From assembly GCF_947493565.1 (NCBI RefSeq), contig NZ_CANLRG010000002.1, forward strand, positions 62,001-126,000: 64,000 nt of DNA, read 5' to 3'. Shown here one piece after another: positions 1 to 64,000 of this stretch (position 1 is the stretch's first letter; each line of letters begins with the position of its first letter). The notes beneath the pieces were generated by a model. The model was not told the DNA's origin and did no database searches. It was given only the letters and a program-made list of their open reading frames with translations. Both the position numbers and the translations under genes were made by a program. This stretch comes from an uncultured Lutibacter sp. Lineage in GTDB: Bacteria > Bacteroidota > Bacteroidia > Flavobacteriales > Flavobacteriaceae.

Positions 1-134
1 ATATCAAACCAGTATCTTATACATATGCTGCAAGCGTTAAATCTCCAGGTCCAGGTTTATTAAACTTGGAAGCTGAAAACAATACAGTTTCATTCTTTGC
101 TCAATTTTCTTTCAAACTTGGGTTTAAATTTTAA
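1..134 (+). CDS. C-terminal end of an outer-membrane beta-barrel protein (partial)
   Basis: The window opens inside a gene; codons run from base 3 to the TAA at 132-134, giving the last 43 residues. The tail alternates polar and aromatic residues and ends in a terminal phenylalanine (FAQFSFKLGFKF), the usual last beta strand and BAM recognition signal of an outer-membrane barrel. A terminator follows directly. The family cannot be decided from this fragment; a porin-like or receptor barrel is an inference from the C-terminal signature only. Confidence 0.6.
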   Translation, partial: IKPVSYTYAASVKSPGPGLLNLEAENNTVSFFAQFSFKLGFKF

Positions 135-160
135 CTTGTAGGTTACTATAAATAATGAAA

Positions 161-187
161 GGGTTACTTAACGGTAACCCTTTTTTT
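161..187 (+). terminator. intrinsic terminator
   Basis: A 7-bp stem (gggttac at 161-167 with gtaaccc at 174-180) with a 6-nt loop is followed by seven T. It ends the outer-membrane protein transcript and lies between convergent genes. Confidence 0.85.
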
Positions 188-210
188 ATATCAATACAAT
201 TTAAATTTGA

Positions 211-2334
211 TTATTTTACTAAAGACAGTTGAATTCGTTTACGTACACTATCAACTTCTAAAACCTTTACTATAATTTGTTGATGTAAACTTACCACACT
301 TGAAACATCACTTACAAAACCATCAGACAAGTTTGAAATATGAATTAAACCACTTTCTTTAATTCCAAGGTCAACAAAACAACCAAAGTTTGTAATATTA
401 TTTACTATTCCTGGAAGCAACTGGCCTTCGTGTAAATCGGTTATGGTTCTAATATTTTGATTAAACGTAAAAACTTTAGCTTTTTCACGAGGATCTAATC
501 CTGGTTTTTCTAATTCAGATAAAATATCTTTTAAGGTTAAAATTCCAACTGTTTTTGTACAGTATTTTTCTAATTTTATTTTTTGAAGCAATTCTTTATT
601 CCCAATTAAATCGGCAACAGTACAACCTTCATCTTTTGCCATTTTTTCTACAATAACATAGCTTTCTGGATGTACGGCAGAATCATCTAATGGATTATTA
701 GGATTTTTAATTCGTAAAAAACCTGCACCTTGTTCAAAAGCTTTGTTTCCTAAACGAGCTACTTTTTTAATATCGTTTCTTGATGTGAATGCACCATTTT
801 CATCTCTATACTTAATAATATTTTCGGCCAATTTTGGTCCAATACCCGATACGTAACTTAATAAAGAAACACTTGCAGTATTTATATTTACACCAACAGA
901 ATTTACACAACTTTCTACAACAGTATCTAACGATGTTTTTAATTTAGCTTGATCAACATCGTGTTGATATTGCCCAACTCCAATAGATTTTGCATCTATT
1001 TTAACCAATTCTGCCAAAGGATCAGCCAATCTTCTCCCAATAGAAACCGCTCCACGTACAGTTACGTCGTAATTTGGAAATTCATCTCGTGCAATTTTAG
1101 AAGCCGAATAAATACTTGCACCTGCTTCACTTACCACAAAAACCTCAACATCCTTATTAAACCGCATTTTTCGAATTAACTGTTCCGTTTCACGTGAGGC
1201 TGTTCCGTTTCCTATGGCAATTGCTTCAATTTTATACGCATCAACCAACGAACTTATCTTTTTCATAGCACCTCTAGCATCGTTTTTTGGAGCGTGCGGA
1301 TACAGAGTTTCGTTATATTCTAAACCTCCTTGAGCATTTAAACAAACCACTTTACAACCTGTTCTAAAACCAGGGTCAATAGCCAAAATTGTTTTTTCAC
1401 CTAATGGAGCACCTAATAACAATTGCTTAAGATTTTTGGCAAATACCTGTATGGCACTATCATCTGCTTTTTGTTTAGCATTACTAATGGCTTCATTTGA
1501 AAGTGAAGGCATTAATAACCGTTTATAAGCATCTTCAATTGCCATACTTAATTGCTGACTACAATTGCTGTTAGAATGAATAATGCGATCTTTAATTTTA
1601 GACAACGCTCTTTCGTTGTCAATTTCAACTTTTATGCGAATAAAACCTTCTTTTTCCGCTCGTAAAATGGCCAATATTCGATGAGATGGAATGCTGTTTA
1701 AACGCTCGGACCATTCAAAATAATCTTTAAATTTTTGAGCTTTCTCTTCATTAATTTTGTCTTTAACAACTTTGGTAGTAATTGAAGCAAATTTATTGAA
1801 TTGATAACGAACATTATTTCTAATATCTGTTCGTTCATTAATCCATTCAGCAATAATAAAACGTGCACCTTCTAAAGCAGTTTCAATTGTTTTAACTTCT
1901 TTATTAATATATTTTGAAGCGGTATATTCCAAATCGTTCACACGCTGACTCATTATCATTTTAGCCAACGGTTCCAAACCATTTTTACGAGCAGTTTCAG
2001 CCTTTGTCTTGCGTTTTTTCTTAAAAGGCAGATAAATATCTTCTAAAACTGTTAAATCGGTTGTAGCCTCAATTTTTTGTTTTAATTCTGCAGTTAAAAC
2101 CTCTTGCTCTTCTAATGCTTTTAAAATGGTTACTTTTCGTTTTTCTAGTTCTTCAAACTGTGATTTAAATTTAACAATTTCACCAATTTCAACTTCATTT
2201 AAATTTCCTGTTTGCTCTTTTCTATAGCGAGAAATAAAAGGAATGGTACAATCCTCATTTAATAATTGTACGGTGTTTTCTATTCCTTTGCTTGGAAGAT
2301 TGGTTTTAGATTGTATAAAGTTGAATAATTGCAT
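211..2334 (-). CDS. tex: Tex-family RNA-binding transcriptional accessory protein
   Basis: This 707-residue protein has the full Tex domain order. A helical N-terminal Tex domain fills about residues 1-310. A YqgF/RNase H-like domain starts near 318 (AIDPGFRTG). Helix-hairpin-helix segments lie around 480-560 (SYVSGIGPKLAENII), and a C-terminal S1 RNA-binding domain starts near 638 (GIVNNITNFGCFVDLG...HIS). Tex proteins bind nucleic acids in the cytoplasm and are linked to transcription and stress tolerance; the exact role is not settled for the family. It is read from the minus strand, downstream of metG but separated from it by a terminator at 2357-2384, so it probably has its own promoter, which I could not place. 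Length and motifs are complete and nothing looks broken. Confidence 0.95.
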   Translation of the reverse strand: MQLFNFIQSKTNLPSKGIENTVQLLNEDCTIPFISRYRKEQTGNLNEVEIGEIVKFKSQFEELEKRKVTILKALEEQEVLTAELKQKIEATTDLTVLEDIYLPFKKKRKTKAETARKNGLEPLAKMIMSQRVNDLEYTASKYINKEVKTIETALEGARFIIAEWINERTDIRNNVRYQFNKFASITTKVVKDKINEEKAQKFKDYFEWSERLNSIPSHRILAILRAEKEGFIRIKVEIDNERALSKIKDRIIHSNSNCSQQLSMAIEDAYKRLLMPSLSNEAISNAKQKADDSAIQVFAKNLKQLLLGAPLGEKTILAIDPGFRTGCKVVCLNAQGGLEYNETLYPHAPKNDARGAMKKISSLVDAYKIEAIAIGNGTASRETEQLIRKMRFNKDVEVFVVSEAGASIYSASKIARDEFPNYDVTVRGAVSIGRRLADPLAELVKIDAKSIGVGQYQHDVDQAKLKTSLDTVVESCVNSVGVNINTASVSLLSYVSGIGPKLAENIIKYRDENGAFTSRNDIKKVARLGNKAFEQGAGFLRIKNPNNPLDDSAVHPESYVIVEKMAKDEGCTVADLIGNKELLQKIKLEKYCTKTVGILTLKDILSELEKPGLDPREKAKVFTFNQNIRTITDLHEGQLLPGIVNNITNFGCFVDLGIKESGLIHISNLSDGFVSDVSSVVSLHQQIIVKVLEVDSVRKRIQLSLVK

Positions 2335-2356
2335 TGTAAAATTTTAATAGTGTAAT

Positions 2357-2384
2357 TAAAAAAACCCTGAAAAAGTTCAGGGTT
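2357..2384 (-). terminator. intrinsic terminator after metG
   Basis: The 9-bp stem aaccctgaa (2363-2371) / ttcagggtt (2376-2384) with a 4-nt loop is followed, on the minus strand, by a run of T (A-run at 2357-2364 on the plus strand). It lies 60 bases past the metG stop and just ahead of the tex start. Confidence 0.85.
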
Positions 2385-2443
2385 AAATTTATAAATTATG
2401 CTTTATAAATATCGCTATTTATATAGAATAACAAAAAATTAGA

Positions 2444-4555
2444 TTAGCTAATCTGTTCTCCATTTTTTACCGCATCATTTTCTGGTTCAATAAAAGCCAA
2501 TGTACCATCTTTCGTATCGGTCATTAAAATCATTCCCTGACTTTCAACTCCACGTAATTTTCTTGGAGCTAAATTCACTAAAACCGTTACTTTTTGTCCA
2601 ATAATTTCTTCAGGTTTAAAACTTTCTGCAATACCAGAAACAATAGTTCTAATATCAATACCTACATCAACTTTTAATTGAAGTAGTTTTTTTGTTTTAG
2701 GTACTTTTACAGCATCAATAATAGTTCCAACTCTAATATCAAGCTTTGTGAAGTCGTCAAATTCTATCGTTGGTTTTTGAGGTTCTACTTTTTTAGTATC
2801 GGCATCATTTACCAATTTGGTTGCCTCTAATTTATCTAATTGAATTTGAATGTCTGTATCTTCAATTTTAGCGAATAACAATTCAGCCTTTCCAATTTGA
2901 TGATTTGCAGCAATTAATTCGTCTTTCTCTTCAACATCATTCCATTTTAAAAAGTCATTGCGAAACTCATTCTTAGAGGAGATTACTTCGTCGCTTTGCT
3001 CCTTGTAATGACGTAAGTTCAAAATCCCTTTTAATTTTGCAGAAGTAAAAGGTAAAAAAGGTTCACAAACAACCGCTAATCCAGCAGCAATTTGTAAAGC
3101 CACATACATAATAGTTTTTACTCTTTCAGGATTTTCCTTTAGTTGCTTCCAAGGTTCTTCATCGGCTAAATATTTATTCCCTAAACGTGCCAAATTCATC
3201 AATTCTTGCGAAGCCTCTCTAAAACGGTAACGTTCTATAGAACTACCTATAATTGAAGGGAATTTTTGCAATTGTTCCAACGTTTCATTATCTATATCGC
3301 TAAATTCATTTGGTTCAGGAACAACCCCTTGATAATACTTATTAGTTAAAACTACCACTCTATTGATAAAATTACCTAAAATAGCTACCAATTCGTTATT
3401 GTTTCTTGCCTGAAAATCTTTCCAAGTAAAATCGTTGTCTTTAGTTTCAGGAGCATTTGCAGTAAGTGCGTATCTTAAAACATCTTGTTTATCAGGGAAC
3501 TCTTCTAAATATTCATGCAACCAAACCGCCCAATTTTTTGAAGTTGAAATTTTATTGCCTTCTAGGTTTAAAAATTCATTGGCAGGTACGTTTTCAGGTA
3601 AAATATAACTTCCTTCTGCTTTTAACATTGCTGGAAAAATAATGCAGTGAAATACTATATTATCTTTTCCAATAAAATGAATTAATTTAGTGTCTTTATC
3701 TTTCCAATAAGGTTCCCAATCTTTACCTTCTCTTTGTGCCCATTCTTTGGTAGATGATATATAACCAATAGGAGCATCAAACCAAACATATAATACTTTG
3801 CCTTCTGCACCTTCCACAGGTACTGGAATTCCCCAATCCAAATCTCGAGTTACGGCTCTTGGTTTTAAACCATCGTCTAACCAAGATTTTACTTGTCCTA
3901 ACACGTTCGTTTTCCAATCATTTTTATGGCCTTCAACAATCCATTCTCTTAACCACTGCTCGTACTTATCTAAAGGTAAATACCAGTGTTTTGTTACTTT
4001 GGTTGTTGGTACATTTCCTGTAATTGTCGATTTTGGATTGATTAAATCTGTTGCATTATGACTTGTTCCACATTTTTCACATTGATCGCCATAACTTTCA
4101 TCATTTCCACATTTTGGACAGGTTCCAATTACAAATCTATCTGCTAAAAACTGTTTGGCTTCTTCATCGTATAATTGTTCTGTAGCTTCTTCAATAAACT
4201 TACCTTCATCATATAACTTTTTAAAAAATTCTGAAGCTGTTTGATGATGAATTTCAGCAGAAGTACGGGAGTAATTGTCAAAAGAAATTCCAAAATCACT
4301 AAAAGATTTTTTAATAATTGCATGATATTTATCCACAATATCTTGTGGAGAAACTCCTTCTTTTTTAGCTTTTATTGTAATTGGAACTCCATGTTCATCA
4401 GATCCACAAATATATAATACATCGTTTCCAGTACTACGTAAATATCGCGCATAAATATCAGCTGGTACATAAACACCTGCTAAATGCCCAATATGTACTG
4501 GACCATTGGTGTATGGTAATGCTGCTGTAATGGTATATCTTTTTGAATTGCTCAT
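2444..4555 (-). CDS. metG: methionine--tRNA ligase (with in-frame repeat insertion)
   Basis: Cytoplasmic methionyl-tRNA synthetase charging tRNA-Met. It shows the HIGH motif (PVHIGHLAG, about residue 18), a four-cysteine zinc knuckle around 145-163 (CPKCG...CEKCG), a KMSKS-type loop as KISTS near 337, and a C-terminal tRNA-binding OB domain from about 590 ([11 protein letters not shown]). I chose the ATG at 4553-4555 (MSNSKRYT). An upstream ATG at 4577-4579 would add eight residues but overlaps the promoter box at 4577-4584, so it cannot lie inside the transcript. At about residues 515-534 the protein carries a 20-codon segment encoded by a dispersed palindromic repeat (2954-3013), placed in the linker between the anticodon-binding and C-terminal domains. 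The gene is otherwise intact. Confidence 0.96.
2954..3013 (-). repeat. dispersed palindromic repeat element inserted inside metG
   Basis: The ends are complementary (gtcatt at 2954-2959, aatgac at 3007-3012; the stem extends with G-C, A-T and G-T pairs to about 10 bp), and the interior contains acttcgtcgctttgctcc. From memory this closely matches a dispersed repeat found in many Bacteroidota and other bacterial genomes, with outer CGTCATTGCGA and core CTTCGTCGCTTCGCTCC. The copy is 60 bases, a multiple of three, and reads through metG without a stop. I found no second copy in this window. Confidence 0.75.
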
Positions 4556-4576
4556 CAAAATTTGTTTAAGAAAGCA

Positions 4577-4584
4577 CAAAAATA
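4577..4584 (-). promoter_or_regulatory. metG -7 promoter box (TATTTTTG)
   Basis: It matches the Bacteroidetes -7 consensus TAnnTTTG on the minus strand, 22 bases upstream of the chosen metG ATG. No convincing -33 TTG was seen. It decides against the upstream metG start. Confidence 0.6.
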
Positions 4585-4666
4585 AGGATTGTTTATTAGA
4601 AAAATGAAAACTTCATTGGCTTTTCGTATTTTGCTGTACAATTAATTTGAAATGAAAAAGTAAAAA

Positions 4667-5026
4667 ATGGCTACACACAACGAATTAGGAAAAAAAGGTG
4701 AAGAACTAGCAGTTGAATTTCTTCTAAAAAATAACTATCAAATTTTAGAACGTAATTGGCGTTTTAAAAAAGCAGAAGTTGACATTATTGCTTTAAAAAA
4801 TAATGTTTTAGCCGTTATTGAAGTAAAAACTCGATCTACAGATTATTTTGGGAATCCACAAGATTTTGTAAATCCAAAAAAAATTAAATTATTAGTAGAA
4901 GCTATCGATTATTATATAACTACTAAAAATGTTGATGTTGATGTTCGCTTTGATATCGTGGCTATTTTAAAACAACAACAACATTATAAAATTGAACATT
5001 TAAAAGATGCTTTTTTATATTTTTAA
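4667..5026 (+). CDS. yraN: YraN family (UPF0102) nuclease-like protein
   Basis: A 119-residue protein of the usual YraN length. It begins with the family's N-terminal pattern (NELGKKGEELAVEFL) and contains the restriction-endonuclease-like core: W-R-F near 27, VDIIAL near 39 and the E-x-K motif in AVIEVKTRS near 50. The fold is PD-(D/E)XK-like; the cellular role is not established for the family. It is divergent from metG across 111 bases and converges with the thioredoxin-like gene on the other strand, overlapping its stop by 4 bases (5023-5026). Confidence 0.9.
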   Translation: MATHNELGKKGEELAVEFLLKNNYQILERNWRFKKAEVDIIALKNNVLAVIEVKTRSTDYFGNPQDFVNPKKIKLLVEAIDYYITTKNVDVDVRFDIVAILKQQQHYKIEHLKDAFLYF

Positions 5027-6369
5027 TGTTCAAAAAATTCTTTAACATTTTCAAAATAATAAGGCTTAGAGATTATTTTCTTGGTGGCATCTAATATAAA
5101 ATAGGTGGGTGTAGCGTTTATTTCATATTCGCGAGCTATAGGATTTTCCCATTTCTTTAAACCTAGAATATTTGTCCATTTGGTCAGGTTTTGAGTCTGT
5201 TTTTTAAACTCTACATCATTCATTTCTAGCGCAATGGCAATTACATGAATCTTAGGTTTGTCTTTTGTGTATTCATATAATTTTGGTATCTCATTCAAAC
5301 AATGTGAACAAGAGGTACTCCAAAAAACTACCATATATTGGTCTGCATTGTTAAGTTCACTTAAGTTTTTGGTTATACCATTTTCTTCCCACGTAATTTC
5401 TGGAGCGTATTTACCAATTGCAAGTTTAACTTTAAGCTGAATATCTTTAATAACATTTAAATCTATAAGTTCTTTTGGTAATTTTTTATAATAACTCTCT
5501 AAAATAAAGTCTATTAACCCCACATTTTCAACCTGAGCAAACGTATATAACAACGTAGTTAATAGTTCGCTTTTTAACAATTGGTGATTGCCTACTTTTT
5601 GCATAACTTCATTCACTGCATTTTTATACAAAACATTTTGAACTTCCACATCTTCTGAGCTGTTTAAGTAAAACACATAATCAATTATTTTTTCACTAAA
5701 AAAACTGGAGCTTTTAAGATTATCGTCTTCAAAGTTTATAAAATCGAAATAATGCTTTTTTTCACTATTTAAATATGCTTGTGGATTATTTATTAAACTT
5801 TTAGCATAGTATTTATTACTCGCGTAAATAAAACTATTTACCAACTTCCCTTTAGAGAGTTGCTCAAAATTAGTTTGTAAATTATTTTTTTGAAGTAATA
5901 AACTTGTGTATATTTTTTGACTTTTTAGTTGTTCATTTGTATCCGTTAATCTAAAAAAAAGTAGTTGGACAGAGTCTAATTGTTGCCTTATCTCAGAAGT
6001 TTTTATGGTGTACTCATCATAAATTTTATTTTCTTCAGAAACTAAAAAATTTAAGGTTGTTGAAGGTGTTTCTCGGTTAAATTCTAGTTCAATATTTTCA
6101 TTATTATAAATAAAATCAACAAAACCTCTATGTTGCATATCGTACATTAATCGATACATACCAGATGAAGAATTTTCAGGAAAATCAATTTTAAACTCTC
6201 CATTGGTAATTGTTGCATTTTTAACATATAATTGTTTGGCTCCTTTTAATTGATATAAAATAATCCAATTATTTTCTTTTGAAATAGGTTCTACCTTTCC
6301 TTTTACAAAATGTTGCCCTGAAACAGTAAAAGAAATCAACAAAAAAAGAGGTAGTAGTTGTTTAAGCAT
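5023..6369 (-). CDS. TlpA-like thioredoxin-fold protein with N-terminal DUF4369-type region
   Basis: Predicted exported disulfide oxidoreductase of 448 residues. The start at 6367-6369 gives a clean signal peptide (MLKQLLPLFLLISFTVSG). A beta-rich DUF4369-like region covers about 20-120, a helical middle 120-310, and a thioredoxin domain sits at the C-terminus with the redox motif CSHC near 356 (FWSTSCSHCLNEIPKLYEY) and a cis-proline loop (NATPTYFILD). Such proteins reduce or shuffle periplasmic thiols; partners are unknown here. An upstream ATG at 6396 is unlikely because the -7 box at 6406-6413 would then leave almost no leader. Its stop overlaps yraN by 4 bases. A second relative is encoded at 8229-9347. 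Confidence 0.85.
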   Translation of the reverse strand: MLKQLLPLFLLISFTVSGQHFVKGKVEPISKENNWIILYQLKGAKQLYVKNATITNGEFKIDFPENSSSGMYRLMYDMQHRGFVDFIYNNENIELEFNRETPSTTLNFLVSEENKIYDEYTIKTSEIRQQLDSVQLLFFRLTDTNEQLKSQKIYTSLLLQKNNLQTNFEQLSKGKLVNSFIYASNKYYAKSLINNPQAYLNSEKKHYFDFINFEDDNLKSSSFFSEKIIDYVFYLNSSEDVEVQNVLYKNAVNEVMQKVGNHQLLKSELLTTLLYTFAQVENVGLIDFILESYYKKLPKELIDLNVIKDIQLKVKLAIGKYAPEITWEENGITKNLSELNNADQYMVVFWSTSCSHCLNEIPKLYEYTKDKPKIHVIAIALEMNDVEFKKQTQNLTKWTNILGLKKWENPIAREYEINATPTYFILDATKKIISKPYYFENVKEFFEH

Positions 6370-6405
6370 CGTTTTTATTTTCAATGATTTATTCAATAAT
6401 CACAC

Positions 6406-6413
6406 CAAAAATA
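6406..6413 (-). promoter_or_regulatory. -7 promoter box (TATTTTTG) for the TlpA-like gene
   Basis: TAnnTTTG match on the minus strand, 37 bases upstream of the start at 6369. It supports that start over 6396. Confidence 0.55.
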
Positions 6414-6446
6414 ACTAAATTTATTATTTTGCCTAAAATAGCATTT

Positions 6447-7241
6447 ATGAATTTTGAAAATAAAATTATTTGGATTACTGGAGCTTCTTCTGGTATTGGA
6501 AAAGCTTTGACTTTTGAATTGTCAAAAAGAAAAGCTAAACTGATTATTTCTTCAAGAAATGTGAAGGTTCTTGAAAAGGTAAAAAAAGAATGTCTTTATC
6601 CTGAAAACGTAAAAATTATACCTTTAGACTTAGAAAATTATGAGAGCCTAGCATCAAAAGTACGTGAAGCTATTAGTACTTATGGAAAAATTGATATTTT
6701 ATTTAATAATGGAGGCATCAGTCAACGATCTTTAGCTAAAGAAACTTCAATTTTAGTTGATAAGCGTATTATGACAATAAATTACTTAGGCACTATAGCT
6801 TTGAGCAAAGCTTTGTTGCCTCACTTTATCGAAAACAACCAAGGTCATTTTGTAGTTACCACAAGTATTGTTGGAAAAATTGGAACTCCCATGAGATCAT
6901 CCTATGCAGCTTCAAAACACGCCTTACATGGCTTTTTTGACAGTTTGCGTGCTGAAATTCATCAACACACTATTAAAGTTACTTTAGCATGTCCAGGTTT
7001 TGTTCAAACTAACGTTTCAATTAATGCTTTAACAGGTGATGGTTCTCCTCAAAATAAAATGGACAAAGCCACTCGCAATGGATTAACTCCTTTTACTTTT
7101 ACAAAGCACTTATTAAAGGCTGTAGAAGCCCAAAAAGAAGAAGTTTATATTGCAGGATTTAAAGAAAAATTAGGCATTTATACCAAGCGATTTTTTCCAA
7201 AATTACTTTCTCAAATGATTCGGAAAATAGCGGTAACTTAA
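6447..7241 (+). CDS. short-chain dehydrogenase/reductase (SDR)
   Basis: A 264-residue classical SDR, probably cytoplasmic and NAD(P)-dependent. The Rossmann glycine motif TGASSGIG appears near residue 11, followed by NNGG near 88, a catalytic serine in TSIVG near 142, the YxxxK pair in YAASK near 155 and a PG motif after strand six (CPGFVQT). I start at the ATG at 6447, which places the first strand (KIIWITG) at the N-terminus; the open frame extends 21 codons further upstream but that part resembles no SDR and overlaps the divergent promoter. The stop overlaps the convergent hypothetical gene by 4 bases. Substrate unknown; the arrangement resembles DltE/YqjQ-type SDRs. Confidence 0.9.
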   Translation: MNFENKIIWITGASSGIGKALTFELSKRKAKLIISSRNVKVLEKVKKECLYPENVKIIPLDLENYESLASKVREAISTYGKIDILFNNGGISQRSLAKETSILVDKRIMTINYLGTIALSKALLPHFIENNQGHFVVTTSIVGKIGTPMRSSYAASKHALHGFFDSLRAEIHQHTIKVTLACPGFVQTNVSINALTGDGSPQNKMDKATRNGLTPFTFTKHLLKAVEAQKEEVYIAGFKEKLGIYTKRFFPKLLSQMIRKIAVT

Positions 7242-7591
7242 ATCAATTGTTGCGCTTTAAAATACAATACGATGGCTTCTTTCATTAAAACCGTTTGTTC
7301 ACCAGCTTTTAAAATAGGCAATTCTTCAAGCACTTTATAATGTGGCCATCCATCGTTATCAAAAAAGTCAAATTCATAATATCCAAAAGGTTCTAACAGC
7401 CTACAAATTGCAATATGCATTAAGTTTACTTTATCGTCTTTTTTAAATTCAACAGCTCCTTTACCTAATTCTTGTACGCCAATTAAATAAATAATAGCGT
7501 CTAAATTTAATTGTTCTCCATCCCCAAATTTAGAGCTTAAAATTTCTAAAACTCTTTCGTAATCTTCTTTTAATTGTATATCTCTTGACAT
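7238..7591 (-). CDS. conserved-looking hypothetical protein
   Basis: I do not recognise a named family. The 117-residue product is soluble, mixed helix and strand, with no signal peptide. A central stretch (HIAICRLLEPFGYYEFDFFD) is rich in aromatic and acidic residues. The start is set at the ATG at 7589-7591 (MSRDIQLKED); the longer frame to 7633 runs through the promoter box at 7613-7620. It is divergent from cvpA across 64 bases and convergent with the SDR gene. Codon usage matches its neighbours, and its flanking by tightly spaced housekeeping-like genes argues for a real gene. Confidence 0.75.
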   Translation of the reverse strand: MSRDIQLKEDYERVLEILSSKFGDGEQLNLDAIIYLIGVQELGKGAVEFKKDDKVNLMHIAICRLLEPFGYYEFDFFDNDGWPHYKVLEELPILKAGEQTVLMKEAIVLYFKAQQLI

Positions 7592-7612
7592 TTGAAATCT
7601 ATTGTTAGATTG

Positions 7613-7620
7613 CAAATATA
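7613..7620 (-). promoter_or_regulatory. -7 promoter box (TATATTTG)
   Basis: Exact TAnnTTTG on the minus strand, 22 bases before the ATG at 7591. It sits in the divergent region shared with cvpA. Confidence 0.6.
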
Positions 7621-7655
7621 CAAATCGATTCATGTATATTTACAAAAACTATTAC

Positions 7656-8171
7656 ATGAATACTTTTGATATTATAATTACTGCCTTCTTGCTATTTGGA
7701 TTTATTAGAGGTTTTTTTAAAGGTTTATTTGTTGAAATTGCTTCTTTAGTTTCATTAATAGCTGGAATTTATGGAGCCATTCATTTTTCATATTTTGTAG
7801 GAAATTTTTTAGCTAGTAAGGTATCTTGGGAAGAAAAATATATTACGATTGTTTCTTTTGCTATTACCTTTGGTATTATTGTTTTAATAATAGCTTTATT
7901 GGGAAAACTATTTACCAAAATGGCCGATTTTGCTTCGTTAGGGCTTTTAAATAAATTATTAGGAGGTGTTTTTGGAGCTTTAAAACTAGGATTGATATTA
8001 AGTGTTATTTTATTAGTTTTCAGTAAATTAAATAACACTATTCCTTTTATTTCAAATACTCAACAAGAAGCCTCTATTTTATACGAACCTGTTAAAAATT
8101 TAGCTCCAACACTTTTTCCTAATTTTTTAAAAGTTGTAGAAGATGAAACTGATTTTGAGATTTCTAAATAA
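7656..8171 (+). CDS. cvpA: CvpA family membrane protein
   Basis: A 171-residue inner-membrane protein with four hydrophobic segments at about 3-20, 27-48, 63-85 and 101-122. The N-terminal segment is the CvpA signature (FDIIITAFLLFGFIRGFFKG: helix, R/K-G-F-x-K-G-L). In enterobacteria CvpA is linked to colicin V production and bile or envelope stress; the biochemical activity is not established. The ATG at 7656 is preferred because earlier in-frame starts lie in the intergenic promoter region and add a non-conserved leader. The lipoprotein thioredoxin gene follows 57 bases later on the same strand and may be cotranscribed. Confidence 0.85.
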   Translation: MNTFDIIITAFLLFGFIRGFFKGLFVEIASLVSLIAGIYGAIHFSYFVGNFLASKVSWEEKYITIVSFAITFGIIVLIIALLGKLFTKMADFASLGLLNKLLGGVFGALKLGLILSVILLVFSKLNNTIPFISNTQQEASILYEPVKNLAPTLFPNFLKVVEDETDFEISK

Positions 8172-8228
8172 AATTTGTTAGGATTCAAAAAATCTCACGT
8201 CAAAAAAGCATCAAACTATCAATATTTT

Positions 8229-9347
8229 ATGAGTTCATTAAAAAAAATCTTATTTATAAGCAGTATTGCATTTTTATCTTTAATTGGCTGCAATTCAAAA
8301 AAACAAGCTTCCTTTAGAATATCTGGTAAAATAAATAGTTTAAAAAATACGTATATTTTATTACATAAAATTGAAGATTATCAACAGTCACAAACCTCAT
8401 TAATTGATTCTATTTACATAAATAAAAAAGGTGAATTTAATTCCATTTATTTTTTACAACCCGCAATTTACACCTTGCAAATAGCTGCTAAAAAAATAAC
8501 ATTAGCAATAGACCACAAGCAGCATATTGTAGTAAAAGGGAGCAGTATTAATGATTTAAGTATCACTGGTTCTAAGGATACCGACTTATTGAATAAATAT
8601 GAACAATACAGAGAAGAATCGTTAAACAGGTTGGTAACATCTGTTAGAACTCAAATTAAAAAGCTTCAAAACAATGATGTTTCCAATGAAGAAATTATTA
8701 GATTAAGAGCTTTAGAAGTTGAAAATTATCAAAAACACTTAAATGAATTAGTCAACTTTGTTAAAAATAAAATGGGAGTTTCTATTGCAATTTATCCTAC
8801 TTCTTTACGATGGAACAATGAAAATTTACCTTTTTTAAAAGAATTGGTTTTAAATTTTGAAAACAAACATGGGCCAATCAACATAACTCAGCAACTAAAA
8901 GATAAAATTAAGCTATTAGAAAAAACAAATATAGGTAGTCAGGTTTTACCTATAGAGATGCCTTCTAAAAATGGTCAAATTGTTTCTTTAAACAGTGTAA
9001 AAAAAAGAGTAACTCTTATAGACTTTTGGGCTAGTTGGTGTCCACCTTGTAGAACTGAAAGTATTTTGTTAAATAACCTCTACAAAAACTATAATTCTAA
9101 AGGTTTTGAAATTTATGGTATCTCACTAGATACTAACAAAGATCGTTGGTTAAAAGCACTTGAAACAGATCAAAGAACATGGGTAAATGTATCAACCTTA
9201 GAAGGATTTAATACACCTATTGCAAAAGAATATGGTATTGCTGCTTTACCTACTAATTTTTTAATTGATGCTGAAGGGAAAATTATTGCTCAAAACATTC
9301 ATGGGGAGCAGCTAAAACAAAAAATAAAAGAAGTGTTTGAAAATTAA
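8229..9347 (+). CDS. TlpA-like lipoprotein thioredoxin with DUF4369-type N-terminus
   Basis: A 372-residue predicted lipoprotein. The leader ends in a lipobox (FLSLIGC, cysteine about 18), then comes a DUF4369-like beta domain (about 25-115), a helical linker and a C-terminal thioredoxin domain with WCPPC near 270 (DFWASWCPPCRTES) and the cis-proline region AALPTNFLID. It probably acts as a membrane-anchored periplasmic thiol reductase. The ATG at 8229 gives the signal peptide; the frame is open from a TTG at 8175 but that leader is not signal-like. It is the second such protein in 5 kb; compared with the one at 5023-6369, this one carries WCPPC instead of CSHC. Its stop overlaps batE (convergent) by 4 bases. 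Confidence 0.88.
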   Translation: MSSLKKILFISSIAFLSLIGCNSKKQASFRISGKINSLKNTYILLHKIEDYQQSQTSLIDSIYINKKGEFNSIYFLQPAIYTLQIAAKKITLAIDHKQHIVVKGSSINDLSITGSKDTDLLNKYEQYREESLNRLVTSVRTQIKKLQNNDVSNEEIIRLRALEVENYQKHLNELVNFVKNKMGVSIAIYPTSLRWNNENLPFLKELVLNFENKHGPINITQQLKDKIKLLEKTNIGSQVLPIEMPSKNGQIVSLNSVKKRVTLIDFWASWCPPCRTESILLNNLYKNYNSKGFEIYGISLDTNKDRWLKALETDQRTWVNVSTLEGFNTPIAKEYGIAALPTNFLIDAEGKIIAQNIHGEQLKQKIKEVFEN

Positions 9348-10096
9348 ATTTCTTTTAAACCTGTTGATGGCATCCAGCCTATTTTACCATCGGCAATTTT
9401 AATTTTTTTCCAATCATCAAGTTCGTCTAAAATTATAACTTTTGTACCTTCGTGCAATTCAAAAACTTCTTCACTTGTTTTGGTAGGTGCATTTTTAATT
9501 TCAACTTTTTGTTTGTAAATAATTGCAGTTCTATTTTTTTGAACAGTTTTATAATTATTAAAAGCAAAAAAAGTAGAAACTACCATAATAAAAGCAGCTA
9601 ATATAGAGCCGTTAAAAAACAAAAATTTCTTTCTAGTTCCTAAAGAAAAATAGTACAATAAAAACATCATTGCAACCAAAAAGGAGGCTACAACAGCTAT
9701 AATTGCCCAAGTATCAAACGGTAATTTTTGAATAATATTAGCTGAAAAACGTTGAAAAAATGTTTTAGGAAGCTCCTCAATTACATCAATAGTCATTCTT
9801 TTAGCAAAAGCTAAATTTGAATTTGCATCTTCATGTACAGGGTTTAACTTTAAAGCTTTTTCGTAATAATAAATTGAAGGAGCAACTTTATTTAACTTAT
9901 AATAACAATTACCTAAATTAAAATACAAATCATCTGAAGCAACTCCTTGCTTTTCAATGCTTAAATACAATTCAATTGCTTTGTTGTATTTTCCGTTTTT
10001 ATACAAATTATTGGCTTCATCAAATATTTTATTTGGTGTTTGTGAAAATGCAACCAAATTAAAAAGTAGTACAATGCTAAGTATTAAATTTTTCAT
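9344..10096 (-). CDS. batE: BatE: TPR and SH3 domain protein of the aerotolerance operon
   Basis: A 250-residue exported or membrane protein. After a signal peptide (MKNLILSIVLLFNLVAFSQ) come TPR units at about 24-105 (DLYFNLGNCYYKLNKVAPSI), two hydrophobic segments around 130-185, and a C-terminal bacterial SH3-like domain (about 195-250, ending DGKIGWMPSTGLKEI). This is the BatE architecture, the last gene of the Bacteroidota Bat operon. Start at the ATG at 10096, one base past the batD stop codon, showing translational linkage. Bat proteins form an envelope complex in the bacteroidete model; the molecular activity is not known. Confidence 0.85.
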   Translation of the reverse strand: MKNLILSIVLLFNLVAFSQTPNKIFDEANNLYKNGKYNKAIELYLSIEKQGVASDDLYFNLGNCYYKLNKVAPSIYYYEKALKLNPVHEDANSNLAFAKRMTIDVIEELPKTFFQRFSANIIQKLPFDTWAIIAVVASFLVAMMFLLYYFSLGTRKKFLFFNGSILAAFIMVVSTFFAFNNYKTVQKNRTAIIYKQKVEIKNAPTKTSEEVFELHEGTKVIILDELDDWKKIKIADGKIGWMPSTGLKEI

Positions 10097-10097
10097 T

Positions 10098-11867
10098 TTA
10101 CAAATGCTTATCAATTTTGGTTATTACAGTTTTAGCTTTTTCAAATTCTTGCTCCATCATAACATTGGTTGTAGGTGTATAACGCGCAAAATCACAATCA
10201 TTTAACACTTCAACAAACTCGTTTATAGTTGCTAAATCAACTCCTTTACTTTGTAAAATTTCTGATATTTTTTCTTTAGAAATATCGGAAGTTTCCACAA
10301 ATAATTTAGCCTTTAAAAAGTTATGCAAGGCTTTCTCTAAAGCAATGTAAAAAGCTTCTTTTTTACCTAATTGTTTTTTTGCTTCCGATAAATATTTTCG
10401 AGCTAATTTATCTGCTTTTCTAATTTTATTTCCAAAAACATCTCCTGCTCTTTTAGCGCGATTTTTACCAATCATAATTCCTATTGGTATGGCTAAAAAT
10501 GGCAATAGTAACAACAAATAAAATGTGATTGAATTTAAAAATATACCTTTTTTAATTGGGTTAAATGTTGTATTTAATGCTATAAATCTAAAGTTATTAT
10601 CATTGGCTATTACTTGTTGTTTTTGATTTGAAACTATATTGTTGTTCGCTGCTGAAGGTAGTTCTTTGCCTTCTGTTACCTCTACAAAAATTGCTTCAGT
10701 TTTAATTGTTGTATATTTTTTTTCTTTTGGGTTAAAATAAGAAAATGTGACTTCTGGTATTTTGTACTTTCCTTTGTATTGTGGTACAACGGTATAAGCA
10801 TCAGAAATAGTTCCTCTTAAACCATTTAAAGAAGTTACCACTTGTTCTTTATGCTCAGGTGTATAAACCTCCAACTCTGCTGGTGTTGTAATTTTTGGGA
10901 TCTCAAACAGTTTTAAATTTCCTCTCCCTGAAACCTCTACTTTAATTTGAGCAGCATCATTAGCTTTCAGTATATTTTTATCTGCAAATACGTTAAATTC
11001 AAACTCTCCTACAGCACCTGTAAAATCAATAGGTTTACCTTCTTCAGGTAAAGGTTTTACCAGTACATTTTTAGTTGGAGATTCTGTTGAATAACTAATA
11101 TTTCTAGTAATCATATTCCCAAAAAAATCGCCTCTTCCTGTAGGTACACCAACAGAAAAATCCATTTTTATAGGTTCAACAACTAGTTTTCCGTCTCTTT
11201 GAGGAATTAAAACTGCTCTTTTTAAGATAAGATATCTATAATCTTCACCATTATATTTCCCTCTTCTTACCGTACCATCTTTTACTTCAATATCTTGGTT
11301 CCAAAATCCATTATATTGAGGAGATTCCGTTACTCTCCAATCATTAACACTAATATTTTCACTTACAAAAAGTTTGTAAACCACATAAATTCCTTCGCCA
11401 ACATAAGGTGACAAATTAGAAACTTCAGCAACTAAATGTATATTTTGTTGAGCTATATATTCTGGATTATTTGGATCTTTTGGTATTTCAACTTTTTCAG
11501 TAACTTCAATCTTTACTGTATTGGATTTTACGATATCATTATTATACTCTATAGTTGCAGGCTCTATAACAAAATTACCTTCATTTTTAGGTTCTAAGAT
11601 ATAAATGTAAGATTGTGAGTAACTTGCCTTACCATTAATCCAAGATTGATTTACAGAAGAACTTGGTCCACCTACCACTTTAAAATTGTTAAAAGATGGC
11701 GGTTTAAAATTATCTGCCCCTTGTTTATTAACTGTAAATTGTATTTTAAAACGTTGGTTTACACCCAATTTATTTTTACTAACTGATGTTGTAAACTCTA
11801 TTTGAGCACTTAATAACTGAGTTGCAAGCAGTAATATACTTAATATGTAAAACTTTATAAATTTCAT
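10098..11867 (-). CDS. batD: BatD family protein
   Basis: A 589-residue exported protein: signal peptide (about 1-20), a series of beta-sandwich domains from about 22 to 400, then one transmembrane helix near 445-465 (FYLLLLLPFLAIPIGIMIG) and a cytoplasmic helical tail (KLARKYLSEAKKQLG). The opening IEFTTSVSKNKLGVNQRFKIQFTV segment is typical of BatD ('oxygen tolerance') proteins. It sits 15 bases after batC and overlaps nothing. It presumably displays a large periplasmic domain to the VWA proteins BatA and BatB. The gene at 14770-16368 is a shorter relative in the same operon. Confidence 0.88.
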   Translation of the reverse strand: MKFIKFYILSILLLATQLLSAQIEFTTSVSKNKLGVNQRFKIQFTVNKQGADNFKPPSFNNFKVVGGPSSSVNQSWINGKASYSQSYIYILEPKNEGNFVIEPATIEYNNDIVKSNTVKIEVTEKVEIPKDPNNPEYIAQQNIHLVAEVSNLSPYVGEGIYVVYKLFVSENISVNDWRVTESPQYNGFWNQDIEVKDGTVRRGKYNGEDYRYLILKRAVLIPQRDGKLVVEPIKMDFSVGVPTGRGDFFGNMITRNISYSTESPTKNVLVKPLPEEGKPIDFTGAVGEFEFNVFADKNILKANDAAQIKVEVSGRGNLKLFEIPKITTPAELEVYTPEHKEQVVTSLNGLRGTISDAYTVVPQYKGKYKIPEVTFSYFNPKEKKYTTIKTEAIFVEVTEGKELPSAANNNIVSNQKQQVIANDNNFRFIALNTTFNPIKKGIFLNSITFYLLLLLPFLAIPIGIMIGKNRAKRAGDVFGNKIRKADKLARKYLSEAKKQLGKKEAFYIALEKALHNFLKAKLFVETSDISKEKISEILQSKGVDLATINEFVEVLNDCDFARYTPTTNVMMEQEFEKAKTVITKIDKHL

Positions 11868-11882
11868 TTATTAAACTATTAA

Positions 11883-12710
11883 TTACCAGTCTTTTTCTTG
11901 TTTTATTTTTTTGCCTTTAGCCTTTTGAGCATTTAACTTTTTTTGTGTTTTATTTTCTTCATTGTTCATTGCCTCTAATAACTGCTTCATTTGCTCAGGG
12001 GTTAATTGATTAGGCCTAGGTTGTTTATTTTTTTCTTCGTCTTTTTGATCATTTTTATCTTTTTTAGGATCTCCTTTATCATCTTTTTTGTCTTTCCCTT
12101 TATCTTGATCCTTGTTTTTATCATCTTTCTTCTCATCATCGCCTCCTTCTTTTTCCTTTTGATCTTTATTTTTGTTGTCTTTATTGTCTTTGTTATCCTT
12201 ATTATCTTTGTTGTCTTTATCGTTTTTATTTTGTTGTTGTTGCTGCTTTAAAAGTTCTTGTGCCAAAGCTAAATTGTACCTAGTTTCATCATCTTTTGAA
12301 TTATTTCGCATTGAATTTTTATATGCTTGGACAGCTTGTTCGTATTTTTTCTCTTTCATAAAAGCATTCCCCATATTGTGATAGGTTTCGGCTTTACTCA
12401 TTTTTTCATTTACTGTTTTTTCAACCAATTCAAATTGTGTAACTGCTTCTTTATTCCTGTTTTGTTGATACACTGCATTTCCTAAATTATACGAAGCTTT
12501 CGGGTAATTTGGATTTTTAGACAGGGCTTTTTTATAAGCAATCTCTGCTTCATCAAATTTTAACTCATTGTATAGTTTGTTGCCGATTCTAACATCTTCT
12601 CTAGCTTCTCTTTCTAATGCTTTTTGATTTTTTTCTTGTGAAAAAGCAAGTGTTGCTAGCATTAATAGTGAAAATGTAAGTAGTTTTTGTATGTTAAAAA
12701 ATTGTTTCAT
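11883..12710 (-). CDS. batC: BatC: TPR protein with Lys/Asp-rich low-complexity tail
   Basis: A 275-residue protein with a signal peptide (to about residue 24, ending LAFSQ) and three to four TPR units at about 38-155 (PKASYNLGNAVYQQNRNKEA; ETYHNMGNAFMKEKKYEQA). From about 155 to 235 it is almost only K, D, N, E and Q, including a five-fold KDN tripeptide run encoded by 9-base repeats. The last 35 residues (LTPEQMKQLLEAMNNEE) are again structured. TPR plus charged tail is the BatC pattern. It follows batB by 7 bases. The repeat tract is a plausible site of length variation between strains. Confidence 0.85.
   Translation of the reverse strand: MKQFFNIQKLLTFSLLMLATLAFSQEKNQKALEREAREDVRIGNKLYNELKFDEAEIAYKKALSKNPNYPKASYNLGNAVYQQNRNKEAVTQFELVEKTVNEKMSKAETYHNMGNAFMKEKKYEQAVQAYKNSMRNNSKDDETRYNLALAQELLKQQQQQNKNDKDNKDNKDNKDNKDNKNKDQKEKEGGDDEKKDDKNKDQDKGKDKKDDKGDPKKDKNDQKDEEKNKQPRPNQLTPEQMKQLLEAMNNEENKTQKKLNAQKAKGKKIKQEKDW
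12170..12225 (-). repeat. 9-base coding microsatellite in batC
   Basis: On the minus strand, degenerate 9-base units encode KDN repeats (gataacaaa, gacaataaa, gacaacaaa variants), about five to six units. The copies differ at third positions, so this is an old, partly decayed tandem repeat rather than a pure slippage tract. Confidence 0.7.
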
Positions 12711-12717
12711 GTTGTTT

Positions 12718-13752
12718 TTATTTTTGATTGAATAAATTCAACTTTTGAACCCATTTCGTTTTCTTTTCTAATAATAATACATCAATAATTAAAAATAGCA
12801 ATCCTAAACCAATAAACCATTGAAATTGGTCTTTATAATCTGAAAATTGTTTCGTTTCAAACTCGCTTTTTTCAGCTTTTACTAACAAATCTTCAATTAT
12901 GGTTATGGTTTCTTGAGTTTTATTTCCGTTGATATATTTTCCGTTTCCTTCATTTGCTATTGCTCTTAAAACCTCTTCTTTCATTTGTGTAATTACCACT
13001 TCACCCTTGTTATCTTTTTTATAACTAATTACAGATCCATTGCTTTTTATTGGAATTGGTCCTCCTTTTTCTGTTCCAACACCTATGGTGTAAATTTTAA
13101 TTCCTTGTTTTTTTGCTTCTTCAGCTAAGGAAACTGTATTTTCTTCGTGATCTTCACCATCGGAAACTATAAACAAAAATCTGTTGGTTTGTTCATCATT
13201 ATCAAAATAAGTAATTCCACGTTCAATTGCTTCATTAATGGCTGTTCCTTGGCTTGAAACCATATCAGGATTGGCATTTTGCAAAAACATTTTTGCTGCT
13301 GCGTGATCTGTAGTTATTGGAAGTAAAGGGTATGAATTTCCTGCATAAATAATAATTCCAATTCTATCACTTCCTAAGCTTTCAATAATGCGCGTAATTA
13401 TCTGCTTTGCTTTGTCTAAACGACTTGGGGCAATGTCCTCAGCTAACATACTTTTAGAAACATCTAATGCAAAAACAATGTCTACACCTTGTCTTTTAAC
13501 GGTTTCTAATTTAGTTCCCATTTTTGGATTTGCTAAACCAATAATTAAAAAAGCTAAGCCTAAACAAACAACAATTATTTTTAAAAATGATTTAAATGTA
13601 GACTGCTCTGGACTTAATTTTTGAATTAAATGGGCATCAGCAAATTGCTTTTGAGTGCGTTTTTTCCACCAAAGCACCAACAAAAACAGTACAAAAAGTA
13701 CAGGTATAATTGCTAAGTAAATAAAATATGTTGGTTCTTCTATTTGATACAT
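12718..13752 (-). CDS. batB: BatB: membrane-anchored VWA domain protein
   Basis: A 344-residue inner-membrane protein. N-terminal transmembrane helices at about 9-30 and 55-75 precede a von Willebrand A domain whose metal-ion-dependent adhesion site is intact (DVSKS near residue 96; T-x-x-x in TTDHAAA; ...VSDGEDHEENT). A C-terminal transmembrane helix (FIGLGLLFLIIDVLLL) ends it. It shares the layout of BatA, the gene just upstream (10-base gap). VWA proteins of this type partner with MoxR AAA+ ATPases; targets are unknown. Confidence 0.92.
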   Translation of the reverse strand: MYQIEEPTYFIYLAIIPVLFVLFLLVLWWKKRTQKQFADAHLIQKLSPEQSTFKSFLKIIVVCLGLAFLIIGLANPKMGTKLETVKRQGVDIVFALDVSKSMLAEDIAPSRLDKAKQIITRIIESLGSDRIGIIIYAGNSYPLLPITTDHAAAKMFLQNANPDMVSSQGTAINEAIERGITYFDNDEQTNRFLFIVSDGEDHEENTVSLAEEAKKQGIKIYTIGVGTEKGGPIPIKSNGSVISYKKDNKGEVVITQMKEEVLRAIANEGNGKYINGNKTQETITIIEDLLVKAEKSEFETKQFSDYKDQFQWFIGLGLLFLIIDVLLLEKKTKWVQKLNLFNQK

Positions 13753-13762
13753 TTTTAAATAT

Positions 13763-14767
13763 TTATATAAAACTTTTAAATATGGTATGCTTTAAAGCCA
13801 TTTCTATTAAAACTAACAAGCCCGCTATAAGTACTAAAATTCTATAATTTTCTTGATAGTTGTAATATTTAAACTCTTCTATTTCAGTTTTTTCGAGTTT
13901 ATTAATTTCGTCATAAATAGCTTTCAATTTTAAATTATCGGTAGCTCTAAAGTACTTACCTTCGGTTTCTTTAGCAATATACCTTAATAAATCTTCATCT
14001 ATTTCAACAGGAGAATTTCTAAATAACAACTGACCTGTTCTAGGATCTTTAGCATAAGGAAATGAAGCGGTTCCATTTGTTCCCAAACCAATGGTATACA
14101 CTTTAATTCCTAAACCAACTGCTAATTCCGTTGCTGTTTTAGGATCAACAAAACCTGTATTGTTTACTCCATCGGTTAATAAAATAATTACTTTACTTTT
14201 CGCTTTGCTTTCTTTCAATCTATTTACTGCAGAACCTAATCCCATTCCAATAGCTGTTCCACCTTCTAATTGTCCCCATTTAATTTCTGAAATGGTATTC
14301 CTTACAATTCGTTTATCACTAGTAATTGGTGTTTGCGTAAAACTTTCTCCAGCATAAACTACAATTCCAATTCGGTCGTTTGGGCGCTGATTTACAAATT
14401 CATTGGCTACTTTTTTAAGAGCCTCTAATCTATTAGGTTCTAAATCTCGAGCTAACATACTTGCAGAAACATCAATTGCCATTACAATATCAATCCCTTT
14501 ATTTGTTTTAGTTCGCTCACTAACTTCAACAATTCTAGGTCGTGCTAAAGCAATAATTAAAAGTGTCATTGCAATTAATCTTAAAACCGGCAATAAAGGT
14601 TTTAATTTTGATAACAAAGAAGGCTGCGTTTGAAAGCCTTTTGTACTTCCTATAGTGAATGTTGCCTGCCCTTTTTTTCTAATTAGAAAAAACCATACCG
14701 CTAATAATGGTATTAAAATTAATAACCATAAAAACTGTGGATGTAAAAATTCAAAATTTTCTAACAT
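13763..14767 (-). CDS. batA: BatA: membrane-anchored VWA domain protein
   Basis: A 334-residue inner-membrane protein: N-terminal helices at about 10-28 and 58-75, a VWA domain with complete MIDAS (DVSAS near residue 96; QTPITSDK; LLTDGVNNTG), and a C-terminal helix (ILVLIAGLLVLIEMAL). The conserved patch DLEPNRLEALKKVANEF after the MIDAS is shared with BatB (DIAPSRLDKAKQI), showing they are paralogues. It starts 2 bases after the stop of the BatD-like gene, so translation is coupled. Part of the moxR-bat operon. Confidence 0.92.
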   Translation of the reverse strand: MLENFEFLHPQFLWLLILIPLLAVWFFLIRKKGQATFTIGSTKGFQTQPSLLSKLKPLLPVLRLIAMTLLIIALARPRIVEVSERTKTNKGIDIVMAIDVSASMLARDLEPNRLEALKKVANEFVNQRPNDRIGIVVYAGESFTQTPITSDKRIVRNTISEIKWGQLEGGTAIGMGLGSAVNRLKESKAKSKVIILLTDGVNNTGFVDPKTATELAVGLGIKVYTIGLGTNGTASFPYAKDPRTGQLLFRNSPVEIDEDLLRYIAKETEGKYFRATDNLKLKAIYDEINKLEKTEIEEFKYYNYQENYRILVLIAGLLVLIEMALKHTIFKSFI

Positions 14768-14769
14768 AG

Positions 14770-16368
14770 TTAATTATTTATGGATACCGAATTAATAATA
14801 CGTTCGCTAACTTGTTTAGCAGAAGCCTCTTTTTCAGGGTAAGACACAAATACTTGTTGCATTCCTTTTGTATTGGCAAATAACAACATGGTTAATTTAT
14901 TATTTTCCATTTTTTTAGTAACAGGGTTTTCTAACGTATAATCCATCAAAACTTTTCTACCTTCATTACCATCAATAAGTATAGGTTCTTGTTGAATATT
15001 GGTAAATGTTGTATTCATTTTAGCTTCCATAGACTTAATAGAGCCTTGTACACCACCATCTAAATTAAAATTGTCAACTTCACTTAAAAAATGGATGGTA
15101 GAAACTATCACATAAAAATTACTAATTAAACTTTTGTATGAATAGCTTGAAAAATCTCCAACTGAAGTGACACCGTTATCTGGAAGTTGTACTGATTCAA
15201 TCTTTAAAATTTCAGGAGTTTCAATGGTTATTGGCGGATGTCCATAAGTAGCTTTATACCATTGTTTATTAGAATCCATCATTTCTGAAGTGGTGTCTCC
15301 TAATACATTTTTCTTTAAAAATTTATAACCGAAATAACCAGCAACTCCAATAATTATAATAAAAAAAGCTGCAAAAATTAATAAGTATTTTTTTAAATTA
15401 CTTTTCTTTTTTGGTTCCTCAACTGCTATTTCAAAAGCTTGATCTTGAGTTGCCTCAGCTTCTTGTACTCTTTTTTTATGAACGGCTCCTTCTGTATCTT
15501 TTAAAATGTGTTCAATAATAGTTCTATCATTTTTAATTTCTTCAACTATTGGTTTAGATTTAGCAAATTTCACTAAATCTGCACTTTGTAATACTTGTTT
15601 TAATTGCTGTATGGTTGCTTTTGAGATTCCTAATTTACTAGATTCATTAAAGTCGGTAATGGTTTCAATTAATTCGTTAGTAGTAGATTCTAGTGCTGGA
15701 ATTTTAATATCTTTTTCAATATAAGTTCTAACAATGTCTGTTAACTCTGAATAATAAATCTTTATTTTGTTTTGTTGTAATAGTTTTTTCCCATCCAATT
15801 CAACTAAACGTTGCATAGCTTCTTGTATTGGTGCTACATGTACTTTAGGGATGATTTTTTCTTTTTTCTTTCTAAAAATAACATAAAGAATACCAGCTAT
15901 TAACAATAAAACTGGAATTAAAATCCACCACAAATGCTTATAATCATCAAATGTTTTTGGCTCACTTTTAATTGATTTTATTTCATATAAGCCTTGTTTG
16001 GTTGTATCAACTTTTACGGTTGCCACGTTTATTAACAACGAATCTGTTACATATTTTTTATTGCTAATTAAAATTTCTTGTTGAGGAATAACATAACTCC
16101 CACTATCAAAACTGGTAAGTAAGTATTTTTTTTCTAAGCTGTTTTTAAGAGTGTCTATAGGCAATGTTTCTACCACTTCAACCTTTCCTAAACTATCCAA
16201 TTTTAACTTAGGAAAAATAACATTATTGGTTTCATTCACTGAAATTTTAAATTGAATTTGCTCTCCAATTTTTATCGAAGTAGTATCTGCTGTAACAGTA
16301 ACTGGATTTTGTTGGGAAAACCCAATAAAACCGATAAAAAATAAGATATAAACTACTTGTTTTTTCAT
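14770..16368 (-). CDS. BatD-like membrane protein with an extra C-terminal domain
   Basis: A 532-residue two-part protein. The first half has a signal peptide (MKKQVVYILFFIGFIGFSQ), a BatD-type beta domain (VTADTTSIKIGEQIQFKISV), a transmembrane helix near 148-170 (LWWILIPVLLLIAGILYVIF) and a DUF4381-like cytoplasmic helical region. The second half adds another transmembrane helix near 330-350 (YLLIFAAFFIIIIGVAGYFG) and a roughly 180-residue soluble domain I do not recognise. The position between the DUF58 gene and batA is where moxR-bat operons often carry such a protein. Start at 16368 gives the signal peptide and leaves 28 bases after the DUF58 stop; a start at 16407 would overlap it. Confidence 0.75.
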   Translation of the reverse strand: MKKQVVYILFFIGFIGFSQQNPVTVTADTTSIKIGEQIQFKISVNETNNVIFPKLKLDSLGKVEVVETLPIDTLKNSLEKKYLLTSFDSGSYVIPQQEILISNKKYVTDSLLINVATVKVDTTKQGLYEIKSIKSEPKTFDDYKHLWWILIPVLLLIAGILYVIFRKKKEKIIPKVHVAPIQEAMQRLVELDGKKLLQQNKIKIYYSELTDIVRTYIEKDIKIPALESTTNELIETITDFNESSKLGISKATIQQLKQVLQSADLVKFAKSKPIVEEIKNDRTIIEHILKDTEGAVHKKRVQEAEATQDQAFEIAVEEPKKKSNLKKYLLIFAAFFIIIIGVAGYFGYKFLKKNVLGDTTSEMMDSNKQWYKATYGHPPITIETPEILKIESVQLPDNGVTSVGDFSSYSYKSLISNFYVIVSTIHFLSEVDNFNLDGGVQGSIKSMEAKMNTTFTNIQQEPILIDGNEGRKVLMDYTLENPVTKKMENNKLTMLLFANTKGMQQVFVSYPEKEASAKQVSERIINSVSINN

Positions 16369-16396
16369 TTTAAATTCTTCTTTCCAATACCATTTG

Positions 16397-17269
16397 TTAT
16401 TTAGCACCTTTGCGTTTAAAATAACCTAATAATTTTTTCACATAACTTTCATCAATCCTAGAACTAATTGTTCCTGCTCCACTATGACTAAATGATTTTT
16501 CGAAATATTCAACTGCGTTTTGATAGTGCTTTTGATAATTATTTCTCACTTTTTTTGAAGAAGTATTTACCAATAATGTAGTTCCTGTTTCGGCGTCTAG
16601 CATTGGTACCATTCCTAAATTTGGAATTGTTTCATCATGTTTATCAAAAACTCTAATTCCTGTTACGTCGTGCTTTCTTCCTACAATTTTTAGGGTATGT
16701 TCATAATGTGTATCCATAAAATCAGACAATACAAATACGATGGCTTTTTTCTTCATTACACTCGATAAAAATTTGAGTGCTTCATTAATAGTTGTTTTTG
16801 TACTTTTTGGTTGAAATTCAATCAATTCTCTAATAATACGAAGCACATGACTTTTCCCTTTTTTTGGAGGAATAAATAATTCAACCGAATCTGAAAAAAG
16901 TAGTAAGCCAACTTTATCATTATTTTGAATAGCAGAAAAAGCCAAGGTTGCGGCTATTTCGGTTAAAGTATCGCGCTTAAACTGATGTGTTGTTCCAAAA
17001 AATTCTGAACCACTTACATCAACCATGAGCATCATTGTTAATTCTCTTTCTTCTTCAAATACTTTTACAAAGGGTTCGTTATAACGTGCTGTTACATTCC
17101 AATCTATCGCTCTAACATCATCTCCATATTGATATTGACGTACTTCTGAAAAAGTCATACCACGCCCCTTAAACGAACTATGATATTCGCCTGAAAATAT
17201 GTGATCAGACAAGCGGCGTGTCTTAATCTCTATTTTACGAACTTTTTTTAGTATTTCTTTAGTATCCAT
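16397..17269 (-). CDS. DUF58 domain protein of the moxR-bat operon
   Basis: A 290-residue soluble protein with the DUF58 core: GEYHSSFKGRGMTFSEVRQY near 27-46, then the R-x-I-D-W motif (DVRAIDWNVTARYNEPFVK), and a VWA-like fold with DVSGSEFFG near 88. DUF58 proteins accompany MoxR ATPases as the cytoplasmic member of the set. It lies 96 bases downstream of moxR and 28 bases upstream of the BatD-like gene. No membrane segment is evident. Confidence 0.92.
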   Translation of the reverse strand: MDTKEILKKVRKIEIKTRRLSDHIFSGEYHSSFKGRGMTFSEVRQYQYGDDVRAIDWNVTARYNEPFVKVFEEERELTMMLMVDVSGSEFFGTTHQFKRDTLTEIAATLAFSAIQNNDKVGLLLFSDSVELFIPPKKGKSHVLRIIRELIEFQPKSTKTTINEALKFLSSVMKKKAIVFVLSDFMDTHYEHTLKIVGRKHDVTGIRVFDKHDETIPNLGMVPMLDAETGTTLLVNTSSKKVRNNYQKHYQNAVEYFEKSFSHSGAGTISSRIDESYVKKLLGYFKRKGAK

Positions 17270-17365
17270 AATTCCTATTAAATTGTTTAAAGTGTATTTA
17301 TTGAATTACTCTTTATTATCTTCTTTATAAATTAGAACAATAAAGCAGTTACACAAATAAACATT

Positions 17366-18373
17366 TTATGGTACTTCTACTTGATTTACTATTTGATTGA
17401 TAATGTCTTCTGAAGTTACATTTTCAGCCTCTGCTTCGTATGTAATTCCAATTCTATGACGTAAAACATCGTGCACAACAGCACGTACATCTTCAGGTAT
17501 TACATATCCTCTTCTTTTGATAAAGGCAAAACATTTAGCTGCCATGGCTAAGTTGATACTTCCACGTGGAGAAGCTCCAAAACTTATCAACCCTTTTAAG
17601 TCTGGTAAGTTATATTTTTCAGGGTAACGAGTAGCAAAAATAATGTCTAAAATGTACTTTTCAATTTTTTCATCCATATAGACTTCTTTTACTGCTTCTC
17701 TTGCTTTTATAATTTGATTGATAGATGCAACTGCATTTATGGTTCCAAAACTATTATTTAAATTTTGGCGCATAATTAGTTGTTCTTCATCCAATTTTGG
17801 ATAATCAATCACTGTTTTTAACATAAAACGGTCAACCTGAGCTTCAGGTAACGGATAAGTTCCTTCTTGTTCTACTGGGTTTTGTGTTGCCATTACTAAA
17901 AATGGTTCTTCTAACTTGAAAGTAGTATCTCCAATAGTAATTTGACGCTCTTGCATTGCTTCTAACAAAGCAGATTGAACTTTTGCTGGCGCACGGTTAA
18001 TTTCATCAGCCAATACAAAATTGGCAAAAATTGGTCCTTTTTTAATGGTAAAATCGTTGTCTTTTACACTATAAATCATTGTTCCAATTACATCCGCTGG
18101 CAATAAATCTGGTGTAAATTGTATTCTGCTAAAATTACCTTGTACTGCCTTTGATAGTGTGTTAATAGCCAATGTTTTAGCTAAACCTGGAACACCTTCT
18201 AATAAAATGTGACCATTCCCTAATAAACCAATTAACAATCGTTCTACCATGTGCTTTTGGCCAACAATCACTTTGTTCATTTCCATCATTAATAAATCGA
18301 CAAAGGCGCTTTCTTTTTCAATTTTTTCATTAATTGCCTTAATATCAACCGAAACATTACTTTCTTCTATCAT
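17366..18373 (-). CDS. moxR: MoxR-family AAA+ ATPase
   Basis: A 335-residue cytoplasmic AAA+ ATPase. Walker A is GVPGLAKT near 60-67, Walker B LADEINRAP near 123, sensor 1 ATQNP near 165, an arginine-finger region (EAQVDRF) near 185, and sensor 2 GASPRGSINLAMAAK near 275. It heads the operon and presumably remodels the VWA partners encoded downstream. The 117-base gap upstream holds no box that fits TAnnTTTG, so the operon promoter is not placed. Confidence 0.95.
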   Translation of the reverse strand: MIEESNVSVDIKAINEKIEKESAFVDLLMMEMNKVIVGQKHMVERLLIGLLGNGHILLEGVPGLAKTLAINTLSKAVQGNFSRIQFTPDLLPADVIGTMIYSVKDNDFTIKKGPIFANFVLADEINRAPAKVQSALLEAMQERQITIGDTTFKLEEPFLVMATQNPVEQEGTYPLPEAQVDRFMLKTVIDYPKLDEEQLIMRQNLNNSFGTINAVASINQIIKAREAVKEVYMDEKIEKYILDIIFATRYPEKYNLPDLKGLISFGASPRGSINLAMAAKCFAFIKRRGYVIPEDVRAVVHDVLRHRIGITYEAEAENVTSEDIINQIVNQVEVP

Positions 18374-18490
18374 TTTATTTAATTTTTTAAACGCGTGAAT
18401 TTAACATGCTTTCTTACACCATGCAAATAGCATAAATATTTTTTTAAACCTTGTTAAAAATTGGTTAAAAGTAGAATGATTTACAAAGGT

Positions 18491-19237
18491 TTAATAAGAT
18501 TTTAACATCATTTGCTCCCCATCAAAAACAGCATAGGTAAAATGGGTAATCCAATCTCCGGTATTGACATATTTTGAGTTTTCAGAGAGGTGAATTTCTA
18601 AGGGAAGATGTCTGTGTCCAAATACAAAAAAATCGTATTTTTTTTCAGTTAATTTCTTTTTACAATATTGAACTAGCCATTCGTTATCTTCTCCTAAAAA
18701 TTTTACATCTTCCTCGCCAGATATTAGCTTGTTTTTTACAGATAAATACTGAGCTAATTGTATTCCAATATCGGGATGCAACCACCTATATAACCACTTT
18801 GAAAAAGGGTTTGTGAAAATTTTTTTCATTCGTTTATACCCTTTATCTCCTGGTCCTAAACCATCCCCATGACCTATAAGAAATACTTTATTATTGAAGA
18901 TAAATTCTTTAGGTTGATGGTAAATTGGTATGTTTAATTCCTTTTCAAAATAATCATGCATCCACAAATCATGATTTCCTACAAAAAAATGGATTTGCAC
19001 ACCACTATCTCTTAGCTCTGCAAGTTTTCCTAAAACTCTTACAAAACCTTTTGGAACTGCTTTTTTATACTCGAACCAAAAGTCAAATAAATCTCCCAAT
19101 AGAAAGAGAACTTCACAATCCTTTTTAATTTCATTGAGCCAATTAACAAACTTTTGTTCTCTAATTTTACTGCTATCGGTTGTAGGAGCTCCAAAGTGTT
19201 GATCTGAAGCAAAATATATTTTTTTATGAATTGTCAA
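18491..19237 (-). CDS. lpxH: UDP-2,3-diacylglucosamine diphosphatase-like metallophosphoesterase
   Basis: A 248-residue calcineurin-type phosphoesterase with all metal-binding motifs: SDQHFG near 11, GDLFDFWFEY near 47, GNHDLW near 86, GHGDG near 123 and GHRHLP near 207. The FDFWFEY extension after GDLFD is typical of LpxH, which removes UMP from UDP-2,3-diacylglucosamine in lipid A synthesis at the inner membrane. Start (MTIHKKIYFASDQ) lies 22 bases after the -7 box at 19259-19266. LpxH is the best call; a related phosphoesterase is possible. Confidence 0.85.
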   Translation of the reverse strand: MTIHKKIYFASDQHFGAPTTDSSKIREQKFVNWLNEIKKDCEVLFLLGDLFDFWFEYKKAVPKGFVRVLGKLAELRDSGVQIHFFVGNHDLWMHDYFEKELNIPIYHQPKEFIFNNKVFLIGHGDGLGPGDKGYKRMKKIFTNPFSKWLYRWLHPDIGIQLAQYLSVKNKLISGEEDVKFLGEDNEWLVQYCKKKLTEKKYDFFVFGHRHLPLEIHLSENSKYVNTGDWITHFTYAVFDGEQMMLKSY

Positions 19238-19258
19238 AATTTAGATGAATTAGAAACT

Positions 19259-19266
19259 CAAAGATA
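19259..19266 (-). promoter_or_regulatory. lpxH -7 promoter box (TATCTTTG)
   Basis: TAnnTTTG on the minus strand, 22 bases from the start codon and just beyond the stop of the S41 protease gene, suggesting lpxH is transcribed on its own. Confidence 0.55.
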
Positions 19267-19270
19267 CGTT

Positions 19271-20920
19271 TTAGTTCTTATTTTTATCTTCTTTCGCTTT
19301 TTTACCTTCCAACTCAAGTACTTTTAAAATCATATTATCTTTAGTTTGACTAATGACGAAATAACCTGTTTGATCAAATAAATCTCTTGCTACAAAGGCT
19401 TTAAAATATCGTTGAAGGTCTTCTCTAACCTTAGGTGCTAAAGGATACTTTATATCCAATTCTTTTAAATATTGTTTAAATATTCTACCATCTTTATCAA
19501 AATTTACAACAAAATCATCCAATTCCCATTGACTCATTTCACTTCTATGATTATCTATATATCTAAAAACAAAATCATTTAAACCTCTATACAACCTTGT
19601 ACTATATGTACTTAATGTATCGATAGAAACAAAAATATCTGGAATAATACCTCCACCACCATAAACAATTTTTCCTTTAGGAGTTATATATTTCAAACTG
19701 TCATTAACTTTAATGCTATCTTTTGATAGTAATTCTCCATTATGAACTCTTTCAATATAATCATTATTATATGTTTTGTTTCCATTATGATCGTATGGTT
19801 TTTGAATAGATCTACCCGTTGGAGTATAGTATCGAGAAGTTGTTAATCTAACAGCCGAACCATCTCCTAAATCCATTTCTTGTTGAACCAATCCTTTACC
19901 AAAAGACCTTCTTCCAACGATAGTACCTTTATCATTATCTTGTAGTGCTCCTGCCACAATTTCACTAGCTGAAGCTGAATTTTGATCAATTAACACGTAT
20001 ACATTTCCATCTTCAAAACTACCTCTTTTAGTTGCGTAAGACTTATCAACTTCACCGTTTTTATTTTTTGTAAATACAATTAGCTTTCCATCTTCTAAAA
20101 ATTCGTCAACAATGTTATTAGCTATGTCCATAAATCCTCCTGGGTTTCCTCTTAAGTCTAACACTAGCGAAGTCATCCCTTCAGAAATTAATTCGTTTAA
20201 AGCTTGTTTAAACTCTATATAGGTGGTTCTTGCAAATCGTTCAACATTAATATAACCCAGTGTTTTAGTAATCATATAATAACCCGAAACACTTTTTATT
20301 GGAACCTCACCTCTTGTAATAGGAATTTCGAGTATTTCGTTAGTTGATCTTCTATAAACAGAGACTAAAACATTTGTTTCTGGTGCTCCTTTTAAAGATC
20401 TCATAATTAGATCACTTACTTTTCTTCTCCCTAAAAAGGTTTGTTTTTCATTTGCTTCAACTCCAGCTCTTTTAAAAATACTTTCACCAAATAAGGTATC
20501 ATTATCAGCTATCAAAATTCTATCCCCAGCTTTTATGCCTGCCTTTTCACTTGGTCCATTTTTAATTACACCTGTAACCGCTACCGTATCGTTATGCATT
20601 AAAAAAGAAACTCCTATTCCTTCAAATTTCCCTTGCATATTTTCTGTAACACGTTTTAAATCTTCTTTAGGAATATATACAGAATGTGGATCTAATTTTA
20701 AAAGCATATTAGTAATAGCATCATCTAATAAACTGTCGGTATTTACCTTATCAACATAATCATATTGAATATAATTTATCAAACGTTTTATTTTAGCTTC
20801 ATTGGTATTTGAGCTAAATAACATGGTTTTATTTTTAAAATTAAAGGTACTTCCAATAAATATTCCAACTGCAATTGCAATTCCAATAAATAAAGGTAAA
20901 TAAGCTTTTCTTTTTGCCAT
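19271..20920 (-). CDS. S41 family C-terminal processing peptidase with PDZ domain
   Basis: A 549-residue exported or membrane-anchored protease related to CtpA/Prc. An N-terminal hydrophobic anchor (LPLFIGIAIAVGIFIGSTF, about 7-25) leads to a PDZ domain near 90-185 (GVIKNGPSEKAGIKAGDRIL) and the S41 catalytic domain: the substrate strand LVLDLRGNPGG near 250, nucleophile serine in DQNSASASE near 312, and general-base lysine in GRRSFGKGLVQ near 336. It cleaves near C-termini of envelope substrates. It begins 2 bases after the dCMP deaminase stop, so the two are cotranscribed. Confidence 0.93.
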   Translation of the reverse strand: MAKRKAYLPLFIGIAIAVGIFIGSTFNFKNKTMLFSSNTNEAKIKRLINYIQYDYVDKVNTDSLLDDAITNMLLKLDPHSVYIPKEDLKRVTENMQGKFEGIGVSFLMHNDTVAVTGVIKNGPSEKAGIKAGDRILIADNDTLFGESIFKRAGVEANEKQTFLGRRKVSDLIMRSLKGAPETNVLVSVYRRSTNEILEIPITRGEVPIKSVSGYYMITKTLGYINVERFARTTYIEFKQALNELISEGMTSLVLDLRGNPGGFMDIANNIVDEFLEDGKLIVFTKNKNGEVDKSYATKRGSFEDGNVYVLIDQNSASASEIVAGALQDNDKGTIVGRRSFGKGLVQQEMDLGDGSAVRLTTSRYYTPTGRSIQKPYDHNGNKTYNNDYIERVHNGELLSKDSIKVNDSLKYITPKGKIVYGGGGIIPDIFVSIDTLSTYSTRLYRGLNDFVFRYIDNHRSEMSQWELDDFVVNFDKDGRIFKQYLKELDIKYPLAPKVREDLQRYFKAFVARDLFDQTGYFVISQTKDNMILKVLELEGKKAKEDKNKN

Positions 20921-20922
20921 TT

Positions 20923-21342
20923 TTATTCTTTAAGATGTGTTAATTCAACTCCTGCTTTCTCTAAAAATTCTAATCCAGAGGTGTCTTTATATTTTTCAGC
21001 ATAAACGATTCTTTTGATTCCGGATTGATGAATAAGTTTACTACATTCTTTACAAGGAGATAGTGTTATATATAACGTAGAATTTTTACAAGATTGTGTG
21101 GAACTTGCAACTTTTGAAATAGCATTGGCCTCTGCATGCAAAACATACCACTTTGTATTTCCTTCATCATCTTCACAACAATTTTCAAATCCTGTTGGAG
21201 AGCCATTAAACCCATCAGAAATTATCATTCTACCTTTTACTATTAATGCTCCAACTTTTTTTCTTTCACAATACGATAATTTTGCCCACTCCTTTGCCAT
21301 ACGCATATATGCTTGATCGTACTTTAGCTGTTTTTTACTCAT
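20923..21342 (-). CDS. deoxycytidylate (dCMP) deaminase
   Basis: A 139-residue zinc deaminase converting dCMP to dUMP for thymidylate synthesis. Zinc ligands are visible: H-A-E in VLHAEANAIS near 70 and P-C-x-x-C in LSPCKECSK near 95. The N-terminal segment DQAYMRMAKEWAKLSYCERKKVGA is typical of ComEB-type dCMP deaminases. The ATG at 21342 (MSKKQLKYD) is preferred; the frame is open 12 codons further upstream but lacks family resemblance. It is coupled to the downstream S41 protease gene. Confidence 0.92.
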   Translation of the reverse strand: MSKKQLKYDQAYMRMAKEWAKLSYCERKKVGALIVKGRMIISDGFNGSPTGFENCCEDDEGNTKWYVLHAEANAISKVASSTQSCKNSTLYITLSPCKECSKLIHQSGIKRIVYAEKYKDTSGLEFLEKAGVELTHLKE

Positions 21343-21398
21343 AAAATTTGAAATAATTACGAAATTACTAAGATTCAAATGAACTTCAAGTTAAAGTT

Positions 21399-21983
21399 TT
21401 ACCAAAAAATGGCTCCTTTTAAAATTGGTAATACAATTCCAATAACTATAGATGAAATGATAAGAACCCAATCTCTTTTTGAAAACCTAAAAATTGTTTG
21501 AAAAACAAATCCTAAAACTAAAATAATAAAAACAACTATTATTTGAGCAATTTCAATTCCTAAAGCAAACTCTAATAATGGAATTAATTTATCTGTTGAT
21601 TTACCAATAAGAATTTTAAAATATCCTGAAAATCCTAAACCATGAATCAATCCAAAAAATAATGCAAATACTAAATTAGTATTTGTTTTGGTTAGTTTAG
21701 AGGTGTTTTTGGCGTAAAAAATATTAACTAAGGCTGTTATAATGATGGTTATTGGAATTAAAAATTCAACCCAATTAGAGTTTACAGAAACTATCTTATA
21801 AGCTGATAGAATCAACGTTAAGGTATGACCAATGGTAAATAAGGTGATTAACCAAAGTATTTTTTTCCAATTTTTAAAATCGTAAACTACTGCTAAAGCG
21901 ATTAAAAAGAGTACATGGTCATATGCATTCCAATCCAACACATGAAAAAGTCCTTCTTTAAGGAAAAACATGAAATTATCCAT
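21399..21983 (-). CDS. HupE/UreJ-like membrane protein
   Basis: A 194-residue inner-membrane protein with about six transmembrane helices. The N-terminal pattern GLFHVLDWNAYDHVLFLIAL and the later LVFALFFGLIHGLGFSGYF, each with conserved histidines, match the HupE/UreJ_2 family, for which nickel or cobalt transport is proposed. No hydrogenase or urease gene lies nearby, so the substrate is uncertain. It has its own -7 box at 22006-22013, leaving a leader of under 25 bases. Confidence 0.8.
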   Translation of the reverse strand: MDNFMFFLKEGLFHVLDWNAYDHVLFLIALAVVYDFKNWKKILWLITLFTIGHTLTLILSAYKIVSVNSNWVEFLIPITIIITALVNIFYAKNTSKLTKTNTNLVFALFFGLIHGLGFSGYFKILIGKSTDKLIPLLEFALGIEIAQIIVVFIILVLGFVFQTIFRFSKRDWVLIISSIVIGIVLPILKGAIFW

Positions 21984-22005
21984 AAATAATTAAAATTTTA
22001 GTCCT

Positions 22006-22013
22006 CAAATATA
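22006..22013 (-). promoter_or_regulatory. -7 promoter box (TATATTTG) for the HupE-like gene
   Basis: Exact TAnnTTTG on the minus strand, 23 bases from the ATG at 21983. Confidence 0.6.
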
Positions 22014-22033
22014 GAAAAAACTTTTTCCTATAA

Positions 22034-23569
22034 TTAATTAAACCAATTATTTATCAAATCCTTTTCAATTGGTTTAGCTGTTTTATGGATGTATTCATTT
22101 TTAGCAGCATCATATGTATAATCTTCACCCCAAACTTTATAGTTTTCAGCAACCTGCTTAATGCTATCACAAACGTATAAAACTTCTTTATTGGTAATGG
22201 TTGGGTGTATTGACATACGTATCCAACCAGGTCTTTCAACCATACATCCATCTAATATTTTTTTCTCAATACTTTTAGAGGTTTGCTGATCTACATGTAA
22301 TAAAAAATGCCCATAAGTACCCGCACAAGAACAACCTCCTCTAGTTTGAACTCCAAATTTATCATTTAACAGTTTAACAATTAAATTAAAATGAACATCT
22401 TTAATAAAAAAAGAAAAAATACCTAGCCTATCTGTATGCTGTCCGGCAAGTATGATTAAATTTGGAATTTTTGAAAGTTTGTCAAAAACAATTTTATTAA
22501 TTTCATGCTCTCTAGCAATGATATTTTTTACCCCCATTTTTTCTTTTAGTTGAATGGATAAGGCAATTTTAATAGTTTGTAAAAAACCTGGAGTTCCACC
22601 ATCTTCACGAGTTTCAATATCATCAACATAGTCATGATCTCCCCAAGGGTTGGTGTAATTTACAGTTCCACCTCCTGGATTGTCAGGCACTATGTTTTTA
22701 TACAATTTTTTGTTAAAAATTAACACTCCTGAAGTACCTGGACCTCCTAAAAATTTATGAGGAGAAAAGAAAATAGCATCTAAATACATTTCTTCATCTT
22801 CTGGATGCATATTTATTTCAACATAAGGTGCGGAACAAGCGAAATCTACAAAACAAAGTCCGCCATGTTGATGAATGATTTTAGCTATTTTATGATAATC
22901 AGTTCTAATCCCTGTAACATTAGAACAAGCAGTTACAGATGCTATTTTAATTGGTCTATCTTTATATTTTTCTATAATTTGTTTAAAGTTATCAAAACAA
23001 ATTAAACCAGAATCTTGACAAGGAATAATTTCAACATCTGCGATAGTTTCTAACCATGATGTTTGATTAGAATGATGCTCCATATGAGTTACAAAAACTA
23101 TCGGTCTTAATTCTTCTGGAATGGAAGTATACTCTTTTAAATTTTCGGCTACTTTTAATCCTAAAATACGTTGAAATTTATTAACTACTCCAGTCATTCC
23201 ACTTCCTGACGTTATCAATACATCATTTTCATTAGCATTTACATGAGCTTTGATAATATTTCTAGCTTTATGATACGCCATTGTCATTGCCGATCCAGTA
23301 ATAGATGTTTCAGTATGAGTATTTGCAACAAAAGGTCCAAATTGATTTAACAGCTTTTCTTCAATAGGTCTATATAGTCGTCCACTTGCCGTCCAATCAG
23401 TATAAATAATTTCTTTTTCACCAAAAGGCGAAATAAATGTTTGGTTGTTGCCAATAATATTTTTTCTAAATTGCTGAAAATAGGTTTCTAATTCAGAAAC
23501 CTGCGTGTCAGATTCATTCAAAATTTCTTTTGTTGTATCTTTTGAAAATAACTTTGAAAAAAAACTCAT
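22034..23569 (-). CDS. class V aminotransferase / cysteine desulfurase-like PLP enzyme
   Basis: A 511-residue PLP-dependent fold type I enzyme. The Schiff-base lysine lies in FFSPHKFLGGPGTSG near 263; other marks are the PLP-contacting THMEHHSNQ near 160 and CFVDFACSAP near 240. A cysteine-rich loop (TRGGCSCAGTYGHFLL near 418) sits where cysteine desulfurases hold their active-site cysteine. At 511 residues it is about 100 longer than SufS/NifS, with an N-terminal extension. Desulfurase-like activity is an inference; the true substrate is not evident, and no suf or isc genes lie adjacent. It is flanked on both sides by genes of the same strand but with 50-88 base gaps. Confidence 0.82.
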   Translation of the reverse strand: MSFFSKLFSKDTTKEILNESDTQVSELETYFQQFRKNIIGNNQTFISPFGEKEIIYTDWTASGRLYRPIEEKLLNQFGPFVANTHTETSITGSAMTMAYHKARNIIKAHVNANENDVLITSGSGMTGVVNKFQRILGLKVAENLKEYTSIPEELRPIVFVTHMEHHSNQTSWLETIADVEIIPCQDSGLICFDNFKQIIEKYKDRPIKIASVTACSNVTGIRTDYHKIAKIIHQHGGLCFVDFACSAPYVEINMHPEDEEMYLDAIFFSPHKFLGGPGTSGVLIFNKKLYKNIVPDNPGGGTVNYTNPWGDHDYVDDIETREDGGTPGFLQTIKIALSIQLKEKMGVKNIIAREHEINKIVFDKLSKIPNLIILAGQHTDRLGIFSFFIKDVHFNLIVKLLNDKFGVQTRGGCSCAGTYGHFLLHVDQQTSKSIEKKILDGCMVERPGWIRMSIHPTITNKEVLYVCDSIKQVAENYKVWGEDYTYDAAKNEYIHKTAKPIEKDLINNWFN

Positions 23570-23657
23570 TTCAATTATCTTTAGTTTGTGATTTTAAAAA
23601 AGAAACACTCCAATTTATAAAAACTAGAGTGAATCTTCAACATTAAAAATCAATTTC

Positions 23658-25631
23658 TTATTTAAAATTCGCGATTCCCTCTTTTAACCAATTGTGGTAT
23701 TCATCCACATCAGGTGTATATCCTGTTGGATCGATTAAATTTTCTCCATTATGATCAATTAACACATAAAATGGCTGAGCATTTGCACCATATTTAATCG
23801 TTTGAAATTCACTCCACTTTTGACCAATATATCTTAATTTTTTTCCAGGTCTTAATTTAGATTCAATTTCTCCATCTAATTTCCTTTTATCATCAACATA
23901 TAAAGAAATTAAAACCACTTCATTTTTAAGTATTGGCAATACTTGATCTTTTGCCCAAACATTTTGCTCCATTTTTCTACAATTTACACAAGCGTGTCCT
24001 GTAAAATCAATCATTGCTGGTTTTCCTACTTTTTTTGCATAAGCCAATCCTTTTTCGTAATCATTAAATGCTAAAATATTATGCGGAGCCATTAAATGGG
24101 CGCCTTCAGGAATGTCAGAATGATTATCACTTGATCCACTTCCTAATTTTGTAAATCCTACTCCGTAAGGTGATTCACTATAATGTTGTGCTGGAGGAAA
24201 TGCACTAATCAAGTTTAATGGAGCTCCCCAAAGTCCTGGAATCATATAAATTGTAAATGACAATGTTAATAACCCTAATCCTAATCTACCAACTGAGATG
24301 TGTGTTAATGGAGAATCATGTGGTAATTGAATTTTTCCAAATAAATAAAAAGCTAATGTTCCAAAAATTGTTATCCAAATTGCTAAAAACACTTCGCGCT
24401 CTAACCAATGTAATTGTAAAACTAAATCGGCATTTGATAAAAACTTAAATGCTAGTGCTAATTCTAAAAATCCTAAAACAACTTTAACGGTATTTAACCA
24501 ACCTCCAGATTTTGGTAAAGAGTTTAACCAGCCAGGGAAAGCAGCAAATAAAGCAAAAGGAATTGCTAATGCTAATGAAAAACCTAACATTCCAACAATT
24601 GGTCCTATTTGACTTCCTCCTGCCGCAGCTTCAACTAATAAAGTTCCAACGATTGGTCCTGTACAAGAAAATGAAACTATGGCCAAAGCTAGAGCCATAA
24701 AAAATATTCCAATAATACCTCCTCTATCTGCTTGTGCATCTACTTTTGTTCCCCAAGAACTTGGCAATGTAATTTCAAAAGCTCCTAAAAATGATATGGC
24801 AAAAATTACGAGTAATAAGAAAAATATAATATTAAACCACACATTTGTTGACAAAGCATTTAATGCATCTGCACCAAATATTGCGCTTACTAAAATCCCC
24901 AATAACACATAAATAATTACTATAGAAAATCCATAGATAATTGCATTTTTCACACCCGCTGCTTTACTTTTACTTTGTTTGGTAAAAAAGCTTACTGTCA
25001 TTGGAATCATTGGAAAAACACATGGTGTTAAAAGTGCAGCAAATCCTGAGAAAAAAGCTATGATAAATATGGTTAATAAACTTTTATTTGATGATTTACT
25101 TTTTGTTGTTTTCGCAACATCTACATTTGATTTGTTTGTCTCATTCTTTGTAGTTTCGTTAGCAACTGTTGTTGCTTTTTTTCCTGTAATTGAAAAGTTT
25201 AAATCAACAAATGTTGGAGGTAGGCAGTTAGAGTCATCACAAACCATAAACTCAACCTCTCCAGCAATTTTTAACGTATTTTCTGTTAAAAGTTTAATTC
25301 GTTGTTTAAAAATAGTTGAAGTTTCAAAATACTTGATTTTCATATTAAAAACAGGATCATCAACAGTATGTCCTTCTTCTTCAGATACATTTCCTATTAA
25401 TTCGAAGTCAGCACTGGTTTCAAAAGAGAAAGCTGTTGGTATAGGACCATCTTCAGGCACATTTTGAGAATATAAATGCCAGTTTTCTTCTATAGAAGCT
25501 ACAATTATTAAATCATATTCTGTATCACTAATTTTTTCAACATTTGTTGACCATTTTACTGGGTCATGAATTTGAGAATAACTAGTTACGCTTAAAAATA
25601 ATATGGATAGAAGTAAAAATATTTTTTTCAT
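23658..25631 (-). CDS. dsbD: thiol:disulfide interchange protein DsbD
   Basis: A 657-residue inner-membrane protein in three parts. A signal peptide and periplasmic n-domain (about 20-150) holds the cysteine pair in VCDDSNCLPP. The membrane domain (about 185-465) has eight or so helices with redox cysteines in LLTPCVFPM and SFSCTGP. The C-terminal thioredoxin domain (about 515-657) carries CVNC in FTGHACVNCRKMEQ. It carries electrons from cytoplasmic thioredoxin to periplasmic acceptors, plausibly including the two TlpA-like proteins encoded in this window (inference). Start at the ATG at 25631, 30 bases from the -7 box at 25661-25668. Confidence 0.95.
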   Translation of the reverse strand: MKKIFLLLSILFLSVTSYSQIHDPVKWSTNVEKISDTEYDLIIVASIEENWHLYSQNVPEDGPIPTAFSFETSADFELIGNVSEEEGHTVDDPVFNMKIKYFETSTIFKQRIKLLTENTLKIAGEVEFMVCDDSNCLPPTFVDLNFSITGKKATTVANETTKNETNKSNVDVAKTTKSKSSNKSLLTIFIIAFFSGFAALLTPCVFPMIPMTVSFFTKQSKSKAAGVKNAIIYGFSIVIIYVLLGILVSAIFGADALNALSTNVWFNIIFFLLLVIFAISFLGAFEITLPSSWGTKVDAQADRGGIIGIFFMALALAIVSFSCTGPIVGTLLVEAAAGGSQIGPIVGMLGFSLALAIPFALFAAFPGWLNSLPKSGGWLNTVKVVLGFLELALAFKFLSNADLVLQLHWLEREVFLAIWITIFGTLAFYLFGKIQLPHDSPLTHISVGRLGLGLLTLSFTIYMIPGLWGAPLNLISAFPPAQHYSESPYGVGFTKLGSGSSDNHSDIPEGAHLMAPHNILAFNDYEKGLAYAKKVGKPAMIDFTGHACVNCRKMEQNVWAKDQVLPILKNEVVLISLYVDDKRKLDGEIESKLRPGKKLRYIGQKWSEFQTIKYGANAQPFYVLIDHNGENLIDPTGYTPDVDEYHNWLKEGIANFK

Positions 25632-25660
25632 ATTAAAATTTGTTTCTTTTTAAGAATTGT

Positions 25661-25668
25661 CAAAATTA
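25661..25668 (-). promoter_or_regulatory. dsbD -7 promoter box (TAATTTTG)
   Basis: TAnnTTTG on the minus strand, 30 bases before the dsbD ATG. The region 25669-25924 between it and the micro-ORF promoter is AT-rich; I see nothing else in it. Confidence 0.5.
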
Positions 25669-25924
25669 AACAATATTAGTTACTAAGTCGTTGAATCCTT
25701 TATTTTCCCCTAAGTTATTATGTTAAATTTTTCTTAATGTATAAACATTGCTATAAATAAAAATTTTAATATTTAAGCTACATAAAATATTACTTAGAAT
25801 AAAAAACTAAGAAGTTTAACGTTTACAGAAAGGTTTTTCCTTACTATTGTTATGTGAAATCCATAAACTTTTAATAGATTTAAAAAATAAAATTAAAATT
25901 ATTTTTAAGACTCAAAAAATAAAT

Positions 25925-25932
25925 TACTTTTG
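25925..25932 (+). promoter_or_regulatory. candidate -7 promoter box (TACTTTTG) of a tiny transcription unit
   Basis: TAnnTTTG on the plus strand, 10 bases ahead of an ATG at 25943 and about 50 bases ahead of a strong hairpin. No clear -33 TTG. Confidence 0.4.
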
Positions 25933-25942
25933 AAACAACTAT

Positions 25943-25999
25943 ATGAATCAAATCATCCCCAAAGACATTTTTATAGTTAAAAAGGGTTTATTTAAATAA
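25943..25999 (+). CDS. candidate 18-residue micro-ORF or small RNA
   Basis: ATG at 25943 to TAA at 25997-25999 encodes MNQIIPKDIFIVKKGLFK. It follows a -7 box and its stop lies in the perfect hairpin 25979-26008. The unit would make a transcript of about 70 bases. Nothing in the peptide points to a function. It may instead be a small RNA, or the promoter match may be chance in AT-rich DNA. Confidence 0.3.
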   Translation: MNQIIPKDIFIVKKGLFK

Positions 26000-26008
26000 A
26001 CCCTTTTT
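25979..26008. terminator. bidirectional terminator, perfect 15-bp palindrome
   Basis: aaaaagggtttattt (25979-25993) is followed at once by its reverse complement (25994-26008), so either strand gives a GC-capped stem ending in T. On the minus strand it terminates the response-regulator operon, whose stop codon (25992-25994) lies inside it. Confidence 0.8.
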
Positions 26009-26660
26009 CTTTTGCTTTAAGTATTAATTCTCTATCGTCATTATCCTTAACTTTAAAGATATCTTTTAAATGTTTTTTTCTTTTTTCAAGCCCAGCCATA
26101 GACATTGGAATAAGCTTTGGAAGGTCTTTCATTTTAGTACCAATAGACATTTCATATAATAATTGCCTATCAATTTTATCTAATTTATAATTTACCGTAG
26201 CTTGTTTTCTAAACAATTCCAAAACTGATTTACTGTAATAGGGAGAATCTTCCATCACCGTTTTTATGGAAGCAATTAATTCTTCTTTATCAATATCATT
26301 TTTAATTAAAAATCCATTTGGATTTACATTTTTAAGAATTGCCTGAATTCTATAGTTGTCATTAAAAGTAGTTGCTACAATAATTTTACATTTGGGTTGT
26401 AATTCTTTAATTCTAATTCCTAAATCTTCACCTGATAAAAAATTCCCATCTGTTGAAGGAGGCAAGGAAATATCTAAAAAAACAATGTCTAATTGATTTA
26501 CTTCTTGGATTAGGTCAAGAGCTTTATCGCAATTATTAGCTATTAAAATTTTAAAGTTGATATTTTTATTTTCTGCACTAATAAATTCGAATGCACTTTT
26601 ATAGGCATCAGCAATTATTGGGTGGTCATCAATTATTAGTACATTATACTTATTCATCAT
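25992..26660 (-). CDS. LuxR/NarL-type response regulator
   Basis: A 222-residue cytoplasmic regulator. The receiver domain (about 1-125) has the acidic pair in LIIDDHPI near 7-8 and the phospho-acceptor aspartate in VFLDISLPP near 57, followed by a conserved threonine (ATTFN) and lysine (LIKND). The C-terminal 60 residues form a LuxR-like helix-turn-helix (SMAGLEKRKKHLKDIF). It starts 2 bases after the histidine kinase stop, so the pair is one operon and almost surely one signalling pathway. The ATG at 26660 is used; a preceding TTG would overlap the kinase gene. Target genes unknown. Confidence 0.9.
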   Translation of the reverse strand: MMNKYNVLIIDDHPIIADAYKSAFEFISAENKNINFKILIANNCDKALDLIQEVNQLDIVFLDISLPPSTDGNFLSGEDLGIRIKELQPKCKIIVATTFNDNYRIQAILKNVNPNGFLIKNDIDKEELIASIKTVMEDSPYYSKSVLELFRKQATVNYKLDKIDRQLLYEMSIGTKMKDLPKLIPMSMAGLEKRKKHLKDIFKVKDNDDRELILKAKEKGFI

Positions 26661-26662
26661 AA

Positions 26663-28636
26663 TTATATGGGGCAATTAACAAAAACTGAAGTGCCTTTGT
26701 TTAAGTTAGATGTTATTTTAAATTTACCACCGAGGTTAGTGGCTCTTGAATGCATATTTTTTAATCCGATTCCTTTTCTTTTATCTTTAGTGTTAAATCC
26801 ATTACCGTTATCCTTAACTACTAAATTAATATTTTTATTTTTAATTTCAATTGTTATCGTTACAAAATCAGCGTTGGCATATTTAATTATGTTTTGTAGC
26901 GCTTCCTGAATTATTCTATAAAAATTAATTTTCACTTTATCATCAACCTTATCCCAATCTATTTTTTTATCACATTCAAAATTATATTTAAAATCTCCTA
27001 TTTTACTTTTTTGTTCAATTAAATCATCAATAATTTTTGAAAAATCTTCTTTTGAAGATAAAATTTCATTTTTCAATTCATGTGAAATGGCTCTTATTTC
27101 TTTTTCAATATTTTGAAGTTCATCAATATAAGATTTATGTTTTTCAATAGTTGGTTCATCTCCCTTAATATTTAAAAATCCCAGCCCTAGCCTTGTACCA
27201 AAAATTCTACCCAAAACACCGTCATGTAAATCTGCAGAAATTCTATGGCGTTCTTTTAAACGCCCTTCTTTTAATTTGGCTTGTTGCTTTAACATTAACG
27301 TAAAAATTTCCTCGTTAGCTTTTTGTTGCTCTCTTTCAAAAATTAATTCTTTATTACGCGCTCTTTGGGCTCTCATTATATAGGCAAATGACACTAAAAA
27401 AATCAAGAATACTGAACCTATAATAATAAAAATATTTTGCTGTGAAAGTTTTTCAGTCTCCTCAATATATTCATCAGTCTCAAATCGAATTCGTGTAAAT
27501 TTATTTCTAATTTTTCTTTCTTCTATTTGTAAACTGTCATTTAAATGAACGTATTCTTCTAAATATTTTGATGCATTTTTTTTATCAACTTTAGACAATA
27601 AGTGTAGTGTTTCTAATTTATCTCTATTATTTTCAACTTGATCTGCTAAACCAAAAGCATCGTTGGCTAATTTAATGGCGGTGGTTGTATCTAATTTATA
27701 CGCATACAATTCAGACAAGTGCCTTTTGCTAATTACTATTCCTGAGCTGTTTTTTAAACTATCTCTAATAAAAAGCGCTTTATTAAATTGCGTAACAATA
27801 TTGGCGGTGTCTCCTTTTAAAAACTTAGTATAAGCAATATTATCTATTAACCTTGAATAAAAATTAGCATCAATTTCTTTTAAATTTTTATGTGCCAAAG
27901 CATTTTCAAAATTTTCTATGGCTTTATCATAAGCTTTTTGTTTTTGGTATGCCAAGCCCAAATTACTCAAAGTCCATTCTTTAAAAATTCCTTTTTTATC
28001 ATTCTTTTTTAAATACTCAATTGCTTTATTTAAGTAAAAAATTGAACGGTCAAATTCTTCAAGTTCTAAATAAATTAGCCCTAAATAATTATAACACTCA
28101 TATAGCCTATCATACCTTTCAACTTTCTCAAACCTTGAAATTGCTTCAAAAATTGTTATTTCACTTCCCGTATAATCTTTTAAACGCCCCTGTATAAAAG
28201 CCATATTATAAAGCATTTTAGCAGCATAGTAATTATGTTTTACTTGTTCAAAACTTTCAAAAGCTTTATGATAATGATAATAGGCACTATCTACCGTTTC
28301 AACATCGGTATAATAATTTCCATAATTCCAATGCGCATCTCCTATTTTTAACCCATCATTCAATTTTTTAGCAAATGCTAACGATTCGCTATTTACTGCT
28401 AAAAACAAATCATTAATGTTTAAATATTCTGTTTCTATGGCAATTTTGGCTAAATAGATATTTTGTAAAGAATCTGAAGGCTGCTTTTTGGCAAATTGAT
28501 ACGCTTTTTCAAGCAATTCTTTTTTTTGAATAAATTTTAATTCTTTTTTTTGAGATTGTTTGATATAATAAGAAACACTGTCTTTCTTTGGCTCACTTTT
28601 TTTATTTATAACCAATAATGGTTTTTCACAAGACAT
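26663..28636 (-). CDS. TPR-containing sensor histidine kinase (HisKA_3 type)
   Basis: At least 657 residues. TPR units fill about 30-350 (LGLIYLELEEFDRSIFYLNK; NLGLAYQKQKAYDKAIENFE), a transmembrane helix lies near 403-422 (IFIIIGSVFLIFLVSFAYIM), then a coiled coil, the HisKA_3 dimerisation box with phospho-histidine in HRISADLHDGVLG near 466, and an HATPase domain (EALQNIIKYANA; DNGNGFN; GIGLKNM). The ATG at 28636 gives MSCEK with no export signal. In frame upstream to 28675 the codons spell an ideal lipoprotein leader (KLSIWITFFIAIMSC), but the only initiator candidates there are ATA or ATT. The frame is closed by a stop at 28730. The true start is therefore probably non-canonical, or the leader is lost. 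Confidence 0.9.
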   Translation of the reverse strand: MSCEKPLLVINKKSEPKKDSVSYYIKQSQKKELKFIQKKELLEKAYQFAKKQPSDSLQNIYLAKIAIETEYLNINDLFLAVNSESLAFAKKLNDGLKIGDAHWNYGNYYTDVETVDSAYYHYHKAFESFEQVKHNYYAAKMLYNMAFIQGRLKDYTGSEITIFEAISRFEKVERYDRLYECYNYLGLIYLELEEFDRSIFYLNKAIEYLKKNDKKGIFKEWTLSNLGLAYQKQKAYDKAIENFENALAHKNLKEIDANFYSRLIDNIAYTKFLKGDTANIVTQFNKALFIRDSLKNSSGIVISKRHLSELYAYKLDTTTAIKLANDAFGLADQVENNRDKLETLHLLSKVDKKNASKYLEEYVHLNDSLQIEERKIRNKFTRIRFETDEYIEETEKLSQQNIFIIIGSVFLIFLVSFAYIMRAQRARNKELIFEREQQKANEEIFTLMLKQQAKLKEGRLKERHRISADLHDGVLGRIFGTRLGLGFLNIKGDEPTIEKHKSYIDELQNIEKEIRAISHELKNEILSSKEDFSKIIDDLIEQKSKIGDFKYNFECDKKIDWDKVDDKVKINFYRIIQEALQNIIKYANADFVTITIEIKNKNINLVVKDNGNGFNTKDKRKGIGLKNMHSRATNLGGKFKITSNLNKGTSVFVNCPI

Positions 28637-28734
28637 TATGGCAATAAAAAACGTTATCCAAATTGATAATTTTATGAAAGATATGTGGTTTATTGCTTTG
28701 ATATTATTTAGGGTTGTTAAATAACAAAGCTACT

Positions 28735-28769
28735 AAAAAAGCCTTAACTAAATTAGTTAAGGCTTTTTT
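28735..28769 (-). terminator. intrinsic terminator of the small lipoprotein gene
   Basis: A 16-bp stem (aaaaaagccttaacta at 28735-28750, ttagttaaggctttttt at 28753-28769) ends in a T-run on both strands. It lies 40 bases past the small lipoprotein stop and ahead of the kinase operon. Confidence 0.85.
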
Positions 28770-28808
28770 AAATTTTTATCTATAAAATATTATTTTATCA
28801 ATAATAAA

Positions 28809-28970
28809 TTAATCTCTAGTTCTCATTACATCAGCACTACCATCTTCTCCAGTTGCAAAAACAGTATCAGGTGCATAAAGTTCCTCATCAGCAGCAATAC
28901 TGTCTGAAGTACAAGAAATGAAAGAAGCTGATAATAATAGGAAAGCGAAGATAAATTTAATTGATTTCAT
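28809..28970 (-). CDS. small acidic lipoprotein, 53 residues
   Basis: A short gene below common length cut-offs. ATG at 28968-28970, TAA at 28809-28811. The product opens with a textbook lipoprotein signal (MKSIKFIFAFLLLSASFISC, cysteine 20) and continues as a 33-residue acidic tail (TSDSIAADEELYAPDTVF, then GEDGSADVMRTRD). A -7 box (29044-29051) lies 74 bases upstream and an intrinsic terminator follows, so it is a complete single-gene unit. It sits between the kinase operon and the LytTR gene. No family recognised; a ligand or regulator of the neighbouring sensor is only a guess. Confidence 0.8.
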   Translation of the reverse strand: MKSIKFIFAFLLLSASFISCTSDSIAADEELYAPDTVFATGEDGSADVMRTRD

Positions 28971-29043
28971 AATAATGGTATTTTAAAATTTTAGGACTAT
29001 ATGTTTTTATTATTCTATGAGTATTTTTTTTAATACTATACCC

Positions 29044-29051
29044 CAAAAGTA
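29044..29051 (-). promoter_or_regulatory. -7 promoter box (TACTTTTG) of the small lipoprotein gene
   Basis: TAnnTTTG on the minus strand, giving a leader of about 65-70 bases before the ATG at 28970, longer than for most genes here. Confidence 0.55.
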
Positions 29052-29142
29052 GTCCATGAATGCTATTTAGCACTCTTTAAAATCCGTTAATTAGTAAAAT
29101 CATACCATCTATACGTGAAACAGTACCATTTGATAGAAAAAT

Positions 29143-29868
29143 CTAACTTATTGACAAATAAGAATATTCTGACAAAGATTTGTTAATACTTCTTATATTA
29201 TTGATATAGGTTTTGGTGAAAGGCACCTCATAACTATTTCTTTTAATTGTACAAATAGATTTTCCAAACTGTATTCTAGAAATAAAATTTTTATTAATAA
29301 TATAACTCTTATGAATTCTGTAAAAATTATTTGGCAGAATTTCTTGAAAAGTTTTTAGCGTTTTAAAAGCACTAATAATATTTCCATCATTCATATAAAA
29401 ATCGGTACTATTATTGTCTGCTTTTAGAAAAAGAATTTCATCTGTTTTTAAATATTGGTAGTCTTTATATGATTTTAAACAAATGTTTTTTCTAGATTTT
29501 GCTGGTATTTTTTTTAATATTTTTAAAACTGTTTTTCTTATCTCTAATTCTTCTAGGGGAATTAATAAAAAGTCAAAAAACCCATTTTTAATTACTTCAT
29601 ACAACTTATCTTTTGAAAAAGACATTGCTATAAATACTGGAAAATCATCGTTAAACAAGTTAAGCTCTTGAGCAAATTCAAATGGATTTTCAAAAGTATT
29701 ATCAATATTAAAAAAAACTAAATCTGGTGTTTCTTTTAAAATTGTATTCATTGACAGGTTATAATCACTCGAAGCTCCAATACAATTAAACTCGTAATAT
29801 TCTTCTAAAACGTTTTTAATTTTTTGAATTGATGTAGTGTCTTTATCTATAATAAAATAGTTACGCAT
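29143..29868 (-). CDS. LytTR-family regulator with degenerate receiver
   Basis: A 241-residue regulator. The N-terminal receiver-like domain (about 1-120) keeps the fold (YFIIDKDTTSIQKIKNVLEE; PDLVFFNIDN) but the phospho-acceptor aspartate position reads N (VFFNIDN, near 54) and the acidic pair at strand 1 is D-K. The C-terminal LytTR DNA-binding domain (about 138-235) is well kept: EILFLKADNNSTDFYM, FYRIHKSYIINKNFI, VPFTKTYINNI. No LytS-type kinase is adjacent. Phosphorylation-independent control is inferred. It has a -7 box at 29894-29901. Confidence 0.88.
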   Translation of the reverse strand: MRNYFIIDKDTTSIQKIKNVLEEYYEFNCIGASSDYNLSMNTILKETPDLVFFNIDNTFENPFEFAQELNLFNDDFPVFIAMSFSKDKLYEVIKNGFFDFLLIPLEELEIRKTVLKILKKIPAKSRKNICLKSYKDYQYLKTDEILFLKADNNSTDFYMNDGNIISAFKTLKTFQEILPNNFYRIHKSYIINKNFISRIQFGKSICTIKRNSYEVPFTKTYINNIRSINKSLSEYSYLSIS

Positions 29869-29893
29869 TTTGTGGGGACAAATTTTGTTTTAA

Positions 29894-29901
29894 CAAAAAT
29901 A
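29894..29901 (-). promoter_or_regulatory. -7 promoter box (TATTTTTG) of the LytTR gene
   Basis: TAnnTTTG on the minus strand, 26 bases from the ATG. The remaining divergent space to 30093 is AT-rich with no further signal I can defend. Confidence 0.5.
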
Positions 29902-30093
29902 GTAAAGTTTTGCTAATAAAAGTATGGTTTTCCCCTACTTTATTTACGGAAAAATTAAGATTAAAGAAAAATAATCATCGTAAATTTATGCACATACCCT
30001 ATTTGAAGACACGTTTTTGATGCATTTTCATTAACCCTTATAAAACAATTAGTTAACAATTTTATTACGAATAATTCAACTTTTTGGAAAATC

Positions 30094-30282
30094 ATGAAAA
30101 AGCAATCAAATAAAAAGTCTATAGCGAAATTTGATAAAAAAATGAAAGAGCAAACGAACCCTAAAAGTAATTCTCCAATTGACAGTTCAAATAACAATGA
30201 GTTTAAAAAAACTTTTAAAAAAACAACCTCTAACTACCCAAATAATATTTTAGAACTATTTAAACGTTTAGGTATTGAGTAA
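30094..30282 (+). CDS. small lysine-rich protein, 62 residues
   Basis: A short basic protein with about a quarter lysine (KKQSNKKSIAKFDKKMKEQ), a polar N/S-rich middle and a hydrophobic end (NNILELFKRLGIE). It has no signal peptide or membrane segment. It is divergent from the LytTR gene and followed by a hairpin at 30312-30353. I do not recognise a family; a nucleic-acid-binding or ribosome-associated role would fit the charge but is not shown. The antisense frame is longer but has no plausible protein features. Confidence 0.55.
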   Translation: MKKQSNKKSIAKFDKKMKEQTNPKSNSPIDSSNNNEFKKTFKKTTSNYPNNILELFKRLGIE

Positions 30283-30311
30283 AATTTCAATTATTCACTT
30301 ATTCTACAATA

Positions 30312-30353
30312 ATATAGCCTCCTGTTAATTTAAATTATAACAGGAGGCTATAT
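30312..30353. other. strong hairpin between convergent genes
   Basis: A perfect 16-bp stem (30312-30327 with 30338-30353, core tagcctcctgtta) around a 10-nt loop. Neither side has a real T-run, so it may act as a transcript 3' end stabiliser or weak two-way terminator for the lysine-rich gene and the susD gene. Confidence 0.65.
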
Positions 30354-30371
30354 ATAATATCTCACTTATAT

Positions 30372-31865
30372 TTATATTGGATTTTGTTCTACAAGTGGAT
30401 TTGCATCAATTTCATCTTGAGGGATTACCCAAACCCATCTATTATCACTTGCAGGTACTTCTAAAACCCCACCTGTTCTTGAAGATGTGTGCCTAGACCC
30501 AGGTTCTTTTCTATTTAATGGCAAATTCAAACGTTTTAAATCTAACCAACGGAAACCTTCACACCATAATTCAATTCGACGTTGTACCATAATTTCATCT
30601 ATTAAATCTTGTCCAGTATTAGTAGATAAAGTATAAGCATCATCTCTTGTTATAATTAAGTCAAAAAGAGCTTGTGCTGCCAATCCATCTTGTCCATCTC
30701 GCGCCAAAGCTTCAGCCTCAATTAAATACATTTCTGCTGCACGCATCATAGGTACATCCATTAAACTAACAGCTGTGCTTTGTGATAGAAATTTTTGATT
30801 AGTATAAGGATGTCTACTGTGTCTAGATGATATTTCATAACCATCTTGTAATTCGGTGTGTTCACCATCTTCAGACCATAATGTTTTACGAACATCTGTG
30901 TCAGATATCATATCATATAACGGCTTGTTAATAGATCTTGGATTTGCTCTAATTGATGAAGAACTGTAATTTCTAGAAATATACGCTCCAAGGTTTCCAA
31001 AATAATTTGTTTGATCCTCTACAATATGACTTGCCCACATAAATTCACTGTTCTGATCTAAATCAGTAGAAAATCCTTTACGATAAGTTTCTTTATCCAT
31101 TAATGTATAACCAGCTCTAGCTTCAGATGCATATTGAGCAGCAACTCCCCAGTTCCCTTGAACAAGAGCAACTCTAGCTTTTAATCCTTTTGCAACACCT
31201 ACACTAAGGTGTGATTTATTAGGGTGTGATTTACCTGCTAATAATGTGATTGCTTCATCAATATCAGCATTTATTTGCGTGTAAACTTCTTCAACTGTTG
31301 CACGTGCAATAGGTTCAGTAGATGGTTCCGTTTTTAAAGGAACTCCTAATTGACTGTTAGTTTGCCCTTTTACATAGCGACCTGCCCATGTTTGTACCAG
31401 CATAAAGTGACCATAAGCTCTATATAATAATGCTTGTCCCTTTATATTGTCTTTATCATCCTGTTCTCCAACAGCATCATCTATACCAGCAATCAATATA
31501 TTGGCATTTGCTATCCACTCATAAAACATAGCCCAATGAGCTCTATTATATGAATTTGTAGGAGAATCTGTTAAAATCCATCTAAGTCCTGTAGTCCAAG
31601 TACTAGAGTTAAAAACATGATCTTCACCCATTTCAGACATAAACATATTAAAATGACCAGCGCCACCACGACCTTGACTACCATATCTAACATATAAAGC
31701 TCTATGTATTCCATTTAATGCTGCCATAGCATTACCTGTTGTTTCGGTCACAACTGCGGCTCCAACTTGATCGGTAGGAGTTGTTTCCAAAAAGTCTTTA
31801 TCACAAGCTGTAAACAGTACATTTATAGCAAGCATTCCGATAAAAGTAATTAGTATTTTTCTCAT
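30372..31865 (-). CDS. SusD/RagB-like surface lipoprotein
   Basis: A 497-residue lipoprotein; the leader ends in LFTAC with the cysteine at 21. The rest is SusD-like: helical N-terminal region (QALLYRAYGHFMLVQTWAGRYV), TPR-like packing, and the C-terminal pattern MRAAEMYLIEAEALARDGQD then EIMVQRRIELWCEGFRWLDLKRLNLPLNR. SusD proteins cap the SusC channel on the cell surface and bind the substrate. The ATG at 31865 is chosen over 31889 because it yields the signal peptide and leaves 10 bases after the susC stop. Last gene of the sigma-fecR-susC-susD set; no degradative enzyme is next to it, so the substrate (glycan or peptide) is open. Confidence 0.93.
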   Translation of the reverse strand: MRKILITFIGMLAINVLFTACDKDFLETTPTDQVGAAVVTETTGNAMAALNGIHRALYVRYGSQGRGGAGHFNMFMSEMGEDHVFNSSTWTTGLRWILTDSPTNSYNRAHWAMFYEWIANANILIAGIDDAVGEQDDKDNIKGQALLYRAYGHFMLVQTWAGRYVKGQTNSQLGVPLKTEPSTEPIARATVEEVYTQINADIDEAITLLAGKSHPNKSHLSVGVAKGLKARVALVQGNWGVAAQYASEARAGYTLMDKETYRKGFSTDLDQNSEFMWASHIVEDQTNYFGNLGAYISRNYSSSSIRANPRSINKPLYDMISDTDVRKTLWSEDGEHTELQDGYEISSRHSRHPYTNQKFLSQSTAVSLMDVPMMRAAEMYLIEAEALARDGQDGLAAQALFDLIITRDDAYTLSTNTGQDLIDEIMVQRRIELWCEGFRWLDLKRLNLPLNRKEPGSRHTSSRTGGVLEVPASDNRWVWVIPQDEIDANPLVEQNPI

Positions 31866-31875
31866 TTTATTTTTT

Positions 31876-34800
31876 TTAAAATTTAACATTTAAACCAAGA
31901 CTTAGAATTCTTGAAGGTGTATATACATTATTAACAGTACCATTAAAGTTTTGCTGAACGCTCATTCCTTTTCTTGCATTTGATGTAAAGATGTTTTCTC
32001 CACTCACATAAATTAAGGCATTAGAAACTCCAATGTTGTTAAGGATGCTTTCTGGCAAGTCATAAGATAAATTAACACGTTTTAAATTAAGATATGAAGC
32101 ATCAGTAAGCCATCTGTCAGATGTTGCGTTAAAATCGGTTGTATTACTAGGATCCATTCTAGGAACATCAGTAATGTCGCCAGGTTGTTGCCAACGATCT
32201 AAAATATCTGTACTTAACGCACCACCATAACTACCAGAATTCATAAGGCCTTGATAGCTACTGTCTAATATTTCACCCCCTATTTGAAATGTAAACAAAA
32301 AGGATAAATTAAAATCTTTATAAGTAATATTATTATTTATTGAACCTGTTAAATCAGGAATAGCAGTACCTGCATAATGGTATCTAGCTTGGGCATCATC
32401 AGTTGTTAATGTCATTCCATCTATGGTTCTAACAGATGAGCCTGTAGATCCTTCTTCAGCAACATACAAAATTTCACCATCAGTTGGATCTACACCATAC
32501 CAATCTCTCAACCAATAATCATAAATTGAATGGCCAACCATTAATTTTTTAGAACCATTTATTATTTCCTCTTGAGGTAATTTAGTGAACTCATTTTTAA
32601 TAGTTGCTGCATTGATACCAAAGTTCCAAGTTAAATCATCTGTTCTTAAAATATCATAATTTAAGCTTACTTCAATTCCTCTATTGTACATAGAACCAAT
32701 ATTCTCAGGAATACTAGTACTACCACTTGAAAGAGGTAATGGAACATTAAATAATAAATTATCAGAATTACGATTGTAGAATTCTATAACACCATCAAAT
32801 CGATTATCAAATAAACGAAATTCAAGAGCAATATCAGAACTCTCACTAGCCTCCCACAATAAGTTTGGTGCAGCAAGACCAGCTTGCAATATCCCTGGCT
32901 CTGCTTGATTGTTATACCCTAAATCATACAATCCTTGATAAGCATAAAAACTAATGCCTGAATTATTTCCTAATTCACCGTATGAAGCTCTCAACTTTAA
33001 AGAGTTTATCCAATCTTTATCTTCAATAAATTTTTCTCTGTCTAAGCGCCAAGCAGCACCTATTGACCAAAAATCTCCCCATCTAGTTTCTTTAGAAAAT
33101 TTTGAAGAACCATCTTGTCTATAAGAAGCACTAACAAAATATTTACCATCGTAATCATAATTTAAACGACCGAAATAACTCTCATCATTACGATTGTCTA
33201 ATACTGACGTTAAACCTAAAGTAGTCACAAAATTAATGAGTTCAGAATTACCATCAGCAATTTGTTGCTGGCGAGAGCCATCTAAATCACTAATTTTATA
33301 TTCTAGTGACTCATGAGCCAATAGTGCTTTAAAATTATGTTTTTCATTAAATGTCTTTGTGTAATTTAATAATTGGTTAAAACCAACAGAAGTTCTACGG
33401 TTGTATGTTCTACCAGCTCTCCCACCTGGAGCACCGTCACCTACATATTTATTTTCATAGTCTGTATTGTAAAAATGACGTTGATCAAAACTAGCATTTA
33501 TTGTAAAAACAAGCCCTTCAGTTAATGTAATATCAAAAAAGGTTTTACCATTGATAGATGTAATTTCATCTAGGTCTTCATTAAAATCAATTTCTGCAAC
33601 TATATGTCTACCAAAATTAGCATCACTTGGTCTAGCTGCATCTAAATCATATATTTTATCTCCATTAGCATCTAAAATATAATCTCCATTAGCAGACTGC
33701 TTATAAATATTATAAATTGGTCCCATGCCTCTAGTAAAGCGAATTGGATTCACAAATGAACTTGATTGTCCAGAAGTAGCTTGAGCTTGATTTCCTTGAG
33801 AAGTTGAAACACCAACATTTAAACCAGTTTTTAACCAATTAGTTGCTTGGTGATTTACATTTACACGTCCTGAAATTCGTTCAAAATCAGAATTTAATAT
33901 ATAACCTTCCTCCTTTAAGTACCCTAAAGAAACATAGAAATCACTTTTTTCAGTACCTCCTTGAAAGCTCATATCATAATTTTGACGAAATCCTTTTCTA
34001 GTAATAGCATCTTCCCAATCTAAATTATCAGGGTTTAATAGACTTGCACTTGGATTGATATTACCATCAATACCTACTATTTGATCGAAAGCTACATTGA
34101 ATGGGTTGCTTTCTAACTCCTCAAAAATATTATTTGTAGCATATAAGTTTGCTGCAGTTACATCAGCAGGATCATCAACACCAGGTATTGCTTCACTGTT
34201 ACGTAAAACTTCCCACATTATTTCATAATATTGTTTTGCATCTAATCTATCATATTCAGGTATAGAGCGGTCAATTACACTAGCAGACATATTTAAAGAG
34301 AATTGTCCTTTTCTATTTTTACCTTTTTTTGTTGTAATCATTACAACCCCATTGGCAGCTTTATTTCCATATAACGCAGTTGATGAAGCATCTTTTAAAA
34401 TTGTTAGACTTTCAATATCTGCTGGATTAATAGAGTTGATAGAGCCTGTAAAAGGAATACCATCAACAACGTATAAAGGAGAACTACTTGCAGAGAAAGA
34501 GCCGAAACCTCTGATGCGAATATCTTGACCCGAGCCAGGTTGACCACTTCCAAATGTAGCAGTAACTCCAGCTGAAGAACCTTCAATTGCAGTAGTTACA
34601 TTTGACAGTGATATTTTACCAATATCATCGCTATTAATTTGGGTTGCAGACCCTGTGAAATCTCCTTTTTTTGATGTCCCATAAGCTGTAACAATAACTT
34701 CTTCTAATAAATTTGCATCCTCTTGCATTACAACATTTAAGATATTGCTATCACCTACAGTAACACTTTGTGTTTTCATACCAACATAAGAAAAAACCAA

Positions 34801-35400
34801 AACATCACCTTTATTAGCAGCTATTTGATACTTTCCATTAAAATCAGTTTGAGTTCCCTTGGTAGTTCCTTTAATGACAATTGTTACTCCTGGTAAAGGG
34901 CCGGTAGCGTCTGTCACCGTTCCAGAAACCATATTTTGAATAACTGTAGTAATTTTGGATTTAATAACCTCATCTGAAGATTTAGTACTATTAGTCCCTT
35001 CCTCATTGTTAACTATTATTTCTTCAATTAACTCACTTATTGAGGTGTTATTTTTTGGAAATAAAACTATTTGGTTTTTAACAAATCTGAAATCTATTTC
35101 TGTTTTCGCTAATAATTGAACCAAGACTTTACTTAAATTTTGATTTTTTACATTTAGAGAAACCTTTTTGGTTACATCAATTAAATTATTACTATAAAAG
35201 AAGTTAAATTCAGTTTTATTTTCAATTTCAGTAAAAAATGTTTTTAGTTCAGCATTTTTTAAATTAATTGTTATGTTTTGCCCATAAGCGTCTGCTGCAA
35301 ACAACTTTGCCATGGTAACAAAAAATAAGATGGTGTAAATTTTCATAATCCTTAAGAATAGAATTTTTCTTGAAAAGACCTTAATTTCAGTTTTTTTCAT
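31876..35400 (-). CDS. SusC/RagA TonB-dependent transporter with STN signalling domain
   Basis: A 1174-residue outer-membrane transporter. Order: signal peptide (about 17-40), secretin/TonB short N-terminal (STN) domain (about 43-110, ITINLKNAELKTFFTEIE), a carboxypeptidase-regulatory-like domain (about 158-235, SGTVTDATGPLPGVTIVIKG), the plug with TonB-box-like EEVIVTAYG near 233 and DASSTALYGNKAANGVVMIT near 337, then the beta barrel ending in LSLGLNVKF. The STN domain marks a transducer that signals to a FecR-type anti-sigma factor, which is encoded just upstream. A hairpin lies in the gap after fecR. Start at 35400; an internal ATG at 35346 would also give a signal peptide. Confidence 0.95.
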   Translation of the reverse strand: MKKTEIKVFSRKILFLRIMKIYTILFFVTMAKLFAADAYGQNITINLKNAELKTFFTEIENKTEFNFFYSNNLIDVTKKVSLNVKNQNLSKVLVQLLAKTEIDFRFVKNQIVLFPKNNTSISELIEEIIVNNEEGTNSTKSSDEVIKSKITTVIQNMVSGTVTDATGPLPGVTIVIKGTTKGTQTDFNGKYQIAANKGDVLVFSYVGMKTQSVTVGDSNILNVVMQEDANLLEEVIVTAYGTSKKGDFTGSATQINSDDIGKISLSNVTTAIEGSSAGVTATFGSGQPGSGQDIRIRGFGSFSASSSPLYVVDGIPFTGSINSINPADIESLTILKDASSTALYGNKAANGVVMITTKKGKNRKGQFSLNMSASVIDRSIPEYDRLDAKQYYEIMWEVLRNSEAIPGVDDPADVTAANLYATNNIFEELESNPFNVAFDQIVGIDGNINPSASLLNPDNLDWEDAITRKGFRQNYDMSFQGGTEKSDFYVSLGYLKEEGYILNSDFERISGRVNVNHQATNWLKTGLNVGVSTSQGNQAQATSGQSSSFVNPIRFTRGMGPIYNIYKQSANGDYILDANGDKIYDLDAARPSDANFGRHIVAEIDFNEDLDEITSINGKTFFDITLTEGLVFTINASFDQRHFYNTDYENKYVGDGAPGGRAGRTYNRRTSVGFNQLLNYTKTFNEKHNFKALLAHESLEYKISDLDGSRQQQIADGNSELINFVTTLGLTSVLDNRNDESYFGRLNYDYDGKYFVSASYRQDGSSKFSKETRWGDFWSIGAAWRLDREKFIEDKDWINSLKLRASYGELGNNSGISFYAYQGLYDLGYNNQAEPGILQAGLAAPNLLWEASESSDIALEFRLFDNRFDGVIEFYNRNSDNLLFNVPLPLSSGSTSIPENIGSMYNRGIEVSLNYDILRTDDLTWNFGINAATIKNEFTKLPQEEIINGSKKLMVGHSIYDYWLRDWYGVDPTDGEILYVAEEGSTGSSVRTIDGMTLTTDDAQARYHYAGTAIPDLTGSINNNITYKDFNLSFLFTFQIGGEILDSSYQGLMNSGSYGGALSTDILDRWQQPGDITDVPRMDPSNTTDFNATSDRWLTDASYLNLKRVNLSYDLPESILNNIGVSNALIYVSGENIFTSNARKGMSVQQNFNGTVNNVYTPSRILSLGLNVKF

Positions 35401-35463
35401 AATTTTGAATGGTTTTTAATTGTTGATTTCATTTGCGTGATTTGATGATTATTAATTATTTAA

Positions 35464-35491
35464 GGAGAGTGTTGCCGCACTCTCTTTTTTT
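35464..35491 (+). other. hairpin with T-run between fecR and susC, oriented against them
   Basis: The stem gagagtg (35465-35471) / cactctc (35478-35484) is followed by seven T on the plus strand, a terminator shape for plus-strand transcription. fecR and susC run on the minus strand, where the stem lacks a following T-run. Confidence 0.6.
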
Positions 35492-36476
35492 ATTTCATTT
35501 TTAATATTATTTTCTCATTTTTTATTGAATATTTAATTGGAGATGATATACTTAACAAGTCTAAAACTTCTTTGATCTTTAAATTATCAAACGTTCCAGT
35601 ATATTCATATTCTAACAAACTTTCAGAACTCACAACAAACTGAACTTGATATTTTCTTTCCAAATCTTTTATAACATCTTTTAGACTTGTTTTATTAAAA
35701 ATTAATTTTCCCTCTCTCCAAGCTATCACATCAGAAGAGTTAACTTCTTCAATTTTCATTTTTTTCTCAGCCTTATTAAAAACAGCTTTTTGAGATGGCG
35801 TTAAAACTATAGGGGTATCTTTATCTTTAATTAATTCTACTTTTCCTGTGACTAATGTTGTTTCAATTTTACTATCTTTTTCATAAGATTTTACATTAAA
35901 ACTAGTTCCTAAAACTCTTATTTTTAGTTCATTTGCATTTACTATAAAAGGTTTATTAACGTTTCTTTTTATATCAAAAAAAGCTTCTCCTATGAGTGTT
36001 ACCTCTCTAATAGTATCTTTAAACTTTTTAGGATAAATTAATTTACTATCGATATTTAAAGAAATTATTGAGCCATCTGGTAATATAACTTCTTGTTCAT
36101 TACTATTAGATGTAATTTCATTAAACAAATCTTTTTCTTCCTCTTTATCTTTAATTAATTCTTTAGAATTAACATAACTATTATTGTTTATTTCTTGATA
36201 GTTCCAAAATAAGAGTACACTTAAAAATAAAACTGCTACACCAACCGAACTGAACACATATCTTTTTTTATTTTTAATTTTTTTACTAAAATTTATATAA
36301 TGAGATTCATTATTATTATTTTTAATTTCTTTAAGTGCCTGCCCTATATACTTAGCCTTTAGAAAATTAAATTTATTTTGATTACTTTCACTTTCTCTAA
36401 TCCATTCCAATACTTTTTTCTTTTCTGAAAGTGTACTTTTTCCTTCTATATACTTTATAATATATTTTTCTTGCAT
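35490..36476 (-). CDS. FecR-family anti-sigma factor
   Basis: A 328-residue single-pass inner-membrane protein. A cytoplasmic N-terminal sigma-binding region (about 1-70, IKYIEGKSTLSEKKKVLEWI) precedes a transmembrane helix near 73-92 (SSVGVAVLFLSVLLFW), the periplasmic FecR domain (about 125-215, EVILPDGSIISLNIDSKLIY; GEAFFDIKRN; VLGTSFNVKSY) and a C-terminal DUF4974 domain (NKTSLKDVIKDLERKYQVQF) that mimics an STN fold. It holds the sigma factor until the STN domain of SusC signals. It lies 88 bases after the sigma gene. Confidence 0.94.
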   Translation of the reverse strand: MQEKYIIKYIEGKSTLSEKKKVLEWIRESESNQNKFNFLKAKYIGQALKEIKNNNNESHYINFSKKIKNKKRYVFSSVGVAVLFLSVLLFWNYQEINNNSYVNSKELIKDKEEEKDLFNEITSNSNEQEVILPDGSIISLNIDSKLIYPKKFKDTIREVTLIGEAFFDIKRNVNKPFIVNANELKIRVLGTSFNVKSYEKDSKIETTLVTGKVELIKDKDTPIVLTPSQKAVFNKAEKKMKIEEVNSSDVIAWREGKLIFNKTSLKDVIKDLERKYQVQFVVSSESLLEYEYTGTFDNLKIKEVLDLLSISSPIKYSIKNEKIILKMK

Positions 36477-36564
36477 TTTTAAGAGGTTATATACTTATAT
36501 GACGTAACTATTCATACGTATCCCCTACAATATTTAAAAAAAAGATAAAATTTTATCGGTATTA

Positions 36565-37134
36565 TTAAAAAAAAGATAAAAACTCTCGAAGATAAAGTCT
36601 CATATGCTTTATTGCCTTAGTAATATGATTTTCAACAGTTTTAGTAGATATATTAAGCTCTTTTGATATTTCTTTATGCTTTAAACCTTCAATTCTACTC
36701 ATTACAAAAACATTTTTACATTTTTCAGGTAAAAATTCAATTCCATTCATAATTGCTTCTTCTAATTCTTTTTCAATAATAGAAGAAGCTAAATCATCTG
36801 CAATTGCTTTGTAATTTATTGAAGCCTCAATTTGTTGTGTATTATTTTCAATATTTAATGTTTGTTTCTTTTTTCTCAAATAATCCAAACAAGCATTTCT
36901 AGTAACTGTATAGATATATCCATTGATATTAGTTTGAATATTTTTTTGAGACCAAACTTTTAAAAATACATCTTGAATAATCTCTTCAGCATCTTCATTG
37001 CAAGAAATATAACTATTTGCAATAAATAACAATTTAGATCTATAAAGTTTAAATAATAACTGAAATGCATTTGCATCTCCCTCATTAATTAAATCTATAA
37101 ACTCAGAATTATTGATATTTAAGTTATTATTCAT
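36565..37134 (-). CDS. ECF RNA polymerase sigma factor (Bacteroidetes type)
   Basis: A 189-residue ECF sigma factor. Region 2 spans about 20-88 (FQLLFKLYRSKLLFIANSYI; DAEEIIQDVFLKVW; GYIYTVTRNACLDYLRKK) and region 4 about 128-180 (LPEKCKNVFVMSRIEGLKHKEIS; STKTVENHITKAIKHMR). First gene of the sigma-fecR-susC-susD locus and presumably the activator of susC and susD. A 7-bp inverted repeat lies just upstream of its start. Confidence 0.94.
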   Translation of the reverse strand: MNNNLNINNSEFIDLINEGDANAFQLLFKLYRSKLLFIANSYISCNEDAEEIIQDVFLKVWSQKNIQTNINGYIYTVTRNACLDYLRKKKQTLNIENNTQQIEASINYKAIADDLASSIIEKELEEAIMNGIEFLPEKCKNVFVMSRIEGLKHKEISKELNISTKTVENHITKAIKHMRLYLREFLSFF

Positions 37135-37150
37135 TTACACATCTTTCATA

Positions 37151-37169
37151 TCTGTAACTAATTTACAGA
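37151..37169. promoter_or_regulatory. inverted repeat upstream of the sigma gene
   Basis: tctgtaa (37151-37157) and ttacaga (37163-37169) around 5 bases, centred 26 bases before the sigma ATG. Candidate operator or 5' leader hairpin. The rest of the gap up to 37533 is AT-rich and holds no gene, TAnnTTTG box or strong hairpin I could identify. Confidence 0.35.
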
Positions 37170-37533
37170 AAATTTATTAAAAATAATTTAACCTCTTTAT
37201 TAGCCTCTATTAAAAAAGTGTTGATTATATTTATAATGTAACTTTTTTAAACAATTTACTTCCTATAAAAATTAAAATATTTGTTAAGTATAAATTTTAA
37301 AAACCATTTTTTTTAAATGTAATAATCATTTTTAAAATCTCTATTGTTAAAAAGTTATCAATTATAGAATACTATTGTAATGTTTTCGATTTATATGATA
37401 ACTGACTTGAATAATTTGTTCTAAACTATATGTTTTGTTAATTGGCTTCTTTATTTTTTATGATGGCAAATTATAATGAATGATGATTTGAATCGTTCAA
37501 ATTTAAAAACAGAACCTATAAGAAAAGATTTTA

Positions 37534-38046
37534 CTAAGCTTTTATTTTATAAATTACACCTTTAGATCCTTCAAAATCAAAATCTCTATCATACATAAGT
37601 CCAATTTTTTCCAACACTTTAATGGAGGCTTTATTATCTTTCATTGCTCTACCAATAATTTCAGTTATTTTAAATTTATTTAGTCCAAAATTAACACAAG
37701 CTTTTGCGGATTCAGTTGCATATCCTTTATTCCAATGTTTTCTAAAAAATCTAAATCCAATATCATATTCATTAAGATTTTCTGTAAATTTAAGTCCACA
37801 CCAACCTAAAAATTCTTTATTTTCTTTGTTGATTACTGCCCATCTTCCTATTCCATATTTTTTATATTGGTCATAATTTTCTAAGAATTTTTTAGATTCC
37901 TCAATATCTTTAAATGCTCCTTCTCCAGTATATTTCATAACTTCTTTATCAAGATTCAGTTGATAAAAAGATTTCGCATCATTTACATTCAATTCTCTTA
38001 ATAAAAGTCTTTCAGTTTCTAATATTGGAAAAGGGTTGAATTTCAT
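37534..38046 (-). CDS. GNAT acetyltransferase, RimJ/RimL-like
   Basis: A 170-residue cytoplasmic N-acetyltransferase. It opens with the RimJ/RimL hallmark (ILETERLLLRELNVNDAKSF), has the strand-4 region GRWAVINKENKEFLGWCGL, the acetyl-CoA loop zone RFFRKHWNKGYATESAKACV near 100-120 and the end NKASIKVLEKIGLMY. Such enzymes acetylate protein N-termini, small amines or antibiotics; the substrate is unknown. It begins one base after the stop of the chimeric fragment at 38048-38377, so it may depend on that transcript. Confidence 0.9.
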   Translation of the reverse strand: MKFNPFPILETERLLLRELNVNDAKSFYQLNLDKEVMKYTGEGAFKDIEESKKFLENYDQYKKYGIGRWAVINKENKEFLGWCGLKFTENLNEYDIGFRFFRKHWNKGYATESAKACVNFGLNKFKITEIIGRAMKDNKASIKVLEKIGLMYDRDFDFEGSKGVIYKIKA

Positions 38047-38047
38047 T

Positions 38048-38377
38048 TCAGTTTTTTAAAGTTTTTATTCTCTTTGCAAAATAATCATTGCTACTTATTT
38101 CATAGGCTTTAGTTGCATATTCTAAAGCTTTTTTACTGTCTTTTTGAGAAATATAATAATCTGCCATTGAATTATATACATTAGGACTTTTAGGATAATA
38201 TTTTATTCCTAATTCAAAAAACATCTTTGCTTTTTGTAATTTTTTGTTTCTATGATTTCCAAATTTGAGTTCCATTTTGTGTCTATTCCATTTAAACACC
38301 ATGTCAATACTACTATCAATCAACACTTTGTTAGTGTTCAAGTTTTTTATTTGAAACACCTCCATTGGAGGTTTCAT
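38048..38377 (-). pseudogene. chimeric gene remnant: GIY-YIG-like N-terminus joined to a TPR tail
   Basis: The 109-residue frame falls into two unrelated parts. Residues 1-48 (QIKNLNTNKVLIDSSIDMVF; NRHKMELKFGNHRNKKLQ) resemble the start of the small GIY-YIG-like proteins of Bacteroidota, but the expected Y-I-G is replaced by L-I-D. Residues 49-109 (AKMFFELGIKYYPKSPNVYN; SMADYYISQKDSKKALEYA) look like the TPR tail often found at the C-terminus of bacterial hydrolases. Neither domain is complete. A deletion that fused two genes is the simplest reading. It lies between an intact GNAT gene and a frameshifted gene. Confidence 0.6.
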
Positions 38378-38418
38378 TTGTTAGTAAATTTCTTTAAGCT
38401 CTTTTTTTTGTTTTCATA

Positions 38419-38833
38419 TCAAATAAATCCTAGTTGTTGCACAACAGTTTTTCTATCAAATATTTGTGTATGTCCTCTTATTAAATGGTTTTTGAAATGA
38501 TAAATGGTAAATCCTTTTGTTTTAATTGATTTATTAGTAGGTGGGTGATCTCCAATCATTCCAAGATTTGTGCCTGTTAAAATCCAAGTTATTGCTACAT
38601 GATTTTCTTCTGAAATAGCAGATGTTATTTCAAAATTCATATCTGGAAATGAATCAAACGAAAATTTTAAACGTTCTTTAAATTCAGAATACGACAAGGT
38701 TTTTCCTTCCCAAGGATCAGCAGTATCAAGATGAATTGTATATTCTTTATCAATAAAATTGTTCAACTTTATCAATTTTTTTATTATTCCAAATTTCTTC
38801 CATAAATTTCCGAAGGAAAGCTTCTTTATTCAT
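38419..38833 (-). pseudogene. SnoaL-like (ester cyclase family) gene with a one-base frameshift
   Basis: The natural ATG at 38831-38833 encodes MNKEAFLRKFMEEIWNNKK then IDKVEQF and hits a stop. Removing one base from the A-run at 38755-38758 (plus strand) joins it to the frame that continues IDKEYTIHLDTADPWEGK to QQLGFI at 38419. The joined product (about 138 residues) has the SnoaL length and pattern (EITSAISEENHVAITWILTG). A consensus -7 box remains at 38880-38887. Either a recent frameshift mutation or a sequencing error in the homopolymer. Confidence 0.75.
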
Positions 38834-38879
38834 CACTGCTTTTTAGTTTTTAGATTTATTTAAATAACATCAAACTCAA

Positions 38880-38887
38880 CAAATATA
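38880..38887 (-). promoter_or_regulatory. -7 promoter box (TATATTTG) of the SnoaL-like gene
   Basis: Exact TAnnTTTG on the minus strand, 47 bases before the ATG at 38833; still intact although the gene is frameshifted. Confidence 0.55.
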
Positions 38888-38949
38888 CTATAGAAATAAT
38901 AGAATTGTTTTGTTTTTGATTTACTTAATAGGTTTAAATCTAACTTCTT

Positions 38950-39555
38950 TTAAATAAATGTTAATACAAATGGAACTAAAAAAGGTACAATTACTGTCAA
39001 AACAACACCACTAAAAACAGCTATAATTGCCCATTCTTTCCCTGTACTTTCTGAAATAATAGGTAAACAGGTATCCATAGAAGTAGCCCCACCAGATACA
39101 ATACCTCCCAGTTTACCAAAATATTTTACAAAAAAAGGTGTAGCTAAAAGCGTAATTATTTCTCTTGAAATATTAGACAATAAGGCGATAACCCCTAAAG
39201 TTTCTCCACTAATTTCTGTTATAAATATAGAAGATAAACTATAATATCCAAATCCAGCAGCTACAGCCATAGCTTCAATTATACTAATTTCAGAAATAAA
39301 AAATGATATTAATGCTGCTCCTAATAATGAACCTAAAATAACACAAAGCGGAACTAGTATAATTTTAATTTTTGTTTTACGAATGATACTAAGTGCGTTA
39401 CTATCTGCCCCAATTCCTATACCTACAAAAAACATTAAGGCATATAATGAGTACTTGGAAAAATCATTTTCTATCAAAAAATCGGGTAAAAATTTATACA
39501 TACCTAAAACCACACCCACTATAAACATTAAAAGTATAATAATACTATTTTTCAT
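38950..39555 (-). CDS. LysO-family transporter, C-terminal half protein
   Basis: A 201-residue inner-membrane protein with about six helices. It matches the C-terminal part of LysO (DUF340): FFVGIGIGADSNALSIIRKT, AAGFGYYSLSSIFITEISGE, LSNISREIITLL and GGATSMDTCLPIISESTGKE. LysO exports lysine and toxic analogues in E. coli as a single chain; here the family is split in two, with the N-terminal piece in the overlapping upstream gene. The ATG at 39555 lies 11 bases inside the end of that gene, a layout for translational coupling. The longer frame to 39594 adds a leader that is not membrane-like. Confidence 0.85.
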   Translation of the reverse strand: MKNSIIILLMFIVGVVLGMYKFLPDFLIENDFSKYSLYALMFFVGIGIGADSNALSIIRKTKIKIILVPLCVILGSLLGAALISFFISEISIIEAMAVAAGFGYYSLSSIFITEISGETLGVIALLSNISREIITLLATPFFVKYFGKLGGIVSGGATSMDTCLPIISESTGKEWAIIAVFSGVVLTVIVPFLVPFVLTFI

Positions 39556-39826
39556 TTTTATTGATAAAGAATAATTTGTAAGTGATATATGCAAAAATTA
39601 GACTTCCTAACACCGCTCCAAAAGTGATTAAAAAAGCTTGTATGCCAATATTTGTCATATTAGAAATAATGGTTTTATTTAAACCAACTCCAATTCCTAA
39701 AAGAAATAATAACATATAAATAATTAGTGTTGTAATCTTGCTTGAACATAAAATAAATTGGGGTTTGTTTCTGAAAACATATCCAAGAATTAAACCTATG
39801 GTCATTAAAAATAATACTGGTGTCAT
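39545..39826 (-). CDS. LysO-family transporter, N-terminal half protein
   Basis: A 93-residue membrane protein with three helices (about 2-17, 31-47, 60-80). The motifs FLLGIGVGLNK and FGAVLGSLIFAYITYK mirror the corresponding part of the C-terminal half (FFVGIGIGADS; LGSLLGAALISFFIS), the internal repeat known from LysO. It overlaps the start of the C-terminal half gene by 11 bases. A -7 box at 39879-39886 gives a leader of about 47 bases, so the pair is probably independent of the upstream beta-galactosidase gene. Confidence 0.82.
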   Translation of the reverse strand: MTPVLFLMTIGLILGYVFRNKPQFILCSSKITTLIIYMLLFLLGIGVGLNKTIISNMTNIGIQAFLITFGAVLGSLIFAYITYKLFFINKNEK

Positions 39827-39878
39827 ATCTATTTAAGATGATTATAGAAGCGTTTTATAAAGAAGTGCTTTAGAAAAA

Positions 39879-39886
39879 CAAATGTA
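39879..39886 (-). promoter_or_regulatory. -7 promoter box (TACATTTG) of the lysO pair
   Basis: TAnnTTTG on the minus strand in the 70-base gap after the beta-galactosidase gene. Confidence 0.5.
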
Positions 39887-39896
39887 ATTTTTAAAA

Positions 39897-45112
<5,216 letters not shown>

Positions 45113-45242
45113 TTTTTCAATTCATTTATTTTCTAAAAATACAATTGCAACAAATTTCGATTATTTTTCTTTATTTATTCAAAAAAGACCTTTACTTAAC
45201 CTTTCATTTCATCGTTTTAAAAACATATCAATCTATAATATC

Positions 45243-45250
45243 TATATTTG
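45243..45250 (+). promoter_or_regulatory. -7 promoter box (TATATTTG) of the TPR/LuxR regulator
   Basis: Exact TAnnTTTG on the plus strand, 72 bases before the ATG at 45323, in the divergent region with the GH63-like gene. No matching box for the minus-strand arm was found in this gap. Confidence 0.5.
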
Positions 45251-45322
45251 TAACTTGATGAGATTTTTGGAAGTTTTTATATTTATTTCACCTTTATTTA
45301 ATACTTTATCAATCATTAGCTT

Positions 45323-47017
45323 ATGAAAATATTGATTAAAATTATTTTTTTCTTCCTTGTATTTATTTGTTTTCCGGTGTATTCTCAAACTAATATTTGG
45401 GATGAAAACCCAAGCGAATCTAAAAAAGAGTTAGATAGTTTATTAACTATTTTACCTTACTCAACAGGAAAAGATAAAATACCTTTATTAAATAGAGTTG
45501 CGGAAATTTATTGGCCTATAAATCCAAATAAAACTATAGAATATGCAAATGAAGCCTTAAACTTATCCCAAAAATTTAATGATAAAAGCCAAGAAGGGTT
45601 AGCACTTATTAATCTTTGTCAAGGTTATTTGTTTAATGATTTTTACAACAAAGCTTTAGAATTAGGGCTAAAATCTTTAGAAATTAGAAAGAAAATTGGC
45701 AATGATTACGACTTAGCTTTTACATTACGCACCCTAGGATGGTTGTATTATGATATTGCGTATTTTGATAAAGCTTTAGAATACCATATAGAAACCTTAA
45801 AACTACACGAAAAAATAGGTGACAAACAACGAATAGCGTATAGCTATAATAGTATTGGCTTAATTCATGAAAGAAAAGGAAATTGCAATTTGGCATTATC
45901 TTTTTTCAAAAAGTCTTTAGCACTAAAAAAAGAGTTTAAAAATAAAGATAGAATTGCCGAAACTATGAAAAATATGGGCATTTGCTATCGAAAAATTCAT
46001 GAACTTGATTCTGCTAAAACATTTTTAGAATCTTCTTTAGAAATCACCAATCAAATTAAAGACGATCATAATAAAGTTGATATTTTAAATGAACTTTCAA
46101 TAGTATATCTAATGCTTAAAAATTATGATAAATGCTATTCATTATTAAAAGAATCTAGACTAATTATGAACGGTTTAATGGATACTAAAGAATGGATAGT
46201 TGAAAATGATAGAATTATGTCTGATTACTATTTAGCAATTGGAGATTACAAAAATGCACTTAACAAATATAAAACATATGATTTAGGAAAGTCTGAAATT
46301 TTTTCAAGTAATAAAAGTGAAAAATTGGCAGAAATGAGAATTCTTTATGAAGCAGAGCGAAGAAAATCAGAAATTAAATTACTAGAACAACAAAGAAACC
46401 TAGAGGCGCAAAAAAGAAAATCGTTACTTGTAGGCTCTATATTATTAGTCATTATAGGAATTCTTATCATTGTTTCACTTTGGAATAATATAAAAAAGAA
46501 AAAAGCTATTTATTTACAAAGTGAAAGACTTTCAAAAGAAAAATTAAAAACACAATCACTTCTTCAAGAAAACCTTGAGCACAAGTTAGAATTTCGTATG
46601 AAAGAATTGACAAATTTAGCGTTGTTTATATCTCAAAGAACATCAATATATGGAGATTTGACCAAATCTTTTAAAAGTTTAAATTTTACAGATATAAATC
46701 AAATAAAAAAAGATATTAATGCACTTATAAAAGAATATGCATTTAAGCTAAATATTAATGAAGATTTACAAAAATTCCACACAAACGTAGAAACTTTACA
46801 AAGTGATTTTTTATTCAAAATTAAAGAGAAATATCCACACCTAACTAATAAAGATGTACAACTAGCAGTACAAGTTAAACTTAAACTTAGTTCTAAAGAA
46901 ATATCTAATATTAATAACATTTCTCTAAATTCTGTAGAAATTAGTAGACACCGATTGAGAAAAAAATTAAACTTAGATAAAAAAGAAAACTTAATTAATT
47001 TTCTAGAAAATATTTAG
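45323..47017 (+). CDS. membrane-spanning TPR regulator with LuxR-type HTH
   Basis: A 564-residue one-component sensor. A signal peptide (to about residue 21, ending FPVYSQ) exports a TPR domain (about 45-300; LAFTLRTLGWLYYDIAYFDK, IAYSYNSIGLIHERKGNCN). One transmembrane helix lies near 371-391 (LLVGSILLVIIGILIIVSLW), then a coiled coil and a C-terminal LuxR-like HTH (KLSSKEISNINNISLNSVEI; RHRLRKKLNL). There is no kinase domain. It is flanked by the glycosidase arm on one side and susC-susD on the other, so it is the likely local regulator of this locus. Confidence 0.88.
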   Translation: MKILIKIIFFFLVFICFPVYSQTNIWDENPSESKKELDSLLTILPYSTGKDKIPLLNRVAEIYWPINPNKTIEYANEALNLSQKFNDKSQEGLALINLCQGYLFNDFYNKALELGLKSLEIRKKIGNDYDLAFTLRTLGWLYYDIAYFDKALEYHIETLKLHEKIGDKQRIAYSYNSIGLIHERKGNCNLALSFFKKSLALKKEFKNKDRIAETMKNMGICYRKIHELDSAKTFLESSLEITNQIKDDHNKVDILNELSIVYLMLKNYDKCYSLLKESRLIMNGLMDTKEWIVENDRIMSDYYLAIGDYKNALNKYKTYDLGKSEIFSSNKSEKLAEMRILYEAERRKSEIKLLEQQRNLEAQKRKSLLVGSILLVIIGILIIVSLWNNIKKKKAIYLQSERLSKEKLKTQSLLQENLEHKLEFRMKELTNLALFISQRTSIYGDLTKSFKSLNFTDINQIKKDINALIKEYAFKLNINEDLQKFHTNVETLQSDFLFKIKEKYPHLTNKDVQLAVQVKLKLSSKEISNINNISLNSVEISRHRLRKKLNLDKKENLINFLENI

Positions 47018-47046
47018 TTTCTCACCACATTAAACTCGTATAACTT

Positions 47047-47096
47047 TATCTCATATAAAAGTTTCTTCTTTTTATTTTAATCTTTTATATGAGATA
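47047..47096. repeat. 15-bp perfect inverted repeat with T-rich loop
   Basis: tatctcatataaaag (47047-47061) is the exact reverse complement of 47082-47096; the 20-base loop is nearly all T. It lies 30 bases after the regulator stop and 200 bases before the susC start, so it could end the regulator transcript or act as an operator. Confidence 0.7.
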
Positions 47097-47146
47097 TAAT
47101 TCTGATATTTCAATAATAACATTACTCTTTTTTTACTTCATATTAA

Positions 47147-47186
47147 AAATACTTTAAAAAAAGTATTTAGACCTATTGTAAAGGTC
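47147..47186. promoter_or_regulatory. cluster of short repeats upstream of susC
   Basis: Two adjacent inverted repeats: aaatactt/aagtattt (47147-47154, 47161-47168) and gacct/aggtc (47170-47174, 47182-47186). They lie about 110-150 bases ahead of the susC start, where an activator site of the neighbouring regulator would be expected. No TAnnTTTG box was found for susC. Confidence 0.35.
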
Positions 47187-47296
47187 AAGTAAAGTCCATT
47201 TTTAACTTTTTTTGGGAAAATAATTCAATATTTGAAATGACAAAACTCATACAAAATTTAAAGTATGTACAAATTCTAATAATTAACTTTTTTAAT

Positions 47297-50200
47297 ATGA
47301 AAAAACAATCAACAAATCAAAACCAGTCTTTTAACAGTCTGTTTTTATTGCTTTTTATGTTAGTAACGTTTGGGTTTACTTCCAATTCTTTTTCTCAAAG
47401 CATTAGAGTAAATGGAACGATAACTGACACTGCAGGAGTCCCATTTCCTGGGGCAACAGTTACTATTAAAAGTAATCAATCTATTGGTGTACAATCTGAC
47501 TTTGAAGGAAACTATTCAATTGAAGTTCCTAATAAAGAAACAGTATTGGTTTACAGTTATTTAGGATATATTACGCAAGAAATTACCGTAGGAAACCAAA
47601 CAACAATAAATGTTTCTTTATTAGAAGGTGCAGAAAATTTAGATGAAGTAATAGTTATTGGTTATGGAACTCAAAAAAAGAGTGATGTAACTGGAGCTAT
47701 TGGTCAGGTTAAAGGAGATGATTTAACTCAAGTTGTAACTACAGAACCTATGGATGCTTTACAAGGTAAAGTAGCTGGTGTTAGTGTTACTTCATCTTCA
47801 GGTAGTCCAGGTTCAGCTGCTGAAATTATGATTAGAGGGGTGGGTAGTTTTGGAAACAATCAACCATTATATATTGTTGATGGCGTTCAATCTGACTCCT
47901 ATTTTTTAGATGCCAATAATATTGCATCAATTGAAGTTTTAAAAGATGCTGCATCTGGTGCAATTTATGGTACAAGAGCAGCTAATGGAGTTATTATTAT
48001 TACTACTAAAAAAGGAAAAATAGGAAAGCCTTCAGTTAATATAGAAACTTCATATAGCATGAATTCTGCAAGAAATAAAATGAACGTTTTAGATGCTGAT
48101 GGTTATGTAAGTGTACATAAACAAATGTTTGAAAATGCTGGGGTTAGTTTACCAACGTATGTTCAAAATCCTCCTTCTGTCAATACTAATTGGGTTGATG
48201 AAACACATCAAAATGGAAATCTTTATTTGTTAAATGCGAGATTAAGTGGAGCTTCAGACTTTATAAATTATAGTGTAAGCGGAAATTATGCAAACGAAGA
48301 GGGTTTATTAATTGGCTCAGGGTTTTCAAAAAAAGGAATAAATGCTAATATTGGAATTACAAAAGAAAAATTAAAAGTTACAACAAAGCTTAATTATAGT
48401 GAAACAACTACCGATCCTTATAAGTTTTCTTTAAGAGAAACATATATGATCTCTCCATTAATTCCAATATATGATGAAACAAAACAATCTGGTTATGGTT
48501 ATAGAGATGGAGACATTCCCGATCATAGAAACCCAATTGGAGAAAATGATTTCCTTCGACAAAATCATACAAATTTGAAATACTTTTCTGGTAATGTGAA
48601 TGTTGGATACGAAATTATTGACGGTTTAAATATAAATGCAAACTTATCAATGTCTAATTTAAATAATTATACCTTTAATTTTCATGAACCATTTAGAGTA
48701 AGAGATGTCCAAGATACTGAATCTAGAGAATATTCATATGTTTCTGAATATATAAGTGAATTTCGTAGAATTAATCAAGAATATACCGCTAATTATAATT
48801 TTGAGGTAAAAAAGAACATCTTTGATGTGTTAATTGGTTATCAAAGAATTTCTGAGCCTTTTAAAGAAACATTTACTCAAGGTGAAGGTTATAAATTTGA
48901 TGATGATGGAAATAAAATTCCTGCAATTATTTTAGACCCTAGCTTTAATACACTTAATGCTTTTAGTGATGGAACTTATACAGCAAGTGGTACAAATGCA
49001 GAATATGCCTTAGTTTCATATTTTGGGAGAATCAATTATTCTTTTGATAATAAATATTTAGTTCAAGCTAGCATTCGTAGAGATGGTAGTTCAAAATTTG
49101 GACAAAATAATAAATATGGCGTTTTTCCTTCATTTGCTATGGGATGGAAAATCACAGAAGAAAACTTTATGAAAAACCAAGATTTTGTTGACTTTTTAAA
49201 ATTAAGATTAAGTTGGGGACAGGCAGGTAATGATAGTGCTTTAGGTTATTATGATTATGTTGCTTTAATAAGTCAAGGAAAAAGTCAAGATGACGGTGGT
49301 TATGTATTTGGAATGCCTCAAACCTCTTTTTTAGGAAGTATTGCTAGAGATTTACAAAATGATGATTTACAGTGGGAAACAAATACTTCATCAAACTTTG
49401 GACTTGATTTTGCTTTTTTAGAAAATAAATTTAAAGGATCAATGAACTACTATAATAGTAAAACAGCTGATTTATTAATTACTAAAATTGTGTCACCATC
49501 AGCTGGAATTAATAGCCCAGTGATCAATGTTGGTGAGTTTGTAAATAATGGATTTGAATTTGAGTTAGGATATTACAATAACTACAATGAGTTTAACTAT
49601 AGTGTCTTTGCAACTTTAACCACAATACATAGTGAAGTAACTAAATTGAGCAGTGATGATCAAGTATTATATGGTGTAGGTTTAAAATATGGCTCCGACC
49701 ATTTTGTAAACCAAACAAAAGTTGGTTACGAACCAGGCGCATTTTTTATGCCAACTTCCTTAGGAATTTTTCAAAATCAAGCAGAAATTGATGCACATAG
49801 TTTAAATGGAAATTTAATTCAACCTGATGCTGCTCCAGGTGATCTTAAATTTGAAGATATTAATAATGATGGTGTTATAAATGATGATGACGCTGTTTAT
49901 CAAGGAACTGCAATACCAAAATTTGAGTATAGTTTAAATTTAACTGCCGACTATAAAGGTTTTGATTTTACCGTCTTTTTACAAGGTGTGGGTGGAAATA
50001 AAATTTATAACGGAAATAGTTTTGAATTGTTAGGAATGGACAGTGGAAGAAACTTTAGAACCGAAACATTAAATGCCTGGACACCAACAAACACAAACAC
50101 AAATATTCCAAGAGCAGTTTTAGGTGATCCCAATTTAAATACTCGAGCTTCAACACGCTTTTTAGAAAATGGCTCATATTTAAGATTTAAAACGTTACAA

Positions 50201-50407
50201 GTGGGTTATTCTTTGAATTCAAAAGTATTAGAAAATTCTTTTATAAATAAATTAAGAGTATATGCAACAGGTCAAAATCTAATTACAATAACAGATTATA
50301 AAGGCCTAGACCCAGAAATAGGAGGCAGTATTTTGTCAAGAGGAATTGATAGATCTCTTTATCCAAAATATAAGTCTGTAATTTTTGGATTGCAACTTCA
50401 ATTTTAA
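47297..50407 (+). CDS. SusC/RagA TonB-dependent transporter
   Basis: A 1036-residue outer-membrane transporter without an STN domain. After a signal peptide (FLLLFMLVTFGFTSNSFSQ) comes the carboxypeptidase-regulatory-like domain (about 36-115, VNGTITDTAGVPFPGATVTI), then the plug with DEVIVIGYGTQKKSDVTGAI near 122 and DAASGAIYGTRAANGVIII near 220, and the barrel ending in FGLQLQF. The ATG at 47297 is taken because it starts the signal peptide; the frame opens 20 codons earlier. Lacking an STN domain, it should not signal through FecR, consistent with the TPR/LuxR regulator next door. It forms a pair with the susD gene 17 bases downstream. Confidence 0.95.
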   Translation: MKKQSTNQNQSFNSLFLLLFMLVTFGFTSNSFSQSIRVNGTITDTAGVPFPGATVTIKSNQSIGVQSDFEGNYSIEVPNKETVLVYSYLGYITQEITVGNQTTINVSLLEGAENLDEVIVIGYGTQKKSDVTGAIGQVKGDDLTQVVTTEPMDALQGKVAGVSVTSSSGSPGSAAEIMIRGVGSFGNNQPLYIVDGVQSDSYFLDANNIASIEVLKDAASGAIYGTRAANGVIIITTKKGKIGKPSVNIETSYSMNSARNKMNVLDADGYVSVHKQMFENAGVSLPTYVQNPPSVNTNWVDETHQNGNLYLLNARLSGASDFINYSVSGNYANEEGLLIGSGFSKKGINANIGITKEKLKVTTKLNYSETTTDPYKFSLRETYMISPLIPIYDETKQSGYGYRDGDIPDHRNPIGENDFLRQNHTNLKYFSGNVNVGYEIIDGLNINANLSMSNLNNYTFNFHEPFRVRDVQDTESREYSYVSEYISEFRRINQEYTANYNFEVKKNIFDVLIGYQRISEPFKETFTQGEGYKFDDDGNKIPAIILDPSFNTLNAFSDGTYTASGTNAEYALVSYFGRINYSFDNKYLVQASIRRDGSSKFGQNNKYGVFPSFAMGWKITEENFMKNQDFVDFLKLRLSWGQAGNDSALGYYDYVALISQGKSQDDGGYVFGMPQTSFLGSIARDLQNDDLQWETNTSSNFGLDFAFLENKFKGSMNYYNSKTADLLITKIVSPSAGINSPVINVGEFVNNGFEFELGYYNNYNEFNYSVFATLTTIHSEVTKLSSDDQVLYGVGLKYGSDHFVNQTKVGYEPGAFFMPTSLGIFQNQAEIDAHSLNGNLIQPDAAPGDLKFEDINNDGVINDDDAVYQGTAIPKFEYSLNLTADYKGFDFTVFLQGVGGNKIYNGNSFELLGMDSGRNFRTETLNAWTPTNTNTNIPRAVLGDPNLNTRASTRFLENGSYLRFKTLQVGYSLNSKVLENSFINKLRVYATGQNLITITDYKGLDPEIGGSILSRGIDRSLYPKYKSVIFGLQLQF

Positions 50408-50424
50408 CCTAAAAAATTAATCAC

Positions 50425-51978
50425 ATGAAAAATATATATAGAATCGCTATAATTCCATTTTTATTAATAGCCTTCTCATCTTGTAATGATGATGAGTTTT
50501 TAAATCAATCGCCTCCTGATAAGCTTACATCTTCAAGTTTCTGGAGAAATGTTGAAGATGCAGAATCAGGTTTAACCGCAGCATATTCAGAATTAGAATC
50601 AAGAAGTAACTTTTGGGATGGATGGCAAGAAGGTAGACCTGTAGTCGAATATTTTAGATCTGATTATGCTTTACCAGGACCTGATGCTACAAATTATGGA
50701 CACTGGATGTCTATGTTTAATTTTACTTATACAAACGGGCATACCTTTATTGATGTGTTATGGAAAACCAATTACAAAGGTTTAAACTTTGCCAACCAAG
50801 TAATTACTAAAGTTAATAAAATGACCTCCGAACAAATTTCCGACGCCGATAAAAAACAAATCATTGGTGAAGCTACTTTCTTAAGAGGATATTACCATTT
50901 TAAGTTACTTACACTATTCAATCAAATAATTATTAGAGACGAATTAATTTCACAAGAAACTTTAGACAAACCATTATCTACAAGACCTGAGGCTTGGAAT
51001 ATGATTATTACAGATTTTACAGCAGCATCAACAATGCTGTCGGAAACAAATGAAGTAGATAAATTAGGTAGAGCTACCAAAGGCGCAGCTTTAGCCTACT
51101 TAGGAAAAGCATATTTACATAAAGCCGGAGATGCTTCATCATCAGAAAGTACTGATTTTGAAAATGCTGCAAACGCTCTTAAACAATTAGTAGTTGATAA
51201 AGTAGGTAATTACTCTTTAGAACCTAACTTTTTAAGTCTTTTTAATGGCGAAAATGAAAATAATAACGAATCTATTTTTGAATTGCAATTTAAAAGTGGA
51301 GATGCGTCTTCTTGGAATGCAACAAGACTTCATGCATTTGTAGGTGATTGGTGTATTGGAGGCTGGGGAGGTATAGAAGCTACAATGTCCTTAGTAAATG
51401 AGATGAAAAAAGAAGGCATGATAGCTACAAATGGATTGTATGATAATAGACTTTATGGTTCAGTTTATTTTAAAGACTCCTTTTATAATGATACGAATAC
51501 CAATGAAATGCAAGGAAGTACTTGGGATCTATTAATAAATGATACTTACGGATCTCCTAATGCAAAAGATCAAACTGCATACTTTAGAAAATGGTTGCCA
51601 AATTATGTTTGGAATAATTCTTATGTTGGAGTTAATGTTGTATTAATGCGCTATGCAGATGTTTTATTAATGTATGCTGAAGCACTTAATGAAATAGGTA
51701 ATACAGCAAATGCTATTACATATATAAATGAAGTTAGAGAAACTCATGGTCTAATGCCAGCCTTAACAATAAGCTCACAAAGTGAAGTTAAAGAACAAAT
51801 TATTCACGAAAGAACAATGGAATTAACACTTGAATCTACTCGATTTTTTGACTTAAGAAGATGGGGGATGTTAGACCAAGCAATGCAAGCTGCAGGAAGA
51901 AATAGTTTCAATAGTACTGAACATGCATATTTACCTGTACCACTAGTTGAAGTTCAATCAAATTCTAAAATCAATTAA
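50425..51978 (+). CDS. SusD/RagB-like surface lipoprotein
   Basis: A 517-residue lipoprotein (leader ends FSSC, cysteine 20). It shows SusD features: NQSPPDKLTSSSFWRNVEDA near 28, IIGEATFLRGYYHFKLL near 155, MRYADVLLMYAEALNEIGNT near 410 and ERTMELTLESTRFFDLRRWG near 465. It is the substrate-binding lid of the adjacent SusC. A strong terminator follows. The pair shares little with the SusD at 30372-31865 outside family motifs, so the two systems should handle different substrates. Confidence 0.94.
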   Translation: MKNIYRIAIIPFLLIAFSSCNDDEFLNQSPPDKLTSSSFWRNVEDAESGLTAAYSELESRSNFWDGWQEGRPVVEYFRSDYALPGPDATNYGHWMSMFNFTYTNGHTFIDVLWKTNYKGLNFANQVITKVNKMTSEQISDADKKQIIGEATFLRGYYHFKLLTLFNQIIIRDELISQETLDKPLSTRPEAWNMIITDFTAASTMLSETNEVDKLGRATKGAALAYLGKAYLHKAGDASSSESTDFENAANALKQLVVDKVGNYSLEPNFLSLFNGENENNNESIFELQFKSGDASSWNATRLHAFVGDWCIGGWGGIEATMSLVNEMKKEGMIATNGLYDNRLYGSVYFKDSFYNDTNTNEMQGSTWDLLINDTYGSPNAKDQTAYFRKWLPNYVWNNSYVGVNVVLMRYADVLLMYAEALNEIGNTANAITYINEVRETHGLMPALTISSQSEVKEQIIHERTMELTLESTRFFDLRRWGMLDQAMQAAGRNSFNSTEHAYLPVPLVEVQSNSKIN

Positions 51979-52010
51979 ACCTTTAGAGTGCAAATTTAAT
52001 TGTATCCATT

Positions 52011-52048
52011 AATTGAAAAGACCCCAGTCAGTTGGGGTCTTTTCAATT
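52011..52048 (+). terminator. intrinsic terminator after susD
   Basis: A perfect 16-bp stem (aattgaaaagacccca at 52011-52026 with 52033-52048) around a 6-nt loop, with the T-rich tract within the descending arm. Confidence 0.85.
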
Positions 52049-52142
52049 AAGAAAAATATTTCAGCAATTTAATTTTATAAGTTCAAGAATATCTTAATTT
52101 TTTTGATAACAATACGGTAACAAAAATTAGAAAAAAAGCATT

Positions 52143-52223
52143 AAAAAAGGAAAACAAAATAAGGTTAATTTTATAGATATACTGAATATCAACTACTTAA
52201 CACTTTATTTGTTTTCCTTTTTT
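52143..52223 (-). repeat. long-armed inverted repeat downstream of tRNA-Leu
   Basis: aaaaaaggaaaacaaa (52143-52158) pairs with 52208-52223 (16 bp perfect) across a 49-base loop. On the minus strand it starts 9 bases past the tRNA 3' end and is followed by another T-run, so it probably ends the tRNA transcript. Confidence 0.6.
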
Positions 52224-52231
52224 TATTATAG

Positions 52232-52313
52232 TACCTCGAGTGGGAATCGAACCCACACTCCCGAAAGAACTGGATTTTGAATCCAGCGCGTCTACCAATT
52301 CCGCCATCGAGGC
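52232..52313 (-). tRNA. tRNA-Leu (anticodon CAA)
   Basis: 82 bases on the minus strand. The acceptor arm gcctcga/tcgaggt (with a G-T first pair) and D-arm start gcggaattggtagacgcg are clear. The anticodon arm is ctgga-ttcaaaa-tccag with anticodon CAA, followed by a class II variable arm and the T arm gtggg-ttcgatt-cccac. The discriminator base is A; CCA is not encoded. It reads UUG codons. Confidence 0.95.
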
Positions 52314-52329
52314 TATTCAAATTGGTGTG

Positions 52330-52337
52330 CAAATTTA
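52330..52337 (-). promoter_or_regulatory. tRNA-Leu -7 promoter box (TAAATTTG)
   Basis: Minus strand, 16 bases ahead of the tRNA 5' end. The flanks (TTTAAATTTGCAC) repeat those of the prs promoter 70 bases away. Confidence 0.65.
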
Positions 52338-52401
52338 AAAAAAAATTCCATCTAAAACATAAAAACTTATCGAAGTTCTATAATTACTGCTCAAATAATT
52401 T

Positions 52402-52409
52402 TAAATTTG
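52402..52409 (+). promoter_or_regulatory. prs -7 promoter box (TAAATTTG)
   Basis: Plus strand, 51 bases before the prs ATG. Divergent to the tRNA promoter and nearly identical in sequence. Confidence 0.6.
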
Positions 52410-52460
52410 CACGCAACAAACAACAACACAATACAAACTTATTAAATAACACAACTAAAA

Positions 52461-53402
52461 ATGGGAAGCTCACAATTAGAACCTAAAATTTTTGCCTGTT
52501 CACAAAGTAAAGAATTAGCTGAAAAAATAGCCAAAAGCTATGGTGTAAAACTTGGAAACGTAGTAGTTTCACGCTTTAGCGATGGTGAATTTCAGCCTGC
52601 TTTTGTAGAATCAGTTAGAGGAAGAAGAGTTTTTATAATAGGTTCAACATTTCCAACAGCTGATAATTTAATGGAAATGTTACTAATGTTAGATGCTGCT
52701 AAAAGAGCATCCGCTAGACATATTACAGCTGTTATTCCTTATTTTGGATGGGCACGACAAGATAGAAAAGACCAACCTCGAGTGGCTATTGGGGCTAAAT
52801 TGGTAGCTAATTTAATTCAAACTGCTGGAGCTACAAGAATAATGACAATGGATTTACATGCAGATCAAATACAAGGGTTTTTTGAAAAACCTGTTGATCA
52901 TTTATTTGCTTCAACCATTTTTCTTCCTCATGTTAAAAAATTAAATTTAGAAAACATAACCATTGCATCACCTGATATGGGTGGTTCAAAAAGAGCTTAT
53001 GCTTATTCAAAATACCTAGAAAGTGAGGTTGTAATATGCTACAAACAACGTTTAAAAGCTAATGTTATTAGTACAATGGAATTAATTGGTGATGTAAAAG
53101 ATCGCCATGTAATATTAGTTGATGATATGATTGATACTGGAGGTACTTTAACCAAAGCTGCAGATTTAATGATGGAAAAAGGAGCACTTAGTGTAAGAGC
53201 AATATGTACACATCCTATACTTTCTGGTAACGCTTACGAACATATTGAAAAGTCTAAATTACTAGAACTTATTGTTTCTGATACAATTCCGTTAAAAAAG
53301 CAGAGTTCTAAAATAAAAGTTGTATCTTGCGCCCCTTTATTCGCAGATGTGATGCATAAAGTCCAAGACAATACATCCATAAGCGGACAATTTTTAATGT
53401 AA
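52461..53402 (+). CDS. prs: ribose-phosphate pyrophosphokinase
   Basis: A 313-residue cytoplasmic PRPP synthetase making PRPP from ribose-5-phosphate and ATP. Motifs: VVSRFSDGEFQPAFVESVRG near 33-52, PYFGWARQDRKDQPR near 93, the metal site DLHADQIQGFF near 130, the flexible-loop region SPDMGGSKRAYAYSK near 172 and the PRPP loop VILVDDMIDTGGTLTKA near 217. rplY starts 21 bases downstream and is probably cotranscribed. Confidence 0.97.
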   Translation: MGSSQLEPKIFACSQSKELAEKIAKSYGVKLGNVVVSRFSDGEFQPAFVESVRGRRVFIIGSTFPTADNLMEMLLMLDAAKRASARHITAVIPYFGWARQDRKDQPRVAIGAKLVANLIQTAGATRIMTMDLHADQIQGFFEKPVDHLFASTIFLPHVKKLNLENITIASPDMGGSKRAYAYSKYLESEVVICYKQRLKANVISTMELIGDVKDRHVILVDDMIDTGGTLTKAADLMMEKGALSVRAICTHPILSGNAYEHIEKSKLLELIVSDTIPLKKQSSKIKVVSCAPLFADVMHKVQDNTSISGQFLM

Positions 53403-53423
53403 ATAATTAATAAATAAATATAA

Positions 53424-54035
53424 ATGAAATCAATTACAATCACAGGATCTAAAAGAGAAAGCGTGGGTAAAGTTGCAACTAAAGCCTTACGTAATGCTGG
53501 AAAGGTACCTTGCGTGTTATACGGAGGGGATAAACCACTACACTTTTCAGCGGATGAAATTTCATTCAAGAATTTAGTGTACACTCCAAATGTATACACT
53601 GCAACGATTGAATTAGAAGGTGTTACCTACAATGCTATTTTACAAGACATTCAATTTCACCCAGTAACAGACAAAATTTTACATGTTGATTTTTACCAAT
53701 TATTTGATGATAAATTGGTAACTATGAATATTCCTGTAAGATTAGTTGGAGTATCTCCAGGTGTTATTAATGGTGGTTCTTTACGTTTTGCAATGCGTAA
53801 ATTAAGTGTTAGAGCATTGCCTGCAGATTTACCAGACTTTATTAACGCTGATATTTCTAAATTAAAAATTGGAAGCAAATTAACAGTTGCTGAATTAGCA
53901 CAAGACAATTTATCAATTCTACATCCTGAAAGCAGTGTTGTAGTTCAAGTTAGAACTTCTCGTAGTGCTGTTTCCACAAATGATGAGGAAGATGAAGAAG
54001 GTGAAGAAACTGCAACTGAAGAAGCTACAGAATAA
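53424..54035 (+). CDS. rplY: 50S ribosomal protein L25 (Ctc form)
   Basis: A 203-residue protein with the N-terminal L25 domain binding 5S rRNA (about 1-92, [37 protein letters not shown]) and the C-terminal Ctc/TL5 beta domain (about 98-185, [20 protein letters not shown]), followed by an acidic tail ([17 protein letters not shown]). The prs-rplY-pth order is common in bacteria. A terminator follows. Confidence 0.95.
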
Positions 54036-54056
54036 CATTCTTACTTTTAAATTAAC

Positions 54057-54090
54057 AAAAGCGTTGCAATTAATTGCAACGCTTTTTTCT
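54057..54090 (+). terminator. intrinsic terminator after rplY
   Basis: An uninterrupted palindrome, gcgttgcaatt (54061-54071) with aattgcaacgc (54072-54082), flanked by A and T runs. Confidence 0.88.
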
Positions 54091-54117
54091 TTTTATTCAA
54101 ACCACTTCTTTTTTTAG

Positions 54118-54125
54118 TACTTTTG
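54118..54125 (+). promoter_or_regulatory. candidate pth -7 box (TACTTTTG)
   Basis: TAnnTTTG just 5 bases before the ATG at 54130. If used, transcription would begin at about that ATG, favouring the internal start at 54196. Confidence 0.4.
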
Positions 54126-54129
54126 CACC

Positions 54130-54762
54130 ATGTACTTTAAACGTGTAATACAATTATTATTCGGTTCAATAAAAGACGAATCAACTATTAATGATATGAA
54201 AAAATTTCTAATTGTTGGCCTAGGAAATATTGGAGAAAAATATGATGAAACTCGTCATAATATTGGGTTTAAAATTTTAGACAAGTTAGCTTTAAATGAA
54301 TCCATAAATTTTGAAAGTGAAAAATTGGGAGCTATCGCAAAATTTAGATTTAAAGGAAGAACATTTATATTATTAAAACCTTCAACCTATATGAATTTAA
54401 GTGGAAAAGCTGTAAAATACTGGCTTACCAAAGAAAAAATTCCTTTAGAAAATTTATTGGTAATTTGTGACGACTTAAATTTAACTTTTGGAGCTATTAG
54501 ATTAAAAGGTAAAGGAAGCGATGGAGGTCATAATGGTTTAAAAGATATTCAAAACACATTACAAACCCAACAATATCCTCGATTTAGATTTGGTGTTGGA
54601 GCTGAGTTCTCTAAAGGACGACAAATTGATTATGTTATGGGAAATTGGAATGAAAATGAAGTTAAAGAACTTCCTGAACGTTTAGAAAAGTCTTGTGAGC
54701 TAATCAAATCTTTTGGTACAGCAGGCTTAAACAATACAATGAATACTTTTAATGGAAAATAA
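54130..54762 (+). CDS. pth: peptidyl-tRNA hydrolase
   Basis: Releases peptides from peptidyl-tRNA in the cytoplasm. Family motifs: VGLGNIGEKYDETRHNIGF (catalytic histidine in RHNIG), KPSTYMNLSGKAV, CDDLNLTFGAIRLKGKGSDG and GGHNGLKDI, ending in the VMGNW region. From the ATG at 54130 the product has 210 residues with a 22-residue N-terminal extension (MYFKRVIQLLFGSIKDE). From the ATG at 54196 it has 188 residues, the usual length. The promoter box favours 54196; I also recall similar extensions in related annotations, so the start is undecided. Confidence 0.95.
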   Translation: MYFKRVIQLLFGSIKDESTINDMKKFLIVGLGNIGEKYDETRHNIGFKILDKLALNESINFESEKLGAIAKFRFKGRTFILLKPSTYMNLSGKAVKYWLTKEKIPLENLLVICDDLNLTFGAIRLKGKGSDGGHNGLKDIQNTLQTQQYPRFRFGVGAEFSKGRQIDYVMGNWNENEVKELPERLEKSCELIKSFGTAGLNNTMNTFNGK

Positions 54763-54777
54763 TTAAGCTATTAAGTT

Positions 54778-55233
54778 TTAACTTTGATCATTTGCATACC
54801 ACTCAGCATGTGAACTTCCTGTTTCTTGTAATTTTAAAGAATGAAGTTTGATATTATTTGGCAACCTATTTTTAATTTTTTTGGCAAAATCAACTAGCAT
54901 CATTTCGCTCGTTGGTTGATAATCCACTAAAATAACATTATGCCCTCTTTTTTCTAATTCATTGGCTAGTTCAATGTGAGGAGTATTTTTATTAAATACC
55001 GTAGCATGATCAAATTTATCGACAATTTCAGAAGCAACAATTTTTTTTAAATCTCCAAAATCTATAACCATTCCGTACTTAACATTTGATGTATCATTAA
55101 TTGGGATTCCAATTACCGTGACAGATAATTTATAACTATGTCCGTGCACATTTTTACATTTACCATCATATCCGTATAGTGCATGACCCGTTTCAAAATC
55201 AAATTGTTTAGTTATTCTAATTTTATTATTCAT
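54778..55233 (-). CDS. queD: 6-carboxytetrahydropterin synthase / QueD-like protein
   Basis: A 151-residue T-fold enzyme. Zinc histidines are visible in TGHALYGYDGKCKNVHGHSY (near 16-35), with the catalytic cysteine in GKCKNVHGH, DHATVFN near 86 and the pterin-binding glutamate in LQETGSSHAEWY near 133. In queuosine synthesis QueD makes 6-carboxytetrahydropterin from dihydroneopterin triphosphate; a PTPS-like role is possible. No other queuosine gene is in the window. It follows the small membrane protein on the same strand by 27 bases. Confidence 0.9.
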   Translation of the reverse strand: MNNKIRITKQFDFETGHALYGYDGKCKNVHGHSYKLSVTVIGIPINDTSNVKYGMVIDFGDLKKIVASEIVDKFDHATVFNKNTPHIELANELEKRGHNVILVDYQPTSEMMLVDFAKKIKNRLPNNIKLHSLKLQETGSSHAEWYANDQS

Positions 55234-55260
55234 TGCTTTTCAGCTTTAAAAATTCATTTA

Positions 55261-55446
55261 TTAATCATCCAAATCTTTTCTATTTTTAGCTTTATAATAT
55301 ATAAAATATGCTAAAGCTGCAAGTAATACAAAAGGTAGATATGTTCCTATTACAACACCTATTTCATAGCTACTATCTGGTGCATTTTTCATTTTTTCTT
55401 CAATGTCAACTTGTTGAACCAAAAGAAGTATCATTGATAATTTCAT
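55261..55446 (-). CDS. small single-pass membrane protein
   Basis: A 61-residue protein with one clear transmembrane helix (IGVVIGTYLPFVLLAALAYF, about 29-48) and a basic tail (YYKAKNRKDLDD). Its ATG overlaps the enoyl-CoA hydratase stop by 4 bases (ATGA), so it is translationally coupled, a good sign that it is real. The N-terminal hydrophobic stretch (MKLSMILLLVQQ) could be a signal peptide or second anchor. No family recognised. Confidence 0.7.
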   Translation of the reverse strand: MKLSMILLLVQQVDIEEKMKNAPDSSYEIGVVIGTYLPFVLLAALAYFIYYKAKNRKDLDD

Positions 55447-56201
55447 TGTTTTTTAAATTTTTGAAGTGCTGTTTTAGTAAATTCAGATAGTACTAAAGCA
55501 CCACTAGTTTTAGCTCTTTCTTCTAGTAAATGACCCCAATTTTCTGTTCCTTCCCATAACACTTTTTTCATTTCATACAATGCTTTTGGGTTGTAACTAG
55601 TAAGCTTTAATGATAAATTTTGAACTTCAGCATCTAATTCATTAATAGATTCAAAAACTTTTGCAAATAACCCTTTTTCTTTTGCCCAATAGGCATTTTT
55701 CCAACTTGTAGCATCCAAAGTTAACTCACTTAAAGCAGCTATTCCAATTTTGCGTTCTACTATTGGAGCAATTACAAATGGTCCAATACCAATGGTAAGT
55801 TCAGATAGTTTAATAGAGGCTTGTTCTGTTGCAAAGCAGTAATCACAAGCAGCAGCTAAACCAACACCTCCACCTACAGCTTTTCCTTGTACACGACCTA
55901 TAATTAATTTTGAGCATGTACGCATTGCGTTTATTACATTGGCAAAGCCCATAAAAAAATGTTTTCCTTCTTCGTTGTTTTTAATAGCTATTAGTTCATC
56001 AAAAGAGGCACCTGCACAAAAAGTTTTTTCCTTCTCGCTTTTTAAAACAATTACTCGAACATCATCATTTAAACTTAATTCATTAAATGTAGTTGCTAAC
56101 CTTTTTAACAATTCACTTGGAAAAGAATTACTAGCAGGGTGATAAAACTCAACCGTTGCTATATTATTTTGAATATGCGTATATAAACTTCCGTTATTCA
56201 T
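55443..56201 (-). CDS. enoyl-CoA hydratase/isomerase family protein
   Basis: A 252-residue crotonase-fold protein. The oxyanion-hole strands are visible: FCAGASFDELIAI near 62 and GRVQGKAVGGGVGLAAACDY near 101. The residues at the two usual catalytic glutamate sites are not clearly conserved (ELTIGIGPFVIAPIV), so hydratase activity is uncertain. The ATG at 56201 is preferred over the TTG at 56210. It overlaps the downstream small gene and lies 11 bases after the MATE gene stop, so the GNAT-MATE-crotonase run may be one operon. Confidence 0.88.
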   Translation of the reverse strand: MNNGSLYTHIQNNIATVEFYHPASNSFPSELLKRLATTFNELSLNDDVRVIVLKSEKEKTFCAGASFDELIAIKNNEEGKHFFMGFANVINAMRTCSKLIIGRVQGKAVGGGVGLAAACDYCFATEQASIKLSELTIGIGPFVIAPIVERKIGIAALSELTLDATSWKNAYWAKEKGLFAKVFESINELDAEVQNLSLKLTSYNPKALYEMKKVLWEGTENWGHLLEERAKTSGALVLSEFTKTALQKFKKQ

Positions 56202-56212
56202 AGTGTTCAAAG

Positions 56213-57547
56213 TTACGTGTTTTTATGCAAATATTTTCGTCTAAATATTACTACCAACACACCTGATCGAATTAACATCCATACAGTAAATGCGATCCAA
56301 ACAGCATAGAGCTTTAAATTGAAATAATCTCCTATTAAAAGAACAGGCGTAAATCCTAAAAAAGTTGCTCCTAATAATAAATTTCTTAAAATAGTTGCTT
56401 CTGCTAAACCCTTAAAAATACCATCAAAAACAAATGCCACAGCATTTATTGGCTGCATTATTAATACTATCCAAAAAATACTATAAAAAGAAGTTAATAC
56501 TTCCATTTCTTGAGAAAAAAGTTCTCCAATTTGAATGTATAAAATACTACAGACAAAAGCTAGCGATATAGCTATTGTAATGGAATATTTACTTAATTTA
56601 ATACTTAACCTCCAAAGTTTTTTGTAATTTTTTTCTCCTAATAATTTCCCTGAAACTATATTTCCTACACTCGCGTACCCATCAATAAAAAAAGCAAAAA
56701 ACAACCAAATTTGAAATGCAATGGTCTGTGCTGCAATGTAATTATCTCCATATTTGGTTGCATATGAATTTGCTAAATACAATGCAACATTTAATGCAGC
56801 AGCTCTTATTGCTAAATTTAAACTTATAGCAAGTAAATTTTTAATTTCTTTATTAAATGGAAATTGAATTTTTAGTTTAAATGGCGTTTTTTTAAGTAAT
56901 AAAATCAACGCTAAAATTACCATTACTCCTTGCGAAATTACACTTGCCCAAGCTGCCCCTGCTATATGCATTGGATTTATAAAACCTTCAATTCCATACA
57001 CCAATACAATGTCTAAAACAATATTTAATGCAGCCCCAATGATACTAATTACCATTGGCCAAAAAGTATTTTGCAACCCTCTGAAAACTCCAAATACTGA
57101 AAATATAAATAACGTTAAAGGGAAACCAACAGCCCTAATTTTAAAGTATTCAACAGAATAACTTAAAATAAGACCTTCTGCATTGTATAATTGAAAAATT
57201 TGATTTACAAATAACAGAGATACTAAATAAATAACTACACTAACAATAATATTAATACCAATTATTTGAGCTGGTAAAGTTTCAATTTCATGAAGTTTTT
57301 TAGCTCCCAAATATTTTGCTACCGTTGCCGAAATGGCTGAACGTGTTTGTGCTAAAATCCAAACTAATGCTGAAATAAAAGACCCTGCAATACCAACTGC
57401 AGCTAGCGCTTCTGTTGGATGTTGCTGAATATTACCAACAATGGCCGTATCGGTTATAGAAAGTAAAGGTTCTGCAATACCTGAAATAATGGCCGGTATT
57501 GCTAATTTATTTATAGCTTTAAATGATATTGTGGTTTTTTTATTCAT
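56213..57547 (-). CDS. MATE family efflux transporter (DinF-like)
   Basis: A 444-residue inner-membrane protein with twelve predicted helices in two homologous halves. N-terminal pattern AINKLAIPAIISGIAEPLLS ITDTAIVG and later DGYASVGNIVSGKLLGEKNY and MQPINAVAFVFDGIFKGL are typical of DinF-type MATE proteins, which expel drugs or metabolites using sodium or proton gradients. Its start overlaps the GNAT gene stop by 8 bases. Confidence 0.93.
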   Translation of the reverse strand: MNKKTTISFKAINKLAIPAIISGIAEPLLSITDTAIVGNIQQHPTEALAAVGIAGSFISALVWILAQTRSAISATVAKYLGAKKLHEIETLPAQIIGINIIVSVVIYLVSLLFVNQIFQLYNAEGLILSYSVEYFKIRAVGFPLTLFIFSVFGVFRGLQNTFWPMVISIIGAALNIVLDIVLVYGIEGFINPMHIAGAAWASVISQGVMVILALILLLKKTPFKLKIQFPFNKEIKNLLAISLNLAIRAAALNVALYLANSYATKYGDNYIAAQTIAFQIWLFFAFFIDGYASVGNIVSGKLLGEKNYKKLWRLSIKLSKYSITIAISLAFVCSILYIQIGELFSQEMEVLTSFYSIFWIVLIMQPINAVAFVFDGIFKGLAEATILRNLLLGATFLGFTPVLLIGDYFNLKLYAVWIAFTVWMLIRSGVLVVIFRRKYLHKNT

Positions 57548-58049
57548 TTAAAATTAGTTCGAAACAATAAAATGGGTAACTACTTTGATTTGGGAAATAA
57601 ATTTCTTCTAACTGAGCGTAATTACGTTTTTTATAAAATTTTAAATTTCGATTATTTTGACTAAAAGTATCTAACCTAACAGAGTTATATTTATTCTTTA
57701 TGGCATAAGATTCAGCAAAATCCATTAACTTTTGAGCAAATCCTCTTCCTTGAAATTTAGGGTGTACTGCCAAGCGATGAACATATAAATTATTTCCATT
57801 TTTTGTTTTCCACTGCACATTTTTATATTCTTTATCTTCAATTTCGGTTAGTACAATTAAACCCACAATCAAGTTATTCTCTTCTAGCTTCCAAATTTGT
57901 TGTAAATCAATATCTTTTTGCAAAATCTCTTTTGAAGGATATGTTTCATTCCATTGAAAAACACCATTTTTAATTAAATGTTGTGCGCAACTCCTTATAA
58001 CCTGATACAGTTGATCTAAATCTTTCTCAATTGCTTTTTCTACTTTCAT
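57540..58049 (-). CDS. GNAT family N-acetyltransferase
   Basis: A 169-residue acetyltransferase with the acetyl-CoA signature VHPKFQGRGFAQKLMDFAES near 100-119, and preceding strand NLYVHRLAVHP; the end NNRNLKFYKKRNYAQLEEIY is also typical. The ATG at 58049 (MKVEKAIEKDL) starts the domain; the frame opens to 58106 but that part covers the divergent Usp promoter. It is coupled to the MATE gene by an 8-base overlap. Substrate unknown. Confidence 0.9.
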   Translation of the reverse strand: MKVEKAIEKDLDQLYQVIRSCAQHLIKNGVFQWNETYPSKEILQKDIDLQQIWKLEENNLIVGLIVLTEIEDKEYKNVQWKTKNGNNLYVHRLAVHPKFQGRGFAQKLMDFAESYAIKNKYNSVRLDTFSQNNRNLKFYKKRNYAQLEEIYFPNQSSYPFYCFELILNE

Positions 58050-58090
58050 GTTTATTCTGAAATGTGCTGTAAAATTAAGGGTTAAATACT

Positions 58091-58098
58091 TATATTTG
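58091..58098 (+). promoter_or_regulatory. Usp -7 promoter box (TATATTTG)
   Basis: Exact TAnnTTTG on the plus strand, 20 bases before the TTG start codon at 58119. Confidence 0.65.
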
Positions 58099-58118
58099 TG
58101 TAACAAAACTATTTTAAA

Positions 58119-58913
58119 TTGAAAACAATTTTAGTACCTCTTAATCCTTTAGAAAAAGGATATACTATTTTACAATATGCTTTTGATTTTGCTACATACT
58201 TTTCAGCAAAAATAGTGATTTTAAAAACATTTGAGATCTCAACCGTTACAGGTCCTACACCAGCAATAGATAAAGCTCTAAAAGAAAATTGCTTAAAAGA
58301 ATTAAAAGAAGTTTTAAGTGAAATAACCTCTAAAAATAATTCTTTTGAAATACGTTTAGTCAAAGGAAATTTGGTGGAAAATTGTGCGGAATATTTACAA
58401 GAAAATGATGTTGATTTAATTATTTCAAGACCAAAAAGATCGGAAAAAAGTCCTCATTTATTTATAGGAAATACTACGGGGAAAATGATTAAAACCATAG
58501 ATTGTCCTTTATTATTAATCCCTAAATCCTTTAAATTTCAACCCTACCAAAAAATTTTAATGGCCATAAAATCGGGAATAATTAAAAAAGAAAATGTATT
58601 TACTTCTTTAAAAGATATTATTACAACATTTAATGCTCAATTAAATTTACTACAGGTAAAAACTCCCAAACTAAAAGAAAGTGATTTAATTATTAATGAA
58701 GAATTGTTACAATTAAAATCGTCTCTAGTTTATACAGAAAACGAAACAATTTATCATGGAGTTTTAGAATATTTACATGATGTTAAACCTGATTTAATTT
58801 GTGTGATTAGAAGAAAAAGAGGGTTCTTTTCTAAACTTTGGGAACAAAATACAGTTAAAAAAACGGATTTTGAAAGCAAAGTTCCTTTATTAATTTTAAA
58901 AGGAGCTTTATAA
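58119..58913 (+). CDS. universal stress protein family, TTG start
   Basis: A 264-residue cytoplasmic protein. The N-terminal Usp domain (about 1-142) begins right at the start (KTILVPLNPLEKGYTILQYA) and has the late motif FIGNTTGKMIKTIDCPLLLI, close to the ATP-binding G-2x-G-9x pattern. The second half (about 145-264, YQKILMAIKSGIIKKENVF) is a diverged second Usp domain. No ATG lies near the domain start; TTG at 58119 is the only good initiator and is well placed after the -7 box. It converges on the hydrolase gene with a 6-base overlap. Confidence 0.85.
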   Translation: MKTILVPLNPLEKGYTILQYAFDFATYFSAKIVILKTFEISTVTGPTPAIDKALKENCLKELKEVLSEITSKNNSFEIRLVKGNLVENCAEYLQENDVDLIISRPKRSEKSPHLFIGNTTGKMIKTIDCPLLLIPKSFKFQPYQKILMAIKSGIIKKENVFTSLKDIITTFNAQLNLLQVKTPKLKESDLIINEELLQLKSSLVYTENETIYHGVLEYLHDVKPDLICVIRRKRGFFSKLWEQNTVKKTDFESKVPLLILKGAL

Positions 58914-59750
58914 AATAAAATCAATACTTAATTCAACTACTTTTTTTAAGTGATTTGGCATTTCGTTATTTAGCCAAGGTTGCGTACATCCCAATGTGTG
59001 TTCCATTTTTTCAATCATCGCAAGTTTACTATTTGAATTCCATTTATGTAAATTTTTAGCTTCGTTAGGTACAACTACTTCATCTTTTTCTCCTTGAATA
59101 ATCAAATGAGGAATATTCAACTTAGACGCCGATTTTTTTATAGTTAACCGCTCTTCATTCTCTTTAAAATTTTCATAAAATTGAAATAAATGAGGCATCT
59201 TTTGTTTAGTTCTAGAGTTTTGAATATATGAAACCCCTGCTTCTTCCCACTGTTTTAAAGCATCTCCTGTAGGGAATCTTGCTCCAAAATCGGAAACAGC
59301 TGCCCAAGTAATTAGCTTTGTTATTTTTTTATTTTCTGAAGCCTTAATTGTTACTATTCCTCCTCCTCTTGAATGACCTATTAAAGTGATATTTGAAAAA
59401 TCTATTTCATTTTTAAAGTCATCATTTTCAAGTACCCAATTAATAACATCTTCTAAATCATCAAGCTCTATCGAAAAGTTATTTTCACCAAAAGCTTCTA
59501 AATCTGGGAAGTCAATTGGATTTTCTAATGTTCCTCCATTATGAGAAAAATTGAACTTTACAAAAAATAGATTCTTTTTAACAAACTCTTTTGTGGCTAT
59601 ATTCCATGCACCCCAATCTTTATACCCCTTATACCCATGACAAAAAATAACAATTGGTTTCTTCTCATTTGTTTTATTAAAAAAAACATCGGTTACTATT
59701 GGTTTTTTATGCTTTGAACTTTTTACAATGGTATTTTTTATTGACTTCAT
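58908..59750 (-). CDS. alpha/beta hydrolase
   Basis: A 280-residue serine hydrolase fold. Oxyanion motif FCHGYKGYKDWGAWN near 33, nucleophile serine in LIGHSRGGGIV near 125, aspartate in IQGEKDEVV near 222 and histidine in MEHTLGC near 256. No signal peptide is evident. It resembles the YqiA/BAAT-like dienelactone hydrolase group; the substrate is unknown. It ends inside the Usp gene end by 6 bases and begins 12 bases past the nuclease gene stop. Confidence 0.88.
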   Translation of the reverse strand: MKSIKNTIVKSSKHKKPIVTDVFFNKTNEKKPIVIFCHGYKGYKDWGAWNIATKEFVKKNLFFVKFNFSHNGGTLENPIDFPDLEAFGENNFSIELDDLEDVINWVLENDDFKNEIDFSNITLIGHSRGGGIVTIKASENKKITKLITWAAVSDFGARFPTGDALKQWEEAGVSYIQNSRTKQKMPHLFQFYENFKENEERLTIKKSASKLNIPHLIIQGEKDEVVVPNEAKNLHKWNSNSKLAMIEKMEHTLGCTQPWLNNEMPNHLKKVVELSIDFIL

Positions 59751-59762
59751 TAAGTAAATTTT

Positions 59763-62501
59763 TTAAAATGGTAAATTTTTATTTTCTGTAAAAGGAATTT
59801 CTGGGTTTAAAATTTCAATAAAAAGTTGATTCACTTCAACCATAAACTCATTTATTCGCTCTAAAGTTACCTCATAATCTTTTCCTCTAGAATTTTCAGA
59901 AAAATTCATTTTTAAAAATCCTGAATTCAAATTTTTGAAAGAAATGATACCGCTTTGTAAATTTATATTTTTATTAGTAAGATTTTTAGAATACATATAA
60001 CTATACAACATTACTTGTAGCGCTTTAGTGTATTTATAATCTTCGGCAATGACACTAAAATTAGTTAATTTTAAATTTTTAGCTTCTACTTTTCCCGTTT
60101 TATAATCAATAATTCTAATAACACCATCCAACTCATCAATTCTATCTACAATTCCTTTTATTTTTATTGGAAAATTAATTCCTTCTACGATTAATTCTGT
60201 TGTTAAAGACTCTTCTAAAGCTTTAATTTTTAATTGATGATTTTTTAACAATTGTAATTCTTGCTTTAAAAAGCGTTGAATATGGTTTTTACATACTTCA
60301 AAAATTAATTTGTTTTTACCTGTTTGTATATTTCCGTTTAAATAATGTTTTTGGAAAAACTTACTTAATAAACCATTTGTTTGTTTTTCCATATTAACAA
60401 TATGCTCCTTAGTTAAAAACACGTTAATATATGGCTTGTACAGGGCTTCTAACACATCGTGTATAACAGAGCCCATTGTATTCATAGCTATTGTTTCTTC
60501 AACTTCATCTTGCTCTTTAATTCCTAAAATTTTTTGTTCATAAAAACTAATAGGATTATAAATGTAAGTTGCTAGTGCTGAAGGTGAAATTCCTTTTGAA
60601 AAAACTTCTTTTAACTTTTGTAAAACTTCTGGTGTTTTTTCAACTTGAAAAACCACTTCTTTTGAAGATTGAATTTTGGGGCTTATAATAGACTTAATAA
60701 TATTAGGGTTTTGAATCTCCAATTTAGTTAAAAAACGACTTTTTTCTCCTGCTCCATATCCATCTGTTTCTGTATTGTAAATTAAATAAACATTTTTAGC
60801 GCGTTGTAATAAACGTTGAAAATGGTATGAAAAAATAGCATCTTTTTCTTGATAGGTTGGCAATTTAAAATGTTTTTTAACATCAAAAGGCATAAATGAA
60901 AATTCATTTTTTCCTGCCGGTAAAATTCCTTCGTTTACAGAGGTAATAATAACTGTTTCAAAATCTAAAACCCGAGTTTCTAACATACCCATTAACTGTA
61001 AACCCTGCAAAGGTTCTCCTTGAAATGATAATTTTTCATTTTTCAACAATTGATTAAAAAAATGAATAAGTGTTTTTAGGTCTGAAATATGTTGATACTT
61101 TAAATTTAACGTTTTTAATTGCTGAAAAACTGCATAAAAACGATATAAATACTCTTTTTCTACACCTTCAACAAAAGTTTTTAATTTATTTATTAAGTAA
61201 ATGCATTGTTCAATTATTAAATTAACGTTTGTAGGTATTATAAATAATGAAAACAATAATTGAAGTTTGTCCTGTTCTTCAGTTGAAATATACTTCTTCA
61301 AAGCATTAGCACTTAAAAATATAGAATTTTCATTTTTAATTTTTTCTATTAATACTTGGAGCAGCTCATCTTCAAATTTATTTAAAAAAGGATCATTTAA
61401 AAGGTTTAAAACATCTTTATAATAAAACTGTTCTTCACTTTCTTTATTAAATTTTTGTTGATTAAGATATAATTTAAATAGTTTTTCAAACAAATTAGCT
61501 AAAGGAATATCGTTTAAAGGATATCCCATAGTAATATTAATATTTTTTACTTTATTTGGTAAAGAATTTAGGGTTAGAGTTAGTAAATTTTCATCAGCTA
61601 AAACTAAGGCTGTTTTATTAAAATTATCAAATTTAGAAAGTAATTCTCCTACATATTTAATTTGTGTTATATTTTTTGGAGCGCCAATTATGTGCGTTTT
61701 TTGATTGTTTTTTTCAATAGTTTGAGTCCATAAAAAAGGATTGCTTTTATAATAATTCCATTCATTTTTATATTTTCTTAAAAACACACCCGCTTCATTT
61801 GATTTATGGAAAAAAGTTTCATTAGCATCCCAATAAACAGTGGCTATATTATTATTAAGCATTTCTTGAAAAATATACTCTTCCGCTTTATTTAAGGCAT
61901 TAAAACCTACATAAAAAATATGTTTGTTTAAATTTGTTTGAATATAAAACTCTAAATTATTGGTAGCTTCTTTATAGATTAACCCTTGATATCCATACTT
62001 ATTGCTCTTCAACTTTTCGGAAAGAGCATTGTATAATACATCTAAACTTCCAAAAAAATTAAGATAGTTAATGGCTAATTGACTAGGTTTTTGATTTTGG
62101 AACCATTTATCTAATTGTTTAATATCTTTTAAACTAGAAAAAATAGCATTTGAGTTTACCAAATAGCTATCTATCTCATTAAAATCGTGGAGTGCTATGG
62201 TTGCCCATTGAGAAAAAGCTTCAAAAGACTCTCTATTTTCCTTAGGAAAAAACTCTTTATATACATCGTAAAACTCAAAAAGTAATTGTGTATTATCAAT
62301 TAAGTTAAGGTCTGCAAGTTCCTGAATATAATTTTCTATACTTATAATTTTTGGTAAAAATGAAGATTTTGGTAGCTTCGCTATAAGTTCTTCTTTTAAA
62401 AAAATACAGGCGCGTTGACTAGGAAGCACAAAAACTAAATTAGCATAGTTTTCATGATTTTTTATAACTTCATTTACAACATTTGAAATAAAAGTATTCA
62501 T
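59763..62501 (-). CDS. AddB-like PD-(D/E)XK nuclease with inactivated helicase domains
   Basis: A 912-residue protein. The N-terminus is an AddB/RecC-like helicase-derived module (VFVLPSQRACIFLKEEL), followed by LQGLQLMGMLETRVLDFETV, the ExxNxGxxP-like VNEGILPAGKNEFSFMPFDV and RLLQRAKNVYLIYNTETDGY. A C-terminal PD-(D/E)XK nuclease domain has IIDYKTGK near 802 and IKGIVDRIDEL just before. In the double-strand-break repair complex AddB partners AddA (a RecB-like helicase-nuclease), but no AddA gene is in view. The ATG at 62501 is chosen, 25 bases after the upstream hairpin. Confidence 0.88.
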   Translation of the reverse strand: MNTFISNVVNEVIKNHENYANLVFVLPSQRACIFLKEELIAKLPKSSFLPKIISIENYIQELADLNLIDNTQLLFEFYDVYKEFFPKENRESFEAFSQWATIALHDFNEIDSYLVNSNAIFSSLKDIKQLDKWFQNQKPSQLAINYLNFFGSLDVLYNALSEKLKSNKYGYQGLIYKEATNNLEFYIQTNLNKHIFYVGFNALNKAEEYIFQEMLNNNIATVYWDANETFFHKSNEAGVFLRKYKNEWNYYKSNPFLWTQTIEKNNQKTHIIGAPKNITQIKYVGELLSKFDNFNKTALVLADENLLTLTLNSLPNKVKNINITMGYPLNDIPLANLFEKLFKLYLNQQKFNKESEEQFYYKDVLNLLNDPFLNKFEDELLQVLIEKIKNENSIFLSANALKKYISTEEQDKLQLLFSLFIIPTNVNLIIEQCIYLINKLKTFVEGVEKEYLYRFYAVFQQLKTLNLKYQHISDLKTLIHFFNQLLKNEKLSFQGEPLQGLQLMGMLETRVLDFETVIITSVNEGILPAGKNEFSFMPFDVKKHFKLPTYQEKDAIFSYHFQRLLQRAKNVYLIYNTETDGYGAGEKSRFLTKLEIQNPNIIKSIISPKIQSSKEVVFQVEKTPEVLQKLKEVFSKGISPSALATYIYNPISFYEQKILGIKEQDEVEETIAMNTMGSVIHDVLEALYKPYINVFLTKEHIVNMEKQTNGLLSKFFQKHYLNGNIQTGKNKLIFEVCKNHIQRFLKQELQLLKNHQLKIKALEESLTTELIVEGINFPIKIKGIVDRIDELDGVIRIIDYKTGKVEAKNLKLTNFSVIAEDYKYTKALQVMLYSYMYSKNLTNKNINLQSGIISFKNLNSGFLKMNFSENSRGKDYEVTLERINEFMVEVNQLFIEILNPEIPFTENKNLPF

Positions 62502-62525
62502 ATCATTTATATACACCATAAAAAT

Positions 62526-62557
62526 AGAAAAGTCAAAACAAATGTTTTGACTTTTCT
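62526..62557 (-). terminator. intrinsic terminator after the OmpA/TSP3 gene
   Basis: A 15-bp stem (agaaaagtcaaaaca at 62526-62540 with 62543-62557) followed by a T-rich tract on the minus strand, 34 bases past the OmpA-family stop. Confidence 0.8.
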
Positions 62558-62590
62558 AAAACTATTTTTAGTTATTTAGTTAGATCATTA

Positions 62591-63955
62591 TTAATCTATT
62601 AACTTCACATCAACTCTTCTGTTTTGTGCTCTTCCTTTAACGGTGTTGTTAGAAGCTATTGGCATTTCTTCTCCATAGCCTTTAGCAGTTAAATTACCTG
62701 AAGAAACTCCTTTAGTAATTAAGTAATTTTTAACAGCTTGTGCTCTACTATCAGATAATTCTTGGTTACGAGACTTACTTCCAACACTATCTGTATGACC
62801 AGAAATGGCAAATTTTTCAGTTGAATATTTAACCATAATACGAGCTGCTTCATCTAATTTTGAAATAGTTTCAGATTTAAAGGTTGTTTTTCCCGTATCA
62901 AAATAAACTGTTTTAAACAATTCTTCAAGTTTTGCCACTTCAGTTTCAGTAATTTTTGGGCATCCATTATTTGAAGCTGGACCAACTTCATTAATACATT
63001 TATCATCTTTATCTAATACACCATCTCCATCGGTATCTGGCCAAGGACATCCTTTGTTTAAAGAAGGGCCTGATACATTAGGGCAGGCATCATCTTTATC
63101 TAATACACCATCTCCATCGGTATCTGGACAACCATTATTAGCTTTAGTTCCTTTGTTATTAGGACACGCATCATCTTTATCAGTTATACCATCTCCGTCT
63201 GTATCTGGGCAGCCATTTAATTCTTCTAAACCAGCCACAGAAGGACAGTCGTCTTTTGAATCAATAACTCCATCTCCATCTGCATCTGGACAACCATTAT
63301 ACTCAACCAATCCAAATACATCAGGACAGGCATCATATTTATCATAAATAGTGTCTCCATCCCTATCATTTCCTCCAAACTTAAGTACAAAACCTAACGA
63401 GTGTTGAAAATGTTGTACAATGTTACTTTCAAAAGTGTGTTTATATTTAGACTCTATATTTAATCCAAATTTTTCATTAAACCACACGTTAAATCCTACT
63501 CCTCCATTAAAGGTTCCTATTCCAAAATCATCCATCCAAGTATATCCACCTCCAATGGTAGCATATGGATCAAACCAAGAAGTTTCACCAAAAGCTTCAT
63601 TTAAGTCATATTTAACAGCACCATCTAAACTAACATATGACATATTGCTCTCTGAATTATCTCCAACTTTTGAAATTCTATTTAATGAAGCAGCTCCCTC
63701 AATGCTAAATCCATCAGTTAAGTACTTTCCAATAGTTAATTTAGAAACTGAAGCCAGTATGTTATAATGATCTTTTGTATTAACAAATTCATCGAACCAT
63801 CTACCATGTCCATTCAAATTTGCATTGGTTGGGTAAAAATCAATTGCATTTGTACCAATTCCAATAAGCCAAGTATTGTTTTTGTCTTGTGCCACTAAAC
63901 TGGCAGTTCCCATAATTAGAAGTATAACTAATAACGTAGTTTTAAAATATTTCAT
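62591..63955 (-). CDS. OmpA-family protein with thrombospondin type 3 repeats
   Basis: A 454-residue outer-membrane protein. Signal peptide (about 1-22), an OmpA/OprF-like eight-stranded barrel (about 23-195), then five calcium-binding TSP3 repeats (about 197-330) built on DxDGDGxxDxxDxC, each with two cysteines ([16 protein letters not shown]). The peptidoglycan-binding OmpA domain is at about 335-454 ([52 protein letters not shown]). It should link the outer membrane to peptidoglycan. The repeats fit a calcium-rich, for example marine, setting (inference). Confidence 0.94.
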
Positions 63956-63992
63956 CGGTGAGAATTTAATTTGTGAATAATCTGTTTACTAA

Positions 63993-64000
63993 CAAATTTA
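63993..64000 (-). promoter_or_regulatory. -7 promoter box (TAAATTTG) of the OmpA/TSP3 gene
   Basis: TAnnTTTG at the last bases of the window on the minus strand, 38 bases before the ATG at 63955. Confidence 0.55.

Follow-up and report, generated by a model that had tools for sequence, protein, structure and literature searches.

CGTC REPs were defined by Di Nocera et al. (2013; PMC3733652), with the Bacteroidetes among the listed hosts. According to the part of that paper drawn on here, REPs lie inside the tRNA synthetase genes of X. oryzae, E. lithoralis and S. alaskensis, insertions in flexible linkers or loops were suggested to be possibly neutral, and the recB genes of two Xanthomonas species carry different REPs at about the same site. 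The same part equated CGTC-1 of R. conorii with RPE-6 and CGTC-4 with RPE-4, and left open the means by which CGTC REPs are mobilised, no transposase being known for them. On this source, REPs in genes are a known event type, and recurrence at the same site has a small precedent in two species. The literature search turned up neither a paper describing REPs in metG or leuS of flavobacteria nor a report of many unrelated REP families in one essential-gene loop across a bacterial family.

The element studied here lies in metG of an uncultured Lutibacter sp. (genome G000; 3.10 Mb, 37 contigs), in a 64,000-nucleotide stretch referred to as the window. CGTC REPs bear a CGTC, TGTC or CCTC tag at one end, and the element begins with CGTC. 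The outer stem of its 5' unit was 5 bp, against 8-9 bp in CGTC REPs, its loop was large and interrupted, against 4-5 bases, and one copy of its subtype was present in G000, against many copies per host. Because the element departs from CGTC REPs in these strict features of stem, loop and copy number, it was called REP-type and was not assigned to CGTC-1 to -4, relative to which its family (A) has a shorter stem and a larger loop (PMC3733652, as drawn on here). Family D, found in other metG genes, had a stem of 8 bp and a loop of 5 bases, and families C and D were multi-copy in many relatives. Among 40 metG copies of C and D, the tag was TGTC in 32, CGTC in 3 and degenerate in 5.

The element and its host gene

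The coordinates of the gene and of the parts of the element are listed in Table 1. On the metG strand, the element read CGTCATTACAAGGAGCAAAGCGACGAAGTAATCTCCTCTAAGAATGAGTTTCGCAATGAC, a CGTC-tagged palindrome with complementary ends that was translated in frame within metG; the preliminary description of a 60-base palindrome adding 20 codons was thereby confirmed. Its 18-base core occurred once in the window (up to 3 mismatches), with 0 occurrences expected from 100 shuffles. The GC content was 43% in the element and 33% in metG.

Table 1. Coordinates of metG and of the palindromic element in the window
Feature	Position	Strand	Basis and remarks
metG, methionyl-tRNA synthetase	2444..4555	(-)	ORF 2444-4579; 703 aa from ATG at 4555; alternative TTG start at 4579
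Family-A REP-type palindromic element, in frame, 20 codons	2954..3013	(-)	Sequence; aligned homologues and bare congeners
5' unit of the element, GTCATTACAAGGAGCAAAGCGACGAAGTAATCTC	2979..3012	(-)	CGTC tag when base 3013 is added; matches to the family-A pattern
Inverted 3' unit, remnant, TTTCGCAATGAC	2954..2965	(-)	Linker of 25 residues against 33 in G012 and G020

Pfam matches of the gene were tRNA-synt_1g, Anticodon_3 and tRNA_bind, and PDB matches were 1rqg and other MetRS chains. It was the sole full-length metG match in G000; the two other matches to the metG query were a 126-aa ORF resembling the tRNA-binding domain and a 942-aa ORF at the place matched by LeuRS. In the PDB matches, the catalytic and anticodon-binding part ended at about residue 514-530 and the tRNA-binding domain began after about residue 593. 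The insert (residues 515-534) is bracketed by these matches and therefore belongs to the inter-domain linker, in agreement with its earlier placement between the anticodon-binding and C-terminal domains. AlphaFold prediction (29 rows, mean pLDDT 75) gave a pLDDT below 50 for residues 517-534 of the insert, which is of low confidence in the predicted structure and probably disordered.

Although the element comprises 20 codons, the net gain was 17-18 residues, the linker being of 25 residues in the window and of 7-8 in bare congeners. It was also 8 codons shorter than the linkers of G012 and G020, and is therefore best read as a shortened two-unit palindrome. Rfam searches of the window and two loci at gathering thresholds returned a single tRNA and nothing else.

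In G000, the family-A pattern (up to 2 mismatches, genome-wide) and a REP consensus both matched metG alone, and no second copy of the subtype was found. A blastn search with the element gave weak matches on contig C1, the best of them at 81% over 35 query bases with an E value of 0.02, and one family-D copy lay between ORFs on contig C2. The view that the element is a dispersed palindrome thus held for its relatives in other flavobacteria, described below, and failed for the host genome, in which the subtype had no further copy at up to 2 mismatches. Contig C1 also carried 19 palindromes of a shorter type, TTGCTTCGCTNCGCTCGCAATGAC (up to 3 mismatches), with tandem units of 20 bp inside them. 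They shared one strand; one was located at 181 kb and the other 18 fell within 236-274 kb (L002, L003). This stretch sits among genes resembling sulfate-activation and ABC-exporter genes, and the palindromes may mark an imported cluster.

Repeat families in metG linkers

A search of 38 Lutibacter genomes gave 36 readable metG linkers, with G024 and G027 giving paralogue matches alone. A recognised repeat was present in 14 linkers, 18 were bare (7-8 residues), and 4 were unassigned (G006, G028, G035, G037). The repeats belonged to family A (G000, G012, G020, G033), to an A-half plus C (G031, G013), to family B (G003, G008, G021, G023, G032, G034) and to family C (G009, G011). The linker of G034 (locus L043) contained a 33-nt unit in two tandem copies (DQSDSQMSTAN), and linker repeats may therefore grow through duplication too. 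Arrays were also seen elsewhere in the genus. Ten family-A units with a period of about 65 bp, on one strand, were located at G002:C35:87589-88204 (L342, L360), the metG linker of the same Lutibacter genome being bare, and three D-like CGTC repeats at 143-bp spacing occurred twice in G012 (C16:4539-4850 and C24:100425-100736).

Across the Flavobacteriaceae, 210 metG loci were read. The genus search supplied 30 and the named loci 80 (the best 80 of at least 591 confirmed); the other 100 were fetched stretches (6 from the genus and 94 from the family) taken from the top of a list ranked by similarity to the window gene. Linkers were parsed in 207 loci (L167, L192 and L228 were missed), and 200 were distinct after removal of duplicates. 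In this non-random sample, at least one of seven repeat families, labelled A to G in this analysis, was recognised in 72 of the 200 linkers, while 128 had none; the finding is thus wider than the single insertion described before. The 72 linkers comprised 18 with C, 18 with D, 13 with F, 8 with A, 8 with B, 3 with E, 2 with an A-half plus C, 1 with G and 1 with three families (L193). Two or three families stood in tandem in the composite linkers L032, L147 and L193, whose A-halves were called from the peptide. The 20 residues of the window insert were absent from most MetGs read, class A being found in 8 of 200 linkers by pattern and in the 3 composites (as its 3' half, from the peptide), so that the segment is not one carried by most flavobacterial MetG.

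Six long patterns (A5, C, D, E, F, G; coding strand) matched 63 of the 200 linkers (10.7 kb) versus 0 matches in the 404 kb of gene remainder, and reversed linkers, used as a control, gave 0 pattern matches. Family B was represented by short patterns only, which also matched the gene remainder 4 times in 408 kb; copies of its 15-base unit were also seen away from metG, at loci L345 (from G008) and L271 (from G036). In 39 MetG loci from other Bacteroidota families, the six Flavobacteriaceae-derived patterns, which would miss other repeat types, matched nowhere inside metG and three times in the flanks.

Close relatives differed in linker content. The MetG proteins of L032 (G031) and L034 (G032) were 99.4% identical outside the linker, with 97.6% and 98.2% identity in the flanking DNA, and their linkers were unrelated (a 93-nt A/C composite versus a 126-nt B array); several genomes, including those of this pair, are fragmented assemblies. 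Among 14 repeat-bearing pairs with at least 95% protein identity, the family was the same in 8 and different in 6, L032 taking part in three of the six. On the FastTree tree, 60 changes of linker state were counted, versus a mean of 69.4 (range 66-72) with shuffled labels. The states therefore track the tree slightly, and this count treats gain and loss alike.

Signs of repeat origin and copies outside metG

Stem covariation among metG copies was strong for family C (19 distinct copies; 0.368 versus 0.137 when shuffled, 0 of 500 shuffles as high, and at most 0.114 when slid) and modest for family D (14 distinct copies; 0.173 versus 0.095, 3 of 500 as high, at most 0.102 when slid). In distant pairs of peptide-defined linkers, codons for the same residue agreed in 83% of cases for D, 79% for C and 87% for F, compared with 53-57% in the flanks; this version is less circular than the comparison on pattern-defined groups, which is partly so. 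In 10-residue linkers without REPs, the value was 48% versus 51% in the flanks.

Of the three stop-free frames of family D (CHSELDSES, VILNLIQNL, EILNQVQND), only CHSELDSES was used by the 18 metG copies. The C peptide was VxSSAVE in the metG, E2, MenE-like, PrmC-like and LeuRS genes, the exceptions being the type I subunit and two ORFs. Family A has one sense-direction frame open over its full length, and in leuS some repeats stood in other frames or reversed (VIASEAKQS, EMLKQVQHDK). A frame filter against stops and hydrophobic peptides is suggested by this usage.

Families A, C and D were searched genome-wide in genomes picked for their metG linkers, both repeat-bearing and bare. Family D was matched in 40 of 72 genomes, C in 55 of 72 and A in 21 of 55; discounting genomes in which metG was the sole match (G316 for D; G000, G020 and G072 for A), the numbers were 39, 55 and 18. 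Reversed-pattern controls for the three families gave zero matches in every genome. The highest copy number of C was 113, in G151. D matches were present in 12 of the 13 genomes whose linker is of type D or D-like, and in 11 of the 12 they lay outside metG; the exception was G160, with a D-like linker and no D match in the genome. In G241, an intergenic two-unit A element shared its first 34 bp, without a difference, with the metG copy of the same genome. An inner segment was common to the family-A metG linkers of several genera and absent from the three dispersed A copies that were read; family A may therefore go back to a single entry into metG, followed by spread through descent or interspecies exchange.

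Other genes carried the same repeats. For LeuRS, 50 genomes were chosen and 49 of them gave one gene each; 13 of these 49 genes were matched (up to 4 mismatches), at two loops only within the part covered by the 907-residue query. The editing-domain loop that follows SVGASVxFN was occupied in 10 genes and the loop before the ELNTMP motif in 5, both being occupied in 2 genes. One of the 13, L507, counted through a single 4-mismatch match alone. Examples with the repeat families of metG were L476, L478, L491, L508 and L522, among others.

Contexts of D and C were read at 30 loci each, one per genome as returned. Two D copies lay in ORFs of more than 600 aa, both metG, and two in 94-aa ORFs; nine C copies lay in ORFs of more than 300 aa and one in a 127-aa ORF on the other strand. 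The nine ORFs were metG, E2 acyltransferase (two), MenE-like (two), 2-hydroxyacid dehydrogenase, methylase-like, a type I specificity subunit and one without a Pfam match, the names of the methylase, the second E2 and the MenE being tentative (L279, L299, L305). In L302 and L305, an SSAV-type repeat occupied the same site of the MenE-like enzyme. For G158, G063, G062 and G095, 49 of 51 D copies were fetched, the other two being the metG copies of G062 and G063. Four of the 49 lay in sense direction in long ORFs (three leuS and one 3-hydroxyacyl-CoA dehydrogenase), and two lay antisense in ORFs of 114 and 240 aa. G209 has 19 C copies outside metG; a PrmC-like gene contained one of these, and a second stood where a further ORF begins.

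Origin of the linker repeats and comparison with described systems

In the explanation that we consider probable, the insert is a decayed palindrome in a tolerant MetG linker, and several repeat families repeatedly arrive or are exchanged there and in two LeuRS loops. The insert would be a decayed copy of a two-unit CGTC-tagged REP-type palindrome of family A. The MetG linker and the two LeuRS loops would be tolerant sites into which mobile palindromes of several families are repeatedly brought, by arrival or by exchange, before giving way to others, and survival would occur mainly where orientation and frame yield a stop-free polar peptide (CHSELDSES, VxSSAVExS, RHxEExSDxVISS). One spot in an essential enzyme thus seems to keep collecting stray repeats. 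The low pLDDT of the insert, the bare linkers of half of the Lutibacter genes and the differing linkers of near-identical genes look like tolerance, and on the same grounds the earlier suggestion that the element had been domesticated as protein is not supported; we infer that the repeats persist through tolerance and not through a selected function. Such a function, either an mRNA hairpin (stabilising the mRNA, or making translation pause ahead of the C-terminal domain) or a useful linker peptide, appears improbable. The conserved stems and silent sites of the metG copies, the position of the insert before a separate tRNA-binding domain and the use by all metG D copies of one polar frame out of three stop-free ones would be consistent with it; however, 128 of 200 linkers have no recognised repeat and 18 of 36 in Lutibacter are bare, families without common sequence replace one another, and 10-residue linkers without REPs lack silent-site conservation.

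A patchwork that goes back to a small number of old insertions, passed among flavobacteria through homologous recombination at metG while new transposition played hardly any part or none, is less likely than repeated arrival but deserves more weight than a selected function. It would account for the inner segment common to family-A linkers of different genera, and for the comparison of L034 with L043, where differences rise to 16 in the 150 nt adjoining the linker versus 1-7 per 150 nt further up. Against it, L032 and L034 differ at 4 of 150 positions upstream and 3 of 100 downstream, with no local excess beside the linker, and the same families occur in leuS, E2 acyltransferase, MenE-like and PrmC-like genes. 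Targeted insertion, in which the machinery would be drawn, beyond mere tolerance, to some feature of the DNA or RNA in these loops, such as an existing palindrome, also has a low probability: the composite linkers and the restriction of leuS matches to two spots agree with it, but the families enter metG at different phases and offsets, and unrelated genes also carry repeats. That an ordinary linker resembles a repeat by chance would fit the lack of a second subtype copy in G000 (up to 2 mismatches), but is hardly credible in view of the 63 matched linkers versus none in 404 kb of the same genes and of the identical 34-bp unit in the intergenic element of G241.

More broadly, we tentatively propose that mobile REPs of the Flavobacteriaceae could be a standing source of new linker peptides. 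The MetRS linker and the two LeuRS loops would be active landing sites, reloaded on the species time scale with the family then on the move, by a mobiliser that needs no RAYT in the same genome, and a filter on the reading frame would let the repeats serve as polar spacers as well. A conserved gene whose flanks are well conserved, and whose succession of repeats can be followed through hundreds of species, would make insertion, exchange, frame filtering and loss measurable. The case also shows, in concrete terms, how essential enzymes can be supplied with protein segments by selfish DNA.

The RAYT-type transposase PF01797, the only transposase family searched, was present in 15 of 30 genomes and was not found in G000 or in the repeat-rich G151, G062, G063, G095 and G158. 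RAYTs are thus a poor fit as mobilisers of the linker repeats, and the 113 C copies of G151 indicate that a RAYT is not needed in the same genome today. The GTAG REPs mobilised by RAYTs are likewise small palindromes with dimers and many copies, and differ in the tag.

The Rickettsia palindromic elements (RPE-1, -4 and -6) are, like the window element, palindromes inserted in frame in coding genes, and entry into metG by the route known for them and for other REPs is supported; they belong to a different phylum, and the likeness drawn here is one of description. The CGTC REPs, as far as the cited part of their description extends (PMC3733652), share with the repeats reported here the CGTC/TGTC tag, short palindromes, a mostly intergenic location and some intragenic copies; they are described as having no associated transposase. 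Compared with them, the present case is distinguished by several unrelated families in one essential-gene linker across a bacterial family, and by different families in near-identical genes.
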